Positions 1 to 64,000 of a DNA stretch of 64,000 nucleotides are shown piece by piece; within the stretch, counting starts at the first letter, position 1, and each line of letters begins with the position of its first letter. The position numbers were made by a program, and so were the translations under genes. The DNA comes from Pseudohongiella acticola. Its GTDB lineage: Bacteria; Pseudomonadota; Gammaproteobacteria; Pseudomonadales; Pseudohongiellaceae. The stretch is taken from NCBI RefSeq assembly GCF_001758195.1, contig NZ_MASR01000001.1, forward strand, positions 682,001 to 746,000, in the 5' to 3' direction. Below the pieces are notes generated by a model. The model did no database searches. It was not told the origin of the DNA and saw nothing but the letters and a program-made list of their open reading frames with translations.

Positions 1-811
1 GTTCAATTGTATGAACACCCGCGCGTACCGCCCGCAGCATGCCCTCTTTACCATGTGCATGCGCAGCCACGTGCATGCCGTAGTCACGAGCAGTCTGCAC
101 GACAGCTTCAAGTTCATCCATCATAAACTGCGGATTCTGGCCAGATGCGGCAATACTGAGTACGCCACCAGTCGCCGTAATCTTGATGTGGTCGGCGCCG
201 TTCTTGTATTGCTGACGAACCGCCTCACGAGCCTCTGTCGGGCTATTGATGACACCTTGCGCCGGTCCCGGTGTGCCTGCCAGATCATCCCGCCAGCCAT
301 TGGTCGGATCAGCATGTCCGCCCGTCGTTGCAAGACTCTTGCCGACGGTAAGGATTCGCGGCCCTTCCGCGCGCCCCTGATTGATGGCGTCGCGCAGAGC
401 AATATTGACCCCGGTGCCGCCGAGTTCGCGAATGGTGGTAAAGCCCGCCAGAAGCGTACGCCTGGCGTACATGGCAGAATCGAATGCAATGTCTTCGGGG
501 TTCTTGGTAAAACGATCACTGGTACGATTCGGGCTGGTTTCACCTTCGATATGAACGTGCAGGTCTATCAGACCCGGCAGTACCGTTTTGTTTGACAGAT
601 CCAGTAGCTCATCATTCTCGCCCGGTTGCAGAAAACCATTGCTGACTGATTCAATCAGGCCCTCGTTGACCACAATGGTCATGTTGCTCTGTGTTGCACT
701 GCCGGTGCCATCCCACAATGACCCGGCGTGTATATACGTGCTTTGCGCTACCGCCATCTGCAGCGGCGTGATAACGAGCAGCGCGCATACTGATTGTTTT
801 AGTATATTCAT
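1..811 (-). CDS. Exported amidohydrolase family protein (C-terminus beyond window)
   Basis: The frame is open from the ATG at 811 to the window edge, giving 270 codons of an incomplete protein. The first ~23 residues are a Sec signal peptide ending in AVAQ, so the product is probably periplasmic. After a small beta-rich segment comes VLPGLIDLHVHIEG, the metal-binding HxH loop of the amidohydrolase superfamily. Further on are HIKITATGG, with the lysine that is usually carbamylated, and MHVAAHAHG, a third metal-ligand strand. This arrangement resembles the imidazolonepropionase/prolidase-like branch, which cleaves cyclic amides or Xaa-Pro type dipeptides; the substrate cannot be read from sequence. 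It is the last visible gene of a leftward run with the thioesterase and two further amidohydrolases. In contrast to those two, its visible metal site is intact. Confidence 0.85.
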   Translation of the reverse strand, partial: MNILKQSVCALLVITPLQMAVAQSTYIHAGSLWDGTGSATQSNMTIVVNEGLIESVSNGFLQPGENDELLDLSNKTVLPGLIDLHVHIEGETSPNRTSDRFTKNPEDIAFDSAMYARRTLLAGFTTIRELGGTGVNIALRDAINQGRAEGPRILTVGKSLATTGGHADPTNGWRDDLAGTPGPAQGVINSPTEAREAVRQQYKNGADHIKITATGGVLSIAASGQNPQFMMDELEAVVQTARDYGMHVAAHAHGKEGMLRAVRAGVHTIE

Positions 812-867
812 GTTTCCCCTTCATTTTTATTATATAGACTGCAATGTCAGTTTCTCAGTGTATTCCT

Positions 868-1302
868 TCAACGCAATGCAGCGCCATAGCCCTGAAGAAA
901 TTCAGGGGGCATGCGCTTGGGTCTGCCAGAGGACAGTGCGATGCAGACAAAGGTACTTTCCGCGCGCAATAACGTTGTCTGATCCGACAGCCTTCGTATC
1001 TGAAAATGGCGAACCAGGCGCAGTTTCTGATCCGATTTTACAATCCAGGTCGCAATCTGCAGTTCATCGCCCAGATAGGCCGCCGCGAGATAGTCGATCT
1101 CGTGACGCAACACCACCATGGCGCGATCCAGTTGTCGGTACGAAACCAGATCGAGCCCCAACGCCGTTGAATGCTGCCAGGCACACCGCTCAAGCCAGCG
1201 AACATAAACGGCATTGTTGGTATGGCCAAGTTCGTCAATATCGGCTGTTTCTACCACAACACTCAGAGTATGAGGGTCGGGTCTATCCCATTCCACAGAC
1301 AC
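868..1302 (-). CDS. Acyl-CoA thioesterase, 4HBT/YbgC-like hot-dog protein
   Basis: A 144-residue protein of normal length for a single hot-dog domain. The N-terminal region carries TADIDELGHTNNAVYVRWLERCAW. This matches the 4-hydroxybenzoyl-CoA thioesterase pattern, in which an Asp beside a His-x-Asn-Asn loop starts the long central helix. No signal peptide is present, so it should hydrolyse acyl-CoA or acyl-ACP thioesters in the cytoplasm. Substrate chain length cannot be predicted. It lies 61 bp downstream of one amidohydrolase gene and 56 bp upstream of another on the same strand, so it may be part of the same transcript. A functional link to amidohydrolases is not obvious. A second 4HBT protein occurs at 23767-24201. 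Confidence 0.85.
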   Translation of the reverse strand: MSVEWDRPDPHTLSVVVETADIDELGHTNNAVYVRWLERCAWQHSTALGLDLVSYRQLDRAMVVLRHEIDYLAAAYLGDELQIATWIVKSDQKLRLVRHFQIRRLSDQTTLLRAESTFVCIALSSGRPKRMPPEFLQGYGAALR

Positions 1303-1363
1303 TCGCTCCGTGACGTTCGGTTAACACTTCAAACGACCAATGCTTCAGTTCAGTGTTTGTCAA

Positions 1364-2674
1364 TTATTGTTCCAGAGGCTGATTCGAGTAGCGTTCAAAA
1401 TAGCGTTCGTACAGTTGCTGCTGGGTCCCGACAAGGTCGATCAGACGCCCCTGAATGAATGCTTCCTGTACCTGGCTGCTGCGCATATCCAGCGCATCGC
1501 CCGTGGAGACAAAGAAGGTCGCATTCTTGCCTACTTCAAGCGTACCCACCTGGGCGTCAATGCCCAGAATTTCAGCGTTGTGTTTGGTGATCATGGACAA
1601 TGCCGTCTCCCTGTCCATACCATAACCTGCCGCAGTGCCGGCAAAGAATGGCAGATTACGCTGCGAATCCAGCGCTGTCTCCCCCCCGCCAATGCCTACC
1701 AGGATACCTGCTGAGTGCAGCTGAAGTGGCACTTTGAAAGGTTCATCAACATCATACCAGTCGCGACCAGGCAACGAATGCACCGACTCGTAGACCACCG
1801 CCACGGACTCACTCAGCAACAGATCTTTGACTTTCATGGCATCCCGGCCGCCGACCAGCACGATCTCCTCAACACCATAGCTACTGGCGAACTGAATGCT
1901 GCTGACGATGGTGCGGGCATCATTGGCATGCACAAACAGTTTAGCGTCACCGGTAAACAGGGCTGCCATTGCCTGCAGGTTGAGGTTGAACGGCTCACCG
2001 GTATAAGTGCGCGCATTCTGGAACAACGCATGCAGTAGTTGCGTCTGGTGCAGATAGTCCTCATTTTGGACGGTTTCGAACTGACCCGAAATTTCGTTTC
2101 GTTCACGTCGCGTCCGCGAAGGCCAGTGCATGTGCATGCCATTGTCTTCAGCCAGCAGCGTGTCTTCCCAGTTCCAGCCATCGAGGTTCATCACACTCGA
2201 TCGCCCCGAAATCAGTCCACCCTGGGGCGCTATCTGCGCAGTCAGAATGCCATTAAAACGAAATGTAGGTATCAGTTCGGAATCCGTATTGTAGGCTATC
2301 GCCGAGCGCACACTGGCATTGATATCGCCTTCTTCGACGACATCATTGGTCGCCCGTTGATTGGCAATCTCTGACAGCCCGAGCGTGGAGTTTGGCAACA
2401 CAAAACCGGGATAAAGATGTGCGCCCTGCACATCAATGACCTGATGATTAAAAAAGTCAGGGCGGTTGGCATCGGTGCCCACATAGGTAATGACGCCTTC
2501 GGCAAATGCCAGCACACCATCGTTTATCACACGGCCATCGCCGGTGTGAATCACGGCACCCGTTATGGCGATGGGTTCACTTTGCTCTTCAGCGGGTTTA
2601 GGGACGATTGCCTGCGACAAAGGAAGCGCCAGACACACCACGGCACACACGACCGCCTTGATTCCAGTATTCAT
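1364..2674 (-). CDS. Exported amidohydrolase-like protein with a degenerate metal site
   Basis: The start at 2674 is preferred because it begins a clear signal peptide (MNTGIKAVVCAVVCLALPLSQA), has an AGAGGAT-like ribosome site, and lies 4 bp after the stop of the upstream gene. An in-frame extension to 2884 would run backwards into that gene. The 436-residue product has the amidohydrolase N-terminal beta domain (GAVIHTGDGRVINDGVLAF) and the C-terminal signature GTLEVGKNATFFVSTGDAL. In place of the PGxIDxHxH metal loop it reads YPGFVLPNSTLGL, so both histidines are gone. It may be a non-catalytic partner or a rearranged enzyme. It is probably co-translated with the tandem amidohydrolase just upstream, which argues for a joint role. 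Confidence 0.85.
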   Translation of the reverse strand: MNTGIKAVVCAVVCLALPLSQAIVPKPAEEQSEPIAITGAVIHTGDGRVINDGVLAFAEGVITYVGTDANRPDFFNHQVIDVQGAHLYPGFVLPNSTLGLSEIANQRATNDVVEEGDINASVRSAIAYNTDSELIPTFRFNGILTAQIAPQGGLISGRSSVMNLDGWNWEDTLLAEDNGMHMHWPSRTRRERNEISGQFETVQNEDYLHQTQLLHALFQNARTYTGEPFNLNLQAMAALFTGDAKLFVHANDARTIVSSIQFASSYGVEEIVLVGGRDAMKVKDLLLSESVAVVYESVHSLPGRDWYDVDEPFKVPLQLHSAGILVGIGGGETALDSQRNLPFFAGTAAGYGMDRETALSMITKHNAEILGIDAQVGTLEVGKNATFFVSTGDALDMRSSQVQEAFIQGRLIDLVGTQQQLYERYFERYSNQPLEQ

Positions 2675-2678
2675 GCTC

Positions 2679-5594
2679 TTAATCCTCTTCGCTAATGATG
2701 GCCGCAATGATGCGCGCGCGCTCATCGGCAATGTTCTGTCGCAGTTGCTGGTCACGCTCGCGATCAAAATAGGGCACGCCATCAACCCAGGTGGTCTGCG
2801 CCTGGGCATATACCGACAACGGGTGATCGTCCCACAACACCAGATCAGCGTCTTTGCCCTCGCGAATGCTGCCCATGCGGTCATCCAGATGTAAAAGTTT
2901 GGCCGGATTCAGAGTGATCATTTTCAGGGCATCAGATTCACTGACATTGCCATATTTGACCATTTTGCCTGCTTCCTGATTCAGTCGTCGCGACATTTCG
3001 GCATCATCTGAATTGAGCGCTACTACAACGCCTGCCTGCTGCATCAGCGCCGCGTTGTAAGGAATCGCGTAACGCACTTCCCACTTGAACGCCCACCAGT
3101 CGGAGAATGTGGAGCCACCGGCACCATGCGCTGCCATTTTGTCAGCAACTTTGTAACCTTCAAGAATGTGGGTGAACGTGTTGATGTTAAAACCAAAGCT
3201 TTCTGCCATCTCCATCATCATATTGATTTCAGACTGCACATAGGAATGGTTGGTTACATAGCGTTCGCCGTCAAGAATCTCCAGCATGGTTTCATGCACC
3301 AGGTCGCGCCTTGGCATCACCGCGTTCCGGCGCTGGGTGGTAGACAGGTTATTATAGGTGTTCCAGCGCTGCTCATACTCCCTGGCCTGGCTGAAGGCGT
3401 TGACATACACCTGTTCAACGCCCATTCGTGTTTGCGGGTATCGAATGGACGCTGGGTTGGTGCTGCGTTTAACGTTTTCACCGAGTGCAAACTTGATAAA
3501 CGCGGGCGCATCGTCAATGGCCAGATTATCGGGTGTCATACCCCAGCGAAACTTGATGATGGATGACTGTCCGCCAATCGGGTTGGCCGAACCGTGCAAT
3601 TGCTGAGCCGCCACCACACCGCCGGCAAGATTGCGGTAAATGTTCACATCCTCTGAGTCCACGACGTCTTTCATTCGGACCATGCTTGAATTGGTCGCAA
3701 TCTCGTTGATGCTGAACAGGGCGATATGGGTGTGCTCGTCAATAATGCCTGGCGTCAGGTGCTTGCCGGTGCCATCAATTTCCACAACATCGCCAGCCGA
3801 CAGATTGTCCCCAACGCCGGCAATGCGTCCATCACGCACCAGCACATCGGTGACCAGCGTGCCCATATCTTCAACGGTCCACACCGTGGCATTGCGGATA
3901 ATCATGTCCTGTTGTCCGGGCAATGACTCACTGCCATAAGCGGAGAACGGATATAGCACGGGTGATGGTAACTCTCCTGAGGCAGTCAGTTGCTCAGGCG
4001 TTGCCGTGTCGGCGTCGGGCAACGGACCAGTCATGCGCAGGCGCCAATCGATCATTTCGCCAGCAGCGGTCTGCCCACTGCCCTGCCAGCCATTGTCTAC
4101 CGGCCAGCCGCTGAGGCGCAACGGCCCTGCATCAGCACCGTCCGTGATGGTCAGGCTGATCAGCTCTGCACTGACGCTGGCATCCACTGATGAGTCGTCA
4201 ATCTCGACACCGCTGGCATCCACCAGAGTAAACTCGGCGCGCCCATTCGGGAAATCCAGTGTCATTGTCAGTTGCTGATTGCCGGCGCTGAGCGCGTACT
4301 GCCCGCGTCGTTGATCCATTCCGGTAGCAAGCACAAAGCGCTCGCCACGTACCCAGTTCTCAAGCACTCGGGACGTTTCATCAAATAAGGGGCCGGAGCT
4401 AACCACCAGATTGGCCAGCGCACCCGACTTAAGATGACCCAGCCGGTCCTCAACGCCGAGCATTTGCGCTGGTACGGTGGTCAGCGACGCGATTGCAGTC
4501 TCTTCTGGCAATCCGTTCGCCACTGCCTGCTTCAGATTACTCCAGAATTCGTCACCGGCACCGTCGCTGGTCACCGCAAATTCGATGCCCGCTTCCGCCA
4601 GCAGGCGCAAATTGAAAGGCGCCAATTCCCAGTGTTTGAGTTCTGCAAACGATACCTCATCGGCAACAAATGGATCGGCCACATCGGGTGCGTCCGGGTA
4701 GTCGAGTGGCACAATCATCCGAGCCCCGGTCGCCGCCAGTGCCTCTGCCTGCTGATAGGCGTCATTGCCGGCGCGAATAATATAGTCGGCATCAAACTCT
4801 TGTGCGACGTCATGCGCGGTGAGCACCTGGTGCCAGTTGTCCACCACCATCACCTGGGGCAGACTCTGCGACCGGATCCAGGCTTCCAGAGACTCATCAA
4901 CGAAGGGGCGTTGTTCCTGGGCGGCGAACCACTGGGCATCAAGATAGGTTTGCCGCAACAGCGCCACCGAACCCATCAGCGACACCGGCACGGTTTGCCG
5001 GGAGCTACCCTTATCGAACGAATAGTGCGCGGCCGCATCCGGTATCACAATTGCCTTGTTGGCATTGTGGTTACCTACGGTCACCAGCGCAGAGGTGCCG
5101 CGGGCTATACCATCTGCATGGTGGCTGAGCACGGCGCCGAAACCGAGCTTGCGCAAGGCATCGCCACGGTCCGTGTCAGGAGTGAAATTTTCTACCGCAC
5201 GGTAGTGGGAACGAATGGCGTCATTGGCATTAAAGGCCTGGGCGCTGGATTGAAGTACTTCCGCTCCGCCTCGCTGTTCCGGGCGCGCCGGTTCTGGCAA
5301 GCCGTAGCCGGAGATCATGTCGATGAAGCCGGGGTACAGATACTTACCGGACATATCCACAACAAAAAAATCATCACGGGTGTCACCACTGTCACTGACT
5401 TCAACAACGCGACCGTCGCGAATAAATACGGTGGCATTCTCCTGATAGCCCTGTCCTGGCAGATAAACCGTCGCCCCGGTCAGTGCCAGCGCATTGCGTC
5501 TGTTATCGGCAATCCCATTGGGCGTTGCCGTTTCCTGGGCAAGCACCGGGGACACCATGAGCATGGTGGCCAGTCCGATTATGAAGAAGCGCAT
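2679..5594 (-). CDS. Exported tandem amidohydrolase (two fused domains)
   Basis: A 971-residue protein. The start at 5594 has GAGGATTT nine bases upstream and opens directly into a signal peptide ending VLAQ; the start 24 bp further upstream lacks a ribosome site. Residues ~35-430 form one amidohydrolase-like domain whose metal loop reads YPGFIDMISGYGL, without HxH. Residues ~435-550 look like a beta-rich linker. Residues ~565-970 form a second domain with an intact loop (LTPGIIDEHTHIALF) and the closing GSIREGKDADLVLWDDHPL signature. One half is therefore predicted to be catalytic and the other eroded. The neighbouring gene at 1364-2674 carries another eroded copy. The substrate is unknown; peptide, cyclic imide or lactam hydrolysis in the periplasm would fit the family. 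Confidence 0.88.
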   Translation of the reverse strand: MRFFIIGLATMLMVSPVLAQETATPNGIADNRRNALALTGATVYLPGQGYQENATVFIRDGRVVEVSDSGDTRDDFFVVDMSGKYLYPGFIDMISGYGLPEPARPEQRGGAEVLQSSAQAFNANDAIRSHYRAVENFTPDTDRGDALRKLGFGAVLSHHADGIARGTSALVTVGNHNANKAIVIPDAAAHYSFDKGSSRQTVPVSLMGSVALLRQTYLDAQWFAAQEQRPFVDESLEAWIRSQSLPQVMVVDNWHQVLTAHDVAQEFDADYIIRAGNDAYQQAEALAATGARMIVPLDYPDAPDVADPFVADEVSFAELKHWELAPFNLRLLAEAGIEFAVTSDGAGDEFWSNLKQAVANGLPEETAIASLTTVPAQMLGVEDRLGHLKSGALANLVVSSGPLFDETSRVLENWVRGERFVLATGMDQRRGQYALSAGNQQLTMTLDFPNGRAEFTLVDASGVEIDDSSVDASVSAELISLTITDGADAGPLRLSGWPVDNGWQGSGQTAAGEMIDWRLRMTGPLPDADTATPEQLTASGELPSPVLYPFSAYGSESLPGQQDMIIRNATVWTVEDMGTLVTDVLVRDGRIAGVGDNLSAGDVVEIDGTGKHLTPGIIDEHTHIALFSINEIATNSSMVRMKDVVDSEDVNIYRNLAGGVVAAQQLHGSANPIGGQSSIIKFRWGMTPDNLAIDDAPAFIKFALGENVKRSTNPASIRYPQTRMGVEQVYVNAFSQAREYEQRWNTYNNLSTTQRRNAVMPRRDLVHETMLEILDGERYVTNHSYVQSEINMMMEMAESFGFNINTFTHILEGYKVADKMAAHGAGGSTFSDWWAFKWEVRYAIPYNAALMQQAGVVVALNSDDAEMSRRLNQEAGKMVKYGNVSESDALKMITLNPAKLLHLDDRMGSIREGKDADLVLWDDHPLSVYAQAQTTWVDGVPYFDRERDQQLRQNIADERARIIAAIISEED

Positions 5595-5617
5595 ATCTGA
5601 AATCCTCGACGTTAGCA

Positions 5618-5857
5618 TTATTCAAGATTATTATTTTGAGGTGTATTGCGATCACCGCGGGGGGTACCGGCACAACTTTCACCGGTATACATGCCTGCCA
5701 GAAACAGCGACAGACCGCGCCGCAGCTTTGCCAGCCGGCCGCGCCCGGAAACCTGACCCAGATTCAGCTCTTTGATTGCCAGTCGGCGCCCGCCTGGCGG
5801 CGAAACGGCTTTTGCGCCCGGACCATTTCCTTCGCCTGATTTCATCTCAGTCGACAT
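5618..5857 (-). CDS. Small protein of unknown function (79 aa)
   Basis: The start at 5857 has a GAGGT ribosome site five bases upstream; an in-frame extension to 5977 would cover the divergent promoter region and is unlikely. The 79-residue product begins MSTEMKSGEGNGPG and is rich in Gly, Arg, Lys and Pro. It contains GRRLAIKELNLGQVSGRGRL, a short hydrophobic patch (LSLFLAGMY), one cysteine, and a polar Asn-rich tail. No signal peptide or known domain is recognised. It is the first gene of the leftward amidohydrolase run, 23 bp before the tandem amidohydrolase start, so it is probably co-transcribed with it. The leader-like first half and short tail faintly recall a modified-peptide precursor, but no maturation gene is adjacent. 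Confidence 0.55.
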   Translation of the reverse strand: MSTEMKSGEGNGPGAKAVSPPGGRRLAIKELNLGQVSGRGRLAKLRRGLSLFLAGMYTGESCAGTPRGDRNTPQNNNLE

Positions 5858-5884
5858 GATGACCTCGTAAAAAATGACAGCAGC

Positions 5885-5897
5885 CCGATAATATCGG
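5885..5897. promoter_or_regulatory. Perfect palindrome in divergent promoter region
   Basis: CCGATAATATCGG is a perfect 6-bp inverted repeat around a single central A. It lies in the 113-bp gap between the leftward amidohydrolase operon (start 5857) and the rightward DUF885 gene (start 5971). Position and symmetry suggest a dimeric repressor or activator site. No regulator gene is adjacent and the motif matches no operator I can name. Confidence 0.35.
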
Positions 5898-5970
5898 AAA
5901 GCACGCAAATAAAGTACAGTAATAGAATACAATCGGATACTACAAATGCCGCCAACGGGAGACTGAGCAA

Positions 5971-7809
5971 ATGCCACCCATCACGTTCAGAATGCGACTT
6001 CTGACCATCACTGCAGTCAGCGTCATGCTGGCATCATGCTCCCCCAATGACAATACGCCAACGACATCCAATCCGGATCAGGGAGTTGCGGCACCGTCTG
6101 ACTCGGCGCAAACGGCTGCGCCGGCGTCTACATCTGAGGAATTTGCCCGTGCCAGCGATGCCCTCATGCAACGTATGCTGTCGCGCAGCCCGGAGTGGTC
6201 GATTTATGCTGGCAATTACGAGGATGCTGACCAGGTCACCATCCCCGACGCAGCCCGACGTGCAGATGACCTGGCGTTTGTCGAAGCGGAACTGGCCGGT
6301 CTGGCCAACTTCGACCCGGAGACGCTGCCTCCCGAACAGCGCATTGATTACACCCTGTTGACCAACGAGTTACAATCAATGCACTGGTATGTCACTGAAT
6401 TCAGAGACTGGCAATGGGATCCCTCCAACTATAACGTTGCCGGTCCCATTGGTTTGCTGCTGAATACTCCCTACGCGCCGGAAGCGGATCGCCTGAGAAC
6501 GGTGCAGGCTCGCCTCCAGCAGGTACCTGAGTATTATCAGGCGGCACGCAGCAATATCAATAACCCCACTCGTGAACATACCGGGCTGGCAATCATACAA
6601 AACCAGGGCACACTGAACCTGATCGGATCCAGCCTGAGCGACAGGGTTGCCGCCTCCAGCCTTGAAACGGCAGAAAAACAACAGTTTGAGCAGGTCCGGC
6701 AACGGGCCGTAGAAACTGTCACAGGGTTCATAACCGAGATGCAGGCGCTTGCCGAGACGCTGGCCGAAGCCGACGAAGCACGCCCTTTCCGCATTGGCGC
6801 TGAACTCTATGAAGCCAAATTCGCTTACGACATTCAATCCGGTTTTACCGCGCGCGAGCTCTATGACCGTGCCGTCGAGGAAAAAAATCGCCTGCACAAT
6901 GACATGGACGCCATCACAATCGAGCTTTGGCACGAGTATTTCCCCGACCAGGCCATGCCTGATGATCGGCTGGAACGAATCGGTCAATTGATTGACCACC
7001 TGTCAGATCAGCATATTGAACGTGAAAACTTCATCACTGAGATTGAACGTCAGATTCCTCTGCTGACGGCTTTTGTCAACGAACATGATCTGCTGGATCA
7101 GGATCCGACACGGCCGCTGGTGGTGCGCGAAACGCCTGAATACATGCGCGGCGGCGGCGCCGGCGCATCCGTCAGTGCGCCGGGCCCTTTCAATCCGACT
7201 GCCGATACCTACTACAATGTCACACCCCTGGACGACTACACGGATGAACAGGCCGCCAGCTACCTGCGTGAATATAACCAATGGGTCCTGCAGATTCTTA
7301 ATATACATGAAGCCATTCCCGGCCACTACACCCAGCTGGTACACGGCAACAAATCAACCGGCCTGATCAAGAGCCTGTTGCGCAACGGCGCCATGATTGA
7401 GGGCTGGGCAGTATATTCCGAACGCATGATGCTGGAGGAAGGCTGGGCAGATCAGGAGCCGGAAATGTGGTTGATGTACGGCAAATGGAATCTGCGCGTC
7501 GTCACCAATGCCATCATGGACTATGCCGTTCATGTTCTGGGCATGACTCAGGACGAAGCCATGGACATGATGCTGCGCGAGGCGTTTCAGGAGCAGACTG
7601 AAGCCGAAAACAAATGGCGACGCATCACGCTGTCACAGGTGCAACTGACATCCTATTTTACGGGTTATGCTGAAATCTACGACTTCCGCGAGCGTCGCAA
7701 AGCCGAGTTGGGCGACGATTTCGACCTGAAGACTTTCCACAATCGCTTTCTGGGTTACGGCAACGCACCGGTGCCAGCGATTATCGACATGATGGAAGGA
7801 GCCGACTGA
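5971..7809 (+). CDS. DUF885 family lipoprotein, putative zinc peptidase
   Basis: A 612-residue protein starting at an ATG with GGGAG nine bases upstream. The N-terminus is a lipoprotein signal with lipobox LASC (Cys23), so it should be membrane-anchored in the periplasm. A Thr/Ser/Ala/Pro-rich linker follows to about residue 50. The rest is the helical DUF885 fold, with HEAIPGH at residues 446-452. This is the family version of a zinc-peptidase HExxH motif, followed by GWAVYSERM, whose Glu is the likely third ligand. DUF885 proteins are thought to be metallopeptidases of the gluzincin type, but few have known substrates. It is divergent from the amidohydrolase operon and convergent with an MgtC-like gene. 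Both neighbouring groups point to peptide catabolism. Confidence 0.88.
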   Translation: MPPITFRMRLLTITAVSVMLASCSPNDNTPTTSNPDQGVAAPSDSAQTAAPASTSEEFARASDALMQRMLSRSPEWSIYAGNYEDADQVTIPDAARRADDLAFVEAELAGLANFDPETLPPEQRIDYTLLTNELQSMHWYVTEFRDWQWDPSNYNVAGPIGLLLNTPYAPEADRLRTVQARLQQVPEYYQAARSNINNPTREHTGLAIIQNQGTLNLIGSSLSDRVAASSLETAEKQQFEQVRQRAVETVTGFITEMQALAETLAEADEARPFRIGAELYEAKFAYDIQSGFTARELYDRAVEEKNRLHNDMDAITIELWHEYFPDQAMPDDRLERIGQLIDHLSDQHIERENFITEIERQIPLLTAFVNEHDLLDQDPTRPLVVRETPEYMRGGGAGASVSAPGPFNPTADTYYNVTPLDDYTDEQAASYLREYNQWVLQILNIHEAIPGHYTQLVHGNKSTGLIKSLLRNGAMIEGWAVYSERMMLEEGWADQEPEMWLMYGKWNLRVVTNAIMDYAVHVLGMTQDEAMDMMLREAFQEQTEAENKWRRITLSQVQLTSYFTGYAEIYDFRERRKAELGDDFDLKTFHNRFLGYGNAPVPAIIDMMEGAD

Positions 7810-7836
7810 GCAGACTCGAATTCTTGATGACGAATA

Positions 7837-8307
7837 TCAGTCCTCTTCCTTGCCACTGGGCCCTGACAGGACATGCAACACAAACAGTGCCAGCAAGGTG
7901 ACGCCAAATGCCAGCACATACTGTTTCAGGCCCACGGCCACACCAATCGTGGCCGTGAACAATAATGATGTGGCGGTCGTCAGGCCCAGCACCGCATCTC
8001 TGCGTGCGTGCTGAATAATCGTGCCAGCACCGATAAAGGCAACGGCCGTGACAATGGCTTCGATGATCCGGATAGGATCGATTCTTAACAGACTCTGATA
8101 ACTTTCATCGCTGAAATGCTCCGCAATCAGATCCGCAATCCCCAATAGCAGAGCGGCCGCCCCCGCCACCAGCATATGCGTACGCAGCCCGGCGGGGCGA
8201 TTCCGGCTTTCGCGTTCAAAACCAATTATTCCGCCCAACACCATGGCAAACGCCACACTGCCAATAATGCCAAGTTGTAACCGCCAGTCCCCCAGTAGCT
8301 CCATCAT
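7837..8307 (-). CDS. MgtC/SapB family membrane protein
   Basis: The start at 8307 (MMELLGDW) is chosen because AAGGAG lies just upstream of it; an upstream in-frame ATG at 8328 has no such site. The 156-residue protein has about four membrane segments and the family pattern GGIIGFERE-RNRPAGLRTHMLV near the N-terminus, followed by AFIGAGTIIQ. These are the conserved parts of the MgtC/SapB N-terminal domain. It lacks the soluble C-terminal domain of virulence-type MgtC, so it is the short environmental type. The family is linked to magnesium limitation and membrane potential, but the activity of short forms is not settled. It stands alone, convergent with the DUF885 gene. Confidence 0.87.
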   Translation of the reverse strand: MMELLGDWRLQLGIIGSVAFAMVLGGIIGFERESRNRPAGLRTHMLVAGAAALLLGIADLIAEHFSDESYQSLLRIDPIRIIEAIVTAVAFIGAGTIIQHARRDAVLGLTTATSLLFTATIGVAVGLKQYVLAFGVTLLALFVLHVLSGPSGKEED

Positions 8308-8455
8308 CGCTCTCCTTGTCAATAACACCTTGATCGAAAGACTATCACATTGCCGTGATTGCTATCGTGCTGCCACATCCGATGCCATTTTGTGGTTAAA
8401 TGACCACTCTGTCCATACTGAACAGACTGACTCTTCAGGAGACCCACCACCCGAT

Positions 8456-9277
8456 ATGGAACTTGTTGTCTTTGATCTCGACGGCACGCTGCTCAACGAC
8501 GCTTCGCAGATTTCCGCGTTCACGCGTGAAACCCTCAGTAGTCTGACCCGCAATGGCGTCGCCTATACAGTTGCTACCGGGCGGAACCTGCACTCCGGTC
8601 AACAGATTATTGCGGATCATGGTTTTGTGCTGCCGCACGTCTACACCAACGGTACTGTCATCTGGGATCCACGAGTTGAAACCCTGTCACTGAATAACTA
8701 CCTCACTGTTAGCGAAGCCACACACGTCTTGCGGGCTGCACTGAAGGAAGAGATCAGCCCCTGGGTCAATACAGTCAACGAGGACAAACAGCATTTTGTT
8801 TTCCATCCCTCGCGCCTGAGTGAGGTGGAAAAAAAACTGCTGGCAGTGGTTCAAAAACGCGGCGGCGCGCAAACTCTGCCTCTGGATGAACTGCCGGCCG
8901 ATGCAAAAATCACCAACATCAGCATGCTGGGGAGCGCCGCGGGCATAGACGCGATCCGAGCGAGTCTGGCAAATGAACATCATCTGATTTCCTACTCGGG
9001 TGTTGCCATGGAGAGAAAGGACCTGAAATGGGTTGATTTCCACCACAGCAGCGCCAGCAAGGGAGACGCGTTGAATCTGCTGCGTCAGCAATTGAATATC
9101 AGCAGCCTGATCTGTTTTGGAGACAGCGATAACGACCTGAGCATGTTTCAGATTGCCGATGAATGCTATGCGCCCGACAATGCCAAGGATTTTGTCAAAG
9201 CAGAAGCAACCGCGGTCATCGGTCACAATAATGAGGACGGTATTGCACATTATCTGCGAGAGCGCTTTAATCTGTGA
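8456..9277 (+). CDS. HAD superfamily hydrolase, Cof-type phosphatase
   Basis: A 273-residue cytoplasmic protein. The start at 8456 puts the HAD motif I (VFDLDGTLLND) at the extreme N-terminus, as is usual for Cof/YidA enzymes. An AGGAG sits about 14 bases upstream, rather far, but the longer frame to 8243 would cover the promoter region and start of the divergent mgtC-like gene. Motif II is YTVATGR. Motif III/IV is the lysine-containing KGDALNLL with FGDSDNDLSMF near the C-terminus. A type IIB cap domain lies between (~90-190). These enzymes dephosphorylate sugar phosphates, FMN or similar small metabolites; the substrate cannot be named here. Confidence 0.9.
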   Translation: MELVVFDLDGTLLNDASQISAFTRETLSSLTRNGVAYTVATGRNLHSGQQIIADHGFVLPHVYTNGTVIWDPRVETLSLNNYLTVSEATHVLRAALKEEISPWVNTVNEDKQHFVFHPSRLSEVEKKLLAVVQKRGGAQTLPLDELPADAKITNISMLGSAAGIDAIRASLANEHHLISYSGVAMERKDLKWVDFHHSSASKGDALNLLRQQLNISSLICFGDSDNDLSMFQIADECYAPDNAKDFVKAEATAVIGHNNEDGIAHYLRERFNL

Positions 9278-9302
9278 AGCTGAAACGGCAAGCCACCGCA
9301 CT

Positions 9303-9331
9303 CAGACAAGAATAATTAAACTGGCTATAAC
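9303..9331 (+). promoter_or_regulatory. Candidate sigma-70 promoter for the MAPEG gene
   Basis: CAGACA (9303-9308), a 17-bp spacer, and TATAAC (9326-9331). It lies 50 bp before the MAPEG start in the gap after the HAD gene. The -10 is good; the -35 keeps only GACA. Confidence 0.4.
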
Positions 9332-9382
9332 TGAAAACCATCATCTGAAAATCATGCATCTAACACCTGAAAAGGAAACATC

Positions 9383-9766
9383 ATGGAACTGGTCACAATC
9401 GTTGTTGTACTGGCACTGCTGCAATACATGGTATTCGGCATCCTCGTAGGCAAAGCCCGCGGCACTTATAAAGTTGAAGCACCGGCGGTCACCGGCGACC
9501 CGATTTTTGAACGTTACTATCGTGTCCACATGAACACCCTGGAAAGCCTGGTGCTGTTTCTGCCTTCCATCTTTCTGTTTGCCATGTACGTCAACGCCGA
9601 TATTGCCGCCGCGCTGGGCTTGATTTTTATCTGCGGCCGATATCTGTATCTGCGAGCCTATGTCAAGGACCCTAAGTCACGCGGCCTCGGGTTTGCCCTG
9701 ACCATGTTACCGTCACTGGCACTGGCGCTGGGCGCAATGATTGGCGCCGCGCTGAGTCTGCGCTAA
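9383..9766 (+). CDS. MAPEG family membrane protein
   Basis: A 127-residue protein with an AAAAGGAAAC ribosome site. It has four predicted membrane helices, and the first loop carries FERYYRVHMNTLESLVLFLPSIF, the characteristic MAPEG segment (E-R-x-x-R-x-H-x-N-x-x-E). Eukaryotic relatives are glutathione-dependent enzymes of eicosanoid and leukotriene metabolism; bacterial ones are mostly glutathione transferase or peroxidase-like, or untested. The Arg and Glu in this segment are those expected to contact glutathione. The methyltransferase gene follows after 10 bp, so the two are probably one transcript. Confidence 0.88.
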   Translation: MELVTIVVVLALLQYMVFGILVGKARGTYKVEAPAVTGDPIFERYYRVHMNTLESLVLFLPSIFLFAMYVNADIAAALGLIFICGRYLYLRAYVKDPKSRGLGFALTMLPSLALALGAMIGAALSLR

Positions 9767-9776
9767 GCGGGTGAAA

Positions 9777-10475
9777 ATGTCCGTCAGCTCAGATGCGCGC
9801 CGCAGCAGCCCCAGCTCGGCGCGTAACCGGGAGCCCATTGCCCAGGTATTGCAGCGGCATCTGCCTGCCCGCAGTCAGGTACTGGAAATTGCGTCTGGCA
9901 CAGGCGAACACGCGGTGTATCTGAGCCAACAGCTGAGCTCGGCGCACTGGTGGCCAAGCGACATCAATACCGACGCCATCAGCAGCATCAATGCCTGGCG
10001 TGACAACGCTGACGCCGACGCCGTGCAACCCGCTCTGGTCCTCGATGTCAGTCGCCCGCCCGCTGAGACCCTGCGAGACCTGCACAATGCGGGCGCCAAC
10101 CCGCCAGTATTTGATGCCATCATCTGCATCAACATGATTCACATCAGCCCCTGGCAAGCAACGCAGGGGCTGATGCAGACTGCCAGGGCATTGCTACGTG
10201 AAGGCGGCATACTGTACCTGTACGGGCCATACAGACGCCATGGCGAACACACTGCCGACAGCAACGCCCTGTTTGATGCTGATCTGCGCTCACGAGATCC
10301 GCGATGGGGTATCCGCGCGCTCGAAGAGGTCTGTGAGCTGGCAGCCACACAGGACCTGATAGTGGCAGAGATCGTCGACATGCCAGCCAATAATCTGAGT
10401 GTTGTTCTGCAAAAACACACTTCGTCAGATACACAAACCCGTCACCTTGCCAGCACCACCCGCAGCGATGACTGA
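9777..10475 (+). CDS. DUF938 family SAM-dependent methyltransferase
   Basis: A 232-residue protein starting at ATG 9777; a GTG two codons earlier (9771) is an alternative and neither has a strong ribosome site. After a Ser-rich start it has ARNREPIAQVL, the typical DUF938 opening, then VLEIASGTGEHAVYLSQ, the glycine-rich SAM-binding motif I. Further on are AIICINMIHISPW and LREGGILYLYGPYRRHGEHTADSN. The family has a class I methyltransferase fold; its substrate is unknown. It follows the MAPEG gene closely and its end overlaps the NRAMP-like gene by 8 bp, so the three probably form an operon. Confidence 0.85.
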   Translation: MSVSSDARRSSPSSARNREPIAQVLQRHLPARSQVLEIASGTGEHAVYLSQQLSSAHWWPSDINTDAISSINAWRDNADADAVQPALVLDVSRPPAETLRDLHNAGANPPVFDAIICINMIHISPWQATQGLMQTARALLREGGILYLYGPYRRHGEHTADSNALFDADLRSRDPRWGIRALEEVCELAATQDLIVAEIVDMPANNLSVVLQKHTSSDTQTRHLASTTRSDD

Positions 10476-11700
10476 CGCTACCGGCAAGCGCCGCTGGTAC
10501 ACACAAAATGGACCGGGCGCATTGGTCGCGGCTGCCTTCATCGGACCCGGCACAGTGACCGTGTGTACCCTGGCCGGTGTCAACTTTGGCTACGATCTAT
10601 TGTGGGTGATGCTGCTGTCGGTGTTTGCCACCATGGTGTTGCAGGAAATGTCCGCTCGCATTGGCATCGTCACCGGACGCGGCCTCACCGACGTTATCCG
10701 CACGCAGTTAAAAAATCTGTCGCTGACCCGGTATATCGTCTTACTGGTGATCCTGAGCGCAATTGTCATCGGCAATGCGGCCTACGAGGCAGGCAATATC
10801 AGCGGCGGACGCCTGGGCCTGGAAACACTGCTTGGTATCACCTCAGCGGCCGGATCTCGCTGGCTCAGTCTTGTCATCGGGACCCTTGCCTTTGCCTTAC
10901 TGTTTATCGGCAGCTACAGATTGTTGGAGCGTGCCCTGATCGGCATGGTTATAATGATGAGTCTGGCGTTTGTGATGGCAGCAGTTTTGACCAGACCCGA
11001 TCTGACGGCATTACTGCAGGGACTTTTGCGTCCTTCCCTCAATGACGCCAGCATATTGACCATTCTGGGTTTGATCGGCACCACCGTGGTTCCCTACAAC
11101 CTGTTTCTACATGCATCCCTGGTCAGTGAAAAGTGGCGCAGTGCGGATGACCTGCCGCATGCACGGCGCGATACATTTATTGCCATCGCCATCGGTGGAC
11201 TGGTCTCCATGGCAATCATCATCTGCGCTGCTGCGGTCAATGCTGCCGACATATCCAATGCGGCCGACCTGGCACGGGGACTGGAACCGTTATTTGGCAG
11301 TTTCGCCAGATATTTCCTCAGCCTGGGCCTGTTTGCTGCGGGCATCACATCGGCCATCACGGCGCCGCTGGCAGCCGCCTACGTTGTACGCGGATGTATG
11401 GGGTGGCCCAAAGATCTGAAACACACCGGGTTTCGTCTGGTATGGATGTTTATTCTCGGCATCGGCATTACCTTCTCATCGCTGGGTATCAACCCGATCG
11501 ACATTATTCGGTTTGCGCAGGTCGCCAATGGCCTGGCACTGCCTCTGGTGGTTGCCATCCTGCTATGGATCATGAACCAGACCGCGGTACTGGGTGAGCA
11601 CAAAAACACAAGGCTGAACAATGTCCTGGGTAGTCTCATACTGCTGGTGACGGTTGCGCTGGGTACACGCACCATCATTCAGGTTATGGCCAGCCTGTAA
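10468..11700 (+). CDS. NRAMP-like divalent metal transporter, divergent metal site
   Basis: The start at 10468 overlaps the preceding stop (ATGACTGA), a sign of translational coupling; a longer frame to 10399 is possible. The 410-residue protein has about eleven hydrophobic segments and the NRAMP/SLC11 fold. Segment 1 reads AFIGPGTVTVCTLAG where canonical MntH proteins have DPGN, so the metal-binding Asp and Asn are Gly and Thr. Segment 6 reads TVVPYNLFLHASLV where the family has MPHN. The family imports Mn2+, Fe2+ or related ions with protons, but both ligand motifs differ here. Substrate could be another metal or a non-metal solute. Confidence 0.82.
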   Translation: MTDATGKRRWYTQNGPGALVAAAFIGPGTVTVCTLAGVNFGYDLLWVMLLSVFATMVLQEMSARIGIVTGRGLTDVIRTQLKNLSLTRYIVLLVILSAIVIGNAAYEAGNISGGRLGLETLLGITSAAGSRWLSLVIGTLAFALLFIGSYRLLERALIGMVIMMSLAFVMAAVLTRPDLTALLQGLLRPSLNDASILTILGLIGTTVVPYNLFLHASLVSEKWRSADDLPHARRDTFIAIAIGGLVSMAIIICAAAVNAADISNAADLARGLEPLFGSFARYFLSLGLFAAGITSAITAPLAAAYVVRGCMGWPKDLKHTGFRLVWMFILGIGITFSSLGINPIDIIRFAQVANGLALPLVVAILLWIMNQTAVLGEHKNTRLNNVLGSLILLVTVALGTRTIIQVMASL

Positions 11701-11736
11701 CAAAAGCCAGCACCCGGCCTGATCCCGGGCATTGTT

Positions 11737-14319
11737 CTAACGCGCAGCCCGCTGCAAACCGTCAGCTGCCTGCAGAAGTTTTGCGCGCAGCTTGGGCTGC
11801 ATATCTCTGCGCTCCTCCAGAAACTGCTCAACGATTGTCCAGGCTGCCACGGAGCTGTGGCCATCAAGCGTGGCGTTAAGCCAGCGCAGCGGAAAGAATA
11901 TGTCGCCGGTCTGTTGAATTTCTTCCAGCAATGTAAGCGCCGGTCGAATCAGGGCAACGGCACTGCCTGCCCGCAACGGATGGTGGATCAACCGTGTAGC
12001 ATCCAACACCCAGGACTCCTGACGGCGATTCTCCAGATTCGCAAATGACAGAAACCGTGCATTGCGCTGGTCCGCATCCTGACTCAGGGCTGGACGTACA
12101 AAACGGAATCGATTCAGGCGATCAGGGTTGCTGATACGTGCCTGTTGCCTGTCCAGTATTTCCTCAGCGCCAGCCACGCCTCTCAGCGCCAGCGCTTCCG
12201 CCAGGTTGATATACTGCTGCTCCTGCAGGGGCAGTCCGTCAACGTCCCGCGTCATTCGCCAGATCGCCTCAAGCTCTGCCAGTCCCGATGCTGTGCCGGT
12301 GATATCAACCAGGGTGTTAAAATAAGCGCCTTTTTGCCCTGCGCTGCTGGCGCGGGCAAGTGCCTGCCACAATGTCTGTTCCAGTTCTGCGACGTGATCA
12401 GCTCTGTCTTCCGCAGGCAGGTACCGCCACCACACGCCACGCAGCAGCCCCAGTACCTGCTGGGTAAGCAATGGCTCCTGCTCGACACGCACCGCGGTCA
12501 GCAAGGTTTGATAGAAGGCCATCGGCGACAGCGTGTTCTCCAGAACATCCTCCCACAAGTGCTGCCATACAACCGCTCGTTGTAAAGCCGACTCCAGTTC
12601 ATGGACATGCCCCAGCAGAAATTGTCGGCTGCTGTTATCCAGCTCAAAGCGGGCATAGCCCACACCATCGGCGCCGGCAAGGACAAAGTCCGGCGGGCCA
12701 TTCCCTTCCACATCCTTCAGATTCAGTGTCGCTGTGCGATCACGAAGCTGTACAGTGTATTCTTTTACCTGCCCTTCCCAACCTAGGGCCAACGCTACCG
12801 GCTGTTGCCACAGTAAACTCCGATCACTCTCATCATCACGCTGAGTCACCGTGATGGCATCGTTACGCCAGCGCGCCTGTATCCTTGGCCGGCCCGGCTC
12901 ATTAACCCAGACCTGACTCCAGGTCGTCAGGTCCTCGTTGCTCATGGAATCCAGCACACTGATCAGATCGGGCCAGCCGGCATTGGCAAACGCATATTGC
13001 GCCAGGTACTGACGCAGTCCATTACGCAGGGTGTCTTCGCCCAGCAATGTTTCCAGCTGTTGCATGACCACCGGCGCTTTCTGATAAATGATGGCGCCGT
13101 ACAGCGAACCGGCGTCACGCAGATTGTCGAGCTGCTGACGAACAGGATTGGCGCCGTCGGTTCTGTCGACAGCGTAGGCTGCCGGATGATGGGCCTGAAA
13201 AAAACGTAAATCCAGATCCAGTTCGGGAAACGCAGGCCCGGCTATTTTTGCTGCCATAAAGTTGGCAAATACTTCTTTCATCCAGACATCATTAAACCAG
13301 CGCATGGTCACCAGATCACCAAACCACATGTGCGCGGTTTCGTGTGCAATCAGACTGGCACGGCTCAGCTCCTGCGTCCGCGACGCACTCGGATCAAGGA
13401 ACAGTGTTTCCGCCCGATACCAGATGGCACCGGGGTGTTCCATGCCGCCGAACTGGAAGGCCGGTACGGCAAAGAAATCAAACTTGCCAAACGGATAATC
13501 AATGTCGGTGTATTCCTCCAGCCAGCGAATGGCCGTGGCATGCAGATCAAAGATGGCATCGCGATTACGCGCCAGGCGCTCGGGGTCGGTCTCGCGATGA
13601 TAGAGGGTCAGCGTTCTGCCGTCGCGAACAGCCGTTTCCGTTTGCAGATCACCCGCAGCAAAAGCAAACAGGTAAGAACTGATGGGTAATGTTTCAGCGA
13701 ATTGCAGACGATCCATCGTTGCTCGATCAGGGTCGGCGTGACGTGATACTTCAGCGCCATTGGACAGCGCCTGCCAATGCTCGGGAATACTTAATTGCAA
13801 TCGATAGCGCGCCTTTATGTCCGGCTGCTCAAAAACCGGAAACGCTGTTGAAGCGCGATCCGGTACAAACAACGCATACATAAAGTCATCGCGACGATTG
13901 AGGGCTGTATCTGCGCTTTTGAACTCAACACCCAGGGTATGCGACCCGGGAACAAGGGCTGTTGCGGGAATCACGACATGATCATTAACAACATCGTGCG
14001 TCACCGGCGCGCCATTCAACGTTACCGCCAGGACATGGTCGGCCGGCACACGAAAATCCAGGACCAGTGGCTGCGAGTCATCACTGAGCTCAAAGGTGGC
14101 AGCCAGGGTACCGGTAACCGCTTCGGTGTTATCAGCGGGAATATGGAAAAAGAGGTCATAAACCACATCACTGATAGCTGTCACACGTTGTTCAGCCAGT
14201 GTCCGGGCAACACCGGGAGCGGGCGGAGAGTCGGTAGTAGTAGTAACACTGGACCCGACGCAGGACATCAAAAACAGCACTGACATCAAGTTCAACAGTT
14301 TTTTGCCGGCACTGATCAT
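11737..14319 (-). CDS. M1 family aminopeptidase, lipoprotein
   Basis: An 860-residue protein with GGAG upstream of ATG 14319. A lipoprotein signal ends with SC (Cys20). An N-terminal beta-saddle domain runs to about 240. The catalytic domain has GGMEH at 291-295, in the position of the family's GxMEN motif with His for Asn, and HETAHMWFGD with zinc ligands His326 and His330 plus Glu349 in WMKEVFANF. The spacing HExxH-18-E is exact for M1. A helical C-terminal domain follows. It should remove N-terminal residues from peptides at the cell envelope, matching the other exported peptidases nearby. It is convergent with the NRAMP gene and carries an unusual heptamer repeat just upstream of its start. 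Confidence 0.9.
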   Translation of the reverse strand: MISAGKKLLNLMSVLFLMSCVGSSVTTTTDSPPAPGVARTLAEQRVTAISDVVYDLFFHIPADNTEAVTGTLAATFELSDDSQPLVLDFRVPADHVLAVTLNGAPVTHDVVNDHVVIPATALVPGSHTLGVEFKSADTALNRRDDFMYALFVPDRASTAFPVFEQPDIKARYRLQLSIPEHWQALSNGAEVSRHADPDRATMDRLQFAETLPISSYLFAFAAGDLQTETAVRDGRTLTLYHRETDPERLARNRDAIFDLHATAIRWLEEYTDIDYPFGKFDFFAVPAFQFGGMEHPGAIWYRAETLFLDPSASRTQELSRASLIAHETAHMWFGDLVTMRWFNDVWMKEVFANFMAAKIAGPAFPELDLDLRFFQAHHPAAYAVDRTDGANPVRQQLDNLRDAGSLYGAIIYQKAPVVMQQLETLLGEDTLRNGLRQYLAQYAFANAGWPDLISVLDSMSNEDLTTWSQVWVNEPGRPRIQARWRNDAITVTQRDDESDRSLLWQQPVALALGWEGQVKEYTVQLRDRTATLNLKDVEGNGPPDFVLAGADGVGYARFELDNSSRQFLLGHVHELESALQRAVVWQHLWEDVLENTLSPMAFYQTLLTAVRVEQEPLLTQQVLGLLRGVWWRYLPAEDRADHVAELEQTLWQALARASSAGQKGAYFNTLVDITGTASGLAELEAIWRMTRDVDGLPLQEQQYINLAEALALRGVAGAEEILDRQQARISNPDRLNRFRFVRPALSQDADQRNARFLSFANLENRRQESWVLDATRLIHHPLRAGSAVALIRPALTLLEEIQQTGDIFFPLRWLNATLDGHSSVAAWTIVEQFLEERRDMQPKLRAKLLQAADGLQRAAR

Positions 14320-14358
14320 GCGTTCTCCGCTTGTTAGTTCTTCGTTCTTCGATTTTAG

Positions 14359-14407
14359 CTCTTAACTCTTAACTCTTAACTCTTAACTCTTAACTCTTAA
14401 CTCTTAA
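14359..14407. repeat. Tandem heptamer repeat (CTCTTAA x7)
   Basis: Seven exact head-to-tail copies of CTCTTAA, read as TTAAGAG on the minus strand, followed by a broken eighth. The array lies 40 bp upstream of the M1 aminopeptidase start, in its expected promoter or leader, and 19 bp from the hairpin at 14426-14490. Exact short arrays can change length by replication slippage, which could alter promoter spacing. Confidence 0.9.
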
Positions 14408-14425
14408 CTCATCACGCTCAATTGC

Positions 14426-14490
14426 GGTGCCAGAAACAAACAGGGCTGTGTCAATCCGTGATCGACACAGCCCTGCTTGTTTCTGGCACC
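14426..14490 (-). terminator. Long hairpin after the DUF305/LVIVD gene
   Basis: Two 27-base arms (14426-14452 and 14464-14490) flank an 11-base loop. One position differs between the arms: in a minus-strand RNA it makes a G-U pair, in a plus-strand RNA an A-C mismatch. This suggests selection on the minus-strand transcript, whose gene ends 8 bp away at 14498. No U-run follows, so it may be a 3' stabiliser or a factor-assisted terminator rather than a classical intrinsic one. Confidence 0.6.
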
Positions 14491-14497
14491 AGACTGG

Positions 14498-16942
14498 CTA
14501 GCGCAGGCGTGCAGCCACACCTTCTACTGTCGCCAGCAGAGCCTGATAACGCGCCTGGGTTGCACCCGTGCGGCTCATCGCCTCACTTTCCAGGGAAGTT
14601 GCCAGCGACGCCAGTTGTGTTGCTACGGCGGCATCGCTGCTGCCATTTGCCAGAGCAGCCGAGGCTTCATCCAGCGCCACATTCAGACTCTGGTCCTGAG
14701 CCGCATCCAGTGCCCCCATCCGGCGCAGCTGATCCATATAGGCTTTTGCCACCACCGGGTCGGCCGGCCAGTCCAGTTGCCGTTGCTGCTGCGGATTGTG
14801 CAGGTTCTCGGATGCCGTCAAAGCTGCCGCTGCCAATTCGTTTTCACTGAGGTAGTCACTGGGGGTCAGTTCAAACACATCCAGACCGCGTGCAATTTCG
14901 GTGCCGTAGATGACACCGTTATACCAGTATGCGGACCAGTAGCCGCCCATGACAAGCTCTTCAGAGTCGACCGGTCCCCGGTCAAAAAACGCGATTTCCA
15001 CCGGGTTGTCGGAATCCGTGAAATCCATGACGGAAATGCCACCCTGGTACCATGACTGGACAAAAATATCGCGGCCGGGTACAGGCACCAGTGACCCATT
15101 ATGGGCGACACAGTTTTCCTGCTCGGATTGAGGCGCAGGCATCTTATAGTGGCTGCGGAATTCCAGCTGGCCGTCAACAATATCGTAGATCGCATTGGCA
15201 CCCCAGTTCTTGGGGTCAAATGACCGACAACGCGCTCGCGAACCACCGCCCCATTCGTCAGTAAACAGAACTTTGGTGCCGTCATTGTTGAATGTGGCAG
15301 AGTGCCAGTAGGCAAACCCGGAATCAACGACCTGATCTAGACGGGTTGGATTCATCGGATCACTGATATCAAACAGGATGCCATTACCTGAACAGGCACC
15401 TGCTGCAATGCCCAGTGACGGAAATGCAGTAATATCGTGACAATGGTTGGTTTCATTGGTGTCCTGAGTGCCGGCACCATGGTCACCGCCTTCCCACAAC
15501 CCGGCTACCACACCCGAATCAGGATCGGCAAAGACCTGTGGGCGATTGACAATGCGGGAATTCTCCGGATTGTCCAGCGGGATCTCCACAACCTCTATAC
15601 GGAAACGCGCAGACTCGGCATCCTCGTAGGGCGACTCATTAACGCAACCTTCCAGCTCCTCACCCGGACGTACATAGCTGGTACCGGAGATATAAACCAG
15701 AATATTGTTATTGTCATCGGGATCAGCGACGACCGTGTGTGTGTGCGAACCACGACAGGTCTGCACTGCGGCCACCTGCGTCGGCATGGCAAAATTGCTG
15801 ACATCAAAAATGCGTATACCGCGGAAGCGTTCTTCGCTGACACGCTCGGCAACGCCGGTCAGGCCGCAGTCAAGACGTCCCCGATTCTGCTCAACCGACA
15901 TGATCAAGAGATCACCGATAACCGACACATCACCCTGTCCACCCGGGCACACAACAGAACTCATCAGTTGCGGGCTGGTCGGGTTGTTGATGTCATAGAC
16001 GTTGAAACCATGGTAATTACCCGCGATCAGAACATCTTCACCAAAGGCCAGGTCCGTATTGGCAAAATCCAGCAGACTGGGACGGGGCTCGGCATCTTCC
16101 TCATCGGACTCTTCCCCGCTGTCATTGATCCGGCTCATTGGCAGACCCTGCGGATTGGCCGGGTCGTAGAAACCTTCCGGTTTAGGCATGGCAGCAAGCA
16201 GCTGCATGTTGAGCGAGGCCTGACCGGCCGCGTCATAACCGGCACTCAGATTAACGCGTGGATCAGGTGACAGGTTCGCCAGCATCAATGTCATGCGCTC
16301 GATTTCACTGGTCTGCTCGGTTGTGACTTCGGAGGTAAACTCAAACAAAACCGGGTCCTGGGCAGAGCCACCCTGTTCGAGCAGTGTCTCCACCATGGTG
16401 ACAGCGCCCTGATGGTGTTTGATCATCAGTTCAAGATAAAGCGCGTCAAACTCAACACCTTCGGTCCCGGCCAGTTCTGACATTTCCTCTTCCGAGATCA
16501 TGCCGGGCATCAGATCATTGTGCGAGCCGTGAGACCCGCCACGCATGACGTGGTCAGACATGGAACTGGTGGTTGGCTGACCGCGCTCACGCAACCAGTC
16601 CTGCATGAAACTCATTTCATCTTCCTGCGACATCGAGATGCGCTGTCCCAGCTGTTCCATTTCGTCACTTTGTGTGCGTTCTTCCAGCAAGGCACTCATT
16701 TCCACGGCCTGCGCATGGTGGGCAATCATGTCCTGCATAAATTTAACGTCAGCATCGCTGAAGCGCATACCCGCCAAATCTGACGCTTCCTCAGCGGTGA
16801 TCTGACGACTGCTCTGACCGGGTGCCCCAGGCTGCACGATGGGCACCTGGGCATAACTTTCAGCGGCCACAAAAAGCGAAATGGCAGTTGCCAGTGAGAC
16901 GCGCGAGGCCACGCGGAATAATTGAGCGGACGGTTTCGTCAT
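14498..16942 (-). CDS. Exported protein with two DUF305 repeats and an LVIVD-type propeller
   Basis: An 814-residue protein with GGAG nine bases before ATG 16942 and a signal peptide ending SYAQ. Residues ~50-120 and ~150-225 are two DUF305-type helical units, with MIAHHAQAVEMSALL and MIKHHQGAVTMVETLL; the HH...M pattern is conserved and may bind metal. Residues ~290-700 contain repeated blocks such as VLIAGNYHGFNVYDINNPTSP and GIRIFDVSNFAMPTQVAAVQ, the LVIVD beta-propeller type. The last ~110 residues look helical. DUF305 proteins are ferritin-like in outline and some are linked to copper; the propeller's role is unknown. It is a single-gene unit followed by a long hairpin. Confidence 0.82.
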   Translation of the reverse strand: MTKPSAQLFRVASRVSLATAISLFVAAESYAQVPIVQPGAPGQSSRQITAEEASDLAGMRFSDADVKFMQDMIAHHAQAVEMSALLEERTQSDEMEQLGQRISMSQEDEMSFMQDWLRERGQPTTSSMSDHVMRGGSHGSHNDLMPGMISEEEMSELAGTEGVEFDALYLELMIKHHQGAVTMVETLLEQGGSAQDPVLFEFTSEVTTEQTSEIERMTLMLANLSPDPRVNLSAGYDAAGQASLNMQLLAAMPKPEGFYDPANPQGLPMSRINDSGEESDEEDAEPRPSLLDFANTDLAFGEDVLIAGNYHGFNVYDINNPTSPQLMSSVVCPGGQGDVSVIGDLLIMSVEQNRGRLDCGLTGVAERVSEERFRGIRIFDVSNFAMPTQVAAVQTCRGSHTHTVVADPDDNNNILVYISGTSYVRPGEELEGCVNESPYEDAESARFRIEVVEIPLDNPENSRIVNRPQVFADPDSGVVAGLWEGGDHGAGTQDTNETNHCHDITAFPSLGIAAGACSGNGILFDISDPMNPTRLDQVVDSGFAYWHSATFNNDGTKVLFTDEWGGGSRARCRSFDPKNWGANAIYDIVDGQLEFRSHYKMPAPQSEQENCVAHNGSLVPVPGRDIFVQSWYQGGISVMDFTDSDNPVEIAFFDRGPVDSEELVMGGYWSAYWYNGVIYGTEIARGLDVFELTPSDYLSENELAAAALTASENLHNPQQQRQLDWPADPVVAKAYMDQLRRMGALDAAQDQSLNVALDEASAALANGSSDAAVATQLASLATSLESEAMSRTGATQARYQALLATVEGVAARLR

Positions 16943-17308
16943 TGAAGTGTCTCCGGCTTTTGTATTATAAGGTTTTGAATGCCCAAAGATTACAACGGTT
17001 GGCCGACGGATGCCACTGAATACTCAGGGTTATAAGTCAATTAACCAATGTCGGACCGACGCGGGGAACATCGCCGACAGCCGTCAATAGCGGTACTGCA
17101 TTCTCTGGATTTGCGGTGACCTGAAAGGCACACATTCTGTTCGGTGTTGCCTTTTTGCCACCTCGATGCACAAATTTGACAGAAATTTGGCTGAAATGGC
17201 ATCAAAATCAGTCAATTCCCCCGTTTAGAGGGTGGTAAGCAAGATTTGACTGTGACAAAATAGCCTCGCTAAGTCGCTGATTTTTTAAACATTGGAGTGA
17301 TTATCTCA
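16943..17308. other. Intergenic region without a recognisable gene
   Basis: This 366-bp stretch separates the leftward DUF305/LVIVD gene from a rightward 41-codon ORF. It holds a terminator-like hairpin at 17124-17156 that belongs to no upstream gene. A TTGACT at 17246-17251 with CTAAGT 17 bp on could be a weak promoter for the small ORF. I see nothing else. Confidence 0.5.
17124..17156 (+). terminator. Orphan intrinsic-terminator-like hairpin
   Basis: AAAGGCA (17124-17130) pairs with TGCCTTT (17148-17154). An inner CAC/GTG extends the stem, and a run of five T (17152-17156) closes it. It is oriented for rightward transcription, yet no rightward gene precedes it in the 181 bp back to the divergent start at 16942. 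It may end a small RNA. Confidence 0.5.
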
Positions 17309-17434
17309 ATGGCCGGAAACAAGGAAGAAAAACCCAAGAAATTTTTTGGTTTTGAAGTGAGTGACACTCTCAGCTATGTGGTTGTCGTGATACTCGCCAT
17401 TATCTTCGTTCGACAGGTACTGGTTCTTTTTTGA
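17309..17434 (+). CDS. Small single-span membrane protein (41 aa)
   Basis: ATG 17309 has GGAG eleven bases upstream, and the frame ends at TGA 17432-17434. The 41-residue peptide has a charged, Lys/Glu-rich start (MAGNKEEKPKKFFGFEV), then SDTLSYVVVVILAIIFVRQVLVLF, one strongly hydrophobic helix with a single Arg. Composition and topology are those of a genuine small membrane protein rather than a chance frame. Such proteins often sit in larger membrane complexes, but no partner is evident. It stands alone between two intergenic stretches. I do not recognise the family. Confidence 0.6.
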   Translation: MAGNKEEKPKKFFGFEVSDTLSYVVVVILAIIFVRQVLVLF

Positions 17435-17590
17435 AAGCCAGTTTCAAGCGAGCCGTTTAGTTAGCCCCCCCACCTGCCCAGCGCATACATCCGGCACTGG
17501 TCGCAGCATCGCTGTCGCAAAGCCGTTCTGTTGTTCCCACCTCCCCTGCTATGCTAAATTACGTCCCCTTTTGAGCGACCACATCTGTCC

Positions 17591-17614
17591 GGCACGGGCA
17601 ATAGCCCCTGTGCC
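17591..17614 (+). other. Hairpin in the leuB 5' leader
   Basis: GGCACGGGC pairs with GCCC-CT-GTGCC around an AATA loop, ending 57 bp before the leuB start. No U-run follows and no leucine-rich leader peptide precedes it, so classical attenuation is not supported. TTGTTC (17531-17536) with TAAATT (17555-17560) at 18 bp is a possible promoter just upstream. Confidence 0.4.
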
Positions 17615-17671
17615 CTGACATGGTCAAGCGTGATCACATCCGACCCGGGCAACCCATACACAGGAATTCTT

Positions 17672-18784
17672 ATGAGCAACTACAAAATCGCATTGCTGGA
17701 CGGCGACGGCATCGGCCCTGAAATCATGACAGAAGCCGTCAAAGTGCTGGAACTGGTTGCCGAGCGCAACAACATCACGTTTGATCTGATCCATGCCCCC
17801 TTCGGCGCCAGTGCGTATTTTGAATGTGGCCACCCGTTTCCGGAAGATACCAAGAAGGTGTGCGATGAAGCGCATGCCATCCTGAAAGGCCCGATTGGTC
17901 TGAGCCATGAGGAATCACAAAAAATTCCGGTAGACATGCAACCTGAACGAGGTGCATTGCTGCCACTGCGACGCCGCTACAATACCTATGCCAATTTCCG
18001 TCCGGTATTCCTGCCTCAGGGCCTGGCGCATTTCTCACCGCTGAAGCCTGAAATAATTGGTGATGGCATTGATATCATGATTATCCGCGAGCTGGTCGGC
18101 GGGCTTTACTTTGGTGACAAGGAAACCGGCACCACGCCTGAAGGCGTGCGTTATGTCCGGGAGACACTGGAATACGACGAAAACCAGATCCGGCGTATTG
18201 CCATCGTGGCTTTTGACACCGCCATGAAACGCAAAAAAGTACTGCACAACATTCACAAGAGTAATGTGCTGAAGTCCAGCGTGCTGTGGAATGAAATCAT
18301 GGCTGAAGTAGGCAAGGACTATCCGGAAGTACGGGTTGAAAACATACTGGTGGACGCCGCAGCGACCTATCTGTGCCTGAACCCGGGCCGGTTTGATGTC
18401 ATGGTCATGGAGAACATGTTTGGTGACATTCTCAGCGACCAGGGCGGCGGTATTCTCGGATCTCTGGGACTGATGCCGTCAGCCTGTCTGGGCGATGACA
18501 AGGCCTACTACGAGCCTTCCCATGGTTCTGCACCGGATATCGCGGGCAAAAACATCGCCAACCCTTATTCCATGATCGGCTCAGTTGCGATGATGCTGGA
18601 AATGAGTTTTGGCATGGACCAGGAATCGAAGAACGTATGGCATGCGATGCAGAGTGTATTCGCCGATGGTTATTCAACTGCCGACCTGTCCAAACCCGGC
18701 AGCGGTGTCAACATGATAGACACGCAGGCCTTCGGTGACCGCGTTGTCGAAGCGCTGCGCAAACTGCCTGTGGTCAGTAAATAA
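17672..18784 (+). CDS. leuB: 3-isopropylmalate dehydrogenase
   Basis: A 370-residue cytoplasmic enzyme. ATG 17672 is preferred because it has AGGAAT upstream and begins exactly at the family N-terminus (MSNYKIALLDGDGIGPEIM). The enzyme oxidises and decarboxylates 3-isopropylmalate with NAD+ in leucine synthesis; the same enzyme acts on 3-methylmalate in the citramalate route to isoleucine. Visible signatures are IIRELVGGLYFG, the basic RKKVLHNIHKSNVL segment, and VMENMFGDILSDQGGGILGSLGLMPSA, the metal and substrate-binding block. LeuC and LeuD are not in the window. A 2-isopropylmalate/citramalate synthase type gene lies 1.2 kb downstream on the same strand, separated by two genes on the other strand. 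Confidence 0.93.
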   Translation: MSNYKIALLDGDGIGPEIMTEAVKVLELVAERNNITFDLIHAPFGASAYFECGHPFPEDTKKVCDEAHAILKGPIGLSHEESQKIPVDMQPERGALLPLRRRYNTYANFRPVFLPQGLAHFSPLKPEIIGDGIDIMIIRELVGGLYFGDKETGTTPEGVRYVRETLEYDENQIRRIAIVAFDTAMKRKKVLHNIHKSNVLKSSVLWNEIMAEVGKDYPEVRVENILVDAAATYLCLNPGRFDVMVMENMFGDILSDQGGGILGSLGLMPSACLGDDKAYYEPSHGSAPDIAGKNIANPYSMIGSVAMMLEMSFGMDQESKNVWHAMQSVFADGYSTADLSKPGSGVNMIDTQAFGDRVVEALRKLPVVSK

Positions 18785-18823
18785 GCCAGCGTCAATCAAC
18801 AAACGCCTGTCAACAAGCGATCG

Positions 18824-19345
18824 TCAGAAAGGGCGCGCGTCCTTGGGAAGAAGCACGGTTTTGGTACCGGACAGTTTCTCATGGACGGCGTCGTGTTCCG
18901 CGTCGATATACAGCCACAGGTATCCCAGTCCGCCCAGCCAGAATGATGGCCAGGCGGCGACAAACCGAATCAGGCCCTGTCGCAAGGCAATTGGATTGTT
19001 ATCAAGGCGCAACGCTTTGATGCGCCAGGCGATCATGCCCAGGGTCTGCCCTGTGCGCTGCCAGAACCACAGGTAAAATCCGGCGGAACTGGCCACCATC
19101 ATTGCCAGAAACAGCATTGACGACAATGTACTGGTTTGCGCGCGCCCGTCTACGAGCTCGTTGGTACTTAGCCCCAATAACCAGAGTATGGCCTGAATCA
19201 TAAAGCCCAGACACATCCACATCGCAAACACCAGAAACATGTCATACAACAGGGCTGCCAGACGGCGTAAAAGCCCGGCGCGTGGCAGCAGGGCAATTTC
19301 GTCGGCGGACAACAGACGTCGCTGGATCTTTTTCTTTGAACTCAT
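18824..19345 (-). CDS. RDD family membrane protein
   Basis: A 173-residue protein with a basic N-terminus and three to four hydrophobic segments. The RDD pattern is visible as GLLRRLAALLYDMFLVFAMW, with Arg and Asp flanking the first helix, and QTLGMIAWRIKAL further on. RDD proteins are integral inner-membrane proteins; some act in ion or compatible-solute exchange, most are untested. The start at 19345 has no clear ribosome site, so its exact N-terminus is uncertain. The small periplasmic protein gene lies 66 bp upstream on the same strand, and leuB ends 39 bp beyond its stop in convergent orientation. Confidence 0.85.
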   Translation of the reverse strand: MSSKKKIQRRLLSADEIALLPRAGLLRRLAALLYDMFLVFAMWMCLGFMIQAILWLLGLSTNELVDGRAQTSTLSSMLFLAMMVASSAGFYLWFWQRTGQTLGMIAWRIKALRLDNNPIALRQGLIRFVAAWPSFWLGGLGYLWLYIDAEHDAVHEKLSGTKTVLLPKDARPF

Positions 19346-19411
19346 TGGGGAACGCTACAACCGGTCATCAGTGAAGCGGAGAGTATACCGTATTTGCCGG
19401 GGTGATGCCGC

Positions 19412-19903
19412 TCAGAACACCACGGGAGGCGAGGTATCCACGGGCTCCTGTTCGGCATCTGCCGCTGCCTCACCTGAACGCACAGATGCAGGAATATCGC
19501 CCAGCAACTGGCGCAATCTCTGCAAGTCTGCGGAGTTTGACACCCTTTCCTCTGCGATCGTTGCAGGTTCCAGTTCATCTGCCGGAAATATCATGTTAAA
19601 GGTATAACGTGGATCGCGCATACAGAGAATGGTAAACGCAGTTTGGCCATTTTCCGTGCGGTACTCATTCAGACGACCGTACAGGACCTCACTGCAATCC
19701 GGATCTTCGAGTGCCTTGTACGCCGCCGCTACCAGCAGTCCGCGCAGTTCCTCCTGTGTCTCAGGCAACCATAGACGACTGGGCTTGATTGTTTGCATCT
19801 GCGCGGACAGGTCGCTTTCGGGGGCTTCAGCAGCAAGCAGCGCGCCTCCGGCAAAGGCAGACAGGACTAGCCCGGTGACCACACATGTGATTAATCGTTT
19901 CAT
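19412..19903 (-). CDS. Exported protein of unknown function (163 aa)
   Basis: The start at 19903 (MKRLITCVV) has AGGA five bases upstream; an ATG two codons earlier (19909) is an alternative. A signal peptide ends near GALLAAEA. The mature part has two cysteines (DPDCSEVLYGR and FTILCMRDPRY) that could form a disulfide, and a charged, Ala/Glu-rich tail. It includes NEYRTENGQTAFTILCM, which looks like a compact alpha/beta domain. I do not recognise the family. It precedes the RDD gene by 66 bp on the same strand and may share its transcript. The divergent neighbour is the synthase at 20019. Confidence 0.65.
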   Translation of the reverse strand: MKRLITCVVTGLVLSAFAGGALLAAEAPESDLSAQMQTIKPSRLWLPETQEELRGLLVAAAYKALEDPDCSEVLYGRLNEYRTENGQTAFTILCMRDPRYTFNMIFPADELEPATIAEERVSNSADLQRLRQLLGDIPASVRSGEAAADAEQEPVDTSPPVVF

Positions 19904-20018
19904 ACTCATCCTATCGTCAAATTCCAGCCAAACTTGAATCTGGCAGCAGCCTTATGATGCCTGAAAGGATCTGATAGAATCCAGCCCTTGATTCAATAGG
20001 TTCAGGATACTTTCCGGC

Positions 20019-21560
20019 ATGAGTGCACAAACAAGCGGCAGACGCGTCCAGTTGCTGGACACCACCCTTCGTGATGGAGAGCAGACGCAAGGCGTTTCTT
20101 TCGCCGCCAAAGAGAAACTGCAGATCGCTCGCGCCCTGTTGCAGTCGCTTAAAGTTGATCGCATCGAAATTGCTTCTGCCCGCGTTTCCGACGGTGAAAA
20201 AAAAGCGGTTGCCGATATCAATGCCTGGGCTGCACAGGAAGGCTTACTGGAAAAAGTCGAGGTACTCGGGTTTGTAGACCACACGCTGAGCGTGAACTGG
20301 ATTCGCGATGCCGGCGGCAAGGTCATCAATCTGCTCGCCAAAGGCAGTGAAAAACACTGCCGCGAACAACTGGGGCGCACACTGGACGAGCACATCAGTG
20401 ACATCAAACGGACTGCCGCCTATGCCCAGGAAAACGGAATAAGCGTCAATATGTATCTGGAGGACTGGTCCAATGGTTTTAAGGACAGTCCGCAATATGT
20501 CTTTGATCTGGTGACCGGGGTCAGCGAGTGTGGCATCGGCAATTTTATGCTGCCCGACACCCTTGGCGTGATGACACCCGATGAAGTGTTTGATGCACTG
20601 ACCGAGATGACTGGCCGCTTCCCGGGGCTGAAGTTTGATTTTCACCCGCACAATGACTACGGGCTGGCCACCGCCAATGTCATGGCTGCGGTCAAAGCCG
20701 GCATCGATACCATTCACTGCACCATCAACTGCCTCGGTGAACGTGCAGGCAATGCGTCACTGGCAGAAGTCGCCGTGGTGTTAAAAGACAAGCTCGATGT
20801 GCAACTGTCCATCGATGAATCCCGTATTGCCATGCTCAGCCGTATGGTAGAGAACTTTTCGGGCAAATGGATTGCCGCCAATACCCCTATCGTCGGCGCC
20901 GATGTATTCACACAGACCGCCGGCATACACGCTGATGGCGATCAGAAAGGCGGCCTTTACATCACTGCCTTGCGCCCTGAACGCTTCGCCCGCAAACGCA
21001 CCTATGCCCTGGGCAAGATGAGCGGCAAAGCTTCGCTGGCCAATAACCTGGAAGAGATGGGCCTGGAACTGACTGATGAAGATCAGCGTAAAGTATTGCA
21101 GGAAATCGTCAAACTAGGTGATTCCAAAGCATTGATCACTGCAGATGACTTGCCATTCATCATTGCAGACGTGCTGGAGAGTCGCGAGTTTCGTTATGTC
21201 GAGCTGCTCAACTGTTATATCAGCAGCGGCCTTGATGTCGACAGCACTGCCAGTATTCGCATCAACTTCCAGGATAAAGCCTATAACGCGTCAGGTTCAG
21301 GCAACGGTGGTTTTGCTGCGTTCATTGACGCCATCAGCAAGATCCTGAAGAAGCGTGATTTTGTCATGCCGGCGTTGCTGGACTATGAGGTGCACATTCC
21401 ACGTGGTGGCAATACCAACGCGCTGACAGAATGTATCATCACCTGGAAGATTGAGGATCGTGAGCTAAAAACCCGGGGCGTGGATGCCAACCAGGTGCTG
21501 GCAGCGGTCAAGGCGACACTGCGCATGATCAATATGCGCATGCACAGCCTGACCCCGTGA
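20019..21560 (+). CDS. 2-isopropylmalate synthase / citramalate synthase family enzyme
   Basis: A 513-residue protein. The N-terminal HMGL-type TIM barrel begins VQLLDTTLRDGEQTQGVSF, where Arg and Asp bind metal and substrate. FDFHPHNDYGLA and HCTINCLGERAGNASLAEV carry the metal histidines and the family signature. The C-terminal ~130 residues (from about FRYVELLNCYISSG) are a LeuA-type dimerisation/regulatory domain, so the enzyme is probably feedback-controlled. The family condenses acetyl-CoA with 2-ketoisovalerate (LeuA, leucine) or pyruvate (CimA, isoleucine). Length and overall pattern resemble the LeuA2/Leptospira-type CimA branch more than E. coli LeuA, but the substrate cannot be settled by eye. 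With leuB nearby, either pathway fits. Confidence 0.85.
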   Translation: MSAQTSGRRVQLLDTTLRDGEQTQGVSFAAKEKLQIARALLQSLKVDRIEIASARVSDGEKKAVADINAWAAQEGLLEKVEVLGFVDHTLSVNWIRDAGGKVINLLAKGSEKHCREQLGRTLDEHISDIKRTAAYAQENGISVNMYLEDWSNGFKDSPQYVFDLVTGVSECGIGNFMLPDTLGVMTPDEVFDALTEMTGRFPGLKFDFHPHNDYGLATANVMAAVKAGIDTIHCTINCLGERAGNASLAEVAVVLKDKLDVQLSIDESRIAMLSRMVENFSGKWIAANTPIVGADVFTQTAGIHADGDQKGGLYITALRPERFARKRTYALGKMSGKASLANNLEEMGLELTDEDQRKVLQEIVKLGDSKALITADDLPFIIADVLESREFRYVELLNCYISSGLDVDSTASIRINFQDKAYNASGSGNGGFAAFIDAISKILKKRDFVMPALLDYEVHIPRGGNTNALTECIITWKIEDRELKTRGVDANQVLAAVKATLRMINMRMHSLTP

Positions 21561-21569
21561 CAAGCGTGG

Positions 21570-22643
21570 CTAGACGCGTCGTAGCAGAATCACGCCCAGC
21601 AGCGCACACAGTACTATAGGTGCCAGGACAGCCAGAAAAGGGCTAATGCCATACAGAATGGTTGCCGGCCCGAGTGTGCGCTGAACAATGGTAAAACTCA
21701 GCCCGATCGCGATCGCCACAAACACACGGAAGCCCATGGTTGCTTCGCGCAACGGCCCAAACACAAAAGACACGGCAAGCAATACCAGGCTCAATGTCGC
21801 CAGTGGTTGCAGCAGCTTTTTCCAGAACGCCAGATAATAGCTGCTGCTGTCCAACCCTTCACTGTCAAAGTAACGGGCGAACTGAAACAGCCCGCTGATC
21901 GACTGCCGATCCGGCCGCACCAGCAGCACACTCAGCAGTGACGGTGACATATCAACAGACCACTGCCATTCATCATGATAGGCCGCCTGCAGGCGATCGC
22001 CGATGAAGCGCGTTTCGCGGACGCCAGTCAACCGCCAGTACGGCTCAGCGGTATCGTCTACATAATGGCCCTGTTCGGCAAAGCTGCTTCGCAGCAGCTC
22101 ACGCCGGTTATTCAGTTCGTACACTGTCACGCCAAACAGTTCACGCCCTCCCGGCGCAATCGCATTGATATGGATGTACTCATTACCTATTTTACGCCAG
22201 TCACCCTGCGAACTGCTGATCGCCTGGCCACCGCTTTGAATCAGCGCCCGCTGGCTCTGCGCTGTCTGTTGCAAGGTGGGTGCAATCCATTCGCCCAGTA
22301 TGAGGCTGAACACCATGACACCCAGCACCGGGATCATCACCCAGCCCACCAGCACGGACGTCTTCACCCCCGATGATTGCATGACCAGCAGCTCCTGGCT
22401 GGACGCCAGAATACCAAGTCCAATCAATGCCCCGCCCAGAGCAACGAAGGGTAACAGTTCGTAAATACTGGTCGGCAGGGTCCGCAGCACATATACAATC
22501 GCGTCCCATGCCGTGTAATAACGATTGGTGTCAGCCAGTTCTTCCGCCACTGTGAACACCAGGTCGATCATGGTGATCAGACCCAGCACAACCAGCATCG
22601 ACAGCAATACTGTTTTGGCCATATAACGGGCTAGCATCGGCAT
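21570..22643 (-). CDS. lptG: LPS export ABC transporter permease LptG
   Basis: A 357-residue inner-membrane protein. The start at 22643 lies one base after the lptF stop (TGATATG), as expected for coupled genes; a frame extending to 22685 would overlap lptF. The sequence begins MPMLARYMAKTVLLSMLVVLGLI and has three helices before and three after a large periplasmic beta-jellyroll (~100-260). This is the LptF/LptG topology. With LptF and LptB it extracts lipopolysaccharide from the inner membrane and passes it to LptC and the Lpt bridge. LptB is not in the window. Its 3' end converges on the synthase gene with a 9-bp gap. Confidence 0.93.
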   Translation of the reverse strand: MPMLARYMAKTVLLSMLVVLGLITMIDLVFTVAEELADTNRYYTAWDAIVYVLRTLPTSIYELLPFVALGGALIGLGILASSQELLVMQSSGVKTSVLVGWVMIPVLGVMVFSLILGEWIAPTLQQTAQSQRALIQSGGQAISSSQGDWRKIGNEYIHINAIAPGGRELFGVTVYELNNRRELLRSSFAEQGHYVDDTAEPYWRLTGVRETRFIGDRLQAAYHDEWQWSVDMSPSLLSVLLVRPDRQSISGLFQFARYFDSEGLDSSSYYLAFWKKLLQPLATLSLVLLAVSFVFGPLREATMGFRVFVAIAIGLSFTIVQRTLGPATILYGISPFLAVLAPIVLCALLGVILLRRV

Positions 22644-22644
22644 A

Positions 22645-23751
22645 TCAGACCATCCTCGCCAGTGCAGGTTTCTTGGCACGGTCACGCCACATCAGGCCCA
22701 GGCCGGCCCCGGCAAACACCAGGTGCACCCACCACATACCAATCAGCGGCGACAGGCTACCGTCTTCAACCGCATCACGCGAGACCTGCAGCAACATGAA
22801 ATACAGGCCATACAACAGGGCCGCGGGCACCAGACGGGCAAAGCGCCCCTGGCGTGGATCGACCTTGCTCAGTGGAACCGCCAACAGCGTCAACACAGGA
22901 ATGAGCAGGATCACTGAAATACGCCATTGCAGCTCCGCCACCAACCCCGGGTCGGAAGAGCCCAACAACGCCATCGTTGGCAACTCGGTCCCTCTGAGGA
23001 CCGGCGCAATGGTGCTCTGCTCGGGCAACAGTACGCCCTGCTGCTGAAACTCGGTCACGCTGTAATCGGCAGCACCCGGAGTACCATCGTAAAAATAACC
23101 GTTCTCCAGCAACATGAATCGACGACCACTGGCCTCATCCACAATGGGACGCGCGGATTCAGCCACCATAATACGCAGCCCGGAATCTCCCTGCGCTGGA
23201 TTGGGATCACGCAGCACCACAAACGGGTTATTCAATTGACGTCCGACATCAGTCTGCGACAGTGACTCCGCGTAGGTCACGCGTTGCCCGCGATTAAAAG
23301 ACTGAAACTGGCCCGACACAATCAGATCAATCTCGGTCAGCTCATCCTGGGACTGGCGCAGCGCTTCCGTCTGCTGCAGACCAGCCGGGGCTGCGTACAG
23401 GCTCAGCGCCGCCATGGCAACAGCCAACAATAATCCAATACCCATGGTCATATTGAGCAGTCTGGAGCGGCTGAAACCACAGGCATGCAGCACAACCATT
23501 TCGTTTTCCGCATACATGCGACCGTAGGCCAGCAATACCGCCAGAAAAAAAGCAAACGGCACAATAATCAACAGAAACTCAGGCAGGCGATAGAGCATCA
23601 ACATCAGCAGGATGTCGGTGGTCATCTTGCCGGCGACGGCATCGGCCAGGTACTGCAGAAATCGCGATGTAAACGATACAACCAGCAATATCAACGACAC
23701 CGCCAGGGTGACCTGAAGAATTTGCTGAGTGAAGTACCGAAACAGAATCAA
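22645..23751 (-). CDS. lptF: LPS export ABC transporter permease LptF (TTG start)
   Basis: A 368-residue inner-membrane protein with the same six-helix plus periplasmic jellyroll plan as LptG. The N-terminus ILFRYFTQQILQVTLAVSLIL aligns with the usual LptF beginning, but the codon there is TTG (23751-23749). An in-frame stop lies just upstream and no ATG or GTG is near, so TTG is the only sensible start; GCAGG sits ten bases before it. It pairs with LptG in lipopolysaccharide export. In many gammaproteobacteria lptF is the first gene divergent from pepA; here a thioesterase gene intervenes, 15 bp upstream on the same strand. Confidence 0.93.
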   Translation of the reverse strand: MILFRYFTQQILQVTLAVSLILLVVSFTSRFLQYLADAVAGKMTTDILLMLMLYRLPEFLLIIVPFAFFLAVLLAYGRMYAENEMVVLHACGFSRSRLLNMTMGIGLLLAVAMAALSLYAAPAGLQQTEALRQSQDELTEIDLIVSGQFQSFNRGQRVTYAESLSQTDVGRQLNNPFVVLRDPNPAQGDSGLRIMVAESARPIVDEASGRRFMLLENGYFYDGTPGAADYSVTEFQQQGVLLPEQSTIAPVLRGTELPTMALLGSSDPGLVAELQWRISVILLIPVLTLLAVPLSKVDPRQGRFARLVPAALLYGLYFMLLQVSRDAVEDGSLSPLIGMWWVHLVFAGAGLGLMWRDRAKKPALARMV

Positions 23752-23766
23752 TGGATAGTAGCCTGC

Positions 23767-24201
23767 TTATTCATCAGACTCGCCAACCAGACTCTTGAAG
23801 GCCAGTGGCACAGCCGCGATTTTATGTTTGTCGAAATCAAAAAACACAACGCCCTGCTTGGCATTGCACACGACCCGGTCCAGGGCCGAGTTGGTAATCT
23901 GAAAACAGATATCGCAACCATACTTGTTGAACCGGCTGACGCCAACCTCTATCACCAGTACATCCTTGGCAAAGGATTGTGATCGGTAATCCACTGCCAT
24001 GTCCGTCACAACCATGCCCAGACCGAAGATATTGGCTTCAGTCAGCCCCAGGCTGGCCAGAAACTGCAATCTCGCCTCATGCAGAATATGCACCATGGCT
24101 ACGCTGTTCAGGTGCTTGGCGTAGTCCAGATCGCTGAACCGCACCGGGTGCTCCATCGTAAACAGGAACTCTTCCGGCATGTTAATTTTGACGCGAGGCA
24201 T
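23767..24201 (-). CDS. Acyl-CoA thioesterase, 4HBT-like hot-dog protein
   Basis: A 144-residue single-domain protein; ATG 24201 has GGAG five bases upstream. HPVRFSDLDYAKHLNSVAMVHILHEARLQFL is the hot-dog segment with the catalytic Asp (SDLDYAKH) preceding the long helix. The family hydrolyses acyl-CoA thioesters in the cytoplasm. Its position 15 bp before lptF suggests it is the first gene of the lptF-lptG transcript; whether that means a role in envelope lipid metabolism is inference. It is divergent from pepA across a 237-bp region. Confidence 0.85.
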   Translation of the reverse strand: MPRVKINMPEEFLFTMEHPVRFSDLDYAKHLNSVAMVHILHEARLQFLASLGLTEANIFGLGMVVTDMAVDYRSQSFAKDVLVIEVGVSRFNKYGCDICFQITNSALDRVVCNAKQGVVFFDFDKHKIAAVPLAFKSLVGESDE

Positions 24202-24333
24202 ATCAACTCCGTAAACAACGCTTGAATATTGGGCAGGGCAAATAAATTGGCGGCAATTTTAATCGTCCGGCGCACGAAAGTACACTTAACCCGGAGCAAA
24301 TCGGACATGGCCGGAAAAAGCCACAACCTGCCA

Positions 24334-24342
24334 TGTTATAGT
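24334..24342 (+). promoter_or_regulatory. Extended -10 promoter candidate for pepA
   Basis: TGTTATAGT is a TGn-extended -10 (TATAGT at 24337-24342) about 97 bp before the pepA start. No good -35 lies at the right distance, which extended -10 promoters tolerate. Confidence 0.4.
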
Positions 24343-24438
24343 CAGTAATGGCGCAGGTTGCCTTGGTTTGGCTTATTCTCTACGATGGTGTGCCTGCGCA
24401 ATCGCATCGATATCATGGAATCGTCATAAGGATCCCCT

Positions 24439-25929
24439 ATGAAATACCAACTGCTCGCGAGCAAAACACTGGACAAAAAAACTGACTGCCTGGTACTGGG
24501 CGTCTGGGACAGGACAGGGCTTGATGCACCGTTGGAAATGCTTTCCGCCCTCGTTGTTCAGCAGTGCACCGACATCATCAAAAACGGTGATATCAAAGGT
24601 AAAGCCGGCGAAACCCTGCTGGTGCACGCACCCGCCAACGCCGCAACCAGCCGCATATTGCTGGTTGGCCTGGGTGACAAAAACAAATTCGATGCCAAGG
24701 TGTATCGAAAAATCGTTCGTGCAACCGCTCAGGCCTTGAACAAAACTCCGGCCAAAACCGCGTTGGTCAGCCTGGTGCAACTCCCCATTAGCAACCGCGA
24801 CAGCGCCTGGGCGACAGCACAACTGGTCACTGAAATTGGCAATGCGCAGTATCGTTATGATCAGACCAAGAGTACAAAGGCCGAAAAACCCGCGCTCAGC
24901 AGTATTGTTATTGCAGCGGCTGCGGATACCAACCGCAAGGCAATGAACGCCGCCATCACCGCTGGCGAGGCCATCAGTCTGGGCATGAGTGTGGCCCGTG
25001 AACTGGGCAATCTGCCCGGTAATATCTGCACGCCTTCGTATCTGGCCGAACGTGCAATCGACCTGGGCAAGCGTAACAAAGCCGTCAAGACCAAAGTGCT
25101 GTCAGAAAAACAGATGGAGAACCTAAAAATGGGATCCCTGCTGTCAGTTGGCCGCGGCTCCAAAGAAGAATCGCGACTAATCGTGATTGAATACAAAGGC
25201 AGCCGCAAAGCCCATGCGGCGCCTTACTGCCTGGTCGGCAAAGGTATTACCTTCGACACCGGCGGCATCAGTATTAAACCCGGCGCGGGCATGGATGAAA
25301 TGAAGTTTGACATGTGTGGCGCCGCCAGTGTCATGGGCACCATGACAGCTATTGCCAAACTGGGCCTGCCGATCAATGTGACGGCTGTTATTGCCGCCGC
25401 CGAAAACATGCCCGGCAGTCAGGCAACCAAGCCCGGCGACATTGTCACCAGCATGTCCGGCAAAACCATCGAAATTCTTAATACAGACGCCGAAGGCCGG
25501 CTGGTACTGTGTGATGCGTTGACCTATGCCGAACGTTTCAAGCCCAGAACCGTTATCGATATCGCCACCCTTACCGGCGCCGCTGTTGCTACCTTTGGCG
25601 ACGTCAACACAGCCATGCTGAGCAACAACGAGGCACTTGCACAGGAACTGTTCGCGCTGGGGCAGGACACGCTTGATACGGTCTGGCAGTTGCCGCTGGA
25701 CGACGAATATCAGTCCTTGCTGGACAGCAATTTTGCTGACATCGCTAACATCGGTGGGCCCAGGGCGGGCACAATCACTGCTGCCTGTTTCCTGTCTCGT
25801 TTCACCCAGAAATTTCAATGGGCGCATCTCGACATTGCCGGCACCGCCTGGCTGGGCGGTGGGCAGAAAGGCGCAACCGGGCGGCCGGTGCCCTTGCTGG
25901 TTGAGTATCTGCGCAAGCAAAAGGACTGA
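24439..25929 (+). CDS. pepA: Leucyl aminopeptidase PepA (M17)
   Basis: A 496-residue cytoplasmic enzyme of normal length. The N-terminal regulatory/DNA-binding domain runs to ~165. The catalytic domain shows VGKGITFDTGG, with metal-binding Lys and Asp, and NTDAEGRL at residues 348-355, the M17 signature with the two-metal ligands and catalytic Arg. It releases N-terminal residues from peptides as a hexamer; relatives also act in site-specific recombination and repression. It is divergent from lptF-lptG, the conserved gammaproteobacterial arrangement. The usual holC-valS continuation is replaced by the radical SAM/ABC cassette. Confidence 0.95.
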   Translation: MKYQLLASKTLDKKTDCLVLGVWDRTGLDAPLEMLSALVVQQCTDIIKNGDIKGKAGETLLVHAPANAATSRILLVGLGDKNKFDAKVYRKIVRATAQALNKTPAKTALVSLVQLPISNRDSAWATAQLVTEIGNAQYRYDQTKSTKAEKPALSSIVIAAAADTNRKAMNAAITAGEAISLGMSVARELGNLPGNICTPSYLAERAIDLGKRNKAVKTKVLSEKQMENLKMGSLLSVGRGSKEESRLIVIEYKGSRKAHAAPYCLVGKGITFDTGGISIKPGAGMDEMKFDMCGAASVMGTMTAIAKLGLPINVTAVIAAAENMPGSQATKPGDIVTSMSGKTIEILNTDAEGRLVLCDALTYAERFKPRTVIDIATLTGAAVATFGDVNTAMLSNNEALAQELFALGQDTLDTVWQLPLDDEYQSLLDSNFADIANIGGPRAGTITAACFLSRFTQKFQWAHLDIAGTAWLGGGQKGATGRPVPLLVEYLRKQKD

Positions 25930-26075
25930 CAGCTGAGCTGAATGCGTTGCTGCCGGATAAACAATAGAAATCCAGTGGTAACGCTTCAGTCGTAACATCC
26001 AGTGTACTCGTGGGTCCCACTTGTGCCTTACACGTAAGCACCAACGTTTCTTAAAAGACCAGGTCCGAACTGCCC

Positions 26076-27161
26076 ATGGAATCGATTTATTATGTGCTTT
26101 GCTGGCACTGCCACCGACGCTGCAAACATTGCTACGACGAGCGCTTTCGTCCCTACGTTCGGGACGAACTCGACTCTGTTGTCACCGAAGCTGCCAACAG
26201 TGCGCCCGCCATCATCAGCAACCTGCCAGTTTCCATGCAGTACCTCGACCGCAACTCCCCGGACCCAGACAGTCCGGGCGGCTTCAGGAAACGCACAGGC
26301 CGCATCATCATTTCCGGCGGCGATGTGTTGACCGAGCCGGTGCGTGAACGGGTTTTGTATCCCGCACTGGAGGCAATCCGTGATAAATACCGCGACCAGG
26401 GGGGCGTCAAGGTCATCGTGCAGACCACCGGCGACCTGCTGACCGAAAAAATACTCGATGAATTATTGAGCCGTGGTGTCTGGTCGGTGTCGGCTGCTGG
26501 TATCGACGACTACCACGTCGGCATGCAGGGTGAAAAAAAATACGAACTGGCGGCGCGCCTCAAGACGATGTTTGAGGCCGCTGGCATGATAAGTGTTGCC
26601 GACCATGACAAACGTCGCGATCTCGACCAGACCGGGCCACCAGTATACAGTCTGTTTGGTGCCACAGACGATGCCTGGATAGGCAAAATCTGGCCCCGCG
26701 GCCGGGCCTGGCGCAACAGTCTGTCAAAGGCGACCATGGCAGATAATTTCTGTAATGCATGGTCGGGTGGACTCGGATTTCTGGAGCATGGATTCAGTGG
26801 CTCGGAAGTGTCCATCGATCCCGATGGCAATGTCTTTCCCTGCTGTCTGAAAACCGCACGTCCGCTGGGCAACCTGACAGAAGAGCCCTTACTCGACATT
26901 CTCGACAGTCTGGCAGGTCACCCTGTCTTTGAGGCAATCAATGCCGGCAAACCCGAACGAATGGGCCTGAGTCTGGACTTGCCTGTTCAGCAGTTTCTGG
27001 AAGCCAGCCACACTCAAACACCCGACGGCAGCGACTACAGCAACATCTGTATCGGCTGTGATGCCTTTTTCCGCGACCACCTTGAGGGTGTGCTGCACGA
27101 CCTGCACCGACAACGGCTGAATCGTCGACTTAACATGATACCCATACATCAGACATCATGA
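26076..27161 (+). CDS. Radical SAM protein with extra C-terminal cysteines (SPASM/twitch-like)
   Basis: A 361-residue cytoplasmic protein. Residues 12-19 read CHRRCKHC, a CxxxCxxC motif that binds the radical SAM [4Fe-4S] cluster; GRIIISGGDVL (~75-85) resembles the GGEP-type SAM-binding strand. The C-terminal part has Cys226, Cys256-Cys257 (DGNVFPCCLKT) and Cys325-Cys328 (CIGC), the usual layout of an auxiliary cluster in SPASM/twitch enzymes that modify peptides or small molecules. The stop overlaps the next ATG (ATGA), so it is translationally coupled to a YnjB-type binding protein and a complete ABC importer. This predicts that the enzyme works on, or makes something needed for, the imported solute. 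No precursor peptide gene is seen next to it. The specific family is not recognised. Confidence 0.8.
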   Translation: MESIYYVLCWHCHRRCKHCYDERFRPYVRDELDSVVTEAANSAPAIISNLPVSMQYLDRNSPDPDSPGGFRKRTGRIIISGGDVLTEPVRERVLYPALEAIRDKYRDQGGVKVIVQTTGDLLTEKILDELLSRGVWSVSAAGIDDYHVGMQGEKKYELAARLKTMFEAAGMISVADHDKRRDLDQTGPPVYSLFGATDDAWIGKIWPRGRAWRNSLSKATMADNFCNAWSGGLGFLEHGFSGSEVSIDPDGNVFPCCLKTARPLGNLTEEPLLDILDSLAGHPVFEAINAGKPERMGLSLDLPVQQFLEASHTQTPDGSDYSNICIGCDAFFRDHLEGVLHDLHRQRLNRRLNMIPIHQTS

Positions 27162-28432
27162 GCGTGACGTCAGTACCGGCCTGGTATCTCAATTGTTTGC
27201 TGCGCATTGTGTGGCTGCGATACGGAATGTTGTCTGCGCAGCTTATAATGACAGTGGTGACCGCTGGTGAACTCAATGCCCAGACACCGAACCCGGCTGA
27301 TTGGTCATCGGTTGTGCAGCAGGCAGACAATCAGGACCTGTATTTTTATACCTGGGGCGGCGATCAACAGACCAATGCCTACCTGGCCTGGACCCGGCAA
27401 CAGCTTGAGATTAACTACAACATCCGTATGACCCATGTTCGCCTGAGCGATACGGCAGATGCAGTCTCCCGTATTCTGGCCGAGCGCCAGGCCGGTAATC
27501 TGGATCGCGGGGCTGTCGATCTGTTATGGCTGAACGGTGAAAACTTCGCAAGCCTGAAAAACAATGATTTGTTATTTGGACCCTGGGCCGAGCAGCTTCC
27601 AAACTTTGGCTTGGTCAATGCGGAAGACAATCCTGATGTCCGCACCGATTTTACCCTACCGGTAGAAGGATATGAGTCGCCATGGCTCAGAGCGCATCTG
27701 GTGTTTTATTACGACACTGCCTATATCGATGCACCACCGGCAAATATAACTGAACTGCTGGCCTGGGCGCAGCGCCATCCGGGCGAGTTCACCTATCCCC
27801 GCCCACCCGATTTTTTGGCAACCACGTTCCTGAAACAGGCGCTGCTGGAACTGGCCGACGATACTACTCCGCTCTACGGGCCTGTTGAGGACAGCGATTT
27901 CGACGCCATCACGGCTCCGCTCTGGCAGTTTCTGGATGCACTGCACCCCTTGCTGCTACGCCAGGGTCGCAATTTTCCAGCCAACGGTTCGGCCGTGCGA
28001 CAGTTGATGGCGGACGGTGAAATCGCGCTGGCACTGTCGTTTAACCCCACCGACGCGGTAAACAGTGTTCTTCGCGGAGAATTGCCGGAGAGCATTCGCA
28101 CCTACGTTTCCAATCGCGGCACATTGGCCAATGTCAGTTTCGTGGCTATCCCGTTCAATGCCAGCCACAAGGCGGCTGCTATGGTTGCTGCCAATTTCCT
28201 GTTATCCGTACCCGCCCAGCTGCGCGCGCAGGATCCTGACCATATGGGCGGCACTGCGGCAATAGACGTGGACGTATTGCCGCCCTCCGAGCAGAGGCTG
28301 TTTGCCGCTACCCGCCAGTCCCACCCGGCAGCACCAGCACTGATGACCGACAACCAGCAATTACAGGAACCCCACCCAAGCTGGATGGATGCCCTTGAAC
28401 AAGCCTGGATGGCACGCTATGGCAGTCGCTGA
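27158..28432 (+). CDS. ynjB: ABC transporter substrate-binding protein, YnjB-like
   Basis: A 424-residue exported protein whose ATG overlaps the radical SAM stop by 4 bp. The N-terminus has a long hydrophobic segment ending near TAGELNAQ, a plausible if unusually long signal peptide. The mature protein starts with a strand and WGGDQQTNAYLAWTRQQLEINYNI, as in periplasmic extracellular solute-binding proteins of the YnjB and thiamine/iron type. VDLLWLNGENFASL and YESPWLRAHLVFYYDTAYI are further family blocks. E. coli YnjB has no confirmed ligand. The order binding protein-permease-ATPase continues downstream with a 26-bp gap, then an overlap. Confidence 0.82.
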   Translation: MSVTSVPAWYLNCLLRIVWLRYGMLSAQLIMTVVTAGELNAQTPNPADWSSVVQQADNQDLYFYTWGGDQQTNAYLAWTRQQLEINYNIRMTHVRLSDTADAVSRILAERQAGNLDRGAVDLLWLNGENFASLKNNDLLFGPWAEQLPNFGLVNAEDNPDVRTDFTLPVEGYESPWLRAHLVFYYDTAYIDAPPANITELLAWAQRHPGEFTYPRPPDFLATTFLKQALLELADDTTPLYGPVEDSDFDAITAPLWQFLDALHPLLLRQGRNFPANGSAVRQLMADGEIALALSFNPTDAVNSVLRGELPESIRTYVSNRGTLANVSFVAIPFNASHKAAAMVAANFLLSVPAQLRAQDPDHMGGTAAIDVDVLPPSEQRLFAATRQSHPAAPALMTDNQQLQEPHPSWMDALEQAWMARYGSR

Positions 28433-28458
28433 TTTAACACACCGGACGGAAACCTGAC

Positions 28459-30141
28459 ATGTTACGAGCGGCCCCGGTGCTGATGATCGGCCTGTTGATT
28501 CTGCCTGTGCTGGCAGGGCTGAGCGTTATTGTACTGCCGTCTTTTGGTTATCTGCCTGCTCTGCAACAGACTGATCCCGGCCTGTCCGTTTGGCGAGAGC
28601 TGCTACACACCCCTGGTATTGGCCACAGCGTCACGCTCAGCTTGGGCGCCGCGATAGTGACGCCCTTGCTATCGCTGTTTTTGGTGATGCTGTTTCTGGC
28701 CAGCGTCAGCGGTACCCGCTGGGCACATGCCATGCGACGTCTGGTGGCGCCCCTGCTGGCGGTGCCTCATGCTGCTGCCGCCTTCGGCCTGGCTTTTCTG
28801 ATTGCGCCGTCTGGCTTTGCACTTCGGCTCATCTCACCCGAACCAAGCGGATGGCAACGGCCACCGGATCTGTTAATCCTGAATGACCCTTTGGGGCTTT
28901 CCATGATGCTCGGCCTTGTTCTCAAGGAAATTCCGTTTCTACTGTTGATGGCGTTGGCGGCGTTACCTCAGATAAACCCGGAACAGCGCGTCACCATGGC
29001 CCGAACGCTGGGATACCGACCAGTACTGGCCTGGCTGTGGACTGTCGCGCCGGCACTCTATCCGCTATTGCGACTGCCCCTGTTTGCCGTTATCGCCTTT
29101 GCATCGGCCACCGTTGACGTTGCCCTGATTCTGGGTCCTTCATTACCCCCGACCCTCAGCGTTCGTATCATCGGCTGGTTCAGTGACCCTGATCTGAATC
29201 AGCGCTTGCTGGCCTCAGCCGCCGCGCTGTTGCAACTCATCGTGACGTTGTCGGCCATCGGACTGTGGATTGCCACTGAAAAACTTGTCGCTCGCCTGTA
29301 TCGCAGGCTTCTGCTCAGTGGTATCCGGGGCACAGGTCATGCGTTGCTGGCGGCAACAGGCAAAGTCCTGATGATGCTGACACTGGGTGCGCTATTGATC
29401 AGCGTGCTGCTGTTACTGGTACACGCATTTGCCGGCATCTGGCGCTTTCCGGCGAACCTGCCGGCCTCCTGGACCCTTCAACACTGGCATTCGGTGGGGC
29501 CGACACTGCTCGGCCCACTGGCCAACACAATGGTGCTGGGACTGGTGTCGACCGTGCTGGCAACAGTGCTGGTGGTAGCAACGCTGGAGCATGAAAGCCG
29601 ACAGTCCCGCGCACCGACGCGGCTCATGTGGGCCGTCTATGTTCCATTGCTGGTCCCTCAGGTGGCCTTTCTCTATGGACTGACCTTGTTGCTGGAACAA
29701 TTGCGCTGGCAGCCGGGGTTGCTTGTCGTCGGTCTGGCTCACAGCCTGTTTGTGGTGCCTTATGTTTATCTGTCTCTGGCTGAACCCTATCGCCGTCTGG
29801 ACCCACGCTGGCAGCAACTGGCCGCTACGCTGGGCGCCAGTGCCAACCGTATCTGGTGGCGTATCAAACTGCCCATGTTAATGGCGCCCATTGCCACCGC
29901 GTGTGCAGTTGGCCTTGCGGTCAGTATCGGACAGTATCTGGCCACACTGTTGACGGGTGCTGGCCGAGTCAGCACGCTGACGACCGAAGCGGTTGCCCTG
30001 GCATCAGGTGGGACACGTGGCTCTGTCGCGGTATGGGCACTGGTCCAGACAACGGTGCCCATGTTTGGTTTCATTCTGGCCCTGACAATACCGCGCCTGT
30101 GGTGGCGAAACCGACGTGATATGAGAGGACAAATGACATGA
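28459..30141 (+). CDS. ynjC: ABC transporter permease with two fused membrane domains, YnjC-like
   Basis: A 560-residue inner-membrane protein made of two permease halves (~1-270 and ~295-560), each with about six helices. Each half carries an EAA-type cytoplasmic loop for the ATPase: QRVTMARTLGYRPVLAWLWT in the first and RWQQLAATLGASANRIWWRI in the second. Fused two-domain permeases are typical of YnjC, ThiP and FbpB-type importers. With the YnjB-like binding protein and YnjD-like ATPase it forms one complete importer. The last four bases overlap the ATPase start (ATGA). Confidence 0.85.
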   Translation: MLRAAPVLMIGLLILPVLAGLSVIVLPSFGYLPALQQTDPGLSVWRELLHTPGIGHSVTLSLGAAIVTPLLSLFLVMLFLASVSGTRWAHAMRRLVAPLLAVPHAAAAFGLAFLIAPSGFALRLISPEPSGWQRPPDLLILNDPLGLSMMLGLVLKEIPFLLLMALAALPQINPEQRVTMARTLGYRPVLAWLWTVAPALYPLLRLPLFAVIAFASATVDVALILGPSLPPTLSVRIIGWFSDPDLNQRLLASAAALLQLIVTLSAIGLWIATEKLVARLYRRLLLSGIRGTGHALLAATGKVLMMLTLGALLISVLLLLVHAFAGIWRFPANLPASWTLQHWHSVGPTLLGPLANTMVLGLVSTVLATVLVVATLEHESRQSRAPTRLMWAVYVPLLVPQVAFLYGLTLLLEQLRWQPGLLVVGLAHSLFVVPYVYLSLAEPYRRLDPRWQQLAATLGASANRIWWRIKLPMLMAPIATACAVGLAVSIGQYLATLLTGAGRVSTLTTEAVALASGGTRGSVAVWALVQTTVPMFGFILALTIPRLWWRNRRDMRGQMT

Positions 30142-30767
30142 GTGGTTTACGCCTGACCCTGAACAATATCTATATCAGTCTGCGTGGTCAGCGACTGCTG
30201 CAATTGAACACTGTGGTCGAATCGGGTGCCACTTTGACTGTCATGGGCCCGTCCGGTGTCGGCAAATCGTCGCTACTGGCCTATATCGCTGGCTTTCTGG
30301 CACCTGACTTTGAGGCCAGCGGAGAGATTTATCTGGGCGAACGCTGCCTGAACGCTCTCCCGGCCGAGCAGCGAAACGTCGGCCTGCTATTTCAGGACCC
30401 GCTGCTGTTTCCGCATTTATCAGTGGCCCAGAACCTGAGCTTTGCCCTGCCCCGTCACACGCAGAATCGTGCCGCTCAAGTTGAGCAGGCGCTGAAGGCA
30501 GTGGACATGGCCGGCTTTGCAGATCGGGACCCGGCAACACTGTCAGGTGGTCAGAAAGCGCGCATCGCATTACAGCGCCTGCTATTGTCGCAACCCAAAG
30601 CGGTGCTGCTGGATGAACCCTTTTCCAGACTGGACGCACATTTGCGTCAGGAAGTGCGCCAGTACGTATTCAGTTCCCTGCGGGACGCCGGGCTACCCAC
30701 TATTCTGGTGACGCACGACGCTGATGATGCATCAGCCTCTGGCGGTCCCGTCATTGAATTGACCTGA
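30138..30767 (+). CDS. ynjD: ABC transporter ATP-binding protein, YnjD-like
   Basis: A 209-residue ATPase. Walker A is GPSGVGKSS, the Q-loop lies in LLFQDPLLFPHLSVAQNLSF, the signature is LSGGQKARIALQR, and Walker B with D-loop is AVLLDEPFSRLD; the H-loop is VTHDADDA. All nucleotide-binding elements are intact. It is short, with no regulatory C-terminal domain, as in YnjD. It energises the YnjBC importer, whose solute is unknown, and closes a four-gene translationally coupled cassette. valS follows after 118 bp with its own promoter. Confidence 0.88.
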   Translation: MSGLRLTLNNIYISLRGQRLLQLNTVVESGATLTVMGPSGVGKSSLLAYIAGFLAPDFEASGEIYLGERCLNALPAEQRNVGLLFQDPLLFPHLSVAQNLSFALPRHTQNRAAQVEQALKAVDMAGFADRDPATLSGGQKARIALQRLLLSQPKAVLLDEPFSRLDAHLRQEVRQYVFSSLRDAGLPTILVTHDADDASASGGPVIELT

Positions 30768-30809
30768 ACAACAGCCAGTCACACAGGTAAATGGCATTAC
30801 GCAGCGAAC

Positions 30810-30838
30810 GTGAACCTGTTGGCCGCATCAGGTATAAT
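30810..30838 (+). promoter_or_regulatory. Candidate valS promoter
   Basis: A perfect TATAAT (30833-30838) lies 47 bp before the valS start. GTGAAC (30810-30815), 17 bp upstream, is a weak -35. This suggests that valS is transcribed separately from the preceding ABC cassette. Confidence 0.5.
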
Positions 30839-30885
30839 CGCACGCTTTCCGCCCTAAGATTCATTGCAGAGACAGCCAGACACCC

Positions 30886-33696
30886 ATGGACAAGACCTAC
30901 CAGCCCAAAGATATCGAACAGCAGTGGTACAGCACCTGGGAAGCGCGCAATTATTTTGCCCCCAGTGGCGAAGGCGAATCCTACAGCATTGTCATTCCGC
31001 CCCCCAATGTTACCGGCCGTCTGCACATGGGTCATGGTTTCCAGAATGCCATCATGGACGCATTGATACGTTATCAGCGCATGATGGGTAAAAACACGCT
31101 TTGGCAGGTCGGTACCGATCATGCCGGCATTGCCACCCAGATGGTCGTCGAGCGACGACTGGAGCGTGATGGCATCAAACGCACTGACCTGGGCCGCGAC
31201 AAGTTCACTGACGAAATCTGGAAGTGGAAAGAAGAGTCCGGCGGCATTATCACCCAGCAGATTCGCCGATTGGGCGGCTCCATTGACTGGTCTCGCGAAC
31301 GCTTCACCATGGATGAAGGGTTGTCGGCAGCCGTCGAGGAAGTCTTCGTCCGCCTGTTTGATGAGGGCCTGATCTACCGCGGCAACCGCCTGGTCAACTG
31401 GGATCCCAAGCTGCACACAGCGGTATCGGACCTGGAAGTGATCTCGGAAGAGGAAGATGGATTCTTCTGGTATTTCAAATACCCGCTGGCTGATGGCGCC
31501 ACCACGGCAGATGGCGACACATTCATCAGCATTGCCACCACTCGCCCGGAAACCCTGTTGGGCGACACTGCTGTCGCTGTAAACGCCGAAGACCCTCGTT
31601 TCAAATCATTGATCGGCAAATGGGTAGACCTGCCTCTGTGTAATCGCCGCATCCAGATTATTGCGGATGACTATGTCGATCCCGAATTTGGTACCGGCTG
31701 CGTCAAAATCACCCCGGCACATGATTTTAATGACTATGAAGTCGGCAAACGACACGATCTGGAGATGATCAATATCTTCACCGTTGACGCAGCCATCAAC
31801 GACAATGCGCCCGAGGCTTACCGCGGGCTCGACCGTTTCGATGCCCGCAAGCAGCTGGTCGCCGACATGGACGCACTGGGCCTGTTGGCGAAAGTTGAAC
31901 CCCATAAACTGAAAGTGCCCCGCGGCGACCGCACCGGGGTTGTCATCGAACCCTACCTGACCAACCAATGGTATGTTGCAGTTAAATCTCTGGCCGAACC
32001 TGCCATCAAGGCTGTCGAAGACGGTGATATCGAGTTTGTACCCAAAAATTGGGAGAACACCTATTTCGCCTGGATGCGTGACCTTCAGGACTGGTGCATT
32101 TCACGCCAGCTGTGGTGGGGCCACCGCATTCCCGCCTGGTACGATGCCGACGGCAACATTTATGTTGGCCGAAGCGAAGCGCAGGTAAGGGAAAAGTACA
32201 AACTCGATGCCGCATTAAACCTGCGCCAGGACGAGGATGTGCTCGATACCTGGTTCTCCTCGGCTTTGTGGACATTCTCCACGCTGGGCTGGCCGGATGA
32301 TCTGGAAACGCTAAAGACATTCCACCCGACCAATGTGCTGGTGACAGGGTTCGACATTATTTTCTTCTGGGTTGCCCGGATGATCATGATGACCATGAAA
32401 TTTACCGGTCAGATCCCGTTCAAGAAAATTTACATTACCGGCCTGATCCGCGATGAGAATGGCCAGAAAATGTCCAAGTCCAAGGGCAATGTACTGGACC
32501 CGATCGATCTGATTGACGGCATCGATCTTGAAGCGCTGGTGACCAAACGCACTGAAGGTCTGATGCAGCCACAACTGGAAAAGAAAATCGAGAAATTCAC
32601 TCGTGAGTCTTTCCCTGAGGGCATCACCGGATACGGAACCGACGCACTGCGTTATACCTATTACTCGCTGGCATCAACAGGTCGTGATATCAAGTTTGAC
32701 CTGGGCCGCATGGAAGGTTTCCGGAACTTCTGTAACAAGATCTGGAACGCATCACGCTACGTGATCATGAACACGGAAGAAAAAGGCATCCAGTTTACGG
32801 CAGACGATGTTGTGACCTTGCGCGACGATGCCAATCTGAGCCTGGCTGATCGTTGGATTCTGTCAAGACTGCAGCAGACAGTGGCTCAGGTTCATGAACA
32901 CATGGCCAGTTACCGCTTCGACCTGCTCTCCCAGGTCATTTACGACTTTTTCTGGAACGAATACTGTGACTGGTATGTTGAGCTGTCCAAACCCGTACTC
33001 TGGGACGCTGACAATCAACCCGAGAAAGCACGCACCGCGCGACTGACTCTGCTGACAGTTCTGGAAACCAGTCTGCGTATGCTGCACCCGCTGATGCCGT
33101 TTATTACTGAAGAAATCTGGCAGAAGATTGCCACCCTGACCGGCACCAGTACCGCCGACACCAGCATCATGCTGCAGGCTTATCCGCAGGCCGATGACGC
33201 ACTCGTCAACACCAGCGCGGAAAGTGATATTGAATGGGTCAAAGGCGTCATTATTGGCGTGCGTAATATTCGTGGTGAAATGAATATCCCGCCAGGCAAA
33301 ACGTTCCCGGCCCTGCTGCGTAAAACCGACGCTGACGACAACCGTCGCCTGGATGAGAACCTGCAGAATCTGCTGAAACTGGCCAAACTGTCAGATATTC
33401 GCTGTCTCGCAGATACTGAAGAGGCGCCCGTCAGTGCGACCCAGCTGTATCAGAACATGGAAATTCTGGTCCCGTTGTCAGACCTGATTGACAAGGATGC
33501 TGAAATTGCACGGCTGGACAAAGAGATTGGTAAACTGGAGAAAAATCTTCAGGGCATCAGCGGCAAACTGAACAACGAAAAATTCGTACAGAATGCACCG
33601 GCCGAGCTGGTTGAGACAGAACGCGAACGTCAGCGCACCGCACAGGCGGCAATCGTTGCCCTGCAGGACAAGCGGGAGGCCATCAAGGCACTTTAA
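30886..33696 (+). CDS. valS: Valyl-tRNA synthetase
   Basis: A 936-residue class I synthetase of normal length that charges tRNA-Val. The HIGH motif appears as HMGH (47-50) in [15 protein letters not shown]. The CP1 editing domain follows, with [15 protein letters not shown]. The KMSKS motif is at 528-532 in [10 protein letters not shown]. An anticodon-binding domain and the C-terminal coiled coil ([21 protein letters not shown] and on) are complete. The ATG at 30886 begins the expected [15 protein letters not shown]. In many relatives the gene follows pepA and holC; here the radical SAM/YnjBCD cassette takes that place. Confidence 0.96.
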
Positions 33697-33728
33697 GCAG
33701 TTTTTAAGCGCATAAAAAAGGAGTTTTT

Positions 33729-33762
33729 GTAGCAGCTGGCAATGGGGAATTGCGCTGCTACA
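33729..33762 (+). other. Hairpin between valS and the YqaA-type gene
   Basis: TGTAGCAGC (33729-33737) pairs with GCTGCTACA (33754-33762), and an inner GCAAT/ATTGC stem closes on a GGGGA loop. No U-run follows, so it is not a standard terminator. It ends 14 bp before the next start codon and could affect that gene's translation. Confidence 0.4.
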
Positions 33763-33776
33763 TCAAAGGATTAATC

Positions 33777-34379
33777 ATGGCACTGCATTCCAGACGCGCA
33801 AAACGCTGGTTTGACCGTATCAGCAATTCCAGACACATGCTCTGGTTTCTGGGCACTCTCTCATTCCTGGAAACCATCATCATCCCGGTGCCCATCGAAG
33901 TCATTCTGATTCCGTTGATGGCTGCCGATAAAGCTCGCAGCTGGATTCTCGCCAGCGTTGTGTTGTCTGGTTGTCTGTTGGCCTCGCTGTTGGGTTACGG
34001 CATCGGTATGGTGTTGTTCCAGTCCGTCGGCAACTGGTTTATCGACACCATGAACATGCAGGACAGCTACGATAGTTTTCAGACATTCTTTGAAAACTAC
34101 GGATTTATTGCCATTCTGACGCTGGGCATCCTGCCCATTCCATTCCAGATAGCCATGGTTACAGCGGGACTATCGGGCTATCCGATCTATCTGTTTGTGC
34201 TGGCAACAGTAATTTCACGCGGCATTCGTTACTTCGGCCTGGCCTGGCTGGTCAACCGTTTCGGCAGCCGTGTTGAAGACATGTGGCAACGTCATGCGCT
34301 ACGCACCAGCCTCATCGGCGGCGCTATTGTACTGGTGTTTTCACTGGCCATGCAGGCGCTGGCTGGCATGGTGATGTAG
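33777..34379 (+). CDS. YqaA family membrane protein (DedA/VTT-type)
   Basis: A 200-residue inner-membrane protein. ATG 33777 is chosen because AAGGA lies six bases upstream; the in-frame extension to 33750 has no ribosome site. It has about five hydrophobic segments. SFLETIIIPVPIEVILIPLM and ENYGFIAILTLGILPIPFQI match the YqaA/DedA (VTT domain) pattern of two re-entrant loops with acidic and proline residues. DedA relatives act in lipid scrambling and membrane homeostasis; YqaA itself has no assigned function. It follows valS by 80 bp and may be read through from it. Confidence 0.83.
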   Translation: MALHSRRAKRWFDRISNSRHMLWFLGTLSFLETIIIPVPIEVILIPLMAADKARSWILASVVLSGCLLASLLGYGIGMVLFQSVGNWFIDTMNMQDSYDSFQTFFENYGFIAILTLGILPIPFQIAMVTAGLSGYPIYLFVLATVISRGIRYFGLAWLVNRFGSRVEDMWQRHALRTSLIGGAIVLVFSLAMQALAGMVM

Positions 34380-34451
34380 TGCACATCGCAGGCATTATTT
34401 CCGGTTTTGATGCTTCTTCAGCAGTCAATTGGCAGAGGATCAAATTATTTA

Positions 34452-34480
34452 TTGCAAATGATAATCTTTCTCATTAACAT
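34452..34480 (+). promoter_or_regulatory. Promoter overlapped by a Fur box
   Basis: TTGCAA (34452-34457), a 17-bp spacer, and TAACAT (34475-34480) form a promoter 38 bp before the small gene at 34519. Inside it, 34454-34472 matches the 19-bp Fur consensus at 15 positions by eye, including the core AATGATAATC. Fur-Fe2+ bound there would block the -35 and spacer, so the downstream gene should be induced by iron limitation. Confidence 0.65.
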
Positions 34481-34518
34481 CGAAGTGTCCATCATACCTA
34501 ACTGGAAGGAGACTCTCG

Positions 34519-34695
34519 ATGCACAGCGATAACAGCATCTTACTGGAAATGGATGTCACCACCGTCAGGCGTCTGCTGCAGGCACGGATTGTCAGTCTGG
34601 AGGATATGCACAGCGTGGATAACCACGGCAAACAGTGCCTGCACCGGCTGTTGCTGGAAGTGTTAAAACGGGAGCTGGTGCATTTTCCGTCGTGA
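34519..34695 (+). CDS. Small Fur-controlled protein of unknown function (58 aa)
   Basis: ATG 34519 has a strong AAGGAG about seven bases upstream, and the frame ends at TGA 34693-34695. The 58-residue product is helical and charged, with VTTVRRLLQARIVSLEDMHSV followed by KQCLHRLLLEVLKREL and one cysteine. No signal peptide or membrane segment is present, so it is cytoplasmic. A Fur box overlaps its promoter, which places it in the iron-starvation response. It is not HemP: it lacks that family's conserved C-terminal pattern. I do not recognise the family. No iron-uptake gene is adjacent, and the next gene lies on the other strand 34 bp away. Confidence 0.7.
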   Translation: MHSDNSILLEMDVTTVRRLLQARIVSLEDMHSVDNHGKQCLHRLLLEVLKRELVHFPS

Positions 34696-34728
34696 CAGTC
34701 CATGCACCCGCAACCCTGTTGGTCGGAA

Positions 34729-35871
34729 TCAATCCACCGAGTAACGGGTAAAGGCTCCACCAGCCTGACTCAGCGAATTGGGCCCTTCGGCCGCATATAC
34801 GTTGCCGTGGGCATCGACGGCAACGCCTTCACCGGCTGTCCCCTGATAGACACGGTCTTCACGTTCAAATGGGGGAATAAAACCCGTCACATGATCGTGA
34901 TCGATATGCCCGATCCGTACACCGTTGCGCCAGCCCACATGATTAGTGGGACTGGACTCGGAGTCGATGGCATAAAGCATGTCATCCTCAGTAATAAAGA
35001 TGCCACTGACACGACTGAACATGTAGCGCGACTCCAGATAATTACCGTCCTGATCAAATATCTCCAGTCGGTGATTGCCCCTGTCCGCGACCCAGAGTCG
35101 TCCTTGCGAATCAAAGTCCACCGCATGCGGCGTGCGGAATTCACCGTGGCGTACGCCAATCTGTCCCCACTGTTTGATAAACGTGCCGTCCGGCGCGAAT
35201 TTCATGATACGTGCAGTCAGGCCATTGGCGCGACCCTCAGCCATGGCGTCGTTAGTGGTCATACCTTGGCCACTGTGGCCATCGGATACATATATGCTGC
35301 CGTCCGGGCCCACCACAACATCATTGGGCTGATTAAAATGTCGGCTGTCGTTACCGGTTTGTCCGGGCGTACCCAGACTCAGCAACAGCTCACCGGTCGG
35401 GCTGAATTTGTGTACTTGCTGACCTTTGGTGGCGTCGTCATTGGTGGCAAAATCGGTCACCCACACATTGCCTTCATCGTCCACATGAATGCCGTGCGGG
35501 GTTACCATGATGCCGGCACCAAAATTGGCCAGCACCTCACCCGTATTCCGGTCAAACTTGAAGATCGGCGCGACTGGGTTGGTGTGACAGTTTATCGGTA
35601 CACCAGAGCCGAAACTGCCGGCACCACAGCGCTCGTAGGCCCACACATGGCCATCAAAGGGGTCTATGTCAACACCGGCGGTCGAACCCCACTCGCGCCC
35701 CTCTGGCAGCTCCCCCCAGTTTCGGGTAACCACCGGGTTCGGATTGGGCATCCCGTCACCGCTGATGCTGTTGCCACCGGTGTCGGAAATACCAGCACAA
35801 CCGGTCATCAGGGATACGGCAACAGCCGCAGAGACTAAAATCAGTTTTGGAGAATCCATTGTCTTTGTCAT
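34729..35871 (-). CDS. NHL-repeat beta-propeller lipoprotein
   Basis: A 380-residue protein with a lipoprotein signal (SAAVAVSLMTGC), so it is membrane-anchored outside the cytoplasm. The mature part consists of repeats such as FNQPNDVVVGPDGSIYVSDG, FRTPHAVDFDSQGRLWVADR and GEGVAVDAHGNVYAAEG, the NHL type of six-bladed propeller. Peptidylamidoglycolate lyase-like enzymes and ligand-binding scaffolds share this fold. Catalytic residues cannot be assigned by eye. AAGGAG lies 12 bases before ATG 35871; a second in-frame ATG lies four codons in. It is divergent from the cryptochrome gene and convergent with the 58-residue gene. Confidence 0.82.
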   Translation of the reverse strand: MTKTMDSPKLILVSAAVAVSLMTGCAGISDTGGNSISGDGMPNPNPVVTRNWGELPEGREWGSTAGVDIDPFDGHVWAYERCGAGSFGSGVPINCHTNPVAPIFKFDRNTGEVLANFGAGIMVTPHGIHVDDEGNVWVTDFATNDDATKGQQVHKFSPTGELLLSLGTPGQTGNDSRHFNQPNDVVVGPDGSIYVSDGHSGQGMTTNDAMAEGRANGLTARIMKFAPDGTFIKQWGQIGVRHGEFRTPHAVDFDSQGRLWVADRGNHRLEIFDQDGNYLESRYMFSRVSGIFITEDDMLYAIDSESSPTNHVGWRNGVRIGHIDHDHVTGFIPPFEREDRVYQGTAGEGVAVDAHGNVYAAEGPNSLSQAGGAFTRYSVD

Positions 35872-35963
35872 CAGGCTTCATAGCTCCTTATTGTTGTAAT
35901 GCCATGCCCTGTTAAGCATACTCTGTAGAACCTTCAGGTCAACCGAGAGCGCAGGATAACGCA

Positions 35964-37304
35964 ATGCTGACGACGCTGTACTGGTTCACACAGGACCTCC
36001 GGCTGGATGACAACCCCGCCCTTATTCGCGCAGCGCAAAGTGACGCTTTGCTGTGTGTCTTTTGTGTTGATCAGCGCTGGTTTAATCCACACCGCTACCA
36101 CATCAGCTCCATGGGAAGCCACCGATGGCACTTTCTGCAACAGGCACTGGAAGATCTGACATCTGCCCTGTCTGCGCTCAACCAGCACCTGTACATAGAG
36201 TACGGTTTTCCCGAGCAGCAACTGATCAGTCTGATCGCCCGGCATAAAATCAGCCGACTGATCTGCAGTCGGCAGGTCGGCAGCGACGAACGCAAAGTGC
36301 TGCGAATCCTGAAGGAGCGCTTTCCGAAGCTTGATATCGTCGAGGTCGACAACTACACGCTGTTTGATCAGGCTCAGATGCAGACGATGTCACTGGAGTT
36401 AGAGAACGGGTTCACGCCATTTCGCAAACAGGTCGAGAATCTGAGTGTGCCTGCGACTGCACAGGCGCCAATGTCTTTACCGAGGCCGATTCTCAGATCC
36501 GTCCCTGATCCTGCCCAGCCCCAATGGATACCCGTCAGCTACCGGCGGCCACCAGCATCACAGACACTACACAGCATTGCAGCGACGGGCGGTGGTGAAC
36601 AGGCTGGTAAACGTCATCTGCACACTTACTTCAACAGCGATCTGCCGTCGGGTTACAAAGAAGTTCGCGATCAGCTCGACGGATGGGAAAACTCCTCCAA
36701 ATTATCACCCTGGCTGAACCAGGGTTGCCTGTCTGCCAGACGCGTTGCGCAGACATTGCGTGACTATGAAGCCCGGCATGACAGCAACGAGTCAACCCGG
36801 TGGTTGCTTTTTGAACTGTTCTGGCGCGAGTACTTTCAATGGCTGGCATTGATCATCGGCGACAAACTCTATGTGCAGAAAGGGCTTAAGCAAAAGCCAC
36901 AACACGGCTGTCTGCATCCGGAGCGCTATCAGAAATGGTGCCACGGCAATACGCCCTGGCCGCTGATCAATGCGTGTATGCGCCAGCTCAGGGAAACCGG
37001 TTACCTGTCAAACCGGGGCCGGCAGATTGCTGCCAGTTGTTTTGTTAACGAACTGGGCATGGACTGGCGTTACGGCGCTGCCTGGTTTGAACACCAGTTG
37101 ATTGACTACGACGTCGCCGTAAACTGGGGCAACTGGCAATACATCGCCGGTGTCGGCGTCGATCCGCGCGGCGGCAGGCATTTCGATATCGAGAAACAAA
37201 CGGCCCTGTACGATCCGCACAGGGCCTATGTTCACCGTTGGGCGCCGGATGCACCCGAGGCCGCGCTGGACTCGGTTGATGCCGCAGACTGGCCGATTGG
37301 CTGA
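35964..37304 (+). CDS. cry: Cryptochrome DASH / photolyase family protein
   Basis: A 446-residue flavoprotein. The N-terminal alpha/beta photolyase domain begins TTLYWFTQDLRLDDNPALIRAA. The C-terminal FAD domain has LFELFWREYFQW, GYLSNRGRQIAASCFVNEL and VNWGNWQYIAGVGVDPRGGRHFD, typical of the DASH branch. Such proteins bind FAD and often MTHF, and repair cyclobutane dimers in single-stranded or looped DNA with blue light; some may also signal. ATG 35964 has AGGA seven bases upstream. Presence of this gene implies exposure to sunlight. It converges on the TPR gene with a 7-bp gap. Confidence 0.9.
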   Translation: MLTTLYWFTQDLRLDDNPALIRAAQSDALLCVFCVDQRWFNPHRYHISSMGSHRWHFLQQALEDLTSALSALNQHLYIEYGFPEQQLISLIARHKISRLICSRQVGSDERKVLRILKERFPKLDIVEVDNYTLFDQAQMQTMSLELENGFTPFRKQVENLSVPATAQAPMSLPRPILRSVPDPAQPQWIPVSYRRPPASQTLHSIAATGGGEQAGKRHLHTYFNSDLPSGYKEVRDQLDGWENSSKLSPWLNQGCLSARRVAQTLRDYEARHDSNESTRWLLFELFWREYFQWLALIIGDKLYVQKGLKQKPQHGCLHPERYQKWCHGNTPWPLINACMRQLRETGYLSNRGRQIAASCFVNELGMDWRYGAAWFEHQLIDYDVAVNWGNWQYIAGVGVDPRGGRHFDIEKQTALYDPHRAYVHRWAPDAPEAALDSVDAADWPIG

Positions 37305-37311
37305 TCAGCCC

Positions 37312-38970
37312 TCAGAGGTGCGACCGGGTCAACTCCACGTCCGCATTACGCCACTGATCCTGAAATTGACGATAAACGATGGCCGCTTCTGCCGACTTAC
37401 CCTGCGCGGAAAGCGCCTGGTACAACCCGAAGTTGGCCCAGCCATTTTGCTGATTCCATTCCAGGTCTTGGCGATAAACTGCTTCAGCCTCTTCCGGACG
37501 ACCCGCTTCCAGCAATGCAGCCCCCAGGTACAGGCGCACTGACTGTGACCAGTCCGGCGGCTCAGTGTAGTTCAGATTATCGTGATATTGTACCGCCTGT
37601 TCATAATGCGCAATGGCAGCATCAATATTACCCTGCGCCTCTTCCATCTCCCCCATCAGGGCATGCATCGCCAGAGTCAGCACATGTGAAGCCGGCGTCG
37701 GGCCAACACCCTGATCGACGTCATCCGCCTGTATCTGCGTCCTGATATTGTCCAGCTCCTGCTGGGCGGCCGCCGTGTGACCTTTGGCGACATGCGCACT
37801 GCCCATGACATAACTCAGCATGCCCCGCAGATACGGCGTGGTCGCTTTCTCCAGATTGGCCGTATGGTCGGCATGAATCTTGTCCCACTGCGCAAACACC
37901 TTGTCGATCACCCATTCGTGGGCGATATTCTTTTGCCCGCGACCGCTGGCGGCCGAGGCATTGGCGGCATTGCGAGCCGCTGCTTCAGCAGCCTGTGCGT
38001 AGTTGCCCTGCAGCATATTGGCATATCGCACAAAATCAAGCGCGTGCGCAGAATGCGAACGATGCGACAGTGAATAGGTACCAATGGTCGGGAAATTGGT
38101 GTCTCCCCAGAGTTCGGCGAATTGTTGATCCACGATCTGCGAACGCTCGTTTGTGCTGACAGCTTTCTCGTATTCACCAACGCGCAGGTAAATATGTCCC
38201 GGCATATGCACCATGTGCCCGGAAATCGGCACAATCGACTCCAGCTTTTGCGCCGCTGGCATGGCCAGTTCTGGCTGCGACGAAGCTTCCATCAAGTGGA
38301 TATACAGATGGTTGGCGCCCGGATGGTCATGTTCTGACGCCATTGCCGATTCCAGTGCTGCCTGAGCCACTGCGGTGCCCGCTTTGGCTGAGCCGTCGGC
38401 GCCCCAGTAATCCCAGCGGGTCGTATTCATGTAGGCTTCGGCAAACACGGTCGCTATATCAGGATCATCGGGATATTGCTGATGCAATTCGCCCATGGCA
38501 TTAAGATAGGCGGCATCACGCTCACGATCATCCGGGATAGCATCTTTGTTATACAGAATAAAAAGTGCGTTGATCATGCCCTGCTCTTTGGCAGTGCCAT
38601 TATTGGAAAGCTCCAGTGCACGGCGTATTGCCGCCAGCCCCGCGCCCTGTGGGTCATCAGGCAAGTTGGCATAACGGCTATTCGGGTTGGGCCCTGCCGC
38701 ATGCGCCAGCCCCCAGTGTGGCATCGGACTGTCCGGCGCCAGACGTGCGGCCTCCTGATACGAGGCAATGGACTCCGGGAAATAGAAGCTCCAGGCCATT
38801 CTCAGGCCCTGGTCAAAAAAAGCCTGCGCCTCAGCGTTGTCGATGGATGTGGGTCGGCTGTAGCTGCCACCCCCGGGTACCAGAATCGCCAGGGCCTGGT
38901 CCTGGCCAAACACGGGCGTGGTAGACAGAAACCCGGATAACAGGAAAATGATGGACAGCATTCGCTTCAT
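37312..38970 (-). CDS. Exported TPR-repeat protein
   Basis: A 552-residue protein. The start at 38970 has GGAG six bases upstream and begins a signal peptide (MKRMLSIIFLLSGFLSTTPVFGQ). The mature protein is mainly helical, with tetratricopeptide-like units: FYFPESIASYQEAARLAPDSPMPHWGLAHA near the N-terminus, and IAHYEQAVQYHD and LLEAGRPEEAEAVYRQDLEWN near the C-terminus. The middle carries HDHPGANHLYIHLME and SGHMVHMPGHIYLRVGEY, a His-rich stretch found in this type of exported TPR protein that might bind metal. No partner is indicated by the neighbours, and its function is unknown. Confidence 0.82.
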   Translation of the reverse strand: MKRMLSIIFLLSGFLSTTPVFGQDQALAILVPGGGSYSRPTSIDNAEAQAFFDQGLRMAWSFYFPESIASYQEAARLAPDSPMPHWGLAHAAGPNPNSRYANLPDDPQGAGLAAIRRALELSNNGTAKEQGMINALFILYNKDAIPDDRERDAAYLNAMGELHQQYPDDPDIATVFAEAYMNTTRWDYWGADGSAKAGTAVAQAALESAMASEHDHPGANHLYIHLMEASSQPELAMPAAQKLESIVPISGHMVHMPGHIYLRVGEYEKAVSTNERSQIVDQQFAELWGDTNFPTIGTYSLSHRSHSAHALDFVRYANMLQGNYAQAAEAAARNAANASAASGRGQKNIAHEWVIDKVFAQWDKIHADHTANLEKATTPYLRGMLSYVMGSAHVAKGHTAAAQQELDNIRTQIQADDVDQGVGPTPASHVLTLAMHALMGEMEEAQGNIDAAIAHYEQAVQYHDNLNYTEPPDWSQSVRLYLGAALLEAGRPEEAEAVYRQDLEWNQQNGWANFGLYQALSAQGKSAEAAIVYRQFQDQWRNADVELTRSHL

Positions 38971-39053
38971 GACGTGCTCCGTTCTTATTGTCATTCATTA
39001 GATTAGGTGCAACCGAGTATAACGCGAACGGCGCCAATGGACAGGCCGGAAAT

Positions 39054-39086
39054 CGTCAGCCCGGGCATTTTCTGGCCGGGCTGATG
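39054..39086 (-). terminator. Hairpin between patatin and TPR genes
   Basis: An 11-bp stem (CGTCAGCCCGG with CCGGGCTGATG, one G-U) closes on an 11-base loop. It lies 56 bp past the patatin stop and about 83 bp before the TPR start, both leftward. The U-run after it is poor (ATTTCC), so termination is plausible but not certain. Confidence 0.45.
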
Positions 39087-39141
39087 TGCAGGTTGATACG
39101 CGCGAGGTTAATTCAGGCTGGCCCGCCTGTCGTACTGTTGT

Positions 39142-40176
39142 CTATTCAAGCCGGTTTACGGGAGTCTCCGCCGGGTCTTCAAACCAGTCAAAATAGCGTT
39201 CAGTGCCGCTGATACCTTCTTCGATCAGTGCCCGCTTTTTGTCGTCGGACAGATCAAAGTCCACCGTGCCTACATCCAGCGTGTTGATATAGACCGTGCG
39301 TTGCCAGTCATCACTGTGCAAGTGACTGTTCTCCTGAGCGTTCATCAAGGCACCCAGCAAAGCGCGGGCGTAGTCACTGAATGACTTGATAGGTTTGCCC
39401 GACAAAGGTTCATCGTACCGGTACAACGCTACTTCCTCGGCGCTATCCAGGCGCATCCCCAGTGTCTGGCGATTGTAGACATACGGACTTCGACCTGGCT
39501 GCTTTAACTGGAAGCGGGCATTTTCACGATTATAGTAAGCCGTCGCTCGCACGGCTTCTGCTTCGTTCTCCAGGTCGATATAACGCTCACGATCGAAGAG
39601 TTTGACCGGGTAATTAAGCTGTACGCCGCCATCAACGTACACATCTTCGCGTTCGCCATGGCGCATGGCAGAAAAAAACAGCGGAATCGACATGGAAATA
39701 CGCACGGCCGTCGCCAACTCCAGGTCTGGATGGCGCTCCGCTGAAAACACTTCGGCAAAACCGGACGATAAATTTGTACCGATGACGTAGAGTTCGGGCA
39801 GGCCCGCTGCACTCAAATCAGCAAACGTCGCGTGTCGGCTGCCCAGACGCTTTTCAATCAACGCTCCGATCCATGATTCAAAGAAATCGCCCTTGTGCCA
39901 GCCAAATTGCCGGGACAGACGTCTTACGTCCCGAATCAAGCCAAACGAGTCATCCATGAATTTGTGAAAATCTGTTGAACGCAGAATTTCCTGTTGCTCG
40001 GCTATGCTGTAGCCCAGCGCAAATATCAGCGCATTGATGGCACCTGCGCTGGTGCCACCAACGCGACGAATCCCCGGCAAAACGCCGCGCCCTTCCAGAA
40101 TCTGCATGGCACCAATGTAGGCGATGCCCTTGACACCTCCACCTTCGAAAGTCAGGTTTCTGAATTGAGTCGTCAT
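39142..40176 (-). CDS. Patatin-like phospholipase
   Basis: A 344-residue protein; ATG 40176 has AGGAGG eight bases upstream. LTFEGGGVKGIAYIGAMQIL is the patatin oxyanion loop, GTSAGAINALIFALGY holds the nucleophile Ser (GxSxG), and YVDGGVQLNYPVKLF holds the catalytic Asp (DGG). These form the Ser-Asp dyad that hydrolyses acyl esters of lipids. No signal peptide is present. Bacterial patatins range from secreted toxins to housekeeping lipases; the length and the lack of added domains favour an intracellular lipid-turnover role. It is a single-gene unit between the HAAS and TPR genes. Confidence 0.9.
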   Translation of the reverse strand: MTTQFRNLTFEGGGVKGIAYIGAMQILEGRGVLPGIRRVGGTSAGAINALIFALGYSIAEQQEILRSTDFHKFMDDSFGLIRDVRRLSRQFGWHKGDFFESWIGALIEKRLGSRHATFADLSAAGLPELYVIGTNLSSGFAEVFSAERHPDLELATAVRISMSIPLFFSAMRHGEREDVYVDGGVQLNYPVKLFDRERYIDLENEAEAVRATAYYNRENARFQLKQPGRSPYVYNRQTLGMRLDSAEEVALYRYDEPLSGKPIKSFSDYARALLGALMNAQENSHLHSDDWQRTVYINTLDVGTVDFDLSDDKKRALIEEGISGTERYFDWFEDPAETPVNRLE

Positions 40177-40271
40177 ACAGATATCCTCCTGATTATTACC
40201 CCCACCGAACTCAAGACTCGGAAGTGAGATTTTAGACTGGACAATCTACATAACGTTTTATCACATATTTG

Positions 40272-41216
40272 TCAAAACCTGCGCAACCTGAACAGGTCAC
40301 GCCCAATCTCCCACGCAGGGTAGAGTGCAATAATCACCAGAGCGATTCTGGCATTACGCTCAAGCTGCTCCAGACTAAACACACCTTGCCATTGGGCTAC
40401 GTCACTGTGCAACAACGGACTGCTTGCTGCCAGCGCCAATGTCGCAGTGACCAACGCCAGGTTGAGAGCGATATTGGTCATCAGCATGGGCCGAGTCCAG
40501 AATCGCTGCTTGAGCTGCCATAGTCCTGCTGCTAGACCAAACATCGCCAGAGGGCTGACCCATTTCAGAAAAAGGTGTGACTGGTCACTGATAAAAAACC
40601 GTACGTTATCCAGTTGCTCGGGCGGCATCCACACCGTGTACCAGATCAGGATCAGAAGAAACAGGTAGGTGGCCAGATCGGTAAAGATGTCCTCCATGGA
40701 AATATGCTGCCAGCCGGGCCCCGCATCAGGCAGTTGCTCGGGATGCCAGTCTGTTTCCTGGCAGGGTTTGCTACCATCGGTCTGACGCGACAGCAACCAG
40801 AACACCAGAGTAACACTGGCAAAACCGAAAACCGCTTCATCCAGAAAACCGACTGTCAGCGTCAGCACATACCGGATCAACCCCATACTTTCGCTGGCCA
40901 GCCATGTAACTGTCGTCTCTGCCACCTGCAGCAAAAACAGGAGGCCGAGCACCAGAAAAAGGGTGTATTGATAAATCGGCATATAGGACAACCGGATCAA
41001 CGGCTGTGGCGGAACAAACTGTTGTGCCACTGTGCGCGGTCGCCCCATGCGTTTAAGCGCCACGGCAATGTCAGCATCACTTATCTCGCCGTGCTCCTCG
41101 GCCAGAGCGTCAAGTTGATCCATGATATTGGCCTTCAGTTCGCGACCAATTTCCTCCCGTTTGTTCTCGGGCAGCTCACGCTGCACAGCAGCGATATAAC
41201 GCGTCACCAGATCCAT
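40272..41216 (-). CDS. HAAS-domain membrane protein partnered with PadR
   Basis: A 314-residue protein. The start at 41216 shares one base with the PadR stop (TGATG) and follows GAGGAG. Residues 1-75 (MDLVTRYIAAVQRELPENKREEIGRELKANI and on, ending MGRPRTVAQQFVPP) match the HAAS helical domain often encoded beside PadR regulators. The remaining part has about six to seven membrane helices in three clusters. HAAS proteins are thought to bind the partner PadR regulator and so tie its activity to the membrane. The tight coupling here supports that reading, but no signal is identified. Confidence 0.82.
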   Translation of the reverse strand: MDLVTRYIAAVQRELPENKREEIGRELKANIMDQLDALAEEHGEISDADIAVALKRMGRPRTVAQQFVPPQPLIRLSYMPIYQYTLFLVLGLLFLLQVAETTVTWLASESMGLIRYVLTLTVGFLDEAVFGFASVTLVFWLLSRQTDGSKPCQETDWHPEQLPDAGPGWQHISMEDIFTDLATYLFLLILIWYTVWMPPEQLDNVRFFISDQSHLFLKWVSPLAMFGLAAGLWQLKQRFWTRPMLMTNIALNLALVTATLALAASSPLLHSDVAQWQGVFSLEQLERNARIALVIIALYPAWEIGRDLFRLRRF

Positions 41217-41563
41217 CACTCTGTCTCCTCCTCTGCACCACCCAGAATGCTGGCCAGCGCACCGTTTAATTGTTGCCATTCTTCACTCAATTGCCCCAAC
41301 AGCTCCCTGCCAGATACCGACAATTGGTAATAGCGACGTTCCCGACCTTCACCCTGACGCCATTCACTGTCCAGCAGCTCCTGCTCCGCCAGGCGACGAA
41401 TCAGGGGATACAAGGTGCCTTCATCTATTTCAATGCCGCGCTCCTGTAACTGCCTGCGCAGCGAATAGCCATAATGCGGCTGCCTGAGTGATGCCAGTAC
41501 CGCCAGTACCAGCACCCCCCTGCGAAGTTCGAGGCGCATTTTGTCGAGTTTTGCAGTGGTCAT
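41216..41563 (-). CDS. PadR family transcriptional regulator
   Basis: A 115-residue winged-helix protein. The start at 41563 (MTTAKLDKMRLELRRG) gives the usual PadR N-terminus; a frame extending to 41641 would run through the operator region and is rejected. GVLVLAVLASLRQPHYGYSLRRQLQERGIEIDEGTLYPLIRRLAEQ is the DNA-binding domain with the family's GYxL...GTLYPxLxRLE pattern. A C-terminal helix (EEWQQLNGALASIL) mediates dimerisation. It is coupled to the HAAS gene. The region just upstream has repeated boxes that overlap its promoter, so it probably represses itself. Confidence 0.92.
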   Translation of the reverse strand: MTTAKLDKMRLELRRGVLVLAVLASLRQPHYGYSLRRQLQERGIEIDEGTLYPLIRRLAEQELLDSEWRQGEGRERRYYQLSVSGRELLGQLSEEWQQLNGALASILGGAEEETE

Positions 41564-41589
41564 TGTTCTCACCCTGTTTTCTGCGGCGT

Positions 41590-41646
41590 ATACTGTGCGC
41601 CACATACTGTGTACCACACAGCATAATACTAGGCGCCACACAGTAT
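41590..41646. promoter_or_regulatory. Probable PadR operator array
   Basis: ATACTGTG occurs at 41590-41597 and 41604-41611. Its reverse complement occurs exactly at 41639-41646 and with one change (CACAGCAT) at 41617-41624. The two inner copies form an inverted repeat with a 5-bp spacer. The array covers the -10 and part of the spacer of the padR promoter, which is where an autorepressor would bind. Confidence 0.65.
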
Positions 41647-41654
41647 TATTGCAA
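41626..41654 (-). promoter_or_regulatory. padR-HAAS promoter
   Basis: On the minus strand, TTGCAA (41654-41649), a 17-bp spacer, and TAGTAT (41631-41626) lie 63 bp before the padR start. The boxes at 41617-41624 and 41639-41646 flank and overlap the -10 and spacer, which fits repression by PadR. Confidence 0.55.
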
Positions 41655-41813
41655 GGGAAATGTCGGGAATCAGTTGATAAAGATATTCAGGCAGACACAA
41701 CAGCTCAGATTAATGCGCCAGCAGGAGCAGGCAAACATCAGGGACAGCGGCTTGAATTATCGCGCCTGTATGCGGCATAGTAGCGTCATCCCCAAACAAC
41801 GGACGACACACTC

Positions 41814-42245
41814 ATGAACAGACTGATCACCTTGGCGCTTCTACTCCTGTGCACAACGGCCACGCAGGCAGAGCAATACGGCGCCCCAGTCACAGACGGG
41901 CGATCGAGCACGGTGCCGGAAGCAATCGCCTCGGTAGACGCCGGCCATCAGGGTACGCTGCTGGTAGAAGCCGAAGTCACTTCAGTATGCCAGGCCAAAG
42001 GCTGCTGGCTGGGATTTTCCAGTGACGCAGGCGATGTCCGTGTCACCTTCAAGGATTATGGGTTCTTCGTGCCCTTCTCGGTTCGTGGCAAAATTGTTCG
42101 TGCCGAAGGCACCATGGAAAAAGTAGAACTGAGTCTGGAAGACAGTAAACACCTGATAGAGGATGCCGGTGGCGATCCCACAACGGTGACTCAGCCCATC
42201 ATTGAATACCAGTTTGTCGCCACCGGCGTAGACGTACTGTCCTGA
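41814..42245 (+). CDS. DUF4920 family exported protein
   Basis: A 143-residue protein with a signal peptide (MNRLITLALLLLCTTATQA). The mature part is a small beta-rich domain with LVEAEVTSVCQAKGCWLGF; the CxxxxC pair is conserved in DUF4920 and could bind metal or form a disulfide. VRVTFKDYGFFVPFSVRGKIVRAEGTMEK is the rest of the OB-like core. Function is not established for the family. The gene is divergent from padR across 250 bp and stands alone. The ribosome site is weak, but the signal peptide starts directly at ATG 41814. Confidence 0.83.
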   Translation: MNRLITLALLLLCTTATQAEQYGAPVTDGRSSTVPEAIASVDAGHQGTLLVEAEVTSVCQAKGCWLGFSSDAGDVRVTFKDYGFFVPFSVRGKIVRAEGTMEKVELSLEDSKHLIEDAGGDPTTVTQPIIEYQFVATGVDVLS

Positions 42246-42474
42246 AAGGCTGGCTATAAACTGCTGTCAGACGCTGCCGGCAGCGTCTGGCGCACCTCGT
42301 GATGCCACCCTCTGTGAGACCAGCGCGGCAACAAACACCCACTCAGCGATGACCAGATTCGGTACCCAGCGTCAGCGCGTAACTTCGAATCATCCAGCGT
42401 TGGTGCTGAGTGATGTTGCCGGATACTCTGGCCAACCTCGACACGATTGATATCCAGGGTCAAGGCAAACCGAC

Positions 42475-43149
42475 TCACGCTGTTGTATTATGCCTGACGA
42501 TGCCTGTACAGATCAGCAGTTGAGCCAGGTAGTAAGTCAGCATGACAGCTATCCCTGAGTATGCAAAAGGCGACACGAAGCGATCGACAGCAATCAGAGT
42601 ATCGCTCACCATAAACAGCAGCGCACCCATAGCCACCCAAAGAAACTGCGGCTCACGCCTGAAACCTGCCGCCATGGCCATCGCACTGATTGCGACCATG
42701 TAAGCAATCACGGGCACTTTCATGTCGCCAGATGCAGGGACAATAAGCAGCGTACACACCACTGCATAGGTCACAATAAACATCGCCCAGAGCAGGCGAC
42801 GCCGCTGCCAGCGACACTGCGTCAAAAACAGAACGGTATAGATGACCTGAGCCAGCAAAAAGGCCACAAGCCCGGGCACAAACTTGTCCTCCAGCGCCAG
42901 CAGAACATCGCCCGTAGCCGATAACACCAGGCCAAGCCCCAGTAGCAGACGGACCGCGCCGTGCGTCCTGCCCAGCGCCATCAGTAACAACAAGGCAATT
43001 GGAATGATCTTCAGCAACCAGCGCCAGTCCGGCGCGATGGATTCCGGTAAAAAGATGTAGAACAGGCTGAACAACAGAAAGACCACCAGCCATATAGGTG
43101 AGAAGAGCGAAAGCGCTGACAATCTTGATGCGTGTGACAAATCCGGCAT
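42475..43149 (-). CDS. YhhN family membrane protein (lysoplasmalogenase-like)
   Basis: A 224-residue protein with about eight membrane helices. LVLSATGDVLLALEDKFVPGLVAFLLAQVIYTVLF and GALLFMVSDTLIAVDRFV are the two YhhN/TMEM86 signatures, each with the Asp that is probably catalytic. Vertebrate TMEM86B hydrolyses the vinyl-ether bond of lysoplasmalogens; bacterial members are less studied. Only a weak ribosome site precedes ATG 43149. The 229 bp between its stop and the DUF4920 stop contain no convincing gene. Confidence 0.87.
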   Translation of the reverse strand: MPDLSHASRLSALSLFSPIWLVVFLLFSLFYIFLPESIAPDWRWLLKIIPIALLLLMALGRTHGAVRLLLGLGLVLSATGDVLLALEDKFVPGLVAFLLAQVIYTVLFLTQCRWQRRRLLWAMFIVTYAVVCTLLIVPASGDMKVPVIAYMVAISAMAMAAGFRREPQFLWVAMGALLFMVSDTLIAVDRFVSPFAYSGIAVMLTYYLAQLLICTGIVRHNTTA

Positions 43150-43393
43150 TTCTGATATTCTCTATTTGATCAGATACCGAGCATACCCTTAACTGACGGC
43201 AAGATCATCAGTGCTTTTTTGACATTGGCTCCTGAAACTCTGTTGATATTGGAACGCTGAAAAGTGACCAGTGTCTTATTGCACGGAGATTGTTACATTG
43301 CCAGCAACCAATACTGACGCCAATCGCAAACGCTCATCAGGGCGGTCGGCTGCAGGCAATTCAACACTGTTAATGCTCGAGGGGGATGTCAGC

Positions 43394-44023
43394 ATGCGCG
43401 AACGTGCCAAGAATCAGATGCCCATGGTGTTACTGACACTGCTCAGTATCATTCAGGCGCTGGCGCTTGAGTTGCTCTGGGTGCACATCACTGGTGATAA
43501 CACCTTATTGCAACTATCCTGGCTGTCGATACTAAGCTGGCTGCAAATTGCTGTTACGCTGCTCGGCATCATGCTCATCTGGCTATTGTATAGCAGCATG
43601 ACAATGCGCTTCAGTTGGGTACCCTCCCCGGGAGATTCACTGGTACCGATCGGCATTGGTGTTCTGGAATTCACCCTGATCGCATGTCTGGGCATGGACT
43701 ACCTGATGCCCTGGTTTCTCATTCTGGCAATAATATTCGGTGCCATGACAGCCGCCCTGCACTCCATCTTTCGCAGAGCCAGGCAGGATCCGGACAACCG
43801 TGCTTTTTTCTCGATCACAGCACCGGCCACTCGTCGAGACTTCTACTCGACGTTCGCCGTTGTCGGTGCCCTTGCGTTGTTTGGAATCACCTTGGGGGTC
43901 ACGGGCGACCAACGTTATCTGGCCCTGGTCGCGCTGATTGTTGCCGCCGCTATCCATCTTTACCAGATCTACCTGAACCATTCGCGCTGGCGAACCGCAA
44001 TGTCACTCAAGACCGAAGACTGA
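43394..44023 (+). CDS. Membrane protein of unknown function (209 aa)
   Basis: The start at 43394 (MRERAKNQMPMVLL) is preferred for its GGGGGAT about eight bases upstream; in-frame ATG 43373 and GTG 43271 are alternatives. The protein has six hydrophobic segments, beginning with MVLLTLLSIIQALALELLW, and a central ITAPATRRDFYSTFAVVGALALFG. The ends are charged and probably cytoplasmic. No family is recognised. A TTGACA at 43219-43224 is a good -35 upstream, but the matching -10 is poor. It converges on the transglutaminase gene, whose stop lies 17 bp away. Confidence 0.65.
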   Translation: MRERAKNQMPMVLLTLLSIIQALALELLWVHITGDNTLLQLSWLSILSWLQIAVTLLGIMLIWLLYSSMTMRFSWVPSPGDSLVPIGIGVLEFTLIACLGMDYLMPWFLILAIIFGAMTAALHSIFRRARQDPDNRAFFSITAPATRRDFYSTFAVVGALALFGITLGVTGDQRYLALVALIVAAAIHLYQIYLNHSRWRTAMSLKTED

Positions 44024-44039
44024 TCGTCGTCTACCGGGA

Positions 44040-45977
44040 TTAACGTCGCGCAGACCGGACGAAGCGAATCAACTGATGCATGCGCGCAGACACGTCTCGC
44101 TGTTCATTGCTGTCGTTACTGTACTCAGCTACCGTCATCAATTGACCCAGCTCATGCAGAGCGCCTGCCTGTTCCGGAAGCCACTCCGAAATTCGAGTCA
44201 GGTGCGCCCTGATGGTTTCTGACGGCATTCGTCCCAGCCCCTGCTTTTGTAATCGCGCATCCAGGCGCATGTAAGCCTGAATGACAGGTGATCGTTGCCG
44301 TCGTCCATGCGTACGCTCACCAAACATTGCACGCAGTCCAACCGCCAACAACAGCAAGGCCAGCAACCAGACAGGCAGATTGCCAAGACCACGGGATTCT
44401 AGCCAGGTTGCCAACTCTTCAGTACGCAGGTCGCCATCGGCATCGTACACGCTGAGATTCCAGCCATGCTGTAGCGCATCGAGACCATGTCGGGCGCTGT
44501 CAAAACCCGGGATGTCGCCGAGCAGCATTCGCAACCGGGTGCCACCATCCAGGTTAGCACGAGCCTCATCGTTGCCCAGTGCCGCCAGCCATGCGTCGAT
44601 TCCCTGAATGATGCGCTCGGGAGCAACCGACAGCGTCGGGTCAAGTCGCTGCCAGCCAGTATCGGGGTACCACGCTTCCACCCAGGCGTGGGCATTGAAT
44701 TGGTAAACACTCCAGTGACCGGTGATGGGGTTCTGCTCCCCCCCCTGGTAACCCGCCACCACACGTGCCGGAATACCGGCCGCACGCAAGGTAAACGTTA
44801 GAGCACTGGCATAGTGTTCGCAATAACCTTCGCGGCTGTTGAACAGGAAATCGTCGACGCTGTTGCTCAGGGTTTGGGTCTGCGCCTGCACTCGTGCCAC
44901 CGCTGGCGTGAGCGTATAAAAAAACGGCTGCTGGTTAAAATACTGCAGCACCGTCCGGCTGAAGTCGTGATCATCAGGATGCGTGCGTCGCAATCCGGCG
45001 ACCCACTGCCGGGTTTGCGGATTGCTGCCAGCGGGCAGTGCCAGATTCCGCTCGCGCATGCTGCCGTGCAGATCCAGTTCCCGCTGCGGCGTTACAGAGG
45101 TGACTGGATAACGGATGCGCTGGCGTATGATATCTGCGCTGATCAGCATGCCCCGGCTATCGCGGTACGTATCTGCGCGCGTGGTATGCGCCTGATGCAG
45201 ACCATAAAGCCAGGCCTGCCGGGTGGGTTCCAGGGTGACCTGATACAGCAGCCTTGACTGCTGTCCAGTAATAACGGGTGGAGGATCCAGGTCAAACATC
45301 AATTGATTCTCGCGGGTCCAGCTGCGCCCATCAAAATGTTCCAGTACCAGGCCGCGCCAGTACAGATCCTGGGGCAATAAAACCGGGCCGCTGCCACCGT
45401 CGTTATCGACGTCTGCATCGCTCTCAGTAACGTCGTTAAAACCGACGCGCATCGCCAGATTACCGTCGTTGACCAGTTCGCTGACACTGCCTGGCGTCAT
45501 GCGGTCACTGACACCTGTGCGCGCGCTGTTGTCCGGTGTACGCTCTGACCAGCCCGCACCTGCCACCAGCATGACAGCCGCCAACAGCATCAGTACAGGC
45601 AAAGCCAGCAACACCTGACGCCCGGCTTTGCCCAGCTGACTCAGCGCCGTGTCTGCGGGACCAGTACTCATACGCATCAACAACAACAGTACCAGGCTCA
45701 GAAAATACAACCCGGCAGGCCAACCGTCAGCTTCCGGTACGGCGGCAAACAGAAGCACAAAGGCAATGGTATGCCAGCGCAGTATTAGACACACCAGACA
45801 CGGCAAAATCAGCCACCAGGCCTGTGCCTGTAGTGGCGGCAGCACCAACGCAACCGCCGCCAGGAGTGCTGTTGGCACGCTAACGGCATTGTCATTACGG
45901 ACGTCCGCTGCTTTATCATTGTACTGATGCCTGTTGGCAGCATTTAGATCACGAACTGTGGTATTGACGTCGGTCAT
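44040..45977 (-). CDS. Transglutaminase-like membrane protein (TgpA/DUF3488 type)
   Basis: A 645-residue protein. The start at 45977 overlaps the DUF58 stop (ATGA), which decides it over a frame extending to 45992. About five membrane helices lie in residues ~35-160. A periplasmic region follows with the transglutaminase core: GYCEHYASALTFTLRAAGIPARVVAGYQGG (Cys), NAHAWVEAWYPDTGW (His) and RLDPT (Asp). One more helix (LPVWLLALLLLAVGLRAMF) and a cytoplasmic DUF4129-like tail end the protein. TgpA of Pseudomonas is an essential periplasmic transglutaminase. It is the last gene of the MoxR-DUF58-TgpA operon. Confidence 0.9.
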   Translation of the reverse strand: MTDVNTTVRDLNAANRHQYNDKAADVRNDNAVSVPTALLAAVALVLPPLQAQAWWLILPCLVCLILRWHTIAFVLLFAAVPEADGWPAGLYFLSLVLLLLMRMSTGPADTALSQLGKAGRQVLLALPVLMLLAAVMLVAGAGWSERTPDNSARTGVSDRMTPGSVSELVNDGNLAMRVGFNDVTESDADVDNDGGSGPVLLPQDLYWRGLVLEHFDGRSWTRENQLMFDLDPPPVITGQQSRLLYQVTLEPTRQAWLYGLHQAHTTRADTYRDSRGMLISADIIRQRIRYPVTSVTPQRELDLHGSMRERNLALPAGSNPQTRQWVAGLRRTHPDDHDFSRTVLQYFNQQPFFYTLTPAVARVQAQTQTLSNSVDDFLFNSREGYCEHYASALTFTLRAAGIPARVVAGYQGGEQNPITGHWSVYQFNAHAWVEAWYPDTGWQRLDPTLSVAPERIIQGIDAWLAALGNDEARANLDGGTRLRMLLGDIPGFDSARHGLDALQHGWNLSVYDADGDLRTEELATWLESRGLGNLPVWLLALLLLAVGLRAMFGERTHGRRQRSPVIQAYMRLDARLQKQGLGRMPSETIRAHLTRISEWLPEQAGALHELGQLMTVAEYSNDSNEQRDVSARMHQLIRFVRSARR

Positions 45978-47032
45978 ACTGGCGGCTCCCACAGCGCCAG
46001 CGCCTGCAATAGTTGATGCTTATGCGCCTCGCCCTGACCTGCAGCAACCTTCACGTTCGCTGGCAAACGCAGCTCAATGCTGTGTTGACGACGACTCAGG
46101 TGCAGCACTTGATAACTTAAAAACGCCAGAATGGTCTCTGGGTCATGGCCCTGAAACATCGACCAACGCAATGAGATTGTCTGATCGCCTTCGCTGACAA
46201 ATTGTTTGGTACGCAGGCCCTGCCCTTTGGCCATGGCCTGCCAGGCGATGTGCCGTCGTGAATCCCCAGCCTGATAGCTGCGAAGCCCAAGAAAATCGTC
46301 CATTCCAGAGCGGCATGACGCCTGCTGCTCACCGGGCTGTCGAGACACCGTGCGGCTGGCAATTGCGGGCAGCGTACAGGTAAATGGTTGCGGGTATACC
46401 AACACTCGCATCGCCAGGTCCGGTCGACTCCATGCTCGCCACAAACCAACCGGGTACTGGGTACGCAACATCAACCGCGGCGCCGATAACACCCCACGCT
46501 GCGCTGCTTGTGTGCTCAGCGTGATGGTTGTGGAAGCACCTGCCCCAATCGACAACCGCATCATCGAGTCGTCACCGAAACCCAACCATAGATCCTGATG
46601 GGAGCGACGCCCACCGGCAGCCGTCAGTGCGATGCGAAAATCAGCCACGTCACCCTTAAAAACGCGCTGTCGGGGCGGAAACAATTGTAGATCAGCAGCG
46701 CTCAGAAGGAGACCACTCAGGTTGCGATAGCAGAGGATCAGACTGAGCAGGAACAGACTCAGAAACAGGGTGCCCAGCAGCAAAGCCACCAGGTTGCGCT
46801 CGGCAACGGCAATGATCATCACAATAATCGCACCGAAACCAAACATTACCCCGCGCATCGTCGGCAGGATAAAAATGATTCGTTGACTCAGTCGCAACTT
46901 ATTGCCTGGTGGCACCCGGCGCGCCAGCCAGCGTGCCTGCCGCTTCCTGAAGGCCTGCACCGGAAGCCTGTGAAGCAACCACTGCCAGGCAGCAATCACT
47001 CGCTCAGTACGTTGACCGATGCCAGCACCCAT
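45974..47032 (-). CDS. DUF58 domain protein
   Basis: A 352-residue protein. It has a basic N-terminal stretch, then two membrane helices at ~60-110 (MRGVMFGFGAIIVMIIAVAE and VALLLGTLFLSLFLLSL). The DUF58 core contains GMDDFLGLRSYQAGDSRRHIAWQAMAKGQGLRTKQF, the family's F-x-x-L-R-x-Y-x-x-G-D-x-x-R-x-I-x-W pattern, which resembles a von Willebrand type A-like domain. DUF58 proteins are consistently encoded with MoxR ATPases, which are thought to act on them as chaperones. The start overlaps the MoxR gene by 37 bp and the end overlaps the transglutaminase start. Confidence 0.9.
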   Translation of the reverse strand: MGAGIGQRTERVIAAWQWLLHRLPVQAFRKRQARWLARRVPPGNKLRLSQRIIFILPTMRGVMFGFGAIIVMIIAVAERNLVALLLGTLFLSLFLLSLILCYRNLSGLLLSAADLQLFPPRQRVFKGDVADFRIALTAAGGRRSHQDLWLGFGDDSMMRLSIGAGASTTITLSTQAAQRGVLSAPRLMLRTQYPVGLWRAWSRPDLAMRVLVYPQPFTCTLPAIASRTVSRQPGEQQASCRSGMDDFLGLRSYQAGDSRRHIAWQAMAKGQGLRTKQFVSEGDQTISLRWSMFQGHDPETILAFLSYQVLHLSRRQHSIELRLPANVKVAAGQGEAHKHQLLQALALWEPPV

Positions 47033-47955
47033 TGCGCCAGGTTCTCCTGCAATTGATCACGATCTGAAGGCTGGTCTGTTACCGCCAGTGCATCGACCAT
47101 GGCATCACTGCCGCTCAACCGGTGATTCGCCACTGCCGAAAACACGGCTTGAACGTCATCCGGTGTCACATATTTGCGTCCGTCCATCAGTGCGTAACAT
47201 CGCGCTGCGCGTACAATAGCCAGCCCACCGCGCGGCGACAGCCCCAACTGAATACGTGGAGATTGCCGTGTGAATTGAATCAGCCGTTGGATGTAATCGA
47301 GTACCGCGTCAGATAATTGCACGTCGATCAGCGACTGCTGCCAGCTCTGCAGATCTGCGGGTGTCAGGCAAACCTGCAGAGTGGGTAACTGCAACCGTCG
47401 ATCCGGATCTGCCAGCAATTGTCTTTCTGAAGCACGATCCGGGTAACCCAATGACAGGCACATCAGAAAGCGGTCAGTCTGGGATTCAGGCAATGGGTAG
47501 GTACCTGCCAGCTCTGACGGGTTCTGCGTCGCAATAACAAAAAACGGCTCCGGCAACGGACGGGTTTCGCCATCCAGTGACACTTGCCCTTCTTCCATGG
47601 CCTCCAGCAGCGCGCTTTGGGTGCGTGGTGTGGCACGGTTAATCTCATCAGCCATCAAAACCTGGCAAAATACCGGCCCTTCATGAAAGTGAAACTGTCC
47701 CGATGACGGGTCAAATACGGAACCTCCCAGAATATCTGCCGGCAACAGGTCACTGGTGAACTGGATGCGGCGAAAAGCCAGTCCCATCACGCCGGCGAGC
47801 GTGTGAGCCAGCGTTGTCTTGCCCATGCCGGGAAGGTCTTCCAGCAACAGGTGTCCGCCACCCAACAGGCAGCACAGCGCCAGCCGGATCTGCTCATCCT
47901 TGCCCAACACTGTTCGATTGATCTGTTCAAGTGCATTGTGAATCTTGTTTTGCAT
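46996..47955 (-). CDS. MoxR family AAA+ ATPase
   Basis: A 319-residue cytoplasmic ATPase. Walker A is GGHLLLEDLPGMGKTTLAHTLA, and Walker B is VLMADEINRATPRTQSALLEAMEEGQV, the MoxR signature. Sensor 1 lies in PFFVIATQNPSEL and sensor 2 around SPRGGLAIVRAARCYAL. MoxR proteins remodel or insert cofactors into partner proteins, typically those with VWA-like domains, here the DUF58 protein. It is the first gene of the three-gene operon, and the 113 bp before it show no strong promoter by eye. Confidence 0.93.
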   Translation of the reverse strand: MQNKIHNALEQINRTVLGKDEQIRLALCCLLGGGHLLLEDLPGMGKTTLAHTLAGVMGLAFRRIQFTSDLLPADILGGSVFDPSSGQFHFHEGPVFCQVLMADEINRATPRTQSALLEAMEEGQVSLDGETRPLPEPFFVIATQNPSELAGTYPLPESQTDRFLMCLSLGYPDRASERQLLADPDRRLQLPTLQVCLTPADLQSWQQSLIDVQLSDAVLDYIQRLIQFTRQSPRIQLGLSPRGGLAIVRAARCYALMDGRKYVTPDDVQAVFSAVANHRLSGSDAMVDALAVTDQPSDRDQLQENLAQWVLASVNVLSE

Positions 47956-48069
47956 CAGGTGTCATACTCCCAGGCTAAACCGAGTGTATCCCGAATCACG
48001 ACACCAGTGCCATCTGTGGCGAGGGGCGCTGTCCGGCAGATTGATTGAGGTTATCCTGTCGTCGAACCG

Positions 48070-49152
48070 TCAATGGCCCTGTTGCTTGCGGTACTCAGAA
48101 GGCGTCGCCCCTGTCCGCTCTTTAAATGCCCGGTTGAACACTGACAGAGACGAATACCCGACATCCATGGCGATTCGCGAAACAGGGTATTTTGTACTAT
48201 TGATCAACTGACACGCCTCACTGATCCGATAGTTGTTGAGAAATTGGTTAAAGTTCTTGTATTGCATTGACTTGTTTATAAGCTGCCTGGCTTTGTACTC
48301 CAACACACCAATATGCGTGGCGAGTTCAGCAATGGTAAGCCCCGGCTCCTGATACAGTTTATCTTCCTCCATCGCACGCTCGATAGCCCGCACAAGACTC
48401 TGGTCCTGACCGGCTGCCGGATTGACGATGGACTCTGTCGTCGCGTCCACTGCTGCGTTGTCGGAGACAATTTTTAGTGTACTGTTCGACGACTGAATTG
48501 AGCCAAGATTAAATATCAGCGCAACCAGAAACAGACACAGCGACGCCAGAATAACATAAGGATCACCCCCGCCCGCGAGACCGCCCTGGAGGACATCATT
48601 CAGAATGTCGCAGGTCACAATAAAAACCACCACAACCCCCAACCCGGTAATAAAGGCGATGCGGAACTTCCTGCGCTCTTCAAGCAAATCGGATTCATAG
48701 CCGCGAATGGCCAGATAAATGGCGTGCAATGGGAAACCAAGAAGGATCAACTGAGGGACAAAGTAGGCAGCAAGTTCGAGTATTGTTGACTCTGCGCTGT
48801 TTTCATTTCCGGCAAAGCCGACAGCGCGATAGACATCGAGCACGTAACACAACGCTAGCGCCAGCCAGGCAAACGTGTGTTTCTCACGCTCATCAACAAA
48901 AAGCCGTGATGCGATCAACCACAACAAAAATGGCGCCGCAGTAGCCATTATTCCCAGACCCAGATTGACCAGGCTACCGTCAGCAAGATCAAGTGATTCA
49001 TTCAGCAGGTAGGCGATTGTGCACAGGCATAGCCCTGCCACCATTTTACCTGTTGTATTTTGATAACGGATCAAAAAATGAGCCGCCAGAAAGACGAACT
49101 GGGAAATGGCCATCGAAGAAATTATTATTGTTGCTGTGTTCATGAACCCCAT
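48070..49152 (-). CDS. AraC family regulator with N-terminal membrane domain
   Basis: About 360 residues; the start is uncertain among 49179, 49152 and 49143, none with a clear ribosome site. Residues ~1-235 contain seven hydrophobic segments (MAISQFVFLAAHFLIR through YVILASLCLFLVALIFNLG). A linker follows, then the AraC HTH domain: LTIAELATHIGVLEYKARQLINK for the first helix-turn-helix and RIAMDVGYSSLSVFNRAFKERTGATPSEYRKQ for the second. It is therefore an inner-membrane sensor that binds DNA from the cytoplasmic side. The divergent copper-monooxygenase-like gene is the obvious candidate target, across a 297-bp region in which I see no clear operator. Confidence 0.88.
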   Translation of the reverse strand: MGFMNTATIIISSMAISQFVFLAAHFLIRYQNTTGKMVAGLCLCTIAYLLNESLDLADGSLVNLGLGIMATAAPFLLWLIASRLFVDEREKHTFAWLALALCYVLDVYRAVGFAGNENSAESTILELAAYFVPQLILLGFPLHAIYLAIRGYESDLLEERRKFRIAFITGLGVVVVFIVTCDILNDVLQGGLAGGGDPYVILASLCLFLVALIFNLGSIQSSNSTLKIVSDNAAVDATTESIVNPAAGQDQSLVRAIERAMEEDKLYQEPGLTIAELATHIGVLEYKARQLINKSMQYKNFNQFLNNYRISEACQLINSTKYPVSRIAMDVGYSSLSVFNRAFKERTGATPSEYRKQQGH

Positions 49153-49449
49153 CTTTTGCAACAGGACTTGTTGATACATTTCGCTAACCGCAGCAGTCAG
49201 CCCGAACCCATGATTCTGACCGATGGCTGCCAGCGTTTAAACAGAAATCTGGCAAAAAAGCTGACCAATTCTGAAGGCCTCGTTTACAGTCAGGCTAAGG
49301 AACTGAAATAAAAGAAAATACCGACAATTCTGAGCAAATCCGAAATAAACAGATTTATTGGCAATTGTCAGATATCAGGCAGCCATGAGTTGCCGCATTC
49401 CATTAGCATGATCCACGAACACATATACTACAGGGTCTGGAGATCAACG

Positions 49450-51438
49450 ATGACGCTACTCAACTACACACGCTGGATACCTCGCATGATTTGCGCTCTG
49501 ACATCATTCTGGTTGGCTGCCGGCACTGCATGGGCGGACGATCGCATCACCAACTTTATGCTGATTGATCAGCATGGCGAAGCCACAGAGCTGTATTACC
49601 ACGACGATGCCAGTGCCGTGGTACTGATGGCACATCGTATCGAATCGCCGCTGGTAGCAGAATCGGCACGCACGCTGGCCGCCGTTCAACAGCAGTTCAG
49701 TAATGTTCGGATCTTCCTGATCAACGCGATTGAAGATGAGGATCGCGAGGCCATCCGAACGGACATGAAAGACATCGATGTCAATATGTCCGTGCTGGAT
49801 GACCGTGCCCAACTGGTGACCCGAGCCTTGGGACTGACACATGCCGGTCAGGCACTGGTTGTCGACACCAAAACCTGGCAGGTCCTGTATCGGGGCCCGG
49901 TCGTGGATTCCGTAGCCGGCTCCGCCAATCCGGTCCGCGATGTGCTTGCACAGCACACGTCCGGCGATCCGGCGACGCTGACTGTCACCGCCATGCCGGC
50001 AAGCCATGGTAGCGAGGAGCTGCCGTTGCCCGATGCGGCGGAGCGCGATGCTTATCAACACATTTCCTATACCGACAGCGTAGCGCCGATACTGATGCGG
50101 AAGTGCGTCGATTGCCATCGACCAGGCGGCATTGGACCCTGGGCGATGACCAGTCATGCCATGATACAGGGCTTCTCACCGATGATTCGTGAGACAATTC
50201 TTACCAAACGCATGCCGCCCTGGCACGCGGACCCTGCAGTCGGTAACTTCGCGCACGATATCAGCCTGACTATCGAAGAGGAACAGACATTGGTCAACTG
50301 GATTGAGGCAGGAGCTCGCCGCGGTGATGGTCCGGATCCACTGGAATCAGTCGCCGCCGTGGAGAGCACCTGGGCGCTCGGGGAACCCGACCTGATCATC
50401 GACCTGCCCGGCTTTACGGTGCCTGCCACCGGCGTTCTGGATTATGAGAATTTTGCTGTCGCCAATCCGCTGGCAACGCCTGTATGGGTGCGTGCCGTGC
50501 AGATCATTCCCGGCGACCGACAGGCGGTACACCATGTCATTGCCACCGTCGGCCCACACTCGCCAGCCAATGATGCCGACGACGGTGATGCGTTGACCGA
50601 TCCGCAACTGATGACATTTGTACCAGGCAATGAAGTCTATCAGTATCCTGAGGGCACCGGCCTCTATGTGCCCGCCAACAGCTCGTTCTACGCGCAGATG
50701 CATTACACGACTTATGGCCGGGAAGCATCCGACAACACGCGTATCGGTCTGTATTTTGCTGAGCAGGCACCGGAACACGTCCTGCAACACTACGCCATCA
50801 TTAATCCGCAACTGCAAATTCCAGCTGGTGCCCGAGAGCACGAAGAAACTGCCTATTATCAATTCCAGCGCGACGCCATCATTTATGCCCTGTTTCCTCA
50901 CGCGCATTACCGTGGCAAAGCATCGCGTTTCAGCCTGCGTTATCCCGATGGCTCTGAAGAACTGGTGCTGAGTTCGCCCAACTACGATTTTAATTGGCAA
51001 CGCTACTTTAAATTCGAACAACCCCGTCATGTGCCAGCCGGCACCATGGTCGTGCACCGGACAGTATATGACAATTCGGCCAACAACCTGAGCAATCCGG
51101 ATCCGGACCGTACTGTAAGCTGGGGTGAACAGACGTCGGAAGAAATGTTGTACGGCGGTATTTCGTATCGCTATGCTGACGCCGGCAACACTGACCCCGA
51201 TGCTAACTCCAGGGTAGACGCGGAGGCACATTTTGTAACCAGTGTCGCGCTGGGTTTTCTTGATACCAGCCTGGATGGCCGGGTGTCATTGGACGAAATG
51301 CCTGGCAATATGCGGGGCCAACTGGCGGCAGCATTTGAGTCACTGGATTACAACCAATCAGGCGGCCTGGAATACGATCAATTGTACGTTCTGATGACCC
51401 AGACACCGGTGGGAGAGGCACTGATGGATGCATTCTGA
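49450..51438 (+). CDS. Exported cytochrome c / copper type II monooxygenase-like / EF-hand protein
   Basis: A 662-residue protein; GGAG seven bases before ATG 49450 decides the start. A signal peptide ends at AGTAWA. Residues ~30-170 look thioredoxin-like without a CxxC. CVDCH at 219-223 is a c-type heme site. The region ~300-590 resembles the two-domain peptidylglycine/dopamine monooxygenase fold, with candidate copper ligands His361-His362, His418, His484 and His486 (PHAH), and Met566 in SEEMLYGG. The C-terminus has two EF-hand-like loops starting at Asp605 and Asp633. The reaction is unknown; oxidation of a small organic substrate with heme as electron relay is a reasonable inference. An AraC-type membrane regulator is divergent. 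Confidence 0.82.
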   Translation: MTLLNYTRWIPRMICALTSFWLAAGTAWADDRITNFMLIDQHGEATELYYHDDASAVVLMAHRIESPLVAESARTLAAVQQQFSNVRIFLINAIEDEDREAIRTDMKDIDVNMSVLDDRAQLVTRALGLTHAGQALVVDTKTWQVLYRGPVVDSVAGSANPVRDVLAQHTSGDPATLTVTAMPASHGSEELPLPDAAERDAYQHISYTDSVAPILMRKCVDCHRPGGIGPWAMTSHAMIQGFSPMIRETILTKRMPPWHADPAVGNFAHDISLTIEEEQTLVNWIEAGARRGDGPDPLESVAAVESTWALGEPDLIIDLPGFTVPATGVLDYENFAVANPLATPVWVRAVQIIPGDRQAVHHVIATVGPHSPANDADDGDALTDPQLMTFVPGNEVYQYPEGTGLYVPANSSFYAQMHYTTYGREASDNTRIGLYFAEQAPEHVLQHYAIINPQLQIPAGAREHEETAYYQFQRDAIIYALFPHAHYRGKASRFSLRYPDGSEELVLSSPNYDFNWQRYFKFEQPRHVPAGTMVVHRTVYDNSANNLSNPDPDRTVSWGEQTSEEMLYGGISYRYADAGNTDPDANSRVDAEAHFVTSVALGFLDTSLDGRVSLDEMPGNMRGQLAAAFESLDYNQSGGLEYDQLYVLMTQTPVGEALMDAF

Positions 51439-51451
51439 GACTATCAACATA

Positions 51452-52078
51452 TCAGCCTGGCAGTTGGGCCAGATCACTGGTTCTATTTATATTGCAGGCG
51501 AACGGCAGAGCACCAACGCTTTCCTCGCTGAACGTCACGTCAGCAACCAGCTGTCCGGCCAGCCAGCCTGCCACTGAACGCTGATTTTCATCGAGTCGTT
51601 GACGGATGGAAAACAATGCAGACTGAGGCCACAACGCCAGGCACAGATGCTGGCGTCGATGGCCGTCGTGCAACACAGCTACTGAACGCTGGTCCGCCAT
51701 AACCGAACGCAGCAATCCGGCCGGCAGATTATCCGGCAACAATGGCATGTCACACGGTACGATCACGGCCGGCAGGTCTGGGGACGCCCGGGACAGAGCA
51801 GCCTCCAGCCCGGCCAAAGGCCCCTGAAAGTCAGGGCGCAGGTCTGCACACACCTGTGCCCCGATCCGGCCATAATCCTGTTGATTGCGATTGGCACTGA
51901 TCAGCACAGGCCCATACCCCGGATTGAAAGCCGCAGCGGAACAACGCAACCTGTGTACAAGTAATTCGGCGAAAGTCTGCTGACCCAGCGTCAGCATGCC
52001 CTTGTCACAACCACCCATACGGCTGCCCTGACCGCCGGCCAGTACAATCAATGTATAACAGGGATCGAAGGCCGGCAC
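51452..52078 (-). CDS. mobA: Molybdenum cofactor guanylyltransferase MobA
   Basis: A 208-residue cytoplasmic enzyme that attaches GMP to molybdopterin, making the MGD cofactor needed by NasA. LIVLAGGQGSRMGGCDKGML is the nucleotide-binding loop, with the conserved Gly-rich turn and Lys; VIVPCDMPLLPDNLP is the second signature, with the metal-binding Asp. The start is GTG 52078, directly after the porin stop (TGA then GTG), and no alternative lies before the nucleotide loop. It is the last gene of the nitrate operon, which explains its presence here. Confidence 0.9.
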   Translation of the reverse strand: MPAFDPCYTLIVLAGGQGSRMGGCDKGMLTLGQQTFAELLVHRLRCSAAAFNPGYGPVLISANRNQQDYGRIGAQVCADLRPDFQGPLAGLEAALSRASPDLPAVIVPCDMPLLPDNLPAGLLRSVMADQRSVAVLHDGHRRQHLCLALWPQSALFSIRQRLDENQRSVAGWLAGQLVADVTFSEESVGALPFACNINRTSDLAQLPG

Positions 52079-53314
52079 TCAGAATCGAGCCTCAGCACTC
52101 AACCAGAACTTCTGCGCATCAGTGCTATAGCGGTCAGCCTGATAGCTGGCAAACTTCGCCGCCAGCGTGTAGCGCGAGGCAAAGGTTTTTGCCACCTGAA
52201 TATTCACCTCCTGTCCCAACGACAGGCTACCCGCATCCGCCTGGTAGTCATGCCAGGCCAGGGTCAGGTTGGAGCCGGCAATATTGCCGGCCAGGCTGAC
52301 GGCGGTATCACGCACACCGAAAGCAGGTGTGTTGAGGAATTTATCGGCCCAACCCTGAAACGCGTGCAAAGTCGCCAGTGGCGTCTGCACAGCCATGCCA
52401 GCGCTGCTGTCGGCCCCCAGGATCTCATGGGACAGGGCCGCTCGAACGCCACTGATTTTGATACCGGCCGACACCATCACATAGTCAGCGCTATAGTCGT
52501 TGGGGTTATTACGATAATCCGACTGTCGGGCATACTCGATGCGATAGTCGACCTGCGTGTCCGTGCCAAGCTCGCGCTCACCGGTTACAGCCAGCCCGTG
52601 TGTAGCGGACGACAAAGCGGGCGCTTCGCTAAAGGCCAGCGAGTAACTGTAGAAATCAAGGTTGAGTTCGGCGCTGACGCGCCAGCGCGCATTCAATAGA
52701 TGATGATCACTGTCTAGCGCCGCCGGCGGGTTACCATTCTCCGGGCCAAAGATGCGACGGGTATCATTCACCCAGGCATAATCCAGCTCCAGCGTCGATG
52801 TTGGCGTCAGGTTCAGTGCGATGGCGTCAAACGTCTGTTCATTCTGGCGCCAGCCAACACTGCCAACAAAACGCTGATTGCCACGCAGCAGACGCTGGCG
52901 CCCGGCAGTCACACTGCCGCCATCGAGTCGATACTGCAATGCCGCCTGATTCAGGTCGACCCCATCGGGATCAGCCACTACTGGATAGCGCGTATTGGAA
53001 TTGCGTGTATTGTTGAAGCGATCGTCACCCAGATAGGTCACACTATCCATTTCCAACAACAGGTTCATGTTCTCCCAGTTTCCGCTACGCCAGCTCAACC
53101 GGGTTCGCAGTGTGTTGGCGGCGGCATCACCGATAAAACCGGCGTCATCAACATGTTCGCTTCGCAGCCTGAAGCTCAGGTTGGTGCTGCCTGATGTCAA
53201 AGCCGTGCCCAGCGCCGGCTCTGTCTGAGCCAGGGTCGACGTAGCCGTTGTCAATAACATCACCGCAGTGGCAGCCAGAACAGTCGGTACAACGGTCGAA
53301 GAATGTGGTTTCAT
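52079..53314 (-). CDS. Outer-membrane porin in the nitrate operon (alginate-export-like)
   Basis: A 411-residue protein. The start at 53314 has AAGGA six bases upstream and begins a signal peptide (MKPHSSTVVPTVLAATAVML through TLAQ). The mature protein alternates short amphipathic strands and turns, for instance NLSFRLRSEHVDD, LNLDFYSYSLAF and YTLAAKFASYQADRY, and ends in aromatic Phe (SAEARF), the outer-membrane insertion signal. This is a beta-barrel of about 16-18 strands resembling the alginate-export/OprB-like porins. Its place between cobA and mobA suggests that it admits nitrate, nitrite or another anion. The specificity is inference. Confidence 0.8.
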   Translation of the reverse strand: MKPHSSTVVPTVLAATAVMLLTTATSTLAQTEPALGTALTSGSTNLSFRLRSEHVDDAGFIGDAAANTLRTRLSWRSGNWENMNLLLEMDSVTYLGDDRFNNTRNSNTRYPVVADPDGVDLNQAALQYRLDGGSVTAGRQRLLRGNQRFVGSVGWRQNEQTFDAIALNLTPTSTLELDYAWVNDTRRIFGPENGNPPAALDSDHHLLNARWRVSAELNLDFYSYSLAFSEAPALSSATHGLAVTGERELGTDTQVDYRIEYARQSDYRNNPNDYSADYVMVSAGIKISGVRAALSHEILGADSSAGMAVQTPLATLHAFQGWADKFLNTPAFGVRDTAVSLAGNIAGSNLTLAWHDYQADAGSLSLGQEVNIQVAKTFASRYTLAAKFASYQADRYSTDAQKFWLSAEARF

Positions 53315-53378
53315 TTTCAGTCCTTTTTGCGTTTGGTCTCTTGGTTCAAGTTGTGACCCTCCCACTTTCTTATGATGC

Positions 53379-54179
53379 TCAGGCACTCAGCACGTCGGCT
53401 GCCTGCTCGACTTTATTGTTTTGTTCCGCCAGCGCCACGACGTCGCCAATAACCAGCAGACATGGGCTTTGTAATTTATGATTGCGGGCAACGCGGTCGA
53501 TCTCTGCCACACTGCAATAACAGGTTCGCTGATCGTTGCGACTGCCATTTTCAATGAGCGCCGCTGGCGTCGAACCAGACAGTCCGTGCTTGATCAGGTT
53601 GCTACGGATTGTTGCCAGACTGGCGAGTCCCATATAGAAAACCAATGTTCGCGAACGGTCCGCCGCCAGTGACTGCCAGTGAGTATGATCCTGTTCATCA
53701 GCGTAGTGAGCCGTGGTCAGACAGACACCCGAGGCCATGCCGCGCTGGGTCAATGGGAATCCGGCTGTAGCAGCGCAGGCTGAAGCAGCAGTGATACCTG
53801 GCACCACACTGACAATGATACCCGCCGCCTGCAGACTCACCATTTCTTCCCCTCCCCGACCAAAAACAAAGGGATCACCGCCTTTTAGCCTGACCACCGA
53901 TTTCCCGGCGCGTGCATGCATCAACAATATGTTTTCAATCTGGTGTTGCGGGACCGGGTGATGTCCCGGACGTTTGCCAACGTCGACCATTACCGCGTCG
54001 GCACGCGCCTCTGACAAAAGTTCACTGGCCACCAGGCGATCATAAACAAGCACATCGGCCTGTCGAATCAGACGCAGCCCCTTGACGCTGATCAATTCCG
54101 GGTCTCCTGGCCCGGCACCCACCAGCCAGACCTGTCCGGCAGGTAATGCTTTGCTATGTGGTTTAATCACGGTCAGCAT
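53379..54179 (-). CDS. cobA: Uroporphyrinogen-III C-methyltransferase (siroheme synthesis)
   Basis: A 266-residue enzyme that methylates uroporphyrinogen III at C2 and C7 with SAM to precorrin-2, the precursor of the siroheme in NirB. VWLVGAGPGDPELISVKGLRLIRQADVLVYDRLVASELL is the SAM-binding start. VRLKGGDPFVFGRGGEE and VPGITAASACAATAGFPLTQRG are the remaining SUMT signatures. It is the single-domain form, without the CysG dehydrogenase/ferrochelatase half, so another gene must finish siroheme. GAGGAG precedes the ATG, which lies within the last bases of nasA. Confidence 0.93.
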   Translation of the reverse strand: MLTVIKPHSKALPAGQVWLVGAGPGDPELISVKGLRLIRQADVLVYDRLVASELLSEARADAVMVDVGKRPGHHPVPQHQIENILLMHARAGKSVVRLKGGDPFVFGRGGEEMVSLQAAGIIVSVVPGITAASACAATAGFPLTQRGMASGVCLTTAHYADEQDHTHWQSLAADRSRTLVFYMGLASLATIRSNLIKHGLSGSTPAALIENGSRNDQRTCYCSVAEIDRVARNHKLQSPCLLVIGDVVALAEQNNKVEQAADVLSA

Positions 54180-56881
54180 AGTGACTCCTCAATTTTTGAT
54201 GATGTGTCGCACTGCACGGCCGGCGCCGCTGCCGTGGACACCAGTAGCCGGTTCAACTCCGGTATGCATGATCCACAATTGGTTCCTGCACGTGTTTTTC
54301 TGCCTATCTTCGCAGTATCCGTGCAACCTGACGCAATGGCCTGTTGAATAGTTTTTTCGTAAACCTGCATACAGGTACACACCAATGTGCCCTTCGCCTC
54401 ACTCTGATTACCGGCATCGCAACCCAGCACAAGATCACGCATGGATATATTTTCCTGCTGCCAGCTTGCTGACAACCAGTCTTCATCTACCTCGGGAACG
54501 GTTGTGGTCTGCAATGCGAACCAGATCTGCAGTCCGGCGTTGTTGCGACCGATCAGGCGCAGGGAGTCCTGATGGCTGTCCTCAATCTCGGCCCAGCTTG
54601 TCGCTACCTCAGCCCATAATTTCTTCAGTAAGCCAGCGTCGATGTTCTTCTCACCTGCCAGTGTCGTGAAATACAAGCCGTCCAGGTTTCGTGTGCTCCA
54701 ATAACTGGCAGACGGCAATGTCAATCGACGGGAGGAGACCAGCACGGCCTGCCACTTCACGGACAGCCGCGATACCGTCACGGGTGTTTGTTTGAAGGCT
54801 GGCTGGCCGGAGATCGGGTCGCAGATTGCTGATACCAGTTTATCCACACGCGCATTGGAGGCGACAGTGTCATTCCAGTGAATCGGCATAAAAACGCTGC
54901 CCGGTGATTGTCCGGCCTGATCTCGCACGCGCATCACACACTGGCCATGACGGCTGCTGATAAGCGCCAGGTCACCAGCATGAAGCCCACGTAGCTGCAG
55001 ATCCATGGGATGCAGTTCAACAAAGGGTTCACTGATATGTTTCTGCAGCTTGCCGCTGAGCCCGGTCCGCGTCATGGTGTGCCACTGATCGCGTATACGA
55101 CCGGTGTTCAGCCACAAAGGGAATTCGGCGTCAGTGGTCTGTGGCAATGATCCGGGCGCAACCGACAAAAAGCGGGCGCGCCCGGAAGGCGTATAAAATC
55201 GCCCGTCAGCGAACATCCGCGCCTTGCCAGCCAGACCGCTGGACACTGTCGATGCAGGGGTCAAAGGCCACTGCACAGGCGGCAGCGCATCGTATTGGGC
55301 ATTGTCCAGCTGCATCAGGGCGCCAATATCAAAATCGCGGGTACCACCATTTTTGTACGTCGACAACGCGGCATGTTCACGGAATATGTCAGCTGCACAT
55401 TGGTAATCAAATGCGTGTTCGAAACCCAGGTGCTTGGCGACCTGACTTATGATCCACCAATCCGGCCTGGACGAACCCGGCAATGGCAAAAATCCGCGTT
55501 GACGAGAAATACATCGTTCCGAGTTGGTAACTGTGCCGGATTTTTCGCCCCAGGCAGCGGCGGGCAGAAGTATATCTGCCATCCGCGTGGTGTCCGTGTC
55601 CGCGATGCAGTCTGACACGACAACGTGGTCGCAGCCCGCCAGCGCATTACGCACCAGCTCGGCTTCAGGCATTGACACCACAGGATTGGTCGCCATGATC
55701 CAGATAAAACGAATTTTGCCGTCTGCCACGGCTCTGAACATATCCACGGCTTTGAGGCCTGGCGTCGTTGCCAGTTTTTGTGTCTGCCAGAACTCACTGA
55801 CCAGGGCGTGATGGGCCGGGTTGTCAATGTCCATGTGCGCGGCCAACTGATTGGCGAGGCCGCCGACTTCACGTCCACCCATGGCATTTGGTTGACCGGT
55901 AATGGAAAACGGACTTGCGCCAGGCTTGCCAACCCGACCGGTCACCAGATGGCAGTAGAGTATCAGACTGGCCTGATCAACGCCGTGTGCAGACTGATTG
56001 ATGCCCTGCGAAAAGACAGTGACTGTTCTGGCTGTGCGTACAAACCATTGGTAGAAGGTGCGTAGTTCGTCTTCGTCGACCTGACAGCGCTGGGCAATGC
56101 TGCTGATGTCATTGTCACGCTGTCGGCACTGTTTCACCAGCTCGGAATAATTTTCCGTATGATCGTTCAGATACCTTGCATCAATGGCGGTTGAGTCCAG
56201 CAGCCACGCCAGCAAACCATCGAACAACCAGATATCGGATCCCGGAGCCAGCTGCAGATGCAGGTCGGCCAGTTCGCTGGTTGCTGTTTTCCGGGGATCA
56301 ATGACCACAATCTTCATATGCGGTCTGGCCTGTTTGGCGGCAACAATGCGTTGATAAACCACTGGATGTGTCCACGCCATGTTGGAGCCGGTAATGATCA
56401 GCAGGTCCGCCAGTTCCAGATCCTCATAACAACCTGGCACGGTGTCGCTGCCCAGCACACGTTTATGTGCAGCCACGGCTGTCGACATACACAGGCGACT
56501 GTTGGTATCGATGTTGGCGGTGCCAATGAAACCCTTCAGCAGTTTATTGGCGACATAGTAGTCTTCTGTCAACAACTGCCCAGACACATAGAATGCTACC
56601 GACTCGGAACCGTACCTTGCCACTGTGTCCGACAGACGTTTACTCACGGCACTCAGCGCGTGATCCCAGCTTGCCTGCAGACCATCAACTCTGGGTTTCA
56701 GCAGGCGTGACTGCAAGCCCAGAGTATCCGCCAGCGCACTGCCTTTGACACAGAGGCGACCAGCATTCGCTGGATGGGTTTTGTCCCCTTTGACTGACAC
56801 CTGAGTGGCATCGTCGCTAACGTCGACGGAGACGCCGCAGCCAACACCACAATAGGGGCAGGTTGACTCAACGGCGCTCAT
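54173..56881 (-). CDS. nasA: Assimilatory nitrate reductase catalytic subunit
   Basis: A 902-residue cytoplasmic molybdoenzyme that reduces nitrate to nitrite. Cys8, Cys11, Cys15 and Cys44 (CPYCGVGC and GRLCVKG) bind the [4Fe-4S] cluster. The bis-MGD domains follow, with ADLLIITGSNMAWTHPV and RNALAGCDHVVVSDCIADTDTTRMADILLPAAAWGEKSGT. The C-terminus adds a BFD-like [2Fe-2S] domain: Cys835, Cys837, Cys869 and Cys872 (VCTCMQ and NCGSC), as in Klebsiella NasA. No signal peptide is present. It overlaps the FAD reductase gene by 4 bp and cobA by 7 bp, so the proteins are made together. Electrons probably come from the FAD protein through the C-terminal cluster. Confidence 0.94.
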   Translation of the reverse strand: MSAVESTCPYCGVGCGVSVDVSDDATQVSVKGDKTHPANAGRLCVKGSALADTLGLQSRLLKPRVDGLQASWDHALSAVSKRLSDTVARYGSESVAFYVSGQLLTEDYYVANKLLKGFIGTANIDTNSRLCMSTAVAAHKRVLGSDTVPGCYEDLELADLLIITGSNMAWTHPVVYQRIVAAKQARPHMKIVVIDPRKTATSELADLHLQLAPGSDIWLFDGLLAWLLDSTAIDARYLNDHTENYSELVKQCRQRDNDISSIAQRCQVDEDELRTFYQWFVRTARTVTVFSQGINQSAHGVDQASLILYCHLVTGRVGKPGASPFSITGQPNAMGGREVGGLANQLAAHMDIDNPAHHALVSEFWQTQKLATTPGLKAVDMFRAVADGKIRFIWIMATNPVVSMPEAELVRNALAGCDHVVVSDCIADTDTTRMADILLPAAAWGEKSGTVTNSERCISRQRGFLPLPGSSRPDWWIISQVAKHLGFEHAFDYQCAADIFREHAALSTYKNGGTRDFDIGALMQLDNAQYDALPPVQWPLTPASTVSSGLAGKARMFADGRFYTPSGRARFLSVAPGSLPQTTDAEFPLWLNTGRIRDQWHTMTRTGLSGKLQKHISEPFVELHPMDLQLRGLHAGDLALISSRHGQCVMRVRDQAGQSPGSVFMPIHWNDTVASNARVDKLVSAICDPISGQPAFKQTPVTVSRLSVKWQAVLVSSRRLTLPSASYWSTRNLDGLYFTTLAGEKNIDAGLLKKLWAEVATSWAEIEDSHQDSLRLIGRNNAGLQIWFALQTTTVPEVDEDWLSASWQQENISMRDLVLGCDAGNQSEAKGTLVCTCMQVYEKTIQQAIASGCTDTAKIGRKTRAGTNCGSCIPELNRLLVSTAAAPAVQCDTSSKIEESLC

Positions 56882-58167
56882 GGCTGCACCAGAGCGTTCG
56901 GTGTTAGCAGGGCTCGCACCGTCGCCTGCACCGGCACCTGTTGCTCGATCAGCTGTTCGTATATTGCGCTGTCACCAATCTCGCCAAACATGACCGCAGC
57001 CTGCAGTCGGCCTTCCTGCCACCACAAACGACGGTATTCCAGATTGTCGCGATCGCGCCAGGCAAGACTTCGTTGCGCGTGCGCCGGCGGTTCTACAACG
57101 TCATCCAGGCATCCGGCAGAAAAAACGTGAACGCCACTGACTTTCAGACGGGTTGGTAGTGCCTGCCGGGTATAGGGTGCAATATCTGACACATCGGCCT
57201 TGGCGCCAGAAGTAGCGCAACGCTGCAGCACCTCGGCCAATACCTGAGCCTGCCGATAAATGGGTGCAACCAGACCAAACTGTTCGCCATCAATTTCACA
57301 GCACTCGCCTAATGCAAAAACCCCCGTTACGTCGCTACGCAACCAGCCATCGACATTGATAGCACGGGCAACTGAAAGCTTTGTCTGTCGCGCCAGTGAC
57401 ACTTCCGGGATAATGCCGACCGCCATAATCACCAGATCGCAGGCCAGCGTCTCACCGTCGCCCATCTGCAAAGCGGCGACACGGGCGCCATCGGCCGTGG
57501 CAACAAAATGATCGCATTGGGCGTCACTGATAAAACGGATATTGCGTGCCGCCAGCGTGGCGGCAAGATACTCACCTGCCTCGCAATCCAGCTGCCGATT
57601 CATCGGCCAACTGGCGTTGTGGACAACGGTAGTGGCAACGCCTCTGTTCTGTAACGCACAGGCAGCTTCAAGGCCAAGCACACCACCGCCGACAACAACT
57701 GCGCGACGGTCAGAGGCAGTTTCATTGTTCAGACGAGCCATAACCTCGTTGGCTTCGTCCAGGGTTCGTAAGCTTACAATACCTGACAATTCCGCCCCCG
57801 GCAGTGGCAGTCGGGCAGCACGTGACCCAGTGGCCAGCACCAGCAGGTCCCAGGGGTACTGCTTGCCGGATGCCGTATGCGCCACTCGCTGTTCAACATC
57901 CAGGTCGGTTACCGGGTCCCCTGTCTGCACATCAATGCCGTTGGACTGGTACCAGGAGGATGTCTGCAAAGGCAAGATGGACGCCTCCGATTCACCAGCC
58001 AGCAGGGGTGACAACAGAATACGGTTGTAGGCAGCCTGCGGCTCTTCGCCGATGACGGTGATATCAAAAAGACCTGGCGCCAGCAGCTGAACCTCCTGCA
58101 ACAGGCGGCCTGCCGCCATGCCAAAACCTACTATCAATAGTTTAGGCTTGTGCTCCTGCCCCGGCAT
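56878..58167 (-). CDS. NAD(P)H/FAD oxidoreductase, nitrate reductase electron donor (NasB/NasC type)
   Basis: A 429-residue flavoprotein resembling the FAD/NAD(P)H half of NirB. KLLIVGFGMAAGRLLQEVQ is the FAD-binding dinucleotide loop, and VVVGGGVLGLEAACALQNRG is the NAD(P)H loop. NVDGWLRSDVTGVFALGECCEIDG is the second FAD contact. It lacks a siroheme region and BFD-type cysteines, so it can only pass electrons. Encoded between nirD and nasA with a 1-bp and a 4-bp overlap, it is the likely reductase for NasA, whose own C-terminal [2Fe-2S] domain would accept the electrons. Confidence 0.87.
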   Translation of the reverse strand: MPGQEHKPKLLIVGFGMAAGRLLQEVQLLAPGLFDITVIGEEPQAAYNRILLSPLLAGESEASILPLQTSSWYQSNGIDVQTGDPVTDLDVEQRVAHTASGKQYPWDLLVLATGSRAARLPLPGAELSGIVSLRTLDEANEVMARLNNETASDRRAVVVGGGVLGLEAACALQNRGVATTVVHNASWPMNRQLDCEAGEYLAATLAARNIRFISDAQCDHFVATADGARVAALQMGDGETLACDLVIMAVGIIPEVSLARQTKLSVARAINVDGWLRSDVTGVFALGECCEIDGEQFGLVAPIYRQAQVLAEVLQRCATSGAKADVSDIAPYTRQALPTRLKVSGVHVFSAGCLDDVVEPPAHAQRSLAWRDRDNLEYRRLWWQEGRLQAAVMFGEIGDSAIYEQLIEQQVPVQATVRALLTPNALVQP

Positions 58168-58508
58168 TACACCGCCTCCATTGCCGATATAAAAACCCGA
58201 CCGTCTCTCACGCTCACCGGGTAAGCCTGGATATTCTTTTCCTCATCCTCAAGACAGGTTCCGGTCTGTAAACAGAAGTGTTGTTTGTACACGGGTGAGG
58301 CCACCACTGATCGTCCCGCGATATCGCCTGTCAAACCGCGACTCAATACGTTTGCATCGCTGAACGGGTCACGGTTGTCCAGTGCGAACACACCTTCTCC
58401 GGTCCTGAACACAGCTATCTGCTTACCCTCTATCCGCACTGCCGCCCCTGTTCCCGGGATCAGGTCATCCAGTGCGCCCACCTCTACCCATTGACTTGTG
58501 TCATTCAT
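58167..58508 (-). CDS. nirD: Nitrite reductase small subunit NirD
   Basis: A 113-residue protein with the Rieske-like NirD fold. It lacks the CxH...CxxH cluster ligands of true Rieske proteins: the positions read SRGLTGD and PVYKQHFCLQTGTCL. This is normal for NirD, which supports the NirB subunit without holding a cluster. VAVFALDNRDPFSDANV-type blocks appear as GVFALDNRDPFSDANVLSRG. Start and stop each overlap a neighbour by one base (TAATG), so it is strictly coupled to nirB and the FAD reductase. Confidence 0.93.
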   Translation of the reverse strand: MNDTSQWVEVGALDDLIPGTGAAVRIEGKQIAVFRTGEGVFALDNRDPFSDANVLSRGLTGDIAGRSVVASPVYKQHFCLQTGTCLEDEEKNIQAYPVSVRDGRVFISAMEAV

Positions 58509-61033
58509 TACGCAGTCTCCAGAACATCATCGCTTGTTTTTTCATCGGCACGTGCCGGTCGTTTCTGCCCTCGTTCGCGTACATAGATAATCTGCTCATC
58601 CGGCTGATCATCATTGAGGAAAGGTCGGAAGCGTTTCAAAGCAACGGGGTCTTCGATGGTGCGCTTCCACTCACAGACATAGGTATCGATGACCGACTGC
58701 ATCTGGGTTTCAAGTTCGTCAGCGATACCCAGTGAATCATTGATAATGACGTCCTGCAGGTAACCCAGGCCACCTTCCATGTTATCGCGCCATACCGACG
58801 TACGCTGCAGACGATCGGCGGTCTGGATGTAAAACATCAGAAAGCGATCAATGGTTTGAATCAGGGTCTTGTCATCAAGGTCGCTGGCAAACAGTTCGGC
58901 ATGACGTGGACGCATACCGCCATTGCCACAGACATAAAGATTCCAGCCCTGCTCTGTGGCAATAACACCCACATCCTTGCTTTGCGCTTCAGCACATTCC
59001 CGCGTACAGCCTGACACCGCCATTTTTAATTTGTGTGGCGAGCGCAGGCCGCGGTATCGCTCCTCGATATATATCGCCATGCTGACCGAGTCCTGTACGC
59101 CATACCGGCACCAGCTTGAACCCACGCAGGATTTGACGGTCCGCAGGGATTTGCCATATGCGTGACCGGATTCAAAACCTGCGTCCACCAGATCACGCCA
59201 GATTGATGGAAGCTGGTCTACACGCGCACCAAACAGGTCGATACGCTGGCCGCCGGTAATCTTGGTATAAAGATCGTATTTTTCGGCCACCTGGGCCAGC
59301 ACAAGCAGTTTAGCCGGGGTGATCTCACCGCCGGGCACACGAGGAACGACTGAATAGCTGCCGTCTTTCTGCAAATTGGCAAGAAAGTTGTCATTGGTAT
59401 CCTGCAGTCCGACATGACGCGGATCCAGTACATAATCATTCCAGCATGACGCCAGAATGGAGCCGATCGCCGGTTTACATATGTCGCAACCCTGACCACG
59501 GCCGTGCTGTGCCAGCAACTCATCAAACGAGCGGATGCCGTTTACCCGAACCAGGTGATACAGCCCCTGGCGGGTGTAGGCAAAGTGTTCACACAGGTCA
59601 TTATTGATTTCTATACCCTGGCTCTTGAGTTCTGCATCCAGCACCTGCTTAACCAACGTCGTGCAACCACCGCAGGTTGACGACGCCCGGGTTTCCTTCT
59701 TCAGCGCACCAATAGTGGTACAGCCGGCACTTATGGCGCTGCAAATGTCACCCTTACTGACATTGTTACAGGAACATATCTGCGCCGTTGCCGGCAATGC
59801 ATCAACGCCCAGCATCGGTTTTTCACCTGCTGACGGGGCAATAAGGCTGATCGGGGAATCAGGTAGATCGAGTGCATTCAGGCTGTACTGCAGCAGTGCG
59901 TCATAGTCACTGGTGTCACCCACAAGGACTGCGCCCAGCAGGCGTTTGCCGTCTTCGCTTATTACCAGCTTTTTGTATACACCTGCGCTGGCATCTTCTA
60001 TCGAACACACGCGGTATTCAGGTGCCCCACCCTGTGCCAGACCAATTGAGCCCACTTCAACCCCCAGCAGTTTCAGTTTGGTGCTCATATCGGCGCCGCT
60101 GAACATGGCGCTGTCATCGCCGCACAGCAGTGATGCGAGTTTGCGTGCCATATCGTAGCCCGGTGCCACCAGACCAAATATTCGTTGCTGCCACAGCGCC
60201 ACTTCGCCTATTGCAAAAATATCGGGATCTGATGTACGGCACTGGTCATCGATGACAACACCACCGCGTTCGCCGATACTCAGACCGCAATCACGTGCCA
60301 GCTGATCACGTGGCCGGATGCCGGCTGAGAACAGCACCAGATCAGTCTCTAGCGCGTCCTCAGCAAAAACCAGACGGTGTCGGTGCTGTTCACCATCTTC
60401 AATACGCTGTGTCGCCTTTCCGGTATGCACCGAAACCCCAAGTGCAGTGATCTTGCTGCGTAACATCTCGCCACCGCTGGCATCAAGCTGGACCGCCATC
60501 AGGCGTGGCGCAAATTCGACGACATGGGTTTCCAGACCCAGATCCTTTAAGGCTTTGGCGGCCTCCAGACCCAGCAGCCCACCGCCAATCACGACACCAC
60601 GACGGCTGGTAGCGGCCGACGCATTGATCGCCTCCAGATCGTCTATTGTGCGGTAGACATGACAGGCATCGCGATCGCTGCCGGCAATCGGTGGCACAAA
60701 AGGATAGGAGCCGGTCGCCAGTACCAGCACATCATAGGGATAGTCGTTGCCTTTGCTGCCAGTGACCTGACGGGCGTCACGATCAATGCAGACGACGGCC
60801 TCATCGCACAGAAACCTGATCCCATGCTCTTCAAAGAAGGGAAGGGTTCCCAATGCCAGGTCTTCTGCGGTGGCACCACTGAACCAGGCGCTTAGCTGCA
60901 CGCGGTCGTAAGCCGGACGACTCTCTTCGCAGAATACCGTCACCTCAAACTCATGTTGCAGCGCGACCAGCTCTTCAAGGAATCGCTGACCTACCATGCC
61001 ATTGCCAATCACCAACAACTGACGCTTCTTCAT
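58508..61033 (-). CDS. nirB: NAD(P)H nitrite reductase large subunit NirB
   Basis: An 841-residue cytoplasmic enzyme that reduces nitrite to ammonium with six electrons. LLVIGNGMVGQRFLEELVAL binds FAD and GVVIGGGLLGLEAAKALKDLG binds NAD(P)H. Cys420, Cys422, Cys454 and Cys457 form the [2Fe-2S] BFD-like domain. Cys636, Cys642, Cys676 and Cys680 (CVGSSWC and GCTREC) bind the coupled [4Fe-4S]-siroheme. AAGGAGAAGG precedes ATG 61033. It is the first gene of the leftward operon, and its 5' leader carries two hexaloop hairpins and a terminator that should make expression depend on an ANTAR antiterminator. Confidence 0.95.
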   Translation of the reverse strand: MKKRQLLVIGNGMVGQRFLEELVALQHEFEVTVFCEESRPAYDRVQLSAWFSGATAEDLALGTLPFFEEHGIRFLCDEAVVCIDRDARQVTGSKGNDYPYDVLVLATGSYPFVPPIAGSDRDACHVYRTIDDLEAINASAATSRRGVVIGGGLLGLEAAKALKDLGLETHVVEFAPRLMAVQLDASGGEMLRSKITALGVSVHTGKATQRIEDGEQHRHRLVFAEDALETDLVLFSAGIRPRDQLARDCGLSIGERGGVVIDDQCRTSDPDIFAIGEVALWQQRIFGLVAPGYDMARKLASLLCGDDSAMFSGADMSTKLKLLGVEVGSIGLAQGGAPEYRVCSIEDASAGVYKKLVISEDGKRLLGAVLVGDTSDYDALLQYSLNALDLPDSPISLIAPSAGEKPMLGVDALPATAQICSCNNVSKGDICSAISAGCTTIGALKKETRASSTCGGCTTLVKQVLDAELKSQGIEINNDLCEHFAYTRQGLYHLVRVNGIRSFDELLAQHGRGQGCDICKPAIGSILASCWNDYVLDPRHVGLQDTNDNFLANLQKDGSYSVVPRVPGGEITPAKLLVLAQVAEKYDLYTKITGGQRIDLFGARVDQLPSIWRDLVDAGFESGHAYGKSLRTVKSCVGSSWCRYGVQDSVSMAIYIEERYRGLRSPHKLKMAVSGCTRECAEAQSKDVGVIATEQGWNLYVCGNGGMRPRHAELFASDLDDKTLIQTIDRFLMFYIQTADRLQRTSVWRDNMEGGLGYLQDVIINDSLGIADELETQMQSVIDTYVCEWKRTIEDPVALKRFRPFLNDDQPDEQIIYVRERGQKRPARADEKTSDDVLETA

Positions 61034-61059
61034 GCACCTTCTCCTTCATTCTCCGAGGC

Positions 61060-61104
61060 AAAAAAAAAGCGCCCATCACACGACTATTGTCGTGTCATGA
61101 GCGC
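61060..61104 (-). terminator. Leader terminator of nirB
   Basis: On the minus strand, arms 61104-61089 and 61084-61069 form a 15-pair stem with one mismatch and an AATA loop, then nine U (61068-61060). It lies between the predicted promoter and nirB, 27 bp before the start codon, so it would stop transcription unless overridden. Its 5' arm overlaps hairpin P2 at 61099-61112, making the two structures mutually exclusive. Confidence 0.88.
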
Positions 61105-61160
61105 CATTGCCCTGAAATCTTTATGTCACTGCAAATGATCTCGAAATCGCCTTTGATTCC
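61099..61160 (-). promoter_or_regulatory. ANTAR-type two-hairpin leader element of nirB
   Basis: P1 (61160-61143, minus strand) is GGAATC-AAAGGC-GATTTC. P2 (61112-61099) is GGGC-AATGGC-GCTC. Both have six-base loops with A at position 1 and G at position 4, the defining feature of RNA targets of ANTAR antiterminators such as NasR and NasT. P2 shares bases with the terminator's 5' arm, so a protein holding P2 would allow read-through into nirB. No ANTAR gene lies in the window. Confidence 0.75.
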
Positions 61161-61190
61161 AGTCAGGCAGGTGACCTGTGTCATAGGTTG

Positions 61191-61206
61191 AGCAAAAGCT
61201 ATGCCA
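61191..61206 (-). promoter_or_regulatory. Sigma-54 promoter for nirB
   Basis: On the minus strand, TGGCATAGCTTTTGCT matches the TGGCAC-N5-TTGCW sigma-54 consensus with one change and exact spacing. Transcription would begin near 61180, about 20 bases before hairpin P1. Nitrogen control by NtrC would fit the operon's role. Confidence 0.7.
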
Positions 61207-61337
61207 GCCGCCCAAAATTATTTTAATTATTACTTAGGAACCCGTGTTCTCTGGCCTACAGCGCAATCAAGCATAGTCTGGCGGCTGCCTGTCGATGATG
61301 ACCTCGGTCCATTGTTGTGCATCGTTTTTGCGCGCCC

Positions 61338-61354
61338 TGCACTGAAATAAGGCA
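61338..61354. promoter_or_regulatory. Possible NtrC enhancer site
   Basis: TGCACTGAAATAAGGCA keeps the outer half-sites of the NtrC palindrome (TGCAC at one end, GCA at the other) with the right 17-bp length. It sits midway between the two divergent sigma-54 promoters. The inner bases of the right half differ, so the call is tentative. Confidence 0.3.
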
Positions 61355-61466
61355 AACCCCGGTGCCTGACCGCCCCTTGGCATTGGCGGCGCATTACTGA
61401 CTCATCCCCCCATTTTCCCTGGCTTATAAAGACGCTCCTGACCGTATTCCACCAGCAGGCAGGCTT

Positions 61467-61482
61467 TGGCACAGTAAATGCA
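61467..61482 (+). promoter_or_regulatory. Sigma-54 promoter for nrtA
   Basis: TGGCACAGTAAATGCA matches TGGCAC-N5-TTGCW with one change and exact spacing. Transcription would start near 61494, about 16 bases before hairpin P1 of the nrtA leader. It mirrors the divergent nirB promoter. Confidence 0.7.
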
Positions 61483-61509
61483 TTATCGGGGTAGACCGAC
61501 TGTGACAGC

Positions 61510-61554
61510 GCCCAAAGATGGGTTACCTGTCACGTTTTAAGGGCAATGGCGTCC
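61510..61554 (+). promoter_or_regulatory. ANTAR-type two-hairpin leader element of nrtA
   Basis: P1 (61510-61523) is GCCC-AAAGAT-GGGT. P2 (61541-61554) is GGGC-AATGGC-GTCC. Both six-base loops have A1 and G4. The P2 loop and its 5' arm are identical to those of the nirB leader, and the P1 loops share AAAG. P2 overlaps the 5' arm of the following terminator, so ANTAR protein binding would permit transcription into nrtA. Confidence 0.75.
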
Positions 61555-61604
61555 GCACGTGATCTGCAGAGTTTTCTGCTATCGCGGGTGGGCGCTTTTT
61601 TTTT
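61549..61604 (+). terminator. Leader terminator of nrtA
   Basis: A long stem (61549-61563 with 61581-61595, one mismatch and three G-U pairs) is topped by GCAGA/TCTGC closing on GTTT, followed by nine T (61596-61604). It lies 92 bp before the nrtA start. The end GGGCGC plus nine T is the same as in the nirB leader terminator. Confidence 0.85.
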
Positions 61605-61696
61605 GGTTGACTATTGGATTGTTTAGCGAACTTTTGTTGAGCTTTCTCTTTGGTTTTCTAACAGATCTATTTTGAACACAGCAAGGGAGTTTCATC

Positions 61697-63073
61697 ATGC
61701 GTAGCATACAAAGGACGATTCAGCGTTCTGCCACTGCACTTTTCCTTACCAGCAACCTTTGGGCCATATCAGCCGGCGTTGCTGCCGATGTCGGTTGGCC
61801 GGAAAAAGAAGACCTGACGCTGGGGTTCATCAAACTCACCGACATGGCGCCGCTGGCAATTGCCTATGAAAAACGGTTTTTCGAAGACGAAGGTCTGTAT
61901 GTAACTCTGGAGCCGCAGGCGAACTGGCGGGTACTGCTGGACGGCGTTATCGACGGCCGGCTCGACGGCGCTCACATGCTCGCCGGCCAGCCGTTGGCGG
62001 CCACCATTGGTTACGGCACCAGCGCTCACATCGTCACGCCACTGAGCCTTGACCTGAATGGCAACGCCATCACTGTCTCCAATGACGTCTGGGAGATGAT
62101 GCGTCCGCACATACCACAGCAGGACGGCCGCGTGCTAAGACCCGTCAGCGCCCAGGCCCTGAAGCCTGTTATCGAGAGCTATCATGCCCAGGGCAACCCA
62201 TTCAACATGGGCATGGTGTTCCCGGTATCGACGCACAATTACGAACTGCGCTACTGGCTGGCAGCAGGTGGTATTCATCCTGGCTACTACGCGCCACAAC
62301 GGGGTGATACATCGGGCACGCTGGAAGCGGATGTCATGATTTCTGTGACACCGCCTCCACAAATGCCAGCCACCATGGACGCTGGCACAATCAAGGGATA
62401 CAGCGTCGGCGAGCCATGGAATCAACAGGCGATCTATCGCGACATCGGTGTGCCTGTCATCACTGACTATGAAATCTGGCAGAATAACCCGGAGAAAGTA
62501 CTGGGCATGACCCAGGCCTTCATCGAGGAAAACCCCAATACGTCGATTCGGTTGGTCAAGGCGTTGTTACGGGCCGGCAAATGGCTGGACGAAAACAACA
62601 ATGCCAACCGCGAAGAGGCAGCAAGAATTCTGTCACGTAGTCACTATGTAGGGGCAGATTACGACGTTATCGCCAATTCCATGACCGGTACCTTCGAATA
62701 TGAAAAAGGTGAAGTGCTGCCAGTCCCCGACTTCAACGTGTTCTTCCGCAATCATGCCACGTTTCCCTACTATTCCGATGCCGTCTGGTTTCTGACACAG
62801 ATGCGTCGCTGGGGTCAGATTGCCGAACCCAAAAACGACGACTGGTATCACCAGACAGCCGCCAGCGTCTACCGGCCTGATATTTATCAGCTGGCGGCCG
62901 AAGAGCTGATTGCCGAAGGTAAAATGACGGCAGCGGACTTCCCGGACTTCGCCAGTGAAGATGGTTATCGTCCCGTACAGACCGAGTTCCTTGACGGCAT
63001 CCCGTATGACGGTCGCCAGCCCAATGCTTACCTGCAATCACTGACAATTGGATTGAAGGACAAGAACCCTTGA
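61697..63073 (+). CDS. nrtA: Nitrate ABC transporter substrate-binding protein
   Basis: A 458-residue exported protein; AAGGGAG lies about eight bases before ATG 61697. A signal peptide ends near SAGVAA. The mature protein starts [41 protein letters not shown], the family's opening in which Leu-Thr-Asp and the following residues form the anion site. [17 protein letters not shown] and [13 protein letters not shown] are further NrtA/NasF/CmpA blocks. The presence of a signal peptide and of a following permease favours a transporter component over the related cytoplasmic sensor NasS. Nitrate (or nitrite) is the likely ligand, given the divergent nirBD-nasA operon. Confidence 0.92.
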
Positions 63074-63084
63074 AGGAATTGAAG

Positions 63085-64000
63085 ATGCCGGAAAGGAATA
63101 CACAAACTGGATCCAACATTATGGCTACACTTTTGCACAAATTTCGCAACGTTATGCCCCAGTTGTCAGGCATGAGCCTGGCACCGGGGTCGCAGTTGAC
63201 CACGCTCATGAGGTCATGGCTTCTGTCTTTTATTGGCATAACCGTGTTTGTTCTGCTGTGGCAGGGCGCTGCCAACAACATAGACACCTCACTGGGAAAA
63301 TTCCCGGGACCACAGGAGGTAATCGAACAAAGCGGAAATTTATATGCCGAATATCAGCGGGAGCAACAGAACGAACGCGACTTCTATGTACGGCAGGAAG
63401 CACGTAACGCGGAGCGACTGGCGAGCAATCCCGATGCAGATGTGTCTATCCGCCCTTACACCGGGCGACCCACGTTTATCGATCAGATAGGCACCAGTCT
63501 GTTAACCGTTGCCTTTGGTTTTGCCATTGCCATGGCCGTCGCCATTCCACTGGGCATTTTTTGTGGACTCAGCGAAGCCGTGTACAGTGCCGTCAACCCT
63601 GTGGTGCAGATTTTTAAACCGGTATCACCGCTGGCCTGGTTGCCACTGGTGACCATGGTTGTCAGCGCCCTGTATGTTAGCGAGAGCGAACTGTTCAGCA
63701 AAGCCTTTGTCACATCGGCGGTCACGGTTGCGCTATGTTGTCTCTGGCCCACCGTCATTAACACAACGGTGGGTGTCGCCAGCGTCGACAAAGACCTGAT
63801 CAACGTTAGTCGGGTAATACGGCTCCCGCCATTACAGCACATCAGAAAAATCGTTCTACCCTCTGCCATACCGATGATATTCACTGGCATGCGCCTGTCG
63901 CTTGCTACCGGCTGGATGGTTCTGATTGCTGCCGAAATGCTGGCACAAAGCCCGGGGCTGGGTAAATTCATCTGGGATGAATTCCAGAATGGCAGTTCCG
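63085..64000 (+). CDS. nrtB: Nitrate ABC transporter permease (C-terminus beyond window)
   Basis: ATG 63085 has AAGGA seven bases upstream, 11 bp after the nrtA stop, and the frame is open to the window edge (305 full codons). The first helix is SFIGITVFVLLWQGAA. A charged periplasmic stretch follows, with REQQNERDFYVRQEARNAERLASNP, longer than in many NrtB proteins. Then come helices and the EAA-type loop for the ATPase: LINVSRVIRLPPLQHIRKIVLPSAIP, ending SLATGWMVLIAAEMLAQSPGLGKFIW, typical of the SsuC/NrtB group. It should pair with NrtA and an ATPase encoded beyond the window. Confidence 0.9.
   Translation, partial: MPERNTQTGSNIMATLLHKFRNVMPQLSGMSLAPGSQLTTLMRSWLLSFIGITVFVLLWQGAANNIDTSLGKFPGPQEVIEQSGNLYAEYQREQQNERDFYVRQEARNAERLASNPDADVSIRPYTGRPTFIDQIGTSLLTVAFGFAIAMAVAIPLGIFCGLSEAVYSAVNPVVQIFKPVSPLAWLPLVTMVVSALYVSESELFSKAFVTSAVTVALCCLWPTVINTTVGVASVDKDLINVSRVIRLPPLQHIRKIVLPSAIPMIFTGMRLSLATGWMVLIAAEMLAQSPGLGKFIWDEFQNGSS

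Follow-up and report, generated by a model that had tools for sequence, protein, structure and literature searches.

The window analysed here, a 64,000-nucleotide stretch of the Pseudohongiella acticola genome, contains an intergenic region (61034-61696) that parts the leftward nirB gene from the rightward nrtA gene, with a candidate leader RNA ahead of each (Table 1). Downstream of nirB follow, in order, nirD, an FAD oxidoreductase gene, nasA, a SUMT-type methyltransferase gene, a porin-like gene and a mobA-like gene; the names in this left operon were assigned from Pfam domains and gene order, except that the mobA-like designation is our own presumption from the translation. On the right, nrtA precedes two genes that we take, from their translations, to be nrtB and nrtC, and the end of the latter overlaps that of nasR by 7 bases. 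Further beyond the window and adjoining nasR (positions 9788-12462 of the locus sequence, L002), inspection of the translations by eye reveals two genes, one resembling a 2Fe-2S subunit and the other a molybdopterin dehydrogenase, preceded by a TetR-like gene.

Table 1. Genes and predicted regulatory elements of the nirB-nrtA region, in window positions unless a contig is given
Feature	Position	Strand	Remarks
nirB, large nitrite reductase subunit	58508-61033	-	First gene behind the left leader; from Pfam domains and gene order
nirB-leader intrinsic terminator	61060-61104	-	Stem 61069-61104, nine T 61060-61068; 5' arm overlaps P2
nirB-leader P2 antiterminator hairpin, GGGC[AATGGC]GCTC	61099-61112	-	Hexaloop 61108-61103; predicted
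nirB-leader extended P1 hairpin	61125-61175	-	Inner stem 61143-61160; hexaloop AAAGGC 61154-61149
sigma54-type -24/-12 box, nirB leader (TGGCATAGCTTTTGCT)	61191-61206	-	TGGCA and TTGCT columns kept in 9/9 genus loci
NtrC-like site TGCACTGAAATAAGGCA	61338-61354	.	Between both promoters; core columns invariant in 9/9 loci
sigma54-type -24/-12 box, nrtA leader (TGGCACAGTAAATGCA)	61467-61482	+	TGGCACA and TGCA columns invariant in 9/9 genus loci
nrtA-leader P1 hairpin	61502-61533	+	Outer helix GTGACAG/CTGTCAC plus inner stem; hexaloop AAAGAT 61514-61519
nrtA-leader P2 antiterminator hairpin, GGGC[AATGGC]GTCC	61541-61554	+	Hexaloop 61545-61550; predicted
nrtA-leader intrinsic terminator	61548-61604	+	Stem 61548-61595, nine T 61596-61604; 5' arm overlaps P2
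nrtA, nitrate-binding protein	61697-63073	+	First gene behind the right leader; nrtB and nrtC next
nasR	G000:C1:746933-748246	-	Convergent with nrtC, ~0.9 kb past the window end

Anatomy of the two leaders and their predicted promoters

A preliminary description of this region had proposed that each leader carries two short hairpins, P1 and P2, with six-base loops having A at position 1 and G at position 4. The sequence bears out these loops in both leaders and all four hairpins could be identified, including the nirB-leader P1, for which no position had been given and which we now place. Direct reading likewise confirms that the P2 5' arm and loop (GGGC-AATGGC) are the same in the two window leaders and that GGGCGC followed by nine T closes both terminators, and the proposed overlap of P2 with the terminator in each leader is upheld by sequence, folds and alignments. 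The nirB-leader P1 reads GGAATC[AAAGGC]GATTTC, is conserved, and is also where a model built from other genera (see below) aligns its own P1, while the inner hairpin of the nrtA-leader P1 reads GCCC[AAAGAT]GGGT. An alternative left P1 closer to P2 (loop AGTGAC), noticed by eye, was dropped, as it has a weak stem and L034 carries G in place of the first A of the loop. Furthermore, a C-G pair closes each hexaloop in both window leaders, matching the SELEX criterion for NasR given in the accessible text of PMC7496416.

Both leader folds are more stable than all 200 of their dinucleotide shuffles (z -4.03 for nirB and -3.70 for nrtA). The lowest-energy folds draw the nirB P2 in a shifted form when the terminator is omitted and add an A1-U6 pair to the nrtA P1, leaving a 4-base loop; since such folds miss some of the hexaloops, we read these from sequence and conservation rather than from energy. 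The linker between P1 and P2, measured by eye, spans 12 nt in the nirB leader and 7 nt in the nrtA leader when the whole extended P1 stem is included, and 30 and 17 nt, respectively, when measured from the inner stems; the nirB leaders of L027, L029 and L035 have longer linkers of ~19-20 nt, also by eye.

Sigma54-type boxes (TGGCA, then TGC) lie upstream of both leaders in 9/9 Pseudohongiella loci, including L030 and L031, whose nrtA box reads TGGCACACTTCCTGCA and was overlooked by the regular expression. The NtrC-like site stands ~150-165 bp from both predicted transcription starts, and its reverse strand agrees, by eye, with 9/11 fixed positions of the NtrC consensus as quoted in the accessible part of PMC5424462; a second, inverted look-alike was noticed by eye at ~61318-61334. 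Both RpoN (241 bits) and NtrC (745.9 bits against a cut-off of 558.6) are encoded in the genome. This sigma54/NtrC layer is an addition to the earlier reading of the locus and is already known for nas/nal systems.

Conservation within Pseudohongiella and covariance searches

The named relatives that share the locus are Pseudohongiella, P. nitratireducens SCS-49 (L059) among them, and the divergent regions of nine loci from the genus, providing 18 leaders, were aligned. In line with the expectation that A1 and G4 be retained in close relatives, the hexaloops are kept in 9/9 of these loci and compensatory changes occur in the stem pairs. A1, A2 and G4 together with the C-G closing pair are present in 36/36 loops, a count that is partly a matter of ascertainment, as A1/G4 guided the search for loops and, in L033, the nirB P1, whose inner stem is mismatched, was placed by its loop word. 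Nevertheless, structure-blind alignments place the loops in the same columns, and variation is seen at loop position 3 and in the stems, around the invariant bases.

The proposed pairing was compared with 500 shuffles. For the nrtA leader, P1 and P2 have 84.4% of alignment cells paired (0/500 shuffles as high) and five pairs with two-sided changes, a number matched by 42/500; with the terminator included, 79.6% of cells are paired (0/500) and 16 pairs show two-sided changes (0/500). The nirB leader is more highly paired, at 93.3% for P1 and P2 (0/500 as high) and 91.1% with the terminator (0/500), but P1 and P2 alone offer three two-sided pairs (matched by 209/500) and five further pair types (479/500), and addition of the terminator raises these to seven (5/500) and ten (202/500), respectively. 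Sliding the pairing partners lowers the cells paired in the four counts from 79.6-93.3% to 26.5-53.4%.

In 6/9 loci the P2 loop is AAAGGC in one leader and AATGGC in the other, so the P2 loops of a locus need not be identical, as they are in this window. The loop-to-loop distance of the nirB leader (36-46 nt) exceeds that of the nrtA leader (30-33 nt) in 9/9 loci. On the protein side, NrtA of L027, L028, L029 and L035 is 33-36% identical to that of L002, with corresponding values of 29-34% for NrtB and 67-70% for NrtC. In L027, L029 and L035, the three of these loci with the full intergenic region, the nrtA leader is still alignable despite the divergent NrtA and NrtB, and it seems to have outlived a transporter swap in these three loci.

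A covariance-model search with the ANTAR RNA family, proposed in the preliminary description, gave a divided answer. Rfam 15 returned no matches at gathering thresholds over the whole window and, within 60900-61700, no ANTAR-like match at E<=10, and we therefore built our own models, of which the one derived from other genera finds both leaders in the window. A simple terminator scan also overlooked both leader terminators, presumably because of stem mismatches. A scan for the combined P1, P2 and terminator pattern yielded 106 matches across 1.87 Mb from 101 loci, a set that counts duplicates as well as NasT loci, versus 7 in block-shuffled copies, and recovered 16/18 genus leaders, overlooking those of nirB in L032 and L033. 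Restricting the scan to AANG loops and P1 stems of 4 bp or more left 51 leaders at NasR loci outside the genus; a sigma54-type box lies upstream of 49 of these (exceptions L068 and L108) compared with 12/1020 random positions.

Model R2 was built from 41 of these 51 leaders after removal of ten that were near-duplicates or had a doubtful P1, and its own pairing of 98.5% is partly built in by that selection. Applied to the 64-kb window at E<=10, it identifies only two sites: a match of 30.2 bits (E 7.9e-6) falls on the nirB leader and one of 15.9 bits (E 0.024) on the nrtA leader. Across the whole genome the top match is again the nirB leader (E 4.5e-4), the nrtA leader is not among the matches listed (150 of 1456 candidates scored), and a site at C1:1952843 that lacks a T-run scores 20.3 bits. 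Genomic matches near C1:1952290 and C1:1952850 were rejected as further leaders, being antisense to reading frames and devoid of a T-run. Model R1, built from the 18 aligned genus leaders and hence circular for those, the window's two included, makes two strong matches in the source genome (59.3 and 52.0 bits, the next at 16.5) and, at E<=0.01, detects leaders in 39/73 NasR loci of other genera (the 7 genus loci among the 80 were left out). Together, these data support the assignment of both leaders as putative ANTAR dual-hexaloop antiterminator RNAs.

At the stricter threshold of E<=0.001, R1 finds exactly two leaders in 10/15 genus genomes and none in the other five. The same ten genomes encode an ANTAR protein (NasR) and NirB (E<=1e-100; one NirB is cut by a contig end), and the remaining five have neither at these thresholds; in the tenth genome, G005, both leaders lie on a contig separate from nasR. 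Leaders, NasR and NirB are thus a linked module, although the absence of NirB from the leaderless genomes means that co-occurrence does not distinguish a link to NasR from one to the entire pathway.

NasR as candidate partner and the competing readings

A partner of the NasR or NasT type had been anticipated, together with a genome search for it, and that search identified NasR and not NasT. The genome (3.6 Mb, 8 contigs) has one ANTAR match and one NIT match, both in the same open frame, whose 437-residue product combines NIT (PF08376, E 4.2e-54) with a C-terminal ANTAR domain (PF03861, E 1e-18) and is homologous over residues 25-435 to Klebsiella NasR (4akk_A, E 9.8e-50). With its NIT domain and this length, the sole ANTAR protein detected corresponds to the one-component NasR form rather than to a short NasT acting with NasS. 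The NIT motifs RERGASN and GQERAAG each contain one arginine that is conserved in 85/85 NasR sequences (two duplicates included), and conserved arginines in motifs of this type presumably contact nitrate. His406 of the ANTAR protein aligns with a Klebsiella tryptophan that we take to be W362, a residue needed there for RNA binding; across the same 85 loci, two duplicates again included, this position is H in 55, Y in 29 and W in one. A pattern search of the 313 bp ahead of nasR revealed no sigma54-like box. Given that NasR is the only ANTAR protein found and that 10/15 genus genomes pair an ANTAR protein with exactly two leaders, it is natural to conclude that one NasR most likely acts on both.

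We consider it very probable, on the strength of these sequence comparisons, that the locus carries two divergent ANTAR antitermination leaders that would respond to a single NasR nitrate sensor, start under NtrC/sigma54 control and be read through jointly. Weighing against this reading are the folds that miss hexaloops, the energy cost of forcing P2 (see below), the weak R2 match of the nrtA leader, the shuffle counts for the nirB P1 and P2, the partial ascertainment of the loops, the co-occurrence that extends to NirB, and the nirB linker, which is as short as 12 nt only with the extended P1 included, EutV antitermination having failed with long linkers. That the elements are a chance resemblance within a divergent intergenic region is barely credible: short hexaloop hairpins are common, and weak pattern and model matches do occur elsewhere in the genome, but the excess of real over shuffled scan matches, the covariation, the matches to the other-genera model and the conservation of both leaders in ten genus genomes all contradict it, and the two genomic pattern matches that were inspected proved to be antisense and without a T-run. 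It is also highly improbable that the leaders are constitutive attenuators that merely damp transcription, their hexaloop hairpins being kept for RNA stability with no protein partner. The marked stability of the terminator folds relative to shuffles would suit such a role, and NasR binding is something we infer; however, A1, A2 and G4 never change, in contrast to loop position 3 and the stems, as expected of a loop that is read by a protein, and the leaders co-occur with NasR.

A subtler reading holds that the leaders are real and not co-regulated, one being a working NasR target and the other a relic or governed otherwise. Their differences in P1 stem, linker and loop spacing, and the weak score that the other-genera model gives to the nrtA leader, point in that direction. 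Against this, both leaders are present in all nine aligned loci with invariant loop bases, and the ten genus genomes with the ANTAR protein all carry two leaders and never one, which makes separate control improbable and favours joint regulation of the pair by NasR.

A proposed antitermination model and related systems

Judging from the promoter anatomy, nitrogen shortage would bring NtrC to the common central site and activate the two divergent sigma54 promoters. The predicted structures suggest that each leader RNA would by default fold into its terminator and be halted at ~110-120 nt, ahead of nirB or nrtA. By analogy with the NasR and EutV precedents, nitrate-loaded NasR could then bind the paired A1/G4 hexaloops, so that P2 forms and takes the 5' arm of the terminator, and the uptake (nrtABC) and reduction (nirBD-nasA) operons would be read through jointly. 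Forcing P2 in whole-leader folds costs 12.7 kcal/mol for nirB and 9.7 kcal/mol for nrtA, which implies that P2 must form during transcription with help from the protein; the EutV switch has likewise been proposed to act during transcription (PMC8934654, in the part accessible).

The spacing of the hairpins allows a further reading of the pair as a built-in sequencer, in which uptake would be switched on at lower NasR-nitrate levels than reduction, so that transport comes first. The idea derives from the longer nirB loop-to-loop distance in 9/9 loci and from linker length as a limit on EutV antitermination: according to the available text of PMC3369931 and PMC8934654, EutV acts with short linkers and fails with long ones, and P1-P2 linkers in eut leaders measure 5-12 nt (PMC3369931). 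If it were true, a single small pool of NasR would have to supply both nascent RNAs started from the one enhancer. We regard it as unlikely; the asymmetry is not general, as the same-strand pairs of L118 (29/27) and L078 (28/26) have slightly longer spacing before nrtA, and loop spacing in other-genera NasR leaders runs from 20 to 53 nt, the upper value being that of L081 with its doubtful P1.

The proposed circuit closely resembles several known systems, as described in the accessible portions of the cited papers. Klebsiella oxytoca NasR and its nasF leader share with it a NIT-ANTAR one-component protein, dual A1/G4 hexaloops and the P2-terminator overlap, as well as the combination of Ntr control with nitrate antitermination (PMC3369931, PMC3369936, PMC7496416, PMC5424462), but a single leader there precedes nasFEDCBA, whereas in Pseudohongiella two divergent leaders split uptake from reduction. 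The Pseudomonas NalA leader of nirBD, as reviewed in PMC12830290, similarly combines a sigma54 promoter, NtrC and an ANTAR-controlled leader, with the difference that its regulator is NasT with NasS rather than NasR. In Enterococcus faecalis, one ANTAR protein, EutV, serves several dual-hairpin leaders (PMC3369931, PMC7496416), in response to ethanolamine and through a two-component system, and the portions consulted describe no divergent leader pair; the same papers predict multi-leader ANTAR regulons in other bacteria.

Two or more leaders are indeed found at other NasR loci too. L054 has a divergent leader pair between two nrtABC sets, L118 and L078 carry leaders before nrtA and nirB on the same strand, and weaker second leaders are seen in L110 (E 0.37) and L066 (pattern scan only). 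At the Alcanivorax nas locus L055, model matches at 14253 (-), 17901 (-) and 18219 (+) each have a sigma54-like box upstream, as judged by eye; since the 17901 match lacks an obvious T-run, we do not regard it as a full leader. The back-to-back pair is accordingly a small new twist on a well-known switch, and a search of titles and abstracts in the open-licence literature, with longer lists covered in part, returned as a weak negative no report of a divergent NasR leader pair.

The family also offers a different arrangement. Five of 20 genomes from other genera of the same family (G018, G021, G025, G029 and G034) have an ANTAR protein of NasT length (open frames of 200-215 aa), whose gene adjoins an NrtA-like (NasS-like) gene with nrtABC in line and, in 4/5, nirB behind. 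This suggests a regulator swap within the family, with NasR and the divergent layout in Pseudohongiella versus NasT in line elsewhere. The compact natural pair, with one enhancer and one sensor, would allow linker length, loop sequence and induction order to be compared within one cell, and the boxes upstream of 49/51 selected leaders at NasR loci in other genera suggest that NasR systems commonly combine nitrogen shortage with nitrate sensing in an AND gate.
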